Positions 1-35,567 of a stretch of 35,567 nucleotides of DNA are shown in pieces. The stretch's first letter is position 1; each line of letters opens with the position of its first letter. The translations under genes were made by a program, and so were the position numbers. Source of the DNA: a virus. The notes under the pieces are model-generated. The model did not search any database. It was not told the DNA's origin and saw only the letters and a program-made list of their open reading frames with translations. The DNA is taken from IMG/VR virus record IMGVR_UViG_3300042988_001384, positions 1 through 35,567 of that record; one strand, given 5' to 3'.

Positions 1-2024
1 TCCGGTGCCGATGCTGTCATGTTTGGAGGGTCTGCAGCAGCGTTCGAGAATGATGAAGTCAGGAAGTAGGGCTCTCCTGGCGTCAGCGGTTGAGACGCCG
101 CGAGGAACTCAGCTGCGGTGTAGACGATGCCCAACCCCGTGGCGGATGGAGGCAACGCCGCGCTGAGCATCACGTTTCCACCTATCGATGCTGTCGAGTT
201 GCGAGCGAAGAAGCCTGCCTGGTTCTGCCACTCAAGAAGAGCAGTTCCAGAAGCAGCAGAGGCGTAGACATCGTTTACCGCCCAACCAGCCAGAGCAAGC
301 AACGAGCCCGTCGCTGTTCCCGTGAGAGATCCTGAGAACTGCCAGCTGCCCCCGTTTGGGTTCTGGGGGTAGAGCGTCTTTCCCACAGGGCTGATTATCC
401 GATGGTTCCTGTACGCTTCCACCATGAACGCGTAGTTGTTCGCGATGTTCAATGTCGACGTCACGTTGGCAGCGGTCAATGCTCCCGTGACAACCGCGTA
501 CCAGATCTCTGTCCCGAGCTGGTTGCTGGTTGACCACGAGGCCGACATCGCGGGTCTCCATGTTATCCCACTTCCTGCCATCCCCGTGACTTTAGGGTGA
601 TCTGTTCCTCCACCGCTGAAAGCGTGGTACGCGACGAGCAGACGGGGGCCGGTGGTGGTGATGGAGGACGATATGGTGTTGGTGGTTGTCGACCCTACGG
701 CGACACCCCAGGGACCCTCAGCGGCCACCACACCATCGCCGGTCGGGTCAGCGAGCACCTCGCAGGCCGCGTAGGCACCGAGCTGGTTGTCTCCCGGAGA
801 TCCAACGTTATACGTCTGGAGCGAGAAGGTCCCGCCATCGACTGGGCCGTTTGACCGGAGGAAACCGGGCAGGTTGTTCTGCTGCTCGATGACCACTGTT
901 CCTGGAGTGTTTGGGCTGGTCGTGTTGTTCGAGGCCGTCAATTGCCAGTACGAAGCGAAAAGCATCGACCCAGTAGACAGACCCGACAGCGTGATAGAAG
1001 ACGTCGCAGCGGCGGCCGTGCCATTACCAACCTGCTTCACACCGATCGGGTTTCCTGCTTTCGCTCCCTTCAGCGATACCATCTTGAAACCAAAATTTCC
1101 AGCGTCAGACATTGTTACAGCGACATTCAGCCCGTAACAGGAAGAAGAAGCATGCGCCCACCAGATATGGGCGCTGCGGGTGGGCGTCGTACCAGCGACG
1201 CCGGTCGCCTCAGTCCAGACCAAAGGAGGCCCGTAAGTCGCAGACGAGTTTATCTGCGAGACAGACGTCTGCGAATCCAAAGCGACCATCAGAATAAACG
1301 TCCGAGGTCCGAACGAATTGACCGCCGACGTGTTTTGAGTGATAGAGTTTAAGGTAGTTGAGTTCTGAGGTCCACCCCAGCTTGTGTTGTTATCCCAGAT
1401 AGAGTTATACAGGTTCGTGTCGCCTAGATCAGGCGGGGTCATCTGGACTAAGCTGCCCGACAGGTTAAATCCGTCAAGCGAAGCCGTATCAGGCAGCGGT
1501 GCGTCAAAGAGAACTCCTCCCTTGACTGCCGTACGACTTAGTCTCTCTGCATTTAATTCAGAAACTGTAAGAACAGAGCTCCAAGCCCGCATATGAGCGA
1601 CGTACCCAACTCCCGAGCCCCCACCTGAATCGTCCTGAAGCCCGTATACTCGAGTTGTTGTGTACCCCGCAGTCCGGGACATCGTTCCCTTATTCCCAGA
1701 AAGCGGAACACCGATGGGAGTAAAATAAGCAGAGCAAGTAGTTCCACTAAACGTGTAGGCCCAGAAATACCAATTGCCCGCAGAGATCGTCGCGATGTTG
1801 TTGATGAAGTTGTTATTGTACATTGCAACGACATTGCTGGCGTCGACGTACATCACATGTCTGGTTGAGGTATTGTTTGAGACAGACGAGATGCCAGAGC
1901 CACCAGCAGGAGGCGTCGCGCCGTGGTAATAATACCCGCAGACAGTCGCTGAATCGTGATTTGGTAGGTTGTTTACCCGGCTGATGTAGTTGGTGCCAGG
2001 ACCTGATGTTTGACCGATGGCCAT
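1..2024 (-). CDS. LamG-domain tail fibre/adhesin-like protein, 3' end beyond window
   Basis: The reading frame is open from an ATG at 2024 to base 1 without a stop, giving at least 674 codons; the C-terminus lies outside the window. The start sits 12 bases after the stop of the upstream 450-aa gene, with AAGG and GGTGA purine stretches just ahead. Residues about 25-205 look like a LamG/concanavalin A-like lectin domain, with the characteristic run AGNWYFWAYTFSG and later GYVAHMRAWSSVLTVSEL. Beyond residue about 210 two similar beta-rich units appear in tandem: each has a PR-F/L-L-VA stretch, a G-T-[AE]-centred segment and a later 'GS(M/L)L(F/L)A' strand. LamG domains commonly bind carbohydrate in phage fibres, so host-surface recognition is the natural inference. 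The downstream part could instead carry an enzymatic or trimerisation domain that is not visible here. Confidence 0.8.
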   Translation of the reverse strand, partial: MAIGQTSGPGTNYISRVNNLPNHDSATVCGYYYHGATPPAGGSGISSVSNNTSTRHVMYVDASNVVAMYNNNFINNIATISAGNWYFWAYTFSGTTCSAYFTPIGVPLSGNKGTMSRTAGYTTTRVYGLQDDSGGGSGVGYVAHMRAWSSVLTVSELNAERLSRTAVKGGVLFDAPLPDTASLDGFNLSGSLVQMTPPDLGDTNLYNSIWDNNTSWGGPQNSTTLNSITQNTSAVNSFGPRTFILMVALDSQTSVSQINSSATYGPPLVWTEATGVAGTTPTRSAHIWWAHASSSCYGLNVAVTMSDAGNFGFKMVSLKGAKAGNPIGVKQVGNGTAAAATSSITLSGLSTGSMLFASYWQLTASNNTTSPNTPGTVVIEQQNNLPGFLRSNGPVDGGTFSLQTYNVGSPGDNQLGAYAACEVLADPTGDGVVAAEGPWGVAVGSTTTNTISSSITTTGPRLLVAYHAFSGGGTDHPKVTGMAGSGITWRPAMSASWSTSNQLGTEIWYAVVTGALTAANVTSTLNIANNYAFMVEAYRNHRIISPVGKTLYPQNPNGGSWQFSGSLTGTATGSLLALAGWAVNDVYASAASGTALLEWQNQAGFFARNSTASIGGNVMLSAALPPSATGLGIVYTAAEFLAASQPLTPGEPYFLTSSFSNAAADPPNMTASAP

Positions 2025-2036
2025 CTGGTCACCGCC

Positions 2037-3389
2037 TTAGTAGTCCGTCTCGAGGTAGAGTCCCACAAGCTCCAATGAGACAGCGGTCGTAGTCATGGTC
2101 GCTGCACGACCACAAATTGTAAGAAGAACACCTGTCGGGAGAGTGGACGAGGCGACGTACTCGAACAGAGCAGGAGTGTTCGGGTTGATCTTCTCAAACG
2201 AGATACTGCAGGTGTTCGAGCTAGGTGCTGCGAACATCCGAAGCTCATAGACACCGTGGTTAGCAGATGATGTCAATGACGCTGACTGGATTGGTATTCC
2301 TGTGTCTACTGTGGTCGTCGTGTTCGCGCCGTGGAAGATCTTCCAGGTCGTATCTGTCCGATTGTATCCAACACCGATTTGGTTAATGACACCAGATGGA
2401 TTAATGTTTTGGCCGTTTGCGATGTAAGACGCGCCTGTTCCAGTTACTAATCCCACAAAGAAACTGTATAGGTTGGCGGCGGCAGTCTGTCCAGGGAAGA
2501 ATCTAGACACATAGTAGAACCCGCCCATTCCAGTAACGGGCCCAAAGCCTGCAGTTCCTGTCCCCATGAAGCACAGAGGAGAAGCCATTGAATAACCTGT
2601 AGCAGCACCCGAGACTGCTGTTGAAACCCAAGCGACACGCTTCAATGACGTTGAAAACGCAGTTCCTGAGATCGCACGAGCGGTAGCAGTGCCAGATGTG
2701 ACAAGAACGAGCCCGTCAGCACCGACTGTGATCGAGTTGCTTCCGGGAGACGGGTTGAACCGATGCACTTTATTCAAGAATAGGTTTGGTTGAACCGCGA
2801 TATCGACTCCCGCGGGACCGACCCAGTTAAGCAAAGTGCGACCCGCCTTCTTTCTCGAAAATATGGTAAGGTTTCCAGCAGGAGGAACAGCGGGTCCAAC
2901 AACTCCAGAGACATACGACTCCAACATCAGATTTCCAGAGCTATCCCAATCTGTCATATGCGACGGGAATGACATCGTCAGTGTCACAACGTTGCCAGCG
3001 ACGCTGGCTGTTGGGAACCCTGCTACGTTAAAGAAGTTCAACGTCGTCGCGTCTGTCAGCACCGACGTCCCTGTGACCTGGACCGCTATCGCTGACGCGG
3101 TGGCAAAGACAGGAACGTTCAACGTGGCGGTCGAGTTGGTGATCGAGACTGACGCGCCGGAGCCGCTGATATAGAGGAGCGTCGCGGTCGCCGCGGCGGG
3201 GCCACCAGATCCAGAGAGGATAAGCGCGCCGGCGCCCCCACCCCCGCCGCCGGGAATCTCGACTGTCAGCACTCCCGTGGCGATTGTGGCTGTCACACCC
3301 GCGCCGATGAAAGATAGAGCGTCAGCGGTCCCCGAGAGGTTCCCGCTGACGTTAAGAGCTACCGATGAGTGTCCTGGAAAGTATGGCAT
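2037..3389 (-). CDS. Tail fibre-like virion protein, 450 aa
   Basis: The ATG at 3389 begins two bases after the stop of the giant repeat gene, so translation is probably coupled; I see no strong Shine-Dalgarno. Residues 1-125 are beta-repeat-like, with a Gly6 linker near residue 50 and alternating V/T/S/A strands. Residues about 145-450 form a globular C-terminal domain: it starts near SHMTDWDSSGNL, passes GPAGVDIAVQPNLF and ends GLYLETDY. I recognise this arrangement (IFSRKKAGR, then a GGFYYVSRF segment, then an LYxETD ending) from uncharacterised tail-fibre proteins of other phages, but have no named family. Position among fibre genes supports a role as a fibre or receptor-binding subunit. 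No catalytic motif was seen. Confidence 0.72.
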   Translation of the reverse strand: MPYFPGHSSVALNVSGNLSGTADALSFIGAGVTATIATGVLTVEIPGGGGGGAGALILSGSGGPAAATATLLYISGSGASVSITNSTATLNVPVFATASAIAVQVTGTSVLTDATTLNFFNVAGFPTASVAGNVVTLTMSFPSHMTDWDSSGNLMLESYVSGVVGPAVPPAGNLTIFSRKKAGRTLLNWVGPAGVDIAVQPNLFLNKVHRFNPSPGSNSITVGADGLVLVTSGTATARAISGTAFSTSLKRVAWVSTAVSGAATGYSMASPLCFMGTGTAGFGPVTGMGGFYYVSRFFPGQTAAANLYSFFVGLVTGTGASYIANGQNINPSGVINQIGVGYNRTDTTWKIFHGANTTTTVDTGIPIQSASLTSSANHGVYELRMFAAPSSNTCSISFEKINPNTPALFEYVASSTLPTGVLLTICGRAATMTTTAVSLELVGLYLETDY

Positions 3390-3391
3390 GG

Positions 3392-6300
3392 TTAGTTCGA
3401 GAGTTCGGTTACCGCCACTGAGCCGGTGACGTTCGTTCCGGACGCGATGGCGTGGATGATACCTGTGTAGCGACCTGGGACTTCAAAGTAGCTGGCCGGA
3501 GCCATTCTCACCGTCATGGAGGCCGATGTGGCCGCCGTGCCGAGCTTGACAAAGAGGACAGCCGAGGCGTGCGTGTTCTGGATGGAGGCGAAGTACCTGT
3601 TCGTGTTCGCCGCGAGGATCGACACTGAGGTTCCGGAGACCAGCGCGGTGGTGACGTTGGAGGTCGCAGCCGGAGGAGCGATGACATACGTTCCCGAGAT
3701 TGCTGAGCCACGCATACGGTCCCAGGTCGTCCCGTTGAAGACCCGGTTGTGCGAGTCGACGTCGAGAGCAACTGCTCCTGTATGAACAGCTACAGCGTCA
3801 CTGTTGTTGGAATCAACACTGACTCTGTTCCACCGAGAGCTAGCATCGTCCCAGCCATAGAGGAACACTGTCGACTCGAGGTGTCCGCTGCTGGAAGCTA
3901 CGACCTGGTCGATATCGTTACGACCCGTATCGACAACCTGGACAGTTCCCGTAACGACCCAGGAGGCTGTCTGAACAACGTTCGCTGTTCCGGTTACAAC
4001 CCAGGAAGCAGTCTGAACAACTTGTGCGGTACCTGTGACCACCCAGCTGCCCGTCTGCGTGACATTCTGCGCGGCCGGAGCGGCAGTGGTGATCGTGCCG
4101 GTGACCCAGACTGGGTTAGACAGCGTACTGGTGACGATCTGTGTTCCAGAGAAGACCGCGTTCATCGATCCGGAGATCGTGACGGTGAGCGGATTCTCGA
4201 GAGTCGCCGTGACCGAGGCGGTGTTGGAGACGGAGACCGTCGAGCCACCACCCGACTGAGTGATCCAAACCGGGTTCGCCTGCGTACCCGTTACTGTCAC
4301 CACATTTGTAACAGTGACCGAGCTTCCACCACCGGATGATGTGATCCAAACCGGGTTAGCCTGTGTGCCGGTGACGATGAACACCGACGGCATGTTGCTC
4401 TGAGATACCGTGAGAGCACCTGTCTGGGCTACTGTTACCGCACCTGTTACCCAAACCGGCGCCGCCGAGGAGGCAGTGACGACCTGCGTACCAGAGAACA
4501 CCGTGTTGATCGCACCAGAAATCGCCACCCAGGCCGGATTGGCCAGAGTCGAGGTCACCGTGACAACGTTGGAAACAGAGACCGATGAGCCACCGCCAGA
4601 CTGCGTGACCCAGACTGGATTCGCCTGTGTACCTGTGACAATCACGACCGCAGGCAGGTTGCTCTGGCTTACTGTCAGCGTTCCGGTGGTTACAACCTGA
4701 ACCGTTCCGGTAACAACCCAGCTTCCTGTCTGCGTCGCCTGTGTGGTTCCAGTAACCACCCATGAGGCAGTCTGAAGGACACGCTGGTCGTTCGACTGGG
4801 ACACTGTGAGGGTGCCTGTTGTGGTCACCTGCACCGTACCAGTTACCACCCATGAGGCAGACTGGACCACCTGCGCGGTGCCCGTGACTACCCAGGAGGC
4901 AGTCTGGAGCACACGTTGGTCGTTGGACTGCGAGACAGTGAGAGTACCCGTTGTCCCGATCCATACTGGCGAGCCGATGGCGGAGGAGACGTACTGGACC
5001 GCCGGCAGGTTGCTCTGGCTTACCGTGAGCGTGCCCGTCGTTGTTACCTGGACCGTGCCCGTGACCACGTAGGAGGCCGTCTGGACAGACTGTACTGTTC
5101 CCGTCACGACCCATGAGGCGGTCTGTGTGACGTTCTGAGCGGACGGAGCCGTGGTCGCCACGGTACCGGTGATGAGGATGGCGTTACCGGCCGAGGAGGT
5201 GATGTACCACGAACCAGTCTGCGTGGACTGGACTGTCCCGGTGACCACCCAGGAAGCCGTCTGCAAGACTCGCTGGTCATTCGACTGGGAGACTGTTAAC
5301 GTTCCTGTCGTTACGACCTGCACAGTTCCTGTTACGACCCAGCTTGCTGTCTGTGCCACGTTCTGCGACGCAGGAGCAGTCGTCGCAACTGTACCAGTGA
5401 TGAGGATCGCGTTACCGGCAGATGAAGTTACGACCCACGATCCTGTCTGGGTTGACTGCACCGTTCCTGTGACTGTCCAGGAGGCGGTCTGGACGACCCG
5501 CTGGTCATTGGACTGAGATACAGTGAGCGTGCCGGTGGTGACGACCTGGACCGTGCCTGTTACCACCCAGCTGCCTGTCTGAGTTACTGAGGACGTCAGG
5601 ACTGGGTTGGATTGGCTTACTGTCTGCGTCCCCGTGAAGACTGCTTGCACGGTTCCGGTAACGACCCAGCTGCCCGTCTGAGTGACGTTCTGAGCAGATG
5701 GAGCCGTCGTGGCGACAGTACCTGTGATCAGGATCGCGTTGCCAGCCGAGGATGTGACCACCCAGGATCCGGTCTGAGTGGACTGGACTGTGCCTGTTAC
5801 GACCCAGGACGCTGTCTGAGAGGACGCGATAGCGTTGCTCTGAGAGACTGTCAGTGTTCCGGTCGTGGTAATCTGCACCGTACCGGTGACAACCAGTGAG
5901 GCTGTCTGCACGGACTGGACCGTTCCTGTGACCACCCAGCTTGCTGTCTGCAGGACTCGCTGATCATTGGACTGCGAGACTGTAAGTGTTCCAGTCGTGA
6001 CGACTTGGACTGTACCTGTTACGACCCAGCTTCCCGTCTGCGTGACAGCCGGAGTGAGCACCGGGTTCGTCTGACTTACCGGGAGAGCTCCCGTTACAGT
6101 GACCTGAGTGACGCCACCACCGGACGAGGTCACCCAGACAGGGTTAGCTGCGCTGGCTGTTACAACCTGCGTCCCTGTGAAGGCCGCGTTTAGGACACCC
6201 GAGATCGCTACTGTGACCGGGTTAGCGAGCGAGGCTGTGACCGCCTGAGAGGCAGAGAAGTTCGAGATCGCGACGACAGTGACCGGGTTGCTCTGAGACA

Positions 6301-9300
6301 CAGTCAGAGTTCCTGTCTGCGTCATCTGTACCGTTCCAGTTACAACCAGGGACGCGGTCTGGACAGCCTGGACGGTACCGGTGACTACCCAGCTTGCTGT
6401 CTGGAGAACCCGCTGATCATTTGACTGGGAGACCGTCAGCGTGCCTGTTGTGGTAACTTGAACGGTGCCGGTCACCACCCAGGAGCCAGTCTGAGTTACT
6501 GCCGGAGTAAGAACTGGGTTGCTTTGCGAGACTGTCTGCGTTCCTGTAAACACAGCCTGGACGGTCCCCGTGACCACCCACGATCCGGTCTGTGTAACAG
6601 GGACCGCGTTCGCCACCGAGACAGAGCCTGTAACTACCCAGCTGCCGGTCTGAGTTACCGATGAAGTAAGGACCGGGTTGCTCTGAGACACGGTCTGCGT
6701 ACCAGTAAAGACCGCCTGGACTGTACCCGTGACTACCCACGAAGCAGTCTGCGTCACTGCGAACGTCGTGTTGTCGACATGGACCGTACCGGTGATGGAA
6801 CCTGTGCCGGCCGGAGTGTTGCTCTGACTGGTCGTCAGCGTGATCGTAGAACCGGTGATGTTGACGTTATTACTGCCGGTTGAACCACCCGGGTTGGCGA
6901 TGTACACCGCGCCAGAGTTGTCGACCTTGAGACCAAGCAGTGTCGTACCGCTGATACCCGCGATGTATGTCGCGGAGAGCGGAGCGGTCTGGCCTGTAGC
7001 GCCGACCGAGTTCTCAGTTACAACAAACGTACCTGAGGCTGTCGTCACCGAGGTGATAACGCCCGTGACCCAGACCGGACGGTCAGCGGAAGCAGAGACA
7101 TAGAGAGCACCCGACTGGTCGACCTTGATGTACCGGAAGACGCCGCTGTCGTTGCCACCGATCTGAGTACCGTACGAAGGCGTGGTTGAACCGTTCTCAC
7201 GGGTGGTGATGTCCGGGTGAGTGGAGATGTTGTTCCCGTTCGCTGCGACATAAGCTGTGCCGCCACCCCATGAGGAGGCAGAGACACGGACGTGGGTCGC
7301 ACCGACGATGTCATAGAGGTTGAAAGCGCCCGTGGTCGTAGTGGTCGAGCCTACAAGCTCGATCTGCGTGTTGGGGCTGTACGCCTCGACCGGCCACCAA
7401 GTGACAGCGTTATCGAATGAGGCCTGGAAGTTTATGGTACCGGTGTACGATCCTGTGATCGTGAACGTCGCTCCTGCCGCGGAGCCGATAGGCATCGTGA
7501 CTGTGGCGCCCTGAGCAGCGAGTCCGCCAACGATCGATGCTGACGCGTAGTTCTGAGTGATCGTTCCCGTGACCACCCAGCTGCCAGTCTGCGTCACTGC
7601 GACAGCGTTGGCGACTGAGACAGAACCTGTGACCGTCCAGCTTCCTGTCTGCGTGACAGAGGCTGTGAGCACTGGGTTCGACTGGCTGACGGTCAGAGTT
7701 CCTGTGGTGGTTACCTGAACCGTACCGGTGACAACGAACGATCCCGTCTGAGTGACTGGTTGAGCGTTGGATTGGCTTACGGTCAGAGTTCCCGTCGTGA
7801 CCATCTGAACCGTGCCGGTAACGACCCAGCTTCCGGTCTGCGTGACTGAAGATGTTAGAACAGGATTCGACTGCGATACGGTCAAAGCTCCCGTCGTCAC
7901 AACCTGGACTGTACCCGTAACAACCCAGGATCCTGTCTGCGTGGACGGGATCGCGTTGGACTGAGACACGGTAAGAGTACCGGTCGTGGTGACCTGCACG
8001 GTCCCTGTGACCACCCAGCTGCCAGTTTGTGTGACCGGGATAGAGGTGTTATCGAAGTGGACGGTACCGGTGACTCCCTGCGTAGCAGAGAAGTTTGAGA
8101 CCGCAACGACGGTGACTGGATTTGTCTGGCTTACCGGCAGCGTACCAGTGAACACAGACTGGACTGTGCCCGTAACAACCCAGCTTCCCGTTTGCGTTAC
8201 CGGGAGCGAGGTGTTATCAAAGTGGACCGTGCCAGTTACGCCCTGGGTCGCGGAGAAGTTAGAAACGGCGACCACCGTGACTGGGTTGCTCTGAGAGACC
8301 GTGAGCGTCCCTGTCGTCGTTACTTGGACCGTACCCGTTACAACCAACGAGGCCGTCTGAGAGACCGCGAGGCTGGTGTTATCAACGTGAACTGTTCCTG
8401 TTACACCCTGTGTCGCCGAGAAATTCGAGATGGCAACCACTGTGACTGGGTTGCTCTGCGATACCGTCAGCGCTCCCGTCGTGGTTACAGCGACGCTCGT
8501 GTTATCGAAGTGAACTGTACCCGTGATTCCCTGGGTCGCAGAGAAATTGCTAACTGCCACGACTGTGACTGGGTTAGACTGGCTTACAGTCAGAGTTCCC
8601 GTTGTGGAGACTGAGACAGAGCCTGTGACCACCCAAGATCCCGTCTGAGTCACGGACGAGGTTAGGACCGGGTTGCTTTGAGATACAGTGAGCGCTCCCG
8701 TCGTTACGACCTGGACCGTTCCTGTTACCACCCAGGATCCAGTCTGCGTGACCGAGGATGTGAGTACTGGGTTGGACTGGGAGACAGTCAGGGCGCCCGT
8801 CGTGGTGATAGAGGCCGTAAGGACAGGGTTAGACTGCGAAACTGTCAGAGTGACCGTGGATCCCGTGATGCGAACATCGTTACCCTGGCTGTTGATTACG
8901 AAGACTGAGCCGGTGATAACCTGCGTGCCATCCTGGAGGACCTTTACTGGACGGAGGTTACCTGTGGGATCAAGTCCGGCAATCTGTGTGGCGCTGTTTG
9001 GTGCGATGGCACCTGTCGTGCCGACAGAGCTCTCTACCGCGACGAATGTTCCAGAAGCAGCCGCGACTGAGGTGATCGTTCCTGTGATCCAGACCGGAGC
9101 GCCCTGAGGAGCTTGTACTGTGACTGTGTTATCTACAGTCATTGTTCCCGTGACCACCCAGGAACCTGTCTGAGTCACTGAGGCGGTAAGGACGGGATTC
9201 GACTGCGACACCGTCAACGACGTGTTGTCGAAGTGAACGGTTCCTGTGATTCCCTGAGTAGCCGAGAAGTTAGAGACTGCGACAACGGTTACAGGGTTAG

Positions 9301-12300
9301 ACTGTGATACTGTGAGCGTTCCCGTCGTGGTGATGGGGAACGAGGCGTTGTCGATGTGGACAGTTCCCGTGACTCCCTGCGTCGCCGAGAAGTTAGATAC
9401 AGCGACAACAGTGACCGGATTGCTCTGGCTTACGGTCAACGTACCCGTGGTCGTTACCTGGACTGTTCCCGTCACAACCCAGCTTCCTGTCTGCGTGACA
9501 GAAGAGGTAAGGACAGGGTTCGACTGCGAGACTGTAAGAGCTCCCGTGGTGGTCACCTGGACTGTACCGGTAACCACGAACGAAGCCGTCTGGGTCGCAG
9601 CGAGAGCAGTGTTGTCGAAGTGAACGGTGCCCGTCACACCCTGCGTCGCGGAGAAGTTGCTCACCGCTACCACAGTAACAGGGTTCGATTGTGAGACGGT
9701 CAGAGTACCCGTCGTCGTGACTGCGATCGAGGTGTTGTCAAAGTGGACCGTGCCGGTGACACCCTGCGTCGCTGAGAAGTTAGACACTGCGACGACAGTC
9801 ACGGGGTTAGATTGGGAGACTGTTAGCGTTCCGGTTGTCGTCACCGCGAACGTGGTGTTGTCGATGTGAACAGTTCCGGTGATCGACTGCGTCGCTGGCA
9901 CGTTCGACTGCGACACTGTGAGAGTCGTGTTGTCGATATGGACAGAACCGGAGATACCGACCGGCGATCCCGCAGAGGCGGTGACCGGCTGGGAGAACGG
10001 GAAGTTGGTGATCGAGACTGATCCCGTGACGACCAACGAGCCGGTCTGAGTGATCTCGGTCGTCGGATTATCTACGTGGACTGTACCTGTTACAACCCAA
10101 GATCCTGTCTGCGTTACTCCGACAACCGTTGTTGGGTTATCGATGTGAACAGTTCCTGTGACCAGCTGAGCGCCCGAGATAATCCTTCCAGGCTGCAGGT
10201 TCCCAGTAGGGTCAACAAATCCAACAAGGACCGCCTCACTGGGTGCCGCAGATCCCGTAGGACGGGAAGACGACATAAAGACATTGATTGTCGAGTTCTT
10301 GATGTCAACGGGGATCGTCGCGCCGGTGACCCACACTGGGCTTGCTTGCGACGATGTGACTATCTGCACCGCAGGGAAGTTCGCGATCGACGACGTCATC
10401 CCACCGCTGATCACTACCGCGACTGGGTTCAACATTGATGCTGTTACTGTCAGAGAATCAATACCATTCGTCTTGACGTAGAGACCACCCGTGTCACCGC
10501 GGAGGCGGTCGAAGGACGAACCGTTGAAGACCTTAACGTAGCTTTCAGCTTTGGTCAGACCGACGTTATCGATAGCGTCGCCGTCAGCGTCAATGTCGCC
10601 TGCTCCAACACGGACCCAAACATTTCCAGTCTCACTCCAGACCATGTTGAACGAGCCAACAAGGACAGAGGCTGTTGGGTTAGTGAAGTTGTCGGTGAGA
10701 GTGTCATTGCCTCCGACGAACATGTGACCATCGGTGCCGACCCGTACCAGACGAGCGATGCCACCCTCGTCAGATCCCATGATGCCAACGCCGTACTCAC
10801 CCATCGCCAGACCAGCCTCACCAGCGTATTTCATCACGTTGGGAGGAGTCTGGTTTGTACCAATGTGGATGCTAGCAGTTCCAAACGTCCATGATGTTAC
10901 ACGTCCACGGAAGTGCGTAGCGCCGGCGACGTCATATGGAACGTAGACACCAGTAACTCTAGCGGTAGACTGGATAGACTCTGCAGAAGCATCTGGGTTG
11001 TACGTCTCTACTCTGTTCCATGACACACCGTTGTCGTACGACATTTCCCAACGGATTGAACCGGAGAATGTACCAGTTACGACAGCTGCGACACCTACGC
11101 CGAACCCTATCGCGACAGAGACGACATCGTTGACACCAGTAACGGAGCCACTTGCTTGGTTGTAGAGGAACTCGTTGGCGATCGTACCGGTGATCCACAC
11201 CGGAGCGGCGAACGACGACGTTACTTGCAGAGGGACAGAAGCTGTTACATTGACATTTGAACCCTGGCTATTGACGACGTAGACAGAACCTGTGATTACC
11301 TGCGTACCGTCCTGCATCACCTTGATGGGACGCAGATTTCCCGTAGGATCAATACCACCGATTTGGGTCGCACTGTTCGGCGGGATCGCGCCGGTAGCTC
11401 CGACCGAGGCCTCGACAGCAACGAAAGTTCCCGAAGCAGCCGCCACTGAAGTGATAGTACCCGTGATCCAGACAGGAGCACCCTGCGGCGCGGTGACAGT
11501 GACCGTGTTGTCGACTGTCATCGTCCCGGTGACGACCATCGCACCGGTCTGAGCGATATTCAGGGACGTGTTATCAAAGTGGACGGTGCCAGTGACTGTC
11601 TGTGAAGCTGGGAAATTGCTGACGCTTACCGACGCCGTCAGAACCGGATTGGTCTGAGAGACAGGAAGAGTGATCGAACCGGTGATGTTGACGTTCGAGC
11701 CCTGGCTGTTCACCACGAAGACCGACTGGGTCGCCGGAACGTTCGACTGCGAGACGGTCAGTGTCGCATTGTCAAGGTGTACCGTTCCCGTTACCGTCTG
11801 CGTGGCGGAGAAGTTCGAGACCGCGACGACCGTCACCGGGTTATCAACATGGACAGTGCCCGTGACAGTCTGCGTCGCTGGGAAGTTCGAGATCGACGCC
11901 GTCAGCACCGGGTTCGTCATCGAGACCGGCAGGGTGATGGATGCAGTGATGTTGACCTCGCTGGAGCCTGAGGTCGAGTTCACCACATAGACTGACTGGG
12001 TAGCAGGGAGATTGGTCTGGCTTACGGGAAGCGTGATCGAAGCAGTGATGTTCACATCACCCGCGAAAGAAGACGTTCCCTGGTTCACCACGTAGACAGA
12101 CTGCGTGGCCGGAAGGTTCGTCTGGCTGACCGGAAGAGTGATCGAGGCGGTGATATTAACTTCGCTCGAACCAGAGGTCGAGTTCACTACATAGACGGAC
12201 TGCGTGGCGGGTACGTTGGACTGCGAGACCGTGATCGAAGCGTTATCGATGTGGACTGTGCCGGTAACTGTCTGCGTCCCTGTGCCGGGAGCGACTGAGA

Positions 12301-12589
12301 TGTTACCCGCGATGAGAAGGTTTCCAGAGGAGTCGACCTTGAGGCCGATGAGCGAACCAGTAGCGTCCTCAGCACCGATAAACGTCGCTGATGTGGGAAC
12401 CGGTTGGCCGATAGGACCGACAGAGTTCTCAGCGGTCGTGATGCCGCCAGAGAAAGACATACCCTGCACCTGCACGGCGCCGGTGACATAAACTGGGTTC
12501 GCCTGGGAGGCGGTAACTTCAACCGCTCCAGAGACGGATGCCCCTATGTTTAGACTGATACTGTTCGGTGAGTTGGAACTAATGGGCAT
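3392..12589 (-). CDS. Giant 3065-aa beta-repeat virion protein (putative fibre/adhesin)
   Basis: A single uninterrupted frame of 9.2 kb. The ATG at 12589 is preceded by AGAGGG and AGGAA. The protein is dominated by V, T, S, Q, G and N and almost lacks Cys and Lys in the repeats. The core unit is roughly QTGSWVVTGTVQV, TTGTLTVSQSNPV and VSNFSATQGVTGTVHFDN in varying order; I count about 28 VTGTVQ copies by eye. Non-repeat modules interrupt it: SATQIGG-D-TGNLRPIKV-type units near 12310-12440, 11290-11430, 10150-10260, 8910-9060 and 6905-7030, and two copies of a beta-sandwich-like unit at about 10720-11190 and 7080-7550. The last ~90 residues (VLFVKLGTAATSAS to AVTELSN) match the end of the 470-aa neighbour. 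It is predicted to be an elongated beta-structured surface protein. The tape-measure role is unlikely because helical content looks minimal. The function is inferred from location and composition only. Confidence 0.85.
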   Translation of the reverse strand: MPISSNSPNSISLNIGASVSGAVEVTASQANPVYVTGAVQVQGMSFSGGITTAENSVGPIGQPVPTSATFIGAEDATGSLIGLKVDSSGNLLIAGNISVAPGTGTQTVTGTVHIDNASITVSQSNVPATQSVYVVNSTSGSSEVNITASITLPVSQTNLPATQSVYVVNQGTSSFAGDVNITASITLPVSQTNLPATQSVYVVNSTSGSSEVNITASITLPVSMTNPVLTASISNFPATQTVTGTVHVDNPVTVVAVSNFSATQTVTGTVHLDNATLTVSQSNVPATQSVFVVNSQGSNVNITGSITLPVSQTNPVLTASVSVSNFPASQTVTGTVHFDNTSLNIAQTGAMVVTGTMTVDNTVTVTAPQGAPVWITGTITSVAAASGTFVAVEASVGATGAIPPNSATQIGGIDPTGNLRPIKVMQDGTQVITGSVYVVNSQGSNVNVTASVPLQVTSSFAAPVWITGTIANEFLYNQASGSVTGVNDVVSVAIGFGVGVAAVVTGTFSGSIRWEMSYDNGVSWNRVETYNPDASAESIQSTARVTGVYVPYDVAGATHFRGRVTSWTFGTASIHIGTNQTPPNVMKYAGEAGLAMGEYGVGIMGSDEGGIARLVRVGTDGHMFVGGNDTLTDNFTNPTASVLVGSFNMVWSETGNVWVRVGAGDIDADGDAIDNVGLTKAESYVKVFNGSSFDRLRGDTGGLYVKTNGIDSLTVTASMLNPVAVVISGGMTSSIANFPAVQIVTSSQASPVWVTGATIPVDIKNSTINVFMSSSRPTGSAAPSEAVLVGFVDPTGNLQPGRIISGAQLVTGTVHIDNPTTVVGVTQTGSWVVTGTVHVDNPTTEITQTGSLVVTGSVSITNFPFSQPVTASAGSPVGISGSVHIDNTTLTVSQSNVPATQSITGTVHIDNTTFAVTTTGTLTVSQSNPVTVVAVSNFSATQGVTGTVHFDNTSIAVTTTGTLTVSQSNPVTVVAVSNFSATQGVTGTVHFDNTALAATQTASFVVTGTVQVTTTGALTVSQSNPVLTSSVTQTGSWVVTGTVQVTTTGTLTVSQSNPVTVVAVSNFSATQGVTGTVHIDNASFPITTTGTLTVSQSNPVTVVAVSNFSATQGITGTVHFDNTSLTVSQSNPVLTASVTQTGSWVVTGTMTVDNTVTVQAPQGAPVWITGTITSVAAASGTFVAVESSVGTTGAIAPNSATQIAGLDPTGNLRPVKVLQDGTQVITGSVFVINSQGNDVRITGSTVTLTVSQSNPVLTASITTTGALTVSQSNPVLTSSVTQTGSWVVTGTVQVVTTGALTVSQSNPVLTSSVTQTGSWVVTGSVSVSTTGTLTVSQSNPVTVVAVSNFSATQGITGTVHFDNTSVAVTTTGALTVSQSNPVTVVAISNFSATQGVTGTVHVDNTSLAVSQTASLVVTGTVQVTTTGTLTVSQSNPVTVVAVSNFSATQGVTGTVHFDNTSLPVTQTGSWVVTGTVQSVFTGTLPVSQTNPVTVVAVSNFSATQGVTGTVHFDNTSIPVTQTGSWVVTGTVQVTTTGTLTVSQSNAIPSTQTGSWVVTGTVQVVTTGALTVSQSNPVLTSSVTQTGSWVVTGTVQMVTTGTLTVSQSNAQPVTQTGSFVVTGTVQVTTTGTLTVSQSNPVLTASVTQTGSWTVTGSVSVANAVAVTQTGSWVVTGTITQNYASASIVGGLAAQGATVTMPIGSAAGATFTITGSYTGTINFQASFDNAVTWWPVEAYSPNTQIELVGSTTTTTGAFNLYDIVGATHVRVSASSWGGGTAYVAANGNNISTHPDITTRENGSTTPSYGTQIGGNDSGVFRYIKVDQSGALYVSASADRPVWVTGVITSVTTASGTFVVTENSVGATGQTAPLSATYIAGISGTTLLGLKVDNSGAVYIANPGGSTGSNNVNITGSTITLTTSQSNTPAGTGSITGTVHVDNTTFAVTQTASWVVTGTVQAVFTGTQTVSQSNPVLTSSVTQTGSWVVTGSVSVANAVPVTQTGSWVVTGTVQAVFTGTQTVSQSNPVLTPAVTQTGSWVVTGTVQVTTTGTLTVSQSNDQRVLQTASWVVTGTVQAVQTASLVVTGTVQMTQTGTLTVSQSNPVTVVAISNFSASQAVTASLANPVTVAISGVLNAAFTGTQVVTASAANPVWVTSSGGGVTQVTVTGALPVSQTNPVLTPAVTQTGSWVVTGTVQVVTTGTLTVSQSNDQRVLQTASWVVTGTVQSVQTASLVVTGTVQITTTGTLTVSQSNAIASSQTASWVVTGTVQSTQTGSWVVTSSAGNAILITGTVATTAPSAQNVTQTGSWVVTGTVQAVFTGTQTVSQSNPVLTSSVTQTGSWVVTGTVQVVTTGTLTVSQSNDQRVVQTASWTVTGTVQSTQTGSWVVTSSAGNAILITGTVATTAPASQNVAQTASWVVTGTVQVVTTGTLTVSQSNDQRVLQTASWVVTGTVQSTQTGSWYITSSAGNAILITGTVATTAPSAQNVTQTASWVVTGTVQSVQTASYVVTGTVQVTTTGTLTVSQSNLPAVQYVSSAIGSPVWIGTTGTLTVSQSNDQRVLQTASWVVTGTAQVVQSASWVVTGTVQVTTTGTLTVSQSNDQRVLQTASWVVTGTTQATQTGSWVVTGTVQVVTTGTLTVSQSNLPAVVIVTGTQANPVWVTQSGGGSSVSVSNVVTVTSTLANPAWVAISGAINTVFSGTQVVTASSAAPVWVTGAVTVAQTGALTVSQSNMPSVFIVTGTQANPVWITSSGGGSSVTVTNVVTVTGTQANPVWITQSGGGSTVSVSNTASVTATLENPLTVTISGSMNAVFSGTQIVTSTLSNPVWVTGTITTAAPAAQNVTQTGSWVVTGTAQVVQTASWVVTGTANVVQTASWVVTGTVQVVDTGRNDIDQVVASSSGHLESTVFLYGWDDASSRWNRVSVDSNNSDAVAVHTGAVALDVDSHNRVFNGTTWDRMRGSAISGTYVIAPPAATSNVTTALVSGTSVSILAANTNRYFASIQNTHASAVLFVKLGTAATSASMTVRMAPASYFEVPGRYTGIIHAIASGTNVTGSVAVTELSN
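3930..10110 (-). repeat. Dense degenerate repeat tract inside the giant protein gene
   Basis: About 6 kb consists of short coding repeats that encode variants of SWVVTGTVQ, TTGTLTVSQSN and NFSATQGVTGTVHFDN. The units are obvious at protein level but differ at most third codon positions at DNA level. The repeats are in frame throughout and vary in order, so this is not a simple satellite and not a CRISPR array. Confidence 0.85.
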
Positions 12590-12641
12590 TTCCTATACCC
12601 TCTATGAGAGATCCTGCTTTCTAAGTATGCCGCCGCTGGTT

Positions 12642-14054
12642 CTATAGGAACATCTCTTCAACCTGAAGTGCTCCAGAACCTGAAGCAGCTCCGATACAGG
12701 ACACGTCGCCCTTCCAGACTTGCGCTGTGGGTTCATAGTAGTGTTGTGGGTAAAGGTTAAATGTCCAAGTTACCAGTGAGGCGGTGGGACCGAAACGGAC
12801 CAGCAGGTTCTGGTCAGAGTCGTTGAAGATTGTGAAGTTCTTGCGGGCAGCGTTGGCCGGAAGAAGGACCAAAGAGGCCGTCGGGAAATCTATGCTGTAG
12901 TTATTACTTATGGTTGTGCCGTTTATGTTGACGTCGGACGCTCCAGAGAATGAGAGGCCAGAGACTGTGACCTGTAGAGCTCCTGAAACTACGTTGACGC
13001 CCGAGATCTCGACCACTCCGGTGGAGCTAGAAACCTGGTTAACTACATAGACTGATTGGGTCGCCGGGAGGTTGGTGATGGTGGCGCTGAGGGCCCCCGT
13101 GAGGGTCGCAGTGACGACCCCGGTGATGGCCACAGGACCATCAATCCCCACAGACCCGCTCACTGTCTGGGTGACCGGGAGGTTTGAGACCGCCACCGTG
13201 CCAGTGACGGACTGTACTGATGCCGTCGCAGGCCAGTTGAGGACGTTGACGCTTGAGGTCAGGACCGGGTTGGTCTGAGATACTGGCAGCGTGATCGAGG
13301 CGGTGATGTTTACGTCACCGGCAAACGACGATGTTCCCTGGTTTACGACGAAGACGCTCTGGGTGACCGGGAAGTTTAGGACGTTGACTCCGGTGACCGG
13401 GTTCAAAACTGTTACGTCGAAGGCTCCGGTGCCCGTGACCGTTACGACCGATGGGAAATTAGTTACGGAAACACTGGCGGTCCCAGAAACCGTTACGCTT
13501 CCGGAAGTCTGGTTGACGACATAGACGCTCTGGGTCGCGGGGAGGTTCGTCTGGGAGACCGGCAGGACTCCGGTCAGCGTCATCGTCACCGACGTGACCG
13601 GGTCGGGGAAGTTGGTGACCGTGACCGAGGCCGTGTTGAGGACGTAGACGCCCGAGACCTGCGTCGGCCAGTTCTGGACGAAGACGCCGGTGTTCAGGAC
13701 GGTGACGACGCCCGTGACCGGCAGCGCACCGGTGACCGTGATCGGGAAGAACGCTGGGAAGTTCTCGACGAAGACCGTGCCCGAGACTCCGACCGGGTGA
13801 CCCTGGCTGGTCGTGACCTCGATGACGCCACCGATGGTGACGCCCGACAGCGAGATGTTGACTGGGTTCGTCTGCGAGACCGGGATCGATCCCAGCGGTC
13901 CCATACCACCGGCGATGTAGACGTTGACACCTACACCGTAATCAGGCGCGTAGGGCAGGTTCCCTGATTTATCAGGTCCCACACCCTCGATAATGCGCAT
14001 CTGTCCCGGAGCGGGATTTGCGGCTGTTACGTATGTTTTCCCTTCCCAGGACAT
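12642..14054 (-). CDS. 470-aa beta-repeat virion protein, short paralogue of the giant protein
   Basis: The ATG at 14054 has AGGGAGA about eight bases upstream. Residues about 55-350 are short beta-repeats such as PVSQTNLPATQSVYVVNQ, SVSVTNFP and QGTSSFAGDVNITAS, several of which recur nearly unchanged in the adjacent 3065-aa protein. The C-terminal ~85 residues (NFTIFNDSDQNLLVRFG to LQVEEMFL) form a compact domain whose pattern, N-(D/T)-x-N-LxVxxG-TAS followed by a YxEx(P) turn, is repeated at the end of the giant protein. The N-terminal ~55 residues (SWEGKTYVTAAN to GPLGSIPVS) are unique and may anchor it to the tail. It sits immediately downstream of the sheath gene, suggesting a baseplate or fibre component. 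Exact function is unknown. Confidence 0.78.
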   Translation of the reverse strand: MSWEGKTYVTAANPAPGQMRIIEGVGPDKSGNLPYAPDYGVGVNVYIAGGMGPLGSIPVSQTNPVNISLSGVTIGGVIEVTTSQGHPVGVSGTVFVENFPAFFPITVTGALPVTGVVTVLNTGVFVQNWPTQVSGVYVLNTASVTVTNFPDPVTSVTMTLTGVLPVSQTNLPATQSVYVVNQTSGSVTVSGTASVSVTNFPSVVTVTGTGAFDVTVLNPVTGVNVLNFPVTQSVFVVNQGTSSFAGDVNITASITLPVSQTNPVLTSSVNVLNWPATASVQSVTGTVAVSNLPVTQTVSGSVGIDGPVAITGVVTATLTGALSATITNLPATQSVYVVNQVSSSTGVVEISGVNVVSGALQVTVSGLSFSGASDVNINGTTISNNYSIDFPTASLVLLPANAARKNFTIFNDSDQNLLVRFGPTASLVTWTFNLYPQHYYEPTAQVWKGDVSCIGAASGSGALQVEEMFL

Positions 14055-14076
14055 TCGGTGGTCTCCCTAAACAGCT

Positions 14077-14107
14077 GGGGCCCCGAGGCTAGTGTCCTCG
14101 GGGCCCC
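14077..14107 (-). terminator. GC-rich 12-bp hairpin between sheath and fibre genes
   Basis: GGGGCCCCGAGG (14077-14088) and CCTCGGGGCCCC (14096-14107) form a perfect 12-bp stem with a 7-base loop, in the 90-base gap after the sheath stop. On the minus strand it is followed by AGCUGUUUAG, not a clean U-run. It may be an attenuator, an RNA-stabilising 3' hairpin, or a weak terminator. Confidence 0.5.
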
Positions 14108-14144
14108 GTGTACTCATCCTACGCGTGGCAGGCGAGCGGAGTGG

Positions 14145-16805
14145 TTACTCCTCGAAGGACACTCCCGAGCTGGTGATGATGAAGCTCAGGTCGATGTACT
14201 CCGCGGACCGTGTGGGCTGCAGGAAGATCTTACCGGTCATGATGTTCCGGTCGATCAGGTCCGGAGTGTTCGTGGAGGAATCCATGACCACCTTGAACCT
14301 CTCCAGGCCCTGGTCCATACGGACCTTGTCGAGGATCGGGTTGACAGTGTTGAGGAACCGCTGCCAGGTGTTCGGGTTGTTCGGCTCGAACAGGAGGTAA
14401 CGAGCCACAGAGGCGATCGTCTTCTTGGCGTAGATGAGAAGACGACGGACGTTGACGCGGTCCAGAGCGGAGGGACGCTGCTGCAGCGTCTTCTGGCCCC
14501 AGATTACGATGCCCTCGTTCGGGAACGTGGCGATCGGGTTGATGCGGGACTCATACAGATCGTTGCGGTCCTGGAAGGTGAGGCGATCCAGGGTGTCGAC
14601 CACGCCGAACTGGCTGAGACCACCGCGGTTGAGACCGGCCGGAGCGAAGAACACCTGACCGACGCGGTCGTTGTAGGCGATGGCACCGAGGACGGCCACC
14701 GACGGAGACACGGTCACCATGACGTTGTTGGTCGTGTCCGCGTAGCGGATCTTCGGGTAGTAGGTGGCAGCGTAGTTGTCATCGATTCCCTGCGTGTTGA
14801 GGGAGGAGATGGCAGCCGAGACCGACTCACCGTCGATGTCCATAACATACATGACGTCCGCGCGAGCGTTGCACATCTGGCGGACGTAGGAGGTCACGGA
14901 CGGGTTGGTGATACCGGGGACGGCGATCAGGTTGATGTCGATCTCGTCCGGGTTGCTGACCAGGTCGATCGCCTTCTTCAGCGAGACGGTGCTGATCGAG
15001 GTGGCCGAGGTGCCGGTAAGGAGCGGGTCAGCCTGCGTCATATCGAACCCATCGAAGCCACCCGCGAACCCGACCGTGAAGCCGTTGATGCCGTTGATGC
15101 TCGGCACCGCAGGACCGGTGGTGTACAGAGTGGTGGGATCGTAGTCGTAGTAGCTGACGCCGGAGAGGATCGCGGTGGTGAGGTGATGCATCGAGAAGTC
15201 AGTGCCCTTAGGAGCGTAGACGTTGCTTCCTGGGAACTTGAGCAGGTCCTCGATACCATCGAGCGTGAAGTCCAAGCCGAAGAATTTGTAGACAGCGAGG
15301 TTGTTATTGCTGTCGAGGTTGTTCGAGACGTACGCACCGGAGAGGTCTACAGCCTCAAGAGTGTAGTACGTAGGGCTGAGACCTGTAACAGAGTACGTTA
15401 GAGGCAGAACCGTAGGATCAATTAACGTGCTGGCGTTTCCTCCGCTGACATATCCCGTAGATGTCAATCCTGTCAACGTATTGACAAGAGCCCTTGCATC
15501 ACCAAACGTCATCAGATAGTCAACAGAAATTGTCGCTGTAGTTCCAACCAAAGCTGCGCTGCCTGGAGTTGTACCTGTAGCAAACACGACTTGGAATGAT
15601 GTTCCCGTTGCTTGAGTGGTAACAATCAGTCCTTCTGTCGTACCAAGAATAGCATGAGCTACACCCTTTGTTCCGGTCGTATTGACAATGTTCGTTACCG
15701 GAACCATCTGCGGGTAACCACTGTGTGCCCAAGGAAGAGCATCCGTCGGGTGATAACCGGTGTCCATCTCGATACGGATGAACTTACTGTAGTTCTTGAA
15801 GGTGTTAGCGACCACCAGCTTCTGCGTGGTAGAGTTCCAGTAGCGATACTGATCGCCGATCACGCGAGGCAGGTAGTTGGGGCTGGTCGGGTCTAGAGTG
15901 ACGTTGGTGAACGTCTCGTTCTGGATGAGCTTGCCGTCGGTGTCCTGGAAGCCGCGGACGATGATATCGAACGTGCCGTAGGGAGTGACAGCCGAGTTGA
16001 CCGACTTGCGGATGTTGGCGATCGAGACCTTGACGTCAGTGTTCGAAGCCTCACCAGCCGAGAGGGCGTGGATACGGAACAGCTGGTAGCTGTTCGAGCC
16101 GTAGTTCTGTGACTTTATCCACGGAGTGACCGCCGAGGTGAAGTCGCAATCAAACGAGCTTGACGTTGTTCCAGAAAGTTCAGCCACATAATAAGGAGCA
16201 GTGGTGGCTGCTGGCGTGGCGACGCTGTTGTGGGCCCAATCGAAACACTCGTAAAGATAGTGTCCGAAATAGCCAATTTGTGTTGGATCACCGTTAAGAA
16301 CATTTCGGATGTAGTTTGGATCTGTTCTCAAGAAGCTTAGCGTTCCAGCGTATGAGCCAGTAAAGTCTGAGCTTGCAGACCCGATAAACGAGAAGGTCGG
16401 GTATTCAGACGTCCCGCTAAGGGTGAAGGTCGTCCCCTTAGCGACATTGACTACTGCAAGCAGAGTGTCGTTGTAATCAACGATACCGAACGACGTCTGC
16501 GTCGAGTAGTTCTCAACAGCGCCAGGGTCAGGAGCCGCCGAACGATCACCGAGGACTCTGACCACCGTGCAGGCGGACGAGTTCTTCAGGTAATTCTTGA
16601 TCGCGTACGGAGCCTCCATCAGAGGATCAACATCGCCGAACTTGGCGACGTAGTCATTGAAATCCGTGACGAGGGTGGGAACAAGAGCAGGACCCTTGCT
16701 GGTACGGCCTACCACTACGGCGCCGATGGCGCCCACACCCGAGGCCAGGAAGCTTTGATCAAGCTCCTGAGTGAATACGCCGGGCGATACGAACTTTCGA
16801 GCCAT
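14145..16805 (-). CDS. Tail sheath protein, T4 gp18-like, 886 aa
   Basis: This is the contractile sheath subunit that polymerises around the tail tube. The N-terminus has the typical sheath start SPGVFTQELDQS followed by GAIGAVVVGRTSKGPA. The C-terminal ~180 residues (GIVIWGQKTLQQRPSALDRV, then RRLLIYAKKTIASVARYLLFEPN and a final beta-rich stretch) match the conserved sheath core. GGAGAG lies about 7 bases upstream of the ATG at 16805. At 886 aa it is longer than T4 gp18 (659 aa). Residues about 98-222 and 375-492 look like inserted domains and use AT-richer codons than the core. The insertions probably face outward, as variable sheath domains do in the family; that is inference. The gene follows a gp15-like gene, as expected for a tail cluster. 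Confidence 0.95.
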   Translation of the reverse strand: MARKFVSPGVFTQELDQSFLASGVGAIGAVVVGRTSKGPALVPTLVTDFNDYVAKFGDVDPLMEAPYAIKNYLKNSSACTVVRVLGDRSAAPDPGAVENYSTQTSFGIVDYNDTLLAVVNVAKGTTFTLSGTSEYPTFSFIGSASSDFTGSYAGTLSFLRTDPNYIRNVLNGDPTQIGYFGHYLYECFDWAHNSVATPAATTAPYYVAELSGTTSSSFDCDFTSAVTPWIKSQNYGSNSYQLFRIHALSAGEASNTDVKVSIANIRKSVNSAVTPYGTFDIIVRGFQDTDGKLIQNETFTNVTLDPTSPNYLPRVIGDQYRYWNSTTQKLVVANTFKNYSKFIRIEMDTGYHPTDALPWAHSGYPQMVPVTNIVNTTGTKGVAHAILGTTEGLIVTTQATGTSFQVVFATGTTPGSAALVGTTATISVDYLMTFGDARALVNTLTGLTSTGYVSGGNASTLIDPTVLPLTYSVTGLSPTYYTLEAVDLSGAYVSNNLDSNNNLAVYKFFGLDFTLDGIEDLLKFPGSNVYAPKGTDFSMHHLTTAILSGVSYYDYDPTTLYTTGPAVPSINGINGFTVGFAGGFDGFDMTQADPLLTGTSATSISTVSLKKAIDLVSNPDEIDINLIAVPGITNPSVTSYVRQMCNARADVMYVMDIDGESVSAAISSLNTQGIDDNYAATYYPKIRYADTTNNVMVTVSPSVAVLGAIAYNDRVGQVFFAPAGLNRGGLSQFGVVDTLDRLTFQDRNDLYESRINPIATFPNEGIVIWGQKTLQQRPSALDRVNVRRLLIYAKKTIASVARYLLFEPNNPNTWQRFLNTVNPILDKVRMDQGLERFKVVMDSSTNTPDLIDRNIMTGKIFLQPTRSAEYIDLSFIITSSGVSFEE

Positions 16806-16907
16806 TTAGTTTCTCTCCAAAAGGGTTTGAGTAGGGCAGAGCCTATCCCTCATGACATAGTAAGTAGCAGAAACAATCACGTCGTGCCTTTTTCTCTAGC
16901 AAATTTC
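16806..16907 (-). promoter_or_regulatory. Leader region upstream of the sheath gene
   Basis: A 102-base gap, long for this tightly packed cluster, lies between the gp15-like stop and the sheath ATG. It carries the sheath Shine-Dalgarno (GGAGAG). It probably also carries a promoter, but I cannot identify -35/-10 or T4-type late elements with confidence. No ORF or strong hairpin was seen. Confidence 0.3.
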
Positions 16908-17759
16908 TTACCTGTCTTTTCCGAAAATTAAATCAAGGTCATCACGGTTGTCTACGAAGTGATAATTCTCATCTTTCATGACGACCTTATACGCTGTCTG
17001 CTCTACCTGCACGGGGGCCGGCGTTCCCTCTGGTGACAGCTGCATCACGAATGGAACTGTGAACTCCGTGTTGTACTTCACGATGCGCTCCTGATCGGTA
17101 AACTCCTCAAAGTTACCGGCGTCAGTAGCAGTGTTTTCCATAAATCCAACAACATACCTTGAATCCAGCTTGGGCACGTCCCGGTAGGACATATCGTATT
17201 GATACTGACGTGGTGGCACCCGGCCATCATTCTGGAATGGGGCGACAAAGGTCTTCTGGATGTCTAGGGACCGCCAGATCTTCTGCAGGATCTCGTTCAT
17301 CTGTGAGATGAATTGAGTCTGGATAACCAGCTGGTACGTCGAGATCATCCTGTCAGGAAATGGGATCGTGTAAACATTGTAGACCGGTGGGTACTCACGC
17401 TTCCAGGGTACCGGTTTGTTGTATTCTAGATTCTGGATTGCGTTTGATTTGCCGTCAACTCTAACTGCAATCTGGATCTTATCGGTCTGTACTCCCAGAG
17501 CCATCTTGGTCGGGTCATTGACGATATTCGTCCGGCGGACCGAGATGATCGGGAGGATGAGAACGCCGTTATTGTCCCGGAAGGCTTGACGGGTCCGGCC
17601 CGTGGACCAGCGTTCACCGGACGAGAAGATGACCGGGACCTTGCTCAGCTCAGCCGATGGCGTCTTGACACGGGCGTTGACCGTCTTATCAAACCAGTCC
17701 TTGATGGCCCGGTCGACGGTCTCGATGGTCGTATCCTGGTAGTTTACCGGATCGGTCAT
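16908..17759 (-). CDS. Tail completion/sheath stabiliser candidate, gp15-like, 283 aa
   Basis: The ATG immediately follows the TAA of the upstream gene, with AGGAG about 16 bases and AGGAAG about 4 bases ahead. The length is close to T4 gp15 (272 aa). Features resembling that family are an early KVPVIFSSGERW strand, a central ILPIISVRRTNI strand, a middle STYQLVIQTQFISQMNEILQ segment where an amphipathic stretch precedes IW-SLDI, and a late FTVPFVMQLSPEG strand. Gene order (neck candidates upstream, sheath downstream) also matches gp15. The family caps the tail and joins it to the head neck. I did not run an alignment, so this remains a pattern and synteny call; it could be another connector protein. 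Confidence 0.6.
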   Translation of the reverse strand: MTDPVNYQDTTIETVDRAIKDWFDKTVNARVKTPSAELSKVPVIFSSGERWSTGRTRQAFRDNNGVLILPIISVRRTNIVNDPTKMALGVQTDKIQIAVRVDGKSNAIQNLEYNKPVPWKREYPPVYNVYTIPFPDRMISTYQLVIQTQFISQMNEILQKIWRSLDIQKTFVAPFQNDGRVPPRQYQYDMSYRDVPKLDSRYVVGFMENTATDAGNFEEFTDQERIVKYNTEFTVPFVMQLSPEGTPAPVQVEQTAYKVVMKDENYHFVDNRDDLDLIFGKDR

Positions 17760-18299
17760 TTACTTCCTGTCTCCTTTGAGCTTCACATCCCGTGGTTGGT
17801 CAGAGTATGTTGGAGCCAGAAGATTCTTCCCAGGCTCAGGCATGGGTGCAAGAGCCGGATTGAATTGTCCCTGACGAGCAGGTCCGCAGACGCACTTGGT
17901 CATCATCATGCTCTCGATCTGACCAAAGGCCATCTGAGGCTCTGACACGTTGTAGATCTCAAACAGCACCTTGCCAAACTGCACGAAGTCACCCATCTTA
18001 GGCGACAGGTTGCGGTCGTCCATCTCAGCCTTGTGGAAGTAGACGTCCAGATTGTACTTGCTGTCGGCGGGGAAGTTAGTCACAGTCTCAGTTGAGTTCT
18101 CGAAGTAGACAAGGCAGTTTGTTTTCACCGGGACTGCATACACCTTATTGATAGCCTCGTTATACAGATCATTCATCTGCGTCTTCTCGGCGAGGATCTG
18201 GTAGTACGTCACCTCTTGCCCGATGACACCCTGAATCAGCTCCCTGTTTATCTGATTAACGAAGGAGAGCTCTTTGGCTCCGATGAATTTTCTCGGCAT
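17760..18299 (-). CDS. Neck/head-closure candidate, 179 aa
   Basis: The ATG lies three bases after the stop of the 469-aa gene and has only a weak GGAT Shine-Dalgarno, so coupling is likely. Residues 1-50 look helical (FVNQINRELIQGVIGQEVTY). A beta-rich stretch with PKMGDFVQFGKVLFEIYNV (about residues 101-119) follows, resembling the 'GD-hydrophobic-EI' signature of head-closure beta-barrels. The C-terminal 40 residues are Pro-rich and contain a lone CVC. Its place between a connector-like gene and a gp15-like gene corresponds to the gp13/gp14 neck position of T4. The assignment is mostly from context. Confidence 0.5.
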   Translation of the reverse strand: MPRKFIGAKELSFVNQINRELIQGVIGQEVTYYQILAEKTQMNDLYNEAINKVYAVPVKTNCLVYFENSTETVTNFPADSKYNLDVYFHKAEMDDRNLSPKMGDFVQFGKVLFEIYNVSEPQMAFGQIESMMMTKCVCGPARQGQFNPALAPMPEPGKNLLAPTYSDQPRDVKLKGDRK

Positions 18300-18302
18300 G
18301 AT

Positions 18303-19712
18303 TTATCCGATGTAGATACCGAGCGCGGCACCCTTCCAGGTGTCCTGAAGCTGGGTCGACATCGCTGCCTCACGTTCCATCAGCTTCTGGTACGTGAGAT
18401 CGTCAAGCAGCTGTCTTAGCTGCGTCCGTTGGTACTCCATTTCAGCCTTAGCGTCCTGGATCAGCTGCGGTCCGTTGAGAGTCACATCACCGTTGGGAAT
18501 CGGGACAGTCGAGAACTTGCTGCGGATCTGGCCCTCGATCTCCTTGGCGAACGCGAGCGCCATCTCCCAGATCCACTGTTTGGAGATCGAGTTCACCAGG
18601 CTGTACTGGATGTTCCCGAACGGGATGTTGCTCAGGTTCGAGACGCCATTGATGGTAGTGTTGGTCAGTGAACCGGAGCCACTGGTCGCCAGTGGATTCG
18701 GGTCAATGGTATAGGTGAACCAGAGCGGGTAGACAGCCTGTGGAACCGGATACAGGCGAATGCAGTTGTTGTGGATGTCGAACGAGTAGTTCGAGCGGCG
18801 GACGTTGTTTGACGTCTTGAACTGCATGCCACGTAGCACGTCTTCCCAGATCGGCAGGAGGTAGAACAGCGTCTCAGGAGTGAATGACTCGAAGCGGAAC
18901 TGCGAGTTCAGATAGTTCAGACCGGATGTCGTTCCGAAGAAACGGTAGGCGGACATCGGCGACTTGTGATAGACCTCGCGGATACGGATGTGACCGGTGC
19001 CATCCCACATGCCAGAAGCCGAGAGCATCGCCGGGATGTCGTAGGTCTGCTGCCCAACCGCCAGCATGATCGAGCCGCTATAGAGCGGAGCCATCGAGTT
19101 GACGCCCGCCTCAGTCGCGTAGGCGTCAGAGAGGTTATAGGCCAGGGTCAAGGTACGGTTGATGTAGATGTTCTGCGAGCCCTCGAGCGTCCCTGTGGGC
19201 GAGCCGAGGAAGCTGCCCAGGACCGACTTCGCCTGGTAACTGTTCACCAGCGCGGAGTACTCAAGGCAGGCCTCCTCAAAGGCGGCGTAGATCTGGGTCG
19301 AGCTCATGTGCACCTGCATGACAGGCTCACCTAGCTTCTTGCGGATGAAGTCAGCGACCTTATCCGCGTCCCGCTGGAACTGCACATCGTTATCGAACGC
19401 GCCGAACGGCGTAGAACCCGGGACGAAGTACGGCGTCGGGTGCGTCATGAAAGGATCGGAAGGCCGACCCATCTTCCCAGTGTAATCGACGTCAATGATG
19501 TGGTACCATGTGTTATACGGGCGGAACAGCTCGTCGTCCATATACGTGAACATCGACGACGTGGCGTTCCAGTACGTCCCGGTCATCGTGGCCGAGATCT
19601 GCGCCACAACAGTCCACGGACCGTTTGTCGAGGGACCACCCTCGATGATGTAGCTGCCGCTGGGCGTTACAGTCGGATCAGGACTGGGCTGGAATGCGAT
19701 GATGTTTGCCAC
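18303..19712 (-). CDS. Head-tail connector/neck-like structural protein, 469 aa
   Basis: The start is GTG at 19712, immediately downstream of the previous stop and behind GGGGGAAAG. Residues 1-105 are a beta-rich N-terminal domain (SYIIEGGPSTNGPW onwards). Residues about 112-160 contain DADKVADFIRKKLGEP followed by STQIYAAFEEACLEYS; this 'LGEP...T-x-Q-hydrophobic...EACLEYS' helical pattern is typical of phage neck/connector subunits. The remainder is mixed, ending in a long helical tail with TQLRQLLDDLTYQ. Neighbours are head proteins upstream and neck/tail proteins downstream, which supports a connector. T4 gp13 (309 aa) is shorter, so if related this is an enlarged version. Confidence is moderate. 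Confidence 0.55.
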   Translation of the reverse strand: MANIIAFQPSPDPTVTPSGSYIIEGGPSTNGPWTVVAQISATMTGTYWNATSSMFTYMDDELFRPYNTWYHIIDVDYTGKMGRPSDPFMTHPTPYFVPGSTPFGAFDNDVQFQRDADKVADFIRKKLGEPVMQVHMSSTQIYAAFEEACLEYSALVNSYQAKSVLGSFLGSPTGTLEGSQNIYINRTLTLAYNLSDAYATEAGVNSMAPLYSGSIMLAVGQQTYDIPAMLSASGMWDGTGHIRIREVYHKSPMSAYRFFGTTSGLNYLNSQFRFESFTPETLFYLLPIWEDVLRGMQFKTSNNVRRSNYSFDIHNNCIRLYPVPQAVYPLWFTYTIDPNPLATSGSGSLTNTTINGVSNLSNIPFGNIQYSLVNSISKQWIWEMALAFAKEIEGQIRSKFSTVPIPNGDVTLNGPQLIQDAKAEMEYQRTQLRQLLDDLTYQKLMEREAAMSTQLQDTWKGAALGIYIG

Positions 19713-20483
19713 TTACTTTCCCCCGCGTTTCAACCATTTTGCAAATAGCTTCTCTTCAAGGTTCTCCATCGCCTCATCGATTCTGCGACTCTCGTTTCTG
19801 TAGTAGTTTGGATCCTCTTTGCGGTGATCCTTGGCGATAGTCTTGGCAAGTATGTGCGAGCTCTTGGCATCTATCCCGAGCTTCTTGATCGACTTACCAT
19901 GCTCATCATACTCGATGTCAGCACCCTTGTCCTCAGCCACCCGCTCCTGCGTCTCGAAGCTATCATGATCTCGCTTCCAATCGTAGGCCTCAGCGGCGTA
20001 CTGTGGTTGGTCAAACGAGTCCATCTCTTGGCTCTGCGCTCTCCCTCCGTTCACTGACGGTCCCTCCCCCGGCCTGCGCCTGGTTACTCCTTGGTTCTGA
20101 ATCTCAAATCCCTGCGCGGCCTTCGCAGTGGGTTCAGACCCCCTACCTGAGAGTCCTTCCTGGACCATCTTCAACCGCGTGATATCTGGCTGCAGAGCTG
20201 ATACATCCTGCTGTGTGCCGATTGTCCTGATGGCTAGCAACATCGCCTGTGCCTGCAGTGGGTCGACAGAGATCGACCCGTAGTGACCAGGGTTGCTACC
20301 TCCAGTTTGCTTTGACTGGTCGAGGCGTGACCTCGCAATCGCGACCTGAGCCTCAGCCTCTTCAACCTCACCTGGCAGTCCATCAGACTGTCCTGCGAAA
20401 CTCAAGAACTCATCCATCACCTTCTGGAGTGTCCCAGGGTTTTGGAGCTCGATCTTTGTCTCCTCATCAATCCGCTGGGCCAT
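19713..20483 (-). CDS. Uncharacterised structural-cluster protein, 256 aa
   Basis: I do not recognise a family. The ATG at 20483 is preceded by AGGGAGA. The protein is charged and probably helical at both ends: residues 1-65 include EVEEAEAQVAIARSRLDQ, and the C-terminus includes RRIDEAMENLEEKLFAKWLK. The middle (about 110-170) is polar and low in hydrophobics (RRRPGEGPSVNGGRAQSQEM), probably disordered. It is sandwiched between the candidate internal head proteins and the connector-like gene. It could be an internal head, neck or assembly factor; nothing in the sequence settles which. Confidence 0.65.
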   Translation of the reverse strand: MAQRIDEETKIELQNPGTLQKVMDEFLSFAGQSDGLPGEVEEAEAQVAIARSRLDQSKQTGGSNPGHYGSISVDPLQAQAMLLAIRTIGTQQDVSALQPDITRLKMVQEGLSGRGSEPTAKAAQGFEIQNQGVTRRRPGEGPSVNGGRAQSQEMDSFDQPQYAAEAYDWKRDHDSFETQERVAEDKGADIEYDEHGKSIKKLGIDAKSSHILAKTIAKDHRKEDPNYYRNESRRIDEAMENLEEKLFAKWLKRGGK

Positions 20484-20492
20484 CTTATCTCC

Positions 20493-21335
20493 CTACTTCG
20501 TCCTGACCATCTTGCCCGAGCTGTGGTCCCAATCGAACTCAGCCTCGTGCTCGCGAGGCTTCACCCTTTCAGGCTTTCTCTCTGGCGTGTCGCCACCCTG
20601 TGACCGGTGGTACGCGGCCCACTCTGAACCGGCGTCGGACCGCTTCTGCCTCATCTTAACTTCCTTCTTACTACTTCTCGTAGATTCGTGATCGGCGAAA
20701 CGCACGTTGATGTTATGCTCAGGTCCGGGCTCGCCCGTCTGCTTCTCGTGCCCGCCAAAGCCAAATTCCTCTTCCTCACCGAAGCCATCGGAGGTGCCGT
20801 TATCATGCCACAGCTTATCCTCAGGATCGACGCTGGGCTCGGGGACCTCACCGAACTCGTGTCCTATCGTAGGAGCGCCGAACCCAACCTCTGGATCTGC
20901 GGGGCCGCCGTGGAACTCATCGCGAGATGATGTCGGATCCTCAAGCTTCTTAGGGGCAGGACCATCTTCCTCACCACCAAATCCCTCCTCATCTTCATCG
21001 TCTCCGAAACCCTCTTCATCCTCCTCGACCTCAACTTCTTCCTCGTTCTCTTCCACTGACTCGTTGAAGTACTTCGCGAACGGCGAGTTTTGCATGTCAG
21101 AGTCAAACCGATTCAAGAACGTGTCCATGTCAGTGTACTGCTCGAACGCCTCTTTGGCAGCAGCAAGAAACTCGGGCGAGGCCATCGTCTCTGGTGGGAT
21201 GTTGTAATGACCGTCGTCGATCATTCGATACATCCGCGCGAACCACTCGTTCCAGTCTCTCTCTTCAGCGTCGCGGTCCAAGCCAGGCTCAATATCATCG
21301 AACGCTTCGCTTATGAACATGTCCTTGAGCTTCAT
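20493..21335 (-). CDS. Acidic candidate internal head protein with T4-like capsid-targeting N-terminus, 280 aa
   Basis: I choose the ATG at 21335 because AAGGAG lies five bases upstream; the in-frame GTG at 21341 touches the Shine-Dalgarno and is less plausible. The resulting N-terminus MKLKDMFISE-A parallels the T4 internal-protein capsid-targeting peptide MKTYQEFIAE-A, including a possible gp21-type (I/L)-x-E cut after residue 10. Residues about 90-150 are extremely acidic (runs of E and D) with repeated GFG motifs. The C-terminal ~70 residues switch to basic (SSKKEVKMRQKR, KPERVKPREHE). No enzymatic motif was seen. An acidic head-core or packaged protein, processed by the prohead protease, is the inferred role. 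Confidence 0.7.
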   Translation of the reverse strand: MKLKDMFISEAFDDIEPGLDRDAEERDWNEWFARMYRMIDDGHYNIPPETMASPEFLAAAKEAFEQYTDMDTFLNRFDSDMQNSPFAKYFNESVEENEEEVEVEEDEEGFGDDEDEEGFGGEEDGPAPKKLEDPTSSRDEFHGGPADPEVGFGAPTIGHEFGEVPEPSVDPEDKLWHDNGTSDGFGEEEEFGFGGHEKQTGEPGPEHNINVRFADHESTRSSKKEVKMRQKRSDAGSEWAAYHRSQGGDTPERKPERVKPREHEAEFDWDHSSGKMVRTK

Positions 21336-21344
21336 ACTCACTCC

Positions 21345-22283
21345 TTAAAAGTCTATCGCAGATGGGTCGTCATACTTCGGTCCTGGATCGTCAGGATCAT
21401 TCTCGTCATCATCCTTGCCACCCATATCCTGCCAGCCGCGGTTATCACCCACGTACATCATAGTCCTTCCATCTGGGAACTTTGCCGAGAAGAAATCGCT
21501 GCGATCCATGTCGGGATCCTTTGAGGACGGCGTGCCCACTCTCGCCTTAAAGATAGCCTGAGCGAGCTGCGTGCTGTCTATGACGCTGCTGTCCAGCTCC
21601 TTAGCTACCTTTGGGTGACGCTGCTTGAACTCATCCCAGTCCATCGACTCGGCCGACTGCGCCCAACGTGGGTCCCTAGGAGGGGGAGCACCAAACCCCG
21701 GATCATCTTCCATCGAGTCGAAACCGAAACCAACATCCGGAAGCTCACTGGTTCCCGCCGGGTCCAGCGTCGTCTCTGGGTCTGGATCGACTGGGCTCGG
21801 CTTCACCGGCACTTCATCTGGGTGCAGCTCGTTCGACTGAAGCTCGATATCCGGTGGAAGCTCGTCTGGGAACGTGGGATCTGACTTTGGGTCAAACTCC
21901 TCTTCGTCCTTTCCCGGCCACCATGCCTCGGGTGACTCTGTCAGATCGATGTGTAGGTTGCCACCACAGCTCGAGAACTTACGCACGTCGACAGGCTGGT
22001 CAGGGTCAGACCAGATCGACGCGCCTTTATCGACAGGTTTGGTCGGGTCCTGGTGCTCGCCCAACGCGCTCTGCTGTGCCGCCTGGGTATCCTGCCAGCC
22101 ATGCTTCCTGATCATGATCTGCGCTGCAGCGTGCGGCGCGACACCCGCATGCTCTAGCGAATCAAGGTGCCGCTCAGCAAAGACTGGGTCACCGTTGCCT
22201 GGAACCGCGTACGCGTGCACCTGCGCTGCGTACGTCTGTGAGTTCTCCTCATGGAGGAAGAACTCCTTGAGAGAGATCGTCAC
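21345..22283 (-). CDS. Acidic candidate internal head protein, 312 aa
   Basis: The start is GTG at 22283 with AAGGAG 9 bases upstream. The N-terminus MTISLKEFFLHE-E resembles those of the two neighbouring genes and T4 capsid-targeting peptides, though the residue after the possible cut is E rather than A or G. Residues about 25-90 contain HAYAVPGNGDPVFAERHL and an AAAQIMIRKHGW helix. The middle (about 115-205) is acidic and Pro-rich with GFGF and GFG motifs. The C-terminus ends in DDDENDPDDPGPKYDDP. No family was recognised. It sits downstream of the capsid gene together with two similar proteins, suggesting a set of co-packaged or core proteins. Confidence 0.65.
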   Translation of the reverse strand: MTISLKEFFLHEENSQTYAAQVHAYAVPGNGDPVFAERHLDSLEHAGVAPHAAAQIMIRKHGWQDTQAAQQSALGEHQDPTKPVDKGASIWSDPDQPVDVRKFSSCGGNLHIDLTESPEAWWPGKDEEEFDPKSDPTFPDELPPDIELQSNELHPDEVPVKPSPVDPDPETTLDPAGTSELPDVGFGFDSMEDDPGFGAPPPRDPRWAQSAESMDWDEFKQRHPKVAKELDSSVIDSTQLAQAIFKARVGTPSSKDPDMDRSDFFSAKFPDGRTMMYVGDNRGWQDMGGKDDDENDPDDPGPKYDDPSAIDF

Positions 22284-22295
22284 GGAGGGTGCTCC

Positions 22296-22718
22296 TTAGT
22301 ACGGATTGGCGTGCTTCTTCAGCTTCTCGATGTCTGCGACGAAGCCGTGAAGAGCGTCTTGGAAGTCAGCCGACACCTTGACGATGTCAGACTCGTACTT
22401 GTTCCGGTCCTCAGGATCAGACAGCCCCTGGTACGTCTGGTACGCCAGGTTATCGAGGGCGCTCGCGAACATCTGGACGGCGCCTGGGTCAATGGTCAGT
22501 TGACCGTTGTCCTCGTCGTTGTGGCGGTCACAGAACCTCTGGCCTGCGTCCTGGAAGAAACTGAAGCTTCCCTCGGAGACAGGGCGGACGTCCTGAGAAG
22601 TCTGCGGTCCCCCACCCGGAGCGGGCGGAGCATCTGGAACCGGAGCCGCAGCTGGTTCCTTGAACGTTCCGTCCAGCGGGCCTTCAATCAACGGGTTAAA
22701 AAATTCTTTGAGATCCAT
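22296..22718 (-). CDS. Candidate internal head protein with capsid-targeting-like N-terminus, 140 aa
   Basis: First gene after the capsid terminator; GAGAGGAC precedes the ATG at 22718. The N-terminus MDLKEFFNPLIE-G has a possible gp21-type cut (L-I-E then G) after residue 12. A Pro/Ala/Gly-rich linker (AAAPVPDAPPAPGGG) covers about residues 23-38. The remaining ~85 residues look helical (VQMFASALDNLAYQTYQG, DFQDALHGFVADIEKLKK). Function unknown; the layout of a targeting peptide, a flexible linker and a helical domain would suit a small packaged protein. Confidence 0.65.
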   Translation of the reverse strand: MDLKEFFNPLIEGPLDGTFKEPAAAPVPDAPPAPGGGPQTSQDVRPVSEGSFSFFQDAGQRFCDRHNDEDNGQLTIDPGAVQMFASALDNLAYQTYQGLSDPEDRNKYESDIVKVSADFQDALHGFVADIEKLKKHANPY

Positions 22719-22724
22719 CTGTTT

Positions 22725-22784
22725 GTCCTCTCACGTGGGAGTCCTACACTCAGTAAATAGCTAACTTCTATAGGAAAGGCCCAG
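22725..22784 (-). promoter_or_regulatory. Likely promoter/leader region after the capsid terminator
   Basis: The 66 bases between the terminator and the next ATG should contain a promoter if the terminator is efficient. CTATAGAAGTTAGCTATTTA is the AT-rich core on the minus strand. I cannot match it to a known sigma or T4 late consensus, so the call rests on position. Confidence 0.3.
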
Positions 22785-22824
22785 AGCAGAAAAAAGAAAG
22801 GCTCCGGGGGTTAGCCGGAGCCTT
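22785..22824 (-). terminator. Intrinsic terminator downstream of the major capsid gene
   Basis: AAGGCTCCGG (22798-22807) pairs with CCGGAGCCTT (22815-22824) around a 7-base loop. Read on the minus strand the stem is followed by UUUCUUUUUUCU, a strong U-run. It lies 26 bases past the capsid stop and probably ends or attenuates the most highly expressed transcript. Confidence 0.85.
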
Positions 22825-22849
22825 CCTGATCTATCTGAGCGGGGTCAGA

Positions 22850-24634
22850 TTAGATGACGTTCATGTTCATGACCGTCACGGTACCGTAGAAGTCGCCACG
22901 GACGAGCTTCTTGGCGTACCGGGTCATGACGCCCTTACGAGGAGTGAAGTCCTCAGGAGCGTAGATCGTCGGGGTGACGATCAGGGGCACGTACGGGGCG
23001 TACACGTACCCGGTCTCAAGGAAGCTGCCACCCTTGTAGCCGACCAGGATCTTGTTACGCGGGAAGTACGGGTCCTTGTAGACCGTGAAGCGGTTGTTCA
23101 GGGTGCCGACCTTCTCGGTACCAACCGTGAACATGGTCTCCTTCGGGTCCATCGAGAGGACCGGCTTGTAGAGCACCGAGGCCTCGAAGATGGTGGCAAC
23201 GTCCGGGCTCGTGACCAGGAAGTTAGCCGCACCGCGGAGAGTCTTGCGGTGGATGTTGTTGGCCACGTCGATGACGGTCTCGACCAGAGTCTCATACCAC
23301 TCACGGACGGTACCGGTGAAGGACGCGGTGTACGCAGCACCCGTGTTCTTGACAACGAAGTTGCCAGGAACGCGCGACCAGTAGAAGTTCGCGCCGGTGG
23401 CATTGTAGAGAAGGTCCGCAAGAATCTCGCGGTCGATCTCAAGGGCAATGGCCTCGGAGAGAACCTGGGTCAGTTCAACCTCAGCGTCCAGGTTCTGGTA
23501 TGCAGCCAGGTCCTGGGCCAGCTCAGGCGTCCAACGAGCCTTGAGCTTACGGGGGTTGGCGGTCACAGGGACCGACTTGATGGTGAAGTCCAGCTCCGGG
23601 ATCGGCGGAGTCGGGATGACACCCATGTCCGACTCGTACGGGTCGGTGACCAGCGTGCCAGCGGCGTTGCCGTAGGCATCGGTCTTGGCAGCGAGGTTAG
23701 CGCCGACGATGAAGCTGAGCTTCAGCGAGGCAGTAACGCTGGCCATGGCCGGCGAGTTCGTCGCGCCCGAGGGCGAGTACACCACGAAGGAGAGGCCAGT
23801 GCCGCTCTTCTTGGTGAAGCGACGGTAGATCGTCCAGTCGAAAGCCTGAACGGGGACGCCGTTCGAGCCAGACAGGCCGTTCGTGCCGATGCCGGTCGGA
23901 GTCTGCGGGTACGACAGAGAGGCCGTAGAGACCGGCACCCACTGCTTGATCGCGTTGGTGTCGAACAGGGCGTTAGCCATGTCCGCGTACGCCGGAGCGC
24001 CGCTAGCAGCGAAGACGCTCGGGATCGTGACCACCCACCAGCCAGCACCAACCGCGCCAGTCAGGCCAGCGGCGACGATGTCCGGGTCCCAACCCACATC
24101 GGAGGCCGATGCGGAGACGGCGGTGATAGCAGCCGTGGAACCGGTGGTGATACGCTCGATCTGCGAGAAGCTCGAACCGAGGTTGTAGAAGCCGCCGTAG
24201 CCCTGGGCGTCACCCGTGACATCCGGAGAAGCCTTGCCGAACAGCGAGCCGCCAGTGGCGAAGTCCGTCGCCTGGTCAAGCTGGTTGCCAGCCTTGCCCG
24301 AGTCGAAACGGTAGTCCAGGTAGAAGAGCAGGCCTGACGGCAGGCTCATGGGCTGGACGGAGACCAGCTCGTTGGCGATGAGGCCAGCGAACACGCGGCG
24401 GACGATGGGGAACGCCACGTTCTGGAAGCCGGTGATGTCCGAGACCGTCGAGGCCTCGTTGAGCAGCGCAGCCGCCTGGTTCTCAAGGAGGCGAGCCATG
24501 TTCGACTTCTTCTGGCCCTCAAGACCCTCGAGTAGGTGGGTACGCTCCCACTTGGTAACGAGGCGCTTGGCCTCCTTACGCTGATCGAGAGTATTGATAC
24601 CCTCGGTCATTTCCTTCAGAAATTCTGCTGACAT
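22850..24634 (-). CDS. Major capsid protein, T4 gp23-like, 594 aa
   Basis: AAGGAGA lies about 10 bases upstream of the ATG. The first 60 residues look like a gp23 propeptide: charged, helical (KWERTHLLEGLEG, ARLLENQAAALLNE) and ending at a gp21-type site, LNE-A, after residue 60; T4 gp23 loses 65 residues in the same way. The next region, FPIVRRVFAGLIANELVSVQPMSLPSGLLFYLDYRF (given here as its key residues FPIVRR and QPMSLPSG), matches the gp23 junction where the mature HK97-fold core starts. The C-terminus carries GVMTRYAKKLVRGDFYG, also typical of T4-type capsids. The gene follows a scaffold gene and precedes a terminator, as expected for the most abundant head protein. No separate gp24-like vertex gene was seen. 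Confidence 0.95.
   Translation of the reverse strand: MSAEFLKEMTEGINTLDQRKEAKRLVTKWERTHLLEGLEGQKKSNMARLLENQAAALLNEASTVSDITGFQNVAFPIVRRVFAGLIANELVSVQPMSLPSGLLFYLDYRFDSGKAGNQLDQATDFATGGSLFGKASPDVTGDAQGYGGFYNLGSSFSQIERITTGSTAAITAVSASASDVGWDPDIVAAGLTGAVGAGWWVVTIPSVFAASGAPAYADMANALFDTNAIKQWVPVSTASLSYPQTPTGIGTNGLSGSNGVPVQAFDWTIYRRFTKKSGTGLSFVVYSPSGATNSPAMASVTASLKLSFIVGANLAAKTDAYGNAAGTLVTDPYESDMGVIPTPPIPELDFTIKSVPVTANPRKLKARWTPELAQDLAAYQNLDAEVELTQVLSEAIALEIDREILADLLYNATGANFYWSRVPGNFVVKNTGAAYTASFTGTVREWYETLVETVIDVANNIHRKTLRGAANFLVTSPDVATIFEASVLYKPVLSMDPKETMFTVGTEKVGTLNNRFTVYKDPYFPRNKILVGYKGGSFLETGYVYAPYVPLIVTPTIYAPEDFTPRKGVMTRYAKKLVRGDFYGTVTVMNMNVI
24452..24457 (-). other. Predicted prohead-protease cleavage site in the capsid precursor
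   Basis: Codons for E60 and A61 of the capsid protein, in the context LLNE-A. This fits the (L/I)-x-E/(A,G,S) pattern cut by T4 gp21 and lies close to the T4 propeptide length. An alternative LLE-G site is at residues 36/37. Confidence 0.6.
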
Positions 24635-24666
24635 TGTTTTAATGTCTCCTTGGTCTGTGGTTTGGT

Positions 24667-25722
24667 TTACTTCACGAGGCCAGCCAGCTGCTTGATGCGG
24701 CTGAACTTGTCCTCGCCGTTGGCCCGGTCCACAGACTCACTGAGGACACTCTGCTTGGGCGTGCCGGTTGTACGGGCCGTCTGGGCGTTAGCCTTAGGCG
24801 GACGAGCGTTGCGCGACTCGTTGATCGCTGCGGAGGTCTGGATCGAGCCGACGATCGTCTCGAACACCATCTTGACCTCGCTGATCGTGCGAGCCTTGTC
24901 GATGCTCTCCATGACGAAGGTCTTCTGCTCCTTCGTGAGGCGGGCACCGCTGTTGAGAATCTTGTTGACGTGGAGGACCTTGGCGTTGAAGAGGTTGACC
25001 TCGTGCAGCTTCTTGCCGAGGGTCTCGATCATGGCCATCGCCTTCCGGTTGGTCTCACGGAGGCTCTTGTTCTCAGCCAGGCCCTTCTGAACCATGGACT
25101 GAAGCTCCTTCATCTCGGGGATCCACTTCTGCTTGTGAGGCGGCTCCTCCTCTTCGAAGTGCTTGGTCTTCGGCTTGTCCTGGATGCCCATCTCCTTGTG
25201 GGCCTGCTCGATCTCGCCGCCACCGACGATGTCCGAGAAACCCTTCTTCACGGAAACTTCAGTCTGGAGGGCAGCCTCGTAGACCTTGCGGAGTTCTGCC
25301 TCGCTGATCTCGATCTCTTCGTTCACCTTGGAGCTCTTGGCCGAGCTAGCAGCCTCCTTCATGGTGGAGCTCTTCTTCGAGCCCTTAGTGGAGCTCTTCT
25401 TCTCATTCACGTCCATTGTGTTTTCCTCGATCCCCTCAGCAGGGAAGAATTCCTGAAGGGCGTCCTCCAGGGTTAGGTCCTCATTCTGGTAATCGATCTT
25501 CTGCTCACGACCGCTGTCGTCATCACCCTTCTTCTTAATTGAAGGATCAACAGCGTCCTTTGAGCCACGTTCGTTTACCCGACTGAGTTTTTCGTCTAGA
25601 AGTTTCCGGACTGCCGGTGCAAGGCTTTCTACAAGCTCGTTCTTTGCCCGCTCCACTGCCGCTTCCTTAAGCGACTTGGCGTCCTGGAGGGCCTCCTTCA
25701 CTAAATCTCTGCCTTCTTTCAT
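24667..25722 (-). CDS. Prohead scaffold/core protein, T4 gp22-like, 351 aa
   Basis: Scaffold proteins fill and shape the prohead and are then cleaved. I use the ATG at 25722 because GAGAGGA lies about 7 bases upstream; an in-frame TTG at 25737 is less likely. The protein is highly charged and helical with few hydrophobic positions. Residues about 100-140 are Ser/Lys-rich. The C-terminal third has LFNAKVLHVNKILNSGARL, then TKEQKTFVMESIDKARTISEVKMVFE, a signature I associate with gp22-like scaffolds of large myoviruses. Several possible protease sites are visible (SLKE-A, LVE-S, ISE-A), consistent with degradation by the gp21-like protease. Its place directly upstream of the capsid gene supports the call. 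Confidence 0.85.
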   Translation of the reverse strand: MKEGRDLVKEALQDAKSLKEAAVERAKNELVESLAPAVRKLLDEKLSRVNERGSKDAVDPSIKKKGDDDSGREQKIDYQNEDLTLEDALQEFFPAEGIEENTMDVNEKKSSTKGSKKSSTMKEAASSAKSSKVNEEIEISEAELRKVYEAALQTEVSVKKGFSDIVGGGEIEQAHKEMGIQDKPKTKHFEEEEPPHKQKWIPEMKELQSMVQKGLAENKSLRETNRKAMAMIETLGKKLHEVNLFNAKVLHVNKILNSGARLTKEQKTFVMESIDKARTISEVKMVFETIVGSIQTSAAINESRNARPPKANAQTARTTGTPKQSVLSESVDRANGEDKFSRIKQLAGLVK

Positions 25723-25737
25723 GGTAGGTCCTCTCAA

Positions 25738-25804
25738 ATAGGGACAGATGCTACGTTAACTGGCGTAGACAATGTATTTTCAGCCAGAAAGGCCAAAAAT
25801 TTTC
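25738..25804 (-). promoter_or_regulatory. Leader between bS21 and scaffold genes with two small inverted repeats
   Basis: CTACG-8 bases-CGTAG (25751-25768) and a weaker stem centred on GCC-5 bases-GGC flanked by U- and A-runs (about 25777-25799) lie in this gap. Neither ends in a U-run on the minus strand, so they are not clear terminators. They might shape a promoter, processing site or translational control of the scaffold-capsid transcript. Confidence 0.3.
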
Positions 25805-26011
25805 TTAGTCCAACCCCTCAACACGTCTTAAAAAACGTGCCTGCGCCTGTTTACGACGACGCCGGACCGACGGTTTCTCGTAAGCCCGGCGCTGATAAAC
25901 TTCCTGTAAGATACCGTCGTTACGGACCTTTTTCATGAACCGCTTTATATACCGATCCGGTTCCTCATTCGGTCTTGGTCTGACTTCGATACCCTTAAAT
26001 CTGTTGTCCAT
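25805..26011 (-). CDS. rpsU: Phage-encoded 30S ribosomal protein bS21, 68 aa
   Basis: The length (68 aa) and sequence match bS21 (71 aa in E. coli). An N-terminal beta segment (GIEVRPRPNEEPDRY) leads to a helix, IKRFMKKVRNDGILQEV. The hallmark segment RRAYEKPSVRRRRKQAQA corresponds to E. coli RREFYEKPTTERKRAKASA, and the C-terminus is Arg-rich. In bacteria bS21 sits on the 30S platform near the 3' end of 16S rRNA and helps mRNA binding at initiation. Phage copies are known from other phages and are thought to replace or compete with the host protein; which applies here is inference. It is placed inside the head cluster, between a Lys-rich protein and the scaffold, with only a weak GTGAG Shine-Dalgarno. 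Confidence 0.93.
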   Translation of the reverse strand: MDNRFKGIEVRPRPNEEPDRYIKRFMKKVRNDGILQEVYQRRAYEKPSVRRRRKQAQARFLRRVEGLD

Positions 26012-26043
26012 TTACTACTCACTTTCTGTCAGCGAAGATTGGT

Positions 26044-26640
26044 TTATTTCTTGCTCGAGCTCTTCTTCGAGGACTTCTTGCTCTTCTTGTCCTTCTTCTC
26101 GAAGCCATGCTTCTTGATGTGCCCGCGCTCCTTGTCCTTCTCGAATCCCTTCGACTTTCCCTCGGGACTGTCGGGTTTATCCTTCTTGTCGTACCAGGCC
26201 TCTTCGAGCACTTCCTCGTTCATCATAGAGGCAGCCTCGTGCCAGGAGCTCTCGAAGATGGGTTCCCTAGAGACCTTGGCTAGGAACGGTGCCCATGCAG
26301 ACTCCTCGCCGATCAATCCATTCTCAAGAACCTCGCGGACCAACGAGCGGAGCGCCTTCTCGTCAGTTTCTTTGAGGCCCACAGCGTTGGTATTGGCAGG
26401 ACCGTACTGGTTTACGTGAGGTCCGACGCCAGTATAAGGACCCCAGTTAACCTGACCCTGCTGACGGTACAGGTTGTGGACGCCCAGCGGCTCGGAAAAA
26501 TCATGCGACTCATCGTAGAAGCCATAAGCCTCGACCTGAGCACCGACACGCTTGAACTTCTTCTCCTTCTGATCCTTCTTCTTGGCCTCCTCGATGATCT
26601 CGGAGATTTGCCGCTTAAGCTCATTGATGGTCATTTTCAT
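26044..26640 (-). CDS. Uncharacterised head-cluster protein with Lys/Ser-rich tail, 198 aa
   Basis: GAGGA lies about 8 bases upstream of the ATG at 26640. Residues 1-28 are helical and charged (INELKRQISEIIEEAKKK). The middle contains an aromatic/Gly/Asn-rich stretch (YRQQGQVNWGPYTGVGPHV) and a helical ALRSLVREVLENGLIG. The last ~50 residues are dominated by K, S, D and E and finish KKSKKSSKKSSSKK. A basic, probably disordered tail suggests nucleic-acid contact or packaging with DNA, but no family is recognised. It sits next to bS21 and scaffold genes. Confidence 0.65.
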   Translation of the reverse strand: MKMTINELKRQISEIIEEAKKKDQKEKKFKRVGAQVEAYGFYDESHDFSEPLGVHNLYRQQGQVNWGPYTGVGPHVNQYGPANTNAVGLKETDEKALRSLVREVLENGLIGEESAWAPFLAKVSREPIFESSWHEAASMMNEEVLEEAWYDKKDKPDSPEGKSKGFEKDKERGHIKKHGFEKKDKKSKKSSKKSSSKK

Positions 26641-26662
26641 GATTCTTGTCCTCGTTCTGTAA

Positions 26663-27127
26663 CTAGCCCGGTTGGTCAGTGTTTTCTACATTCTCAGGTT
26701 TCTCTGGCTCCTGAGGCTTCTGGTTGGCCATCGCTGAGATCACGTGTTGTAGAACATCCCACGCAGAACGCTTATCCAGCATCTCAGGACTTACCTTGTT
26801 CTTGTTGTCCATGTGCATGCCGTACGTCCCACGGGCAGCTCCGAACTTGTCTGGGGACATGATGAACTCGGATCCCCGTCCCATATTGGGAAGCATCAAG
26901 ATAGTCTCGCCACCGTACCGACCGGTGAACGATTGCGGCTCCTCATCGCCCTCAGGGCCCTGGACCTCGCCGGCGTGGTGTTCCTCTTCCTCATCGCCAG
27001 GACCACCAAACCCCTGCAGGCCGTCCTCTATCTCCTCATCGGTAGCGTCGTTGAGGTAATTCTGTTCTGGGTTGGTCAGCGGCTCGGCCTCAATAGGAGC
27101 CGGATCAAAAAACTCTCGTAGCTTCAT
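26663..27127 (-). CDS. Possible in-frame internal product of the 380-aa gene, 154 aa
   Basis: The ATG at 27127 is in frame within the 380-aa gene and has AGGAGG five bases upstream. The encoded N-terminus MKLREFFDPAPIE-A matches the targeting-like N-termini of the genes at 22718, 22283 and 21335. Lambda C/Nu3 is a precedent for an in-frame internal head-assembly product. Caution: the AGGAGG falls in Glu-Gln-Glu-Glu codons, which naturally produce such a string. Whether it is used cannot be judged from sequence. Confidence 0.45.
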   Translation of the reverse strand: MKLREFFDPAPIEAEPLTNPEQNYLNDATDEEIEDGLQGFGGPGDEEEEHHAGEVQGPEGDEEPQSFTGRYGGETILMLPNMGRGSEFIMSPDKFGAARGTYGMHMDNKNKVSPEMLDKRSAWDVLQHVISAMANQKPQEPEKPENVENTDQPG

Positions 27128-27805
27128 AGCTTCCTCCTGCTCAGGTATCTTCCACACATCGTTAGGGTGGTCACCGAGCGTCGGGCTGCCCGCCCAGCTA
27201 CGACTCGTTCCCGGAATCGTCCCAGGCCCGCCCCACATATTTCCAGGGCCGTTGTTCATGTCCTGGTTGCTGGGCAGTTGATCAAGCTCGCTGCCAGAGC
27301 TGTACCCACGGCCGAATGACTGAAGCGACGGGCCGTCCATCGGCGCGACCGGACCCGTCTGAAACGGAGTTCCCATCGACTCACCGATACGCTCGTCATC
27401 ATCGACCTTCTTCTTCATCACCTCGCCTTCAGGTGTGTCCCGCCAGATGTTACGCGGCCGACCGTGTCGCTGGACCTCATCGTAATCGGCACCCTCATCA
27501 GTTGTATCCCAGGTGCTAGTGTACGCCGCAGAGGGCGCTCGGACCCCGCCAGAGCTGTCAGGTCTGCCACCCATACCTACACCACCACGGCCCACACCCT
27601 GTTGCCCGTAGCCCTGCGAGTTCTGCGGACCTCCACCCTCGCCGCTGTCGTACGGGAACTCGTCGCCGCTATCGACAGCATCGAAGTTACGACGCTTGTT
27701 GACAGTGTAGTTAAAGTCAGGGACAGCCATAGAGACGCCAGGAACGTAGTCAAGCTCCTGGAGAAGATTAATCGCCTCTGTCAGCGTCACCTTTACTTTC
27801 CTCAT
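26663..27805 (-). CDS. Uncharacterised Gly/Pro-rich head-cluster protein, 380 aa
   Basis: The ATG overlaps the upstream TGA (ATGA) and has GGAGAG upstream. The N-terminus MRKVKVTLTE-A carries a possible gp21-type site after residue 10. Residues about 45-225 are low-complexity and rich in G, P, S, D (GYGQQGVGRGGVGMGG), probably disordered. The last 154 residues start with an internal MKLREFFDP stretch that resembles the N-termini of other candidate internal proteins, followed by an acidic GFGGPGDEEEEHH region and a more ordered C-terminal part (GRYGGETILMLPNMGRGSEF). No family was recognised. It may be a fusion of two formerly separate proteins, or encode a second product from the internal start (listed separately). 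Confidence 0.65.
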   Translation of the reverse strand: MRKVKVTLTEAINLLQELDYVPGVSMAVPDFNYTVNKRRNFDAVDSGDEFPYDSGEGGGPQNSQGYGQQGVGRGGVGMGGRPDSSGGVRAPSAAYTSTWDTTDEGADYDEVQRHGRPRNIWRDTPEGEVMKKKVDDDERIGESMGTPFQTGPVAPMDGPSLQSFGRGYSSGSELDQLPSNQDMNNGPGNMWGGPGTIPGTSRSWAGSPTLGDHPNDVWKIPEQEEAMKLREFFDPAPIEAEPLTNPEQNYLNDATDEEIEDGLQGFGGPGDEEEEHHAGEVQGPEGDEEPQSFTGRYGGETILMLPNMGRGSEFIMSPDKFGAARGTYGMHMDNKNKVSPEMLDKRSAWDVLQHVISAMANQKPQEPEKPENVENTDQPG

Positions 27806-28380
27806 GCCGGTCTCTCCAGGCTCTCACGCAACCTCTTGAGCCGTAACTCCTCTCTTTTCTCAAGCTCAGACGCGTCTGCGGGAGGAGAGGCAGACGGCTG
27901 CTTCTTTACACCTGCGAGCGTGGCCCATACCTCAGTCAGAGGGCGACGACCATCTGACGGCTCGTCAGCGATCTTCTCGAGTGGGATACCCTCTTGCACC
28001 TGCTCCTCAATCTGTTTGAGCGGCTTGGTCCCCTCGAAGAAGAGCGAGAGCATCTCGTCTCGCTGCTTTCCCTCCGGCATCGTCGTCTGCGGCTCATCAT
28101 CCTCGAGGCTGTCGCTGTGCTTCATCGGGTGTTTACGATAGATTCCTTGCGTCGGATTCGGCAAAACCTCCGGTGTTCCCTCATCATCCTGGTCATCACC
28201 ATCAGCGATATGCATTGTCCGACCGACGCCTCGTGGACGAGAAGCGTTCACCTCAACCAGCTGCTTGAGATAGCGTTCAGACAAGACCTCAGCGATGACA
28301 TTGGTCACCACCTCTTTGATCTCCTGACGAACCACCGACCGGATCATTTCCTTTAGGTGATCTGCTTTATACGTTGCCAT
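27802..28380 (-). CDS. Uncharacterised head-cluster protein, 192 aa
   Basis: GAGGA lies just upstream of the ATG. Residues 1-45 form a probable amphipathic helix (LKEMIRSVVRQEIKEVVTNVIAEVL reduced to key parts: IRSVVRQEIKEVV). The middle is acidic and polar (ADGDDQDDEGTPEV). A second helical segment (LSLFFEGTKPLKQIEEQVQ) precedes a stretch with SDGRRPLTEVWATLAGV, and the C-terminus is a charged helix (EKREELRLKRLRESLE). It may be a small structural or assembly protein. The stop overlaps the next start, so the two are translationally coupled. Confidence 0.6.
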   Translation of the reverse strand: MATYKADHLKEMIRSVVRQEIKEVVTNVIAEVLSERYLKQLVEVNASRPRGVGRTMHIADGDDQDDEGTPEVLPNPTQGIYRKHPMKHSDSLEDDEPQTTMPEGKQRDEMLSLFFEGTKPLKQIEEQVQEGIPLEKIADEPSDGRRPLTEVWATLAGVKKQPSASPPADASELEKREELRLKRLRESLERPA

Positions 28381-28387
28381 GTGTTCC

Positions 28388-28639
28388 TCACTTTTTATGA
28401 GATTTGATTTGATACCAGATGTCGTTGATTATGTCATAATTTCTCTGCTTACTTTCAGGCTCCCTCTCTGCCATCGAGCCCAGCATGTCAACAACAAAAT
28501 ACCAATCCTGGGGTTGAAGATGAATAGGAATGCCTCCGCTTACCTCAGACGGGTTAGGCGGCACTGTTTGCGGATTATACTGTTGCGTGCCGATCGCTTT
28601 GTCTTCGAGCAGTTTCTGTGCCTTATCCCATGAGCTCAT
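28388..28639 (-). CDS. Uncharacterised small protein, 83 aa
   Basis: I start at the ATG at 28639, one base after the protease stop, where AGGA lies about 8 bases upstream; the frame extends upstream only within the protease gene. The protein contains KAQKLLEDKAIG, a Pro-rich segment (YNPQTVPPNPSEVSGG) and a C-terminal helix (NYDIINDIWYQIKSHKK). It is not recognised. It follows the protease as T4 places small head genes around gp21, but no homology to gp67 or gp68 is visible. Confidence 0.6.
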   Translation of the reverse strand: MSSWDKAQKLLEDKAIGTQQYNPQTVPPNPSEVSGGIPIHLQPQDWYFVVDMLGSMAEREPESKQRNYDIINDIWYQIKSHKK

Positions 28640-28640
28640 A

Positions 28641-29246
28641 TTACTTCCTCGTGATCTCGTTGAGTACCCGCCAGATGCGGTCAGCCTTGCTCCAGGTCTT
28701 GCGCGGGTCAAGGTCCAAGCTCTTTCCCTCATGCAGGTAGGCACCCGGAGTGGACGGCTCGCTCACGACATCCCAGCAGATGATCTGATAGTCGTCGTTC
28801 ACCTCGTCTACCTCGTCATCATCAACGTGCCTCTTTGATGTCGAGCCAACTCCACGGCTGGAGATGCCCGCCATACCTCCTGCCTCAAGGATGGCTTCTA
28901 GGATCTTTCCCTTCGGAGTCGGAAGAACCTCGATCTCACCCATGACGTCGTCGCCGTCCCACCAGGCGTTGGTGACTAGATGGCTGACCTCAGACAGGTT
29001 AACAGTAGAGCGCTCTGGATGGTCTAGCTCACCGAAAGCCCGACGCTCCTTGATCGCCTTTCCGTAGTTCTCAACCTCACGGGCTAGAATGGCGCGTGGG
29101 TAGATACGCTTGTTCTGGTTCTTGGTGTTAGCCTTCTGGATGATGCCCTTGAGCGTGATCTTCTTGCCGTTCTTCTTTGCCTCGGCGATCATCTCTGGCT
29201 TGTACTCTAGAGCGTACCACTCTCGTAGAAGTTTCTTGTCGTCCAT
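28641..29246 (-). CDS. Prohead core protease, T4 gp21-like, 201 aa
   Basis: A serine protease that matures the prohead by cutting capsid, scaffold and internal proteins. I choose the ATG at 29246 (GAGGA upstream), directly after the previous stop; a 40-residue upstream extension would overlap that gene and lacks support. An N-terminal beta region contains LKGIIQKANTKNQNKRIYPR. The motif FGELDHPE puts the probable catalytic His at residue 76, and GISSRGVGS gives the catalytic Ser at 129 or 130, as in the gp21/U9-type family. Length is close to T4 gp21 (212 aa). IAE-A at residues 20-23 could be a self-cleavage site. Targets are probably the capsid, scaffold and several small proteins in this cluster. 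Confidence 0.9.
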   Translation of the reverse strand: MDDKKLLREWYALEYKPEMIAEAKKNGKKITLKGIIQKANTKNQNKRIYPRAILAREVENYGKAIKERRAFGELDHPERSTVNLSEVSHLVTNAWWDGDDVMGEIEVLPTPKGKILEAILEAGGMAGISSRGVGSTSKRHVDDDEVDEVNDDYQIICWDVVSEPSTPGAYLHEGKSLDLDPRKTWSKADRIWRVLNEITRK

Positions 29247-29247
29247 A

Positions 29248-29607
29248 TTAGTTGTCCTCGATCCACTCACCACCACGTAGATGACCTCGACGCTCAGGCG
29301 GTGCTTCTGGTTTCTTGCTTGGTTTATACGCGAATGGATCACCCTTTCTGTGATTAACACTCGCAAAACCTGGGTCGTACTCTGCGCCCTTTAGTTTCTT
29401 AAAATATGAATCCATGTTTGGATTACTTGCATCAGGTGCCTGTGTTTGTGAGGTAGCAGGTGGGCCTTGTTGCATGCGACTAAAGTCGCCATGAACAACA
29501 CATCGAGGCATGCCCTCAGGTCCCACAGCTGGTTTCCCACATTGAGGACAGACTTGTGGTTGTTCTTTCTTTTTACCAAATCCAAACACCTCAGTCATTC
29601 TAGACAT
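29248..29607 (-). CDS. Zinc-ribbon-like small protein, 119 aa
   Basis: GGAGGG precedes the ATG at 29607. Residues 20-39 show C-x2-C-x12-C-x2-H (VCPQCGKPAV then PRCVVHGD), a plausible single zinc-binding knuckle. After it comes a Gln/Pro/Ser-rich linker and a polar C-terminus that ends GEWIEDN. I cannot name a family. It could bind metal, RNA or a protein partner, and lies immediately upstream of the protease gene with its stop one base from the protease start. Confidence 0.65.
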   Translation of the reverse strand: MSRMTEVFGFGKKKEQPQVCPQCGKPAVGPEGMPRCVVHGDFSRMQQGPPATSQTQAPDASNPNMDSYFKKLKGAEYDPGFASVNHRKGDPFAYKPSKKPEAPPERRGHLRGGEWIEDN

Positions 29608-29608
29608 G

Positions 29609-29851
29609 TTAACCCTCCCGGCTCTTACCGGTATTCAACAGCTGCTGAGCGTACTGCTCCAGTATCTGATCGACCTGCTGCGCTGTCTTCCTGACGATAT
29701 TCGCCGCGTCGTCACGGTAGTACGCGCCCTTGATGTCCCTCGTCATCCGGCCGATCAGTTTAGTCACGTGATTGACAGTGTTGGCGAGCGCCGGGTTGTC
29801 ATACACCCCAGTCGGCCCCTCGTTTATGACGAATGTTTTCTTTAGACTCAT
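29609..29851 (-). CDS. Small head-cluster protein with targeting-like N-terminus, 80 aa
   Basis: The ATG overlaps the upstream TGA (ATGA), with AAGGGAAAG ahead. The N-terminus MSLKKTFVINE-G has the same shape as the other proposed capsid-targeting peptides, with a possible (I)-N-E-G cut after residue 11. After that, the protein is helical (VNHVTKLIGRMTRDIKGAY, DAANIVRKTAQQVDQILEQY). Its size and helical content would suit a small core or internal protein. No family was recognised. Confidence 0.65.
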   Translation of the reverse strand: MSLKKTFVINEGPTGVYDNPALANTVNHVTKLIGRMTRDIKGAYYRDDAANIVRKTAQQVDQILEQYAQQLLNTGKSREG

Positions 29852-31023
29852 ATCTTTCCCTTGAACTTCTTCACCAGTGCCCGCTTGACAGCAGCTCGCT
29901 CCAACGGCGTCATCTTTGTGAGCCTGGTGTCGACGTGTCGCTCGAGCGTCTCGAAGTACGCATCGATCGTCGTGATGATGTTCTTGAGGTTACTCATACT
30001 CGCCAGCTTGTCAGCGGCGTGGTCAAGCGAGCCACGGATGGTCACTCCCGCCTGCCTGCCAGCCTTGCTGGTGACCGCCGACTTCGCTCCATCTGACATC
30101 TCGATCGCCAGCGTGCCATCGTTGTCGTACACGAAGATCGGTCCGACCTCGCTCTCGTCAGCGTTCACGATGTTGAACTTGGCGTAAGGCCGGCCGTCAT
30201 CGTGCTTCTCGATGCCCAGCGGCTTCACACGCCCGCTAGCGCCGAGCTCGTTCTGAACCACGCGGAACGACTTCTTGAGCGCCACGCCCAGCTCTTCCTG
30301 GTACGCATTCATCAGCTTCTGGAGCTTCTTGTCTGACTGCAGGACACCCGGCGGGAACTCCTTGATCTTATCCTTCCACTGGCTCGGCTTCGCTTCCTTC
30401 TGGAAGAGACCCTCGTTCAGCTGCTTCCTTGCCTCCCTCACCAGGATCTTGGCGATGATCTTGTTCTCGTAGTGCTTACCACGAGCCTTACCTGCGTGGT
30501 GGTGAATATCCGTTCCACGAGCCTTCAGGGCCCGCCGCTCTGCCTCAGCCCGCTTCTTTGGATCCTTGAGCAGCTTCTCGATCTCCTTGCGCAACCGCTG
30601 CAGCTTCTTGGGATCCTTCGGCGGGAACCGAGCAAGCTCAGCGCGCTTGGCAGCGAGCCGAGTAGGGAACGCCGCCACCGGTTTTGAGTGCTTCTTCTTA
30701 CCCTTATTGGGAGCGTAGAGCACGTAACCACCGCCACCGGCCTTCTTGCGGACCACCTCGTTGATCTTGTTTCTGATCATCTCGCGCACGACATCCTCGC
30801 GGATCATATCGCTCGCCTCTTTGTACTCCATGAGGTCAAGAGCGTCGTAAAACTCGATCAACCGAGGATTGGTCGCCTTTGAGAGGAACACCATCAGGTG
30901 CGCCTCGTTGATGTCACCAGCCTGGCGCAGCGCCTCGTCGACATCTTCCTTGCGCTTCTTGATCCCGATAGGAAGCTGGAAGCCTGAGCCACAGGCCATT
31001 CCCGTTTCATTAACATTACTCAT
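29848..31023 (-). CDS. Uncharacterised basic head-cluster protein, 391 aa
   Basis: AGGAGG lies about 10 bases upstream of the ATG, which overlaps the previous gene by 8 bases. The middle (about 95-175) is strongly basic and includes GGGGYVLYAPNKGKKKHSK, then RLAAKRAELARFPPKDPKKLQRL and further K/R/E helix. I have a recollection of similar 'YxLYxPNKGKKK...RFPPKDP' stretches in other phage proteins of unknown function. Residues about 235-340 seem more globular (VVQNELGASGRVKPLGIEKHDDGR, FVYDNDGTLAIEMSDGAKSA). A structural or DNA-associated head role is possible, not shown. Confidence 0.65.
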   Translation of the reverse strand: MSNVNETGMACGSGFQLPIGIKKRKEDVDEALRQAGDINEAHLMVFLSKATNPRLIEFYDALDLMEYKEASDMIREDVVREMIRNKINEVVRKKAGGGGYVLYAPNKGKKKHSKPVAAFPTRLAAKRAELARFPPKDPKKLQRLRKEIEKLLKDPKKRAEAERRALKARGTDIHHHAGKARGKHYENKIIAKILVREARKQLNEGLFQKEAKPSQWKDKIKEFPPGVLQSDKKLQKLMNAYQEELGVALKKSFRVVQNELGASGRVKPLGIEKHDDGRPYAKFNIVNADESEVGPIFVYDNDGTLAIEMSDGAKSAVTSKAGRQAGVTIRGSLDHAADKLASMSNLKNIITTIDAYFETLERHVDTRLTKMTPLERAAVKRALVKKFKGKI

Positions 31024-31876
31024 TGGACTCGACCTCCTCTACGAGCTTCTGGTACATCATCGTCTCCTCAATTCGCTCGTCCGGGAACTCTCCGTTGGCG
31101 AAGTTAGTAAGTTTTGTCTGAACCTCGTTCAACCTCTTCATCATCTCACGATCTTCGATGAACTCCTTCATCGTCATGGCTTTGTTCAGAGCATCACGGA
31201 TACGAACACTCTCGCTCATAACGAATTCACGAAGAGGCTTGTGATCACCTGTTACCTGGTATCTCAGGTACTTCTCCAGCAGCGACTTCTGGTTCTTGCT
31301 GAGCGACTTGCTGTACTTCTCGTCGAACCGCTTAGCGACCATCGCCATGACGACCGCGTCCACCTCTGAACGCTGATGGGTTGATTCCTGGAATGAGCCC
31401 TTGGACATCATGTACCGGATCAATCCTTCCTCAAGCTGGACTCTCTGGAGAGACTCGGTCAGCCTGCCCTGCTGCCTCGCAGCGTCGATGACCAGCTGGA
31501 TTGACGCCATCAGGCGGTAATCAGGAACACGGTGCTCGGTGAAGAAGCCCTGACCGAACGTGTAGTTGATGTCCTTGATCAGGTTCGACTTCTTGATGTC
31601 GATCTTCTTCGCGTCCATGCCGCGAGCGTGCCGCTCGATCTCAGCCAGGATGCGACGGGCGGAACCCTCAGAGAGGCCACGAGCCGTCCGGATGACATCG
31701 AACAGTTCCCGTTCCTCTGAGAGAGGAGTGCCATCACCGTAGTACTTGCGGACGATCTCCATCGTCTTCTTGTACCCGGATTGGTCCTTCTCCACCATCG
31801 TCTTACTGAGCCGACGGATCAGGAACTCGTATACCAGTCCACAGTTCCTTTTCTTGTTATGGTTAAAAGTCGCCAT
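31016..31876 (-). CDS. Uncharacterised head-cluster protein, 286 aa
   Basis: AGGAG lies about 13 bases before the ATG. The protein is charged and predicted helical throughout. It starts FNHNKKRNCGLVYEFLIRRLSKTMVE and continues with KYYGDGTPLSEERELFDVIRTARGLS and ARRILAEIERHARG; near residue 150 comes EEGLIRYMMSKGSF. No enzymatic motif was found. The gene directly follows the portal, a spot where many T4-like phages have uncharacterised head proteins. It overlaps the next gene by 8 bases. Confidence 0.65.
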   Translation of the reverse strand: MATFNHNKKRNCGLVYEFLIRRLSKTMVEKDQSGYKKTMEIVRKYYGDGTPLSEERELFDVIRTARGLSEGSARRILAEIERHARGMDAKKIDIKKSNLIKDINYTFGQGFFTEHRVPDYRLMASIQLVIDAARQQGRLTESLQRVQLEEGLIRYMMSKGSFQESTHQRSEVDAVVMAMVAKRFDEKYSKSLSKNQKSLLEKYLRYQVTGDHKPLREFVMSESVRIRDALNKAMTMKEFIEDREMMKRLNEVQTKLTNFANGEFPDERIEETMMYQKLVEEVESNE

Positions 31877-31933
31877 TTCTGGGTGACTCCTGTCTATGTC
31901 CCGGCTTAAATAGTCGGGAACTCTTGAACTCCG

Positions 31934-33916
31934 TTAATTCTTAAGTCTCCGGGACTCAGCTAGGATCCTCTCTACCAGATTCTCTAGCTCCTGTGTTTCC
32001 TCGGTCATCATCTCTGCGATGGCGCTCTCAGACATCAGCTGCTTCTTTGTAGTCCTTGAATTTGAGAGCGGGCGCCTGATACCACGCATGATCGCCTTCA
32101 TCGGGTCCTGAGCTGATGGCTTGTGGCCGTGTCTAGCGTTATGGAACTGTGGAGTGGCGGAAGCCAGCTTGGACGGCCTGTCCAGCGCCCGGTGCGGACC
32201 CTGCTTGGTTCCAAGACCAAGCTTGTCCTCAGAGCCGATATTGTGCTTCTTCCGGGTGGCCATCGTGTACTCCTCAGCCACAGGCTCCTCCTGCTCACCC
32301 ACAACATTACCTACCCTAGTAACCCCAGCGTTCTCCGGCGGAGGTAGCGCGTCGCCTCCCGGGGGCCCTCCTGCGCCGCCCTCAGGGGGAGGTGGGGGTG
32401 GAGCGCCACCGCCGCCACCGCCGGCAGGAGCACCAGTATCGTCGAATCCAGCAAGCGCGTCATCGGCCTCGCCCTGTTCCATAGGTCCAGGAGAGCCCGG
32501 TAGCGAGACCTGCTCAAGGAACAGGTCCTCAAGCTTGTCAAACTTCTTACCCTCACGGATCTGGTCGATCTCCTCATCGGTGAGCTTGAAGATACGCTTC
32601 CAGATGAAGTCACGGTCAAAGACACCTTCCTGCGCCGAGGCCGCGATCTCCAGCTTCGTCCGCCAGAGCTCGAGGTGCTGCTGCTCGGCGATGATGCTGG
32701 AGTTAGCAAGCTTAAGCTCGAAATCTACGAGGTCATCGCCTGTGTACCCGAGAAGGAACAGGTGGATGATGGCAATCTTGTTGAGCTCCGAGACGAAGAT
32801 CTTCTGGATTCTATCGATGGTGCGAGCGAAACGGACGTCCTGCTGCGCCAGCGTGGCCTTAGAGCCCGGCGTCTCCTCGTAGGAGAGGTAGGCCTTGGGG
32901 ATCTTGAGAGCACCAAACAGCTTGTTCTGGATGTACTGCACGTCATCGATGTCACCCGTGAACTGTCCACCGGCCAGCGTGCTGATGTCAGATGAGCGGT
33001 CACCACGGACTGGGATGAAGTAGTCCTCGTCCACTGACAGCGGGTTATACCGCAGGTCCACACGACCCGTAGACGGGTCGGTGAGCTGCTGCCGCTTCAT
33101 GGCAGTCTTCACCTGCTCGATGTAGGCCGGAACCTGATCGGGTGGAATGTTGCCCACGTCAACCTTGAAAACACGACGCTCAGGTGAACGGACGATGCGG
33201 TAGACCAACATCGCGTCCTCGATGAGGATCAACTGTCGCCAGATACGACGGGCAGGCTCAACCATCGAGCTGCCGTAGGGAAGGAAGTTATCGTTGCCCA
33301 GCAGGCGGATGTGAATGACCTGCCAGTTTTCCAGGATCATGTTACCCTGGGTCAGCCAGCGGAAGCGGACCGCGAACGGGTCCTTCTTGTCATAACCTTC
33401 CTCACGCTCAATCTCGTTGATCGGAATTGGAAGGAGGTTCAGAATGCCGTTCTGCTCGTTGGCGTCGACGAAGAGAATGAAGTCACCGTACTTGACCAGG
33501 TTGCGGACCCACGACCAGGCGTTGAATTCGATATTGAGAACATCGTAGAAGAGAGTCTCTAGGACTTCTCTGATCTCATCGTTCTTGGTGAGGATGTTGA
33601 GGACCTCACCCTGCTCATTCTTGGCGGTAGTCTCGTCCGCGTAAATGTCCAACGCGCTCGCGATCTCAGGAGTGAACTCCATCTCCGAGTAATCGGCGTA
33701 ACGGGAGAGACGCTCATATTGACCATAGCTCGCGAGCGAGTGAATGTAAAGCGAGCTGATCTCTTTCTTGTAAGCCGCAGCTGTGCCTCGTGGCTGCCTG
33801 TCAGGCTCACCGCTGGCAATCTTATGGCGGATTACGGGACCGCTGCGAAAGAGACGTGTAAGTCGCTTCCACACGCTTTCATCGTTGCCCGGGCTCTGGA
33901 TTGTTTCCTCAGCCAT
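31934..33916 (-). CDS. Portal protein, T4 gp20-like, 660 aa
   Basis: Dodecameric portal of the head vertex, through which DNA is packaged. AAAGGAGC is 6-7 bases upstream of the ATG. The core includes FTPEIASALDIYADETT, a wing segment (NLVKYGDFILFVDANEQNG), the LLPIPINEIEREEGYDKKDPFAVRF stretch, the clip/stem segment GSSMVEPARRIWRQLILIEDAM and RIVRSPERRVFKVDVGNIPPDQ, all typical of gp20. T4 gp20 has 524 residues; here a Gly6/Pro6-rich linker (about residues 495-527) is followed by a basic ~130-residue tail ending with a helix (EETQELENLVERILAESRRLK). That extension is unusual. Neighbours are terminase upstream and head-assembly genes downstream, as expected. Confidence 0.93.
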   Translation of the reverse strand: MAEETIQSPGNDESVWKRLTRLFRSGPVIRHKIASGEPDRQPRGTAAAYKKEISSLYIHSLASYGQYERLSRYADYSEMEFTPEIASALDIYADETTAKNEQGEVLNILTKNDEIREVLETLFYDVLNIEFNAWSWVRNLVKYGDFILFVDANEQNGILNLLPIPINEIEREEGYDKKDPFAVRFRWLTQGNMILENWQVIHIRLLGNDNFLPYGSSMVEPARRIWRQLILIEDAMLVYRIVRSPERRVFKVDVGNIPPDQVPAYIEQVKTAMKRQQLTDPSTGRVDLRYNPLSVDEDYFIPVRGDRSSDISTLAGGQFTGDIDDVQYIQNKLFGALKIPKAYLSYEETPGSKATLAQQDVRFARTIDRIQKIFVSELNKIAIIHLFLLGYTGDDLVDFELKLANSSIIAEQQHLELWRTKLEIAASAQEGVFDRDFIWKRIFKLTDEEIDQIREGKKFDKLEDLFLEQVSLPGSPGPMEQGEADDALAGFDDTGAPAGGGGGGAPPPPPPEGGAGGPPGGDALPPPENAGVTRVGNVVGEQEEPVAEEYTMATRKKHNIGSEDKLGLGTKQGPHRALDRPSKLASATPQFHNARHGHKPSAQDPMKAIMRGIRRPLSNSRTTKKQLMSESAIAEMMTEETQELENLVERILAESRRLKN

Positions 33917-33927
33917 TGTATGCTCCT

Positions 33928-34326
33928 TTATTCGATGTACTGGAGATGATCGATGGGAACTGAGTCCATGCGACCCGTACCGCCCCAGACATCAGCCCAA
34001 CCAGTGGTGTATCGTCCATCATCTTTCAACGGCGCAGCTAAAACGTACTCGCCAACCTTGACCTGAAAATCGGCGTCTACTTTGTATGGCTTCTTTACAA
34101 GAGCCAGACTAAAGTTGTCTACCATCCCATCAGACCCGACGAAGTTGTTGAAGCTGTTGATCAAACGTGCCTTGATCGACGACAACTCCGGTCGGTTATT
34201 TGAGAGTGGCATGGAAGTGACAGAGGCGTCCTGATCGAACGGCTTCTCGGTCGGTTTCACTCTGTCTTTCGGAAACGGGATCACATCAGCCGCTTCCTTG
34301 ATTATGTAAAGATTCTTAAGGGCCAT
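33928..34326 (-). CDS. Small protein between terminase and portal with targeting-like N-terminus, 132 aa
   Basis: I choose the ATG at 34326, one base after the terminase stop. A GTG at 34362 would add 12 residues inside the terminase gene; no strong Shine-Dalgarno supports either. With the ATG, the N-terminus MALKNLYIIKE-A resembles the other proposed capsid-targeting peptides (possible cut after residue 11). The rest has no recognised domain: a central segment reads IKARLINSFNNFVGSDG, and a beta-rich C-terminal half contains DFQVKVGEYVLAAPLKDDGRY and WADVWGGTGRMDS. It might be a head or packaging accessory protein. Confidence 0.65.
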   Translation of the reverse strand: MALKNLYIIKEAADVIPFPKDRVKPTEKPFDQDASVTSMPLSNNRPELSSIKARLINSFNNFVGSDGMVDNFSLALVKKPYKVDADFQVKVGEYVLAAPLKDDGRYTTGWADVWGGTGRMDSVPIDHLQYIE

Positions 34327-34327
34327 G

Positions 34328-35567
34328 TTAGTATAACCATTTAAGAGAGATTGATTTGCCACCTGGAATATCCAGCTTCAGTGGCTGTGGATTGTTGCTG
34401 GTAAAGATACCAAGAGAACGCTGAGGCAGAATGTCAGGGTTCTTGTTCGCTCCCGGTATCTCTGTATTCGTGTGGCCAAACACCTTCATGTTAGAAACAA
34501 GGATCTTATCCATATCAGCAGCCAACTCGCCTGGGCTTATGAACGTATCCTTGATCCAACAACCCAATGACGCAGCGACGATCAAATCGTCGTTGTACCC
34601 CTTCATCGCATTGGGTTTACCATTGTCCCAAACAAACGTCCGGGTCTCAGCAGCGAGCCGCTTAGAGTGAAGCCGGATCGCTCGATTGCGGATGAACTCT
34701 TCCCACTTCGAAAAAACTAGAGGCCTGAGCTTCTGTGACATGGTGAAGCCAATCACCATGTTATCTTCGCTCGGGCCCCAGGCTGAGTGCACAGCCTCTG
34801 CTTCCTCACCACCTTTCTTTGAATAGTAAACGTTCTCGTATGCACCCAACCTAACGTGTTCCAGACAGGCCATGCCGATGTTGTTGTTCTCAACAACCAA
34901 CAGAGCATTGTTGTACCGGTGACCCGTGTCCATCAGAAGATTCGCAAACTCCTCGACCGGCAGCTTACCTTGATACTCAGCGCACTGGTCCATCGTGCTG
35001 ACGTCCCAGACATTAAATGTCGAGAAATCCTTGCCATCGCCGCGAGCGACGTCAGCCGTGATGAAGTACCGGGCGTTCTTGCGCGGCGCCCACCACTCGT
35101 GAAGGCAGCGATCGTGATAGAGGAAAGCAGTAGGAGGGATGGAAGACTTATCAAGCTCGTCGATCTGCTCAGACGTAAGGAACGTATCGCCTGACGCGTT
35201 GAAGTTACACTCGAGCTCCTGCGCAACTTCGCGAGGAGACATGTTTGTCTTCTTGAGCTCAGCCTTGTACCACGTTGAGTTTTTGAAGTATGGGATGCCC
35301 TCATGCGGCGACGGACGTTCAAGATCATCCTGGAGGTCAGCGATACGCTCGGGGTGCACCCACCACATGAGCTTAGTACGGTGGAACTCGTTCTCGCCCT
35401 TCTCGCTCTCAGTCCAGAGCTGGTGGAACTTGTTACCGACTCCATTCGGCGTCGAGAGGACGATGATGTTACCACCTGTTGAAACCGTAGGCAGAAGGCC
35501 GACCCACAGCTCTTCAAGGTTAGGAACGTGCGCCGCTTCGTCGATGATCAGCAGCGACAGAGCTTCT
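34328..35567 (-). CDS. Large terminase subunit, T4 gp17-like, 5' end outside window
   Basis: The packaging motor ATPase-nuclease. The frame is open to the right edge, so the first part, including Walker A, lies outside the window. The visible part begins with Walker B (LLIIDEAAHV), then the coupling motif IVLSTPNG. The nuclease domain follows with an RNase H-like arrangement: FITADVARGDGKDFS (first Asp), LLVVENNNIG (Glu) and KGYNDDLIVAAS (final acidic pair), matching the gp17 D-E-D layout. The C-terminus ends with SLKWLY. The gene precedes the portal, as in many T4-like phages. Confidence 0.95.
   Translation of the reverse strand, partial: EALSLLIIDEAAHVPNLEELWVGLLPTVSTGGNIIVLSTPNGVGNKFHQLWTESEKGENEFHRTKLMWWVHPERIADLQDDLERPSPHEGIPYFKNSTWYKAELKKTNMSPREVAQELECNFNASGDTFLTSEQIDELDKSSIPPTAFLYHDRCLHEWWAPRKNARYFITADVARGDGKDFSTFNVWDVSTMDQCAEYQGKLPVEEFANLLMDTGHRYNNALLVVENNNIGMACLEHVRLGAYENVYYSKKGGEEAEAVHSAWGPSEDNMVIGFTMSQKLRPLVFSKWEEFIRNRAIRLHSKRLAAETRTFVWDNGKPNAMKGYNDDLIVAASLGCWIKDTFISPGELAADMDKILVSNMKVFGHTNTEIPGANKNPDILPQRSLGIFTSNNPQPLKLDIPGGKSISLKWLY

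Follow-up and report, generated by a model that had tools for sequence, protein, structure and literature searches.

A viral gene in the window (the whole stretch of DNA analysed here, a 35.6-kb virus record of 35,567 nucleotides) encodes a 3065-residue repeat protein whose copies are alike as peptides but agree in their choice of codons no better than chance. We regard this giant protein as probably ordinary in kind, a fibre or adhesin, uncommon in size and special for the complete loss of codon memory among its repeats.

The giant frame and its repeats

The sequence-only reading had placed a single 3065-residue frame at 3392-12589, and both the extent and the length proved exact. The frame runs uninterrupted from an ATG at 12589 on the minus strand (Table 1); a plus-strand reading of the same interval was rejected because stops occur throughout it. 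Threonine, valine, serine and glycine make up 57% of the protein, which has a pI of 4.7, a mass of about 309 kDa and very few charges. About 2050 residues could be assigned to repeats and about 1010 to other modules. Cysteine is absent, and all 11 lysines lie within the modules, none within the repeats, so the near absence of both residues from the repeats noted at first sight is borne out, as is the lack of a helix-rich section (the predicted elements are nearly all strands). To call the size unusual is fair, as none of the open frames in 98 related loci exceeds it; 'without peer' would not be, as frames of 2696, 2255 and 2110 aa are also present there. An assembly artefact is unlikely, because the longest exact DNA repeat in the gene is 24 nt and there are no N bases.

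Table 1. Features of the giant protein and the surrounding genes (positions in the window)
Feature	Positions	Strand	Remarks
Structural-looking protein, at least 674 aa	3..2024	-	cut by contig end; without family match
450-aa downstream neighbour	2037..3389	-	homologues follow the L001 and L097 relatives; hit to phrog_13925 (unknown)
Giant repeat protein ORF	3392..12589	-	ATG start, stop 3392-3394; relatives in L001 (1321 aa) and L097 (1308 aa)
C-terminal beta-sandwich	3395..3691	-	aa ~2967-3065; pLDDT mostly 70-85; common to L001, L097 and the 470-aa ORF
Second NGTTWDRMRG module	3692..3946	-	aa ~2882-2966; from sequence
Longest repeat block	3947..6874	-	aa ~1906-2881; from sequence comparison
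Jelly-roll module 2	7190..7537	-	aa ~1685-1800; confident part of second model; nearest solved fold YomS (6i5o)
Repeat block	7538..8872	-	aa ~1240-1684; from sequence comparison
Repeat block with 31-aa units TGTLTVSQSNPVTVVAVSNFSATQGVTGTVH	9110..10177	-	aa ~805-1160; from sequence comparison
First FNGxxxDRxRG module	10454..10717	-	aa ~625-712; from sequence
Jelly-roll module 1	10850..11179	-	aa ~471-580; aligned with module 2, L001 and L097
First SATxIGGxDxxGNLxxxKVDxxG module	12299..12442	-	aa ~50-97; from sequence
N-terminal segment, possible anchor	12470..12589	-	aa 1-40; layout resembles start of L001 relative
470-aa short paralogue	12642..14054	-	shares repeat words and C-terminal domain with the giant; L001 counterpart is the 207-aa ORF
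Tail sheath protein	14145..16805	-	family match; first gene of same-strand run, upstream of 470-aa paralogue and giant gene

The claim that one frame holds dozens of variants of a few repeat words is confirmed by direct counts (SWVVTGT 28, TGTLTVSQSN 19, LTVSQSN 29, NFSATQ 9, TGTVH[FIVL]DN 16, VTGT 52). Chance is excluded as the origin of these repeats, because the approximately 4.7 million residue pairs of the protein, at a background identity of 0.106, should yield well under one pair of identical 8-mers and 4187 such pairs were found. The bricks vary in length, so that the spacings (such as 8, 14, 22, 30, 33, 41, 44 and 55) are sums of brick lengths and show no single period. A 31-aa unit, TGTLTVSQSNPVTVVAVSNFSATQGVTGTVH, occurs eight times nearly unchanged, and larger blocks of 59-131 aa recur at 84-93% protein identity (residues 352-443 and 1145-1236, for example, are 89% identical). 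The alternating hydrophobic pattern does not rise above that of shuffled sequence (140 vs 132 ± 10). Triple beta-spiral and triple beta-helix shafts are recognized by a repeat of fixed length whose turn and hydrophobic positions are set within a trimer; in the array, the spacings listed above lie between 8 and 55.

Repeat copies have lost their codon memory

Duplication should leave the resulting copies with shared codons. Across the 4187 pairs of identical 8-mers, however, codon agreement was 0.384, against 0.382 ± 0.008 after synonymous shuffling within the gene, and it stayed at the random level for every word length from k = 6 to 25, the test being sensitive enough to pick up a remaining memory of about 4% at 3 sd. 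Copies lying within 60 aa of each other agreed no better than distant ones. When the same test was applied to other repeat-bearing frames of the related loci, which are partly antisense or collagen-like and so give only a rough background, an excess was usual and reached nearly full identity. The repeat frame of Microcystis phage Mel-JY01 gave 0.69 vs 0.54 (z 7.7) and the L097 relative of the giant protein 0.45 vs 0.33 (z 4.1), while the L001 relative, with few pairs, had no excess. A negative value for a frame in L010 was set aside, as it came from 72 pairs and, with about 25 genes tested, lacks significance.

Between the blocks that are 84-93% identical in protein, pS is 0.65-0.83, which is saturated, and pN is 0.07-0.15. 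For scale, the sheath proteins of the window and of L013 are 72% identical; pS between their genes is 0.51, and 65% of codons agree where the residues are the same. The repeat copies are thus further apart at synonymous sites than these two sheaths and yet closer in protein. Across life, the repeats inside a protein are reported to diverge as a rule more quickly from one another than orthologues do between species (Persi et al., PMC5120217), and the giant array shows the reverse of that pattern, with copies alike in protein and synonymous sites saturated.

The simplest account is that the duplications are old, that each copy has been under strong purifying selection and that no units have been gained recently. 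Gene conversion as the homogenizer is excluded, because it would have homogenized the DNA as well. Short-read assembly recovers such a repeat gene only where the copies differ in DNA, and the absence of very recent duplicates is therefore partly an ascertainment effect; this can hide very recent long duplicates, but it does not explain randomized codons or the complete loss of codon memory. Protein engineers scramble the codons of repeat genes on purpose, and a natural equivalent may be imagined in which selection keeps the peptides near-identical and the DNA non-repetitive, protecting the 9.2-kb gene from recombination and slippage. Codon agreement at the random level fits such scrambling and passive saturation equally. 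Agreement below the random level was not seen at any k from 6 to 25, and because agreement is at that level and not below it, the data allow for active selection against DNA repeats without demonstrating it; we hold such selection to be distinctly unlikely. Either close policing has maintained an old array, or the DNA of the array is kept free of repetition.

Genomic context and relatives

The source phage is a T4-like, contractile-tailed virus of bacteria, with a gp23-type major capsid protein, tail sheath, head-tail adaptor, portal and terminase large subunit all recognized on the contig. Its nearest isolate by sheath is Mel-JY01 (41.5% identity over 74% of the protein). The genes for the sheath, the 470-aa protein, the giant protein, the 450-aa protein and the protein of at least 674 aa follow one another in that order on one strand, and purine-rich stretches resembling ribosome-binding sites precede some of their starts. 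A tail tube gene was not recognized after the sheath gene (window 14054-14145), where Mel-JY01 has gp19; L013 and L014 carry a small gene of 122-127 aa at that position. In the structural block of L014, a Cys-rich protein of 157 aa that by eye is YkgJ-like (6656-7129) adjoins a short repeat-family protein.

Homologues of the giant protein were found on two IMG/VR viral contigs, L001 (IMGVR_UViG_3300045970_000106) and L097 (IMGVR_UViG_3300032173_000061), with phmmer E-values of 5e-105 and 2e-103 (BLASTP E-value 3e-81). They share its jelly-roll, IGG-type and C-terminal modules, the repeat words TTGTLTVSQSNPVLTASV and the downstream neighbour of 450-460 aa (36% identity between the window and L001 counterparts), but they are 2.3 times shorter and consist mainly of GLVGVSGTVAITSGVLTSITN-type units, and the L097 protein, unlike the giant, keeps some codon memory. 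In both contigs the 450-aa homologue is followed by a T4-type baseplate hub gene (the hub and the next gene of L001 were recognized through their similarity to those of L097). L097 has in addition a tape-measure-like gene after the hub and, just upstream of the relative, a long-tail-fibre-type protein with an S74 chaperone; in L001 a protein with an F5/8-type lectin domain lies upstream.

The 470-aa and giant proteins of the window have 39 distinct 8-mers in common and a similar C-terminal domain. A short and a long protein in the same order also occur in L001, where a mini version of 207 aa (5757-6380), with the same N- and C-terminal domains and hardly any repeats, precedes the 1321-aa protein. 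Each protein of the pair in the window is about 2.3 times the length of its L001 counterpart (470/207 and 3065/1321), perhaps by coincidence. Words of the form TTGTLTVSQSNPVLT[AS]SV are found once in each of L001 and L097, before the jelly roll, and as the window has 19 copies of TGTLTVSQSN, comparison of the three sequences suggests that the giant protein was enlarged by use of an ancestral brick.

Beyond these contigs the family is rare. Pfam, PHROGs and NCBIfam gave no family match for the giant protein, and a sequence search of solved structures gave nothing meaningful. Among phage records there were no matches to the N-terminal 900 aa, the 470-aa ORF, the L097 relative or the DNA; the C-terminus matched only three unannotated contigs (34%) and no annotated fibre. 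Scans of viral contigs and genomes found no full-length relatives other than those in L001 and L097, and no relatives appeared when the middle module or the 470-aa ORF served as query. The giant protein thus belongs, as an enlarged form, to a rare tail-block family that has no name. The 2255-aa tail-block repeat protein of Mel-JY01 (L015 28586-35353) was considered as a relative and rejected as unrelated; it is annotated as hypothetical and carries many YDTKYxPESSIFDWDGKR-type repeats of roughly 40 aa, and by eye its C-terminal part resembles the L001 and L097 proteins.

Modules and predicted folds

In addition to the modules listed in Table 1, further copies of SATxIGGxDxxGNLxxxKVDxxG lie near residues 375-432, 775-806, 1170-1230 and 1800-1905. 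Repeat-module proteins on viral contigs that are otherwise unrelated (L004-L012) also carry the NGTTWDRMRG motif, which on this sequence evidence appears to mark a widespread, unnamed phage module.

Two AlphaFold2 models, run on the monomer with shallow alignments, gave confident folds for just two parts, the C-terminal ~90 residues and jelly roll 2. Jelly roll 2 superposes on YomS (6i5o) with a TM-score of 0.64 by target length (2.8 Å over 99 columns, 22% identity), the next matches being CBM29 and C2-type lectin-like folds, and these model-based matches hint at sugar binding. YomS and the C-terminal domain of XepA, from Bacillus subtilis prophages, share the fold of this module. Both are stand-alone pentameric proteins of lytic cassettes (PMC6834076), unlike the jelly roll of the giant protein, which is embedded in a chain of 3065 aa. 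For the C-terminal domain the matches are small phage proteins that stand alone (TM 0.7-0.83 by target length). For both models the first PDB match was a tail-fibre entry, 9rkv (E about 8e-4 to 9e-4), with a TM-score of 0.10-0.13 and an rmsd above 20 Å, a match that can be taken as a hint only and is too weak to infer homology.

Within the repeats pLDDT was below 50, while strands were still predicted at regular intervals. Intertwined trimeric shafts often fail in monomer prediction, so that the low confidence of these models cannot be read either as support for a fibre or as proof of a disordered chain.

The probable role of the giant protein

The sequence-only reading had proposed a very long fibre, whisker or decorating sheet around the tail. 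That proposal is supported in part: gene context and module content favour a virion fibre or adhesin, which may take any of the three forms. We think it probable, with some reserve, that the giant protein is a very long, modular, beta-rich fibre (a tail fibre or whisker-type adhesin) of the T4-like phage. This is the most likely reading because of the location in the tail block, the all-beta composition, the lectin-like modules, the short paralogue and the fibre gene beside the L097 relative; the gene also sits in the same-strand run downstream of the sheath, and the phage encodes a gp23-type capsid, a portal and a terminase. Against it, neither PHROGs, Pfam nor NCBIfam yielded a tail-fibre family match, the phage records gave no annotated fibre, and the giant protein contains no S74 or other chaperone. 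The low pLDDT of the repeats, the weakness of the 9rkv match and an alternating hydrophobic pattern no stronger than in shuffled sequence also count against a fibre. Its short N-terminal segment would serve as the anchor and a shaft, extended and probably trimeric, would be built from the ~2050 residues of short strand-turn repeats; along it and at its tip, two carbohydrate-binding-like jelly rolls, several small GG-turn modules, two NGTTWDRMRG modules and the C-terminal sandwich would be displayed to hold host-surface sugars. Presence in the virion, the trimer, the geometry and orientation of the shaft and the binding of sugar are all things that we infer. Solenoids pack about 20 residues per 0.48 nm and triple beta-spirals about 15 residues per 1.3 nm, and as a rough guide a 2050-residue shaft would measure of the order of 50 nm in the former case and up to about 180 nm in the latter.

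That the protein instead decorates the sheath, neck or capsid, as wrapping strands, curly head fibres or a tail sheet, is possible if rather unlikely. The position of its gene in the run right after the sheath gene would suit such a role, as would the likeness of its C-terminal sandwich to small stand-alone phage proteins and the match of one F5/8 neighbour in L001 to a head-and-packaging PHROG, but the L001 and L097 orthologues sit with baseplate-hub genes and, in L097, also with the tape-measure-like and tail-fibre genes. A flexible, largely disordered, low-charge linker, an entropic tether bearing sugar-binding modules with no ordered shaft, could account for the low predicted confidence of the repeats and their richness in T, S, G and Q. 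We consider it improbable, as strands are predicted regularly and long repeat peptides are precisely conserved while their synonymous sites are saturated, which is unexpected in a linker indifferent to sequence. A secreted or cell-surface protein made during infection and not part of the virion is very improbable indeed: the gene lies among structural genes, the C-terminal domain and repeats are common to another protein of the block, and by eye there is no signal peptide at the N-terminus.

As a fibre the giant protein may be compared with several known systems. The long tail fibre of Agrobacterium phage 7-7-1 (9rkv), the best fold match, also comes from a contractile-tailed phage and is a trimer that combines a beta-helical shaft in its middle with a jelly roll at its end (PMC12796354), but it has only about 590 aa and no detectable sequence similarity. 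The tail proteins of crAss-like phages carry tandem BACON repeats of sugar-binding type (PMC6949934) and are similarly tail-associated, but there whole domains are repeated, and the giant protein has no Ig-like or BACON Pfam match. T4-type gp34 and gp37 are likewise long beta-rich fibre proteins of the tail block, the location of the giant gene and its relatives in the window, L001 and L097, and a gp37-like protein with S74 adjoins the L097 relative; the giant protein differs from them in the lack of the family match and of S74 noted above and in far more regular repeats.

Significance

Phage fibres decide host range, and the giant protein, among the largest in the related loci, stands outside every named family. 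Its array looks stable, with each copy apparently under separate constraint. This makes it a clean test case for two questions: how uniformity is maintained in long repeat shafts when gene conversion plays no part, and whether repetition in the DNA of repeat proteins is selected against in phages.
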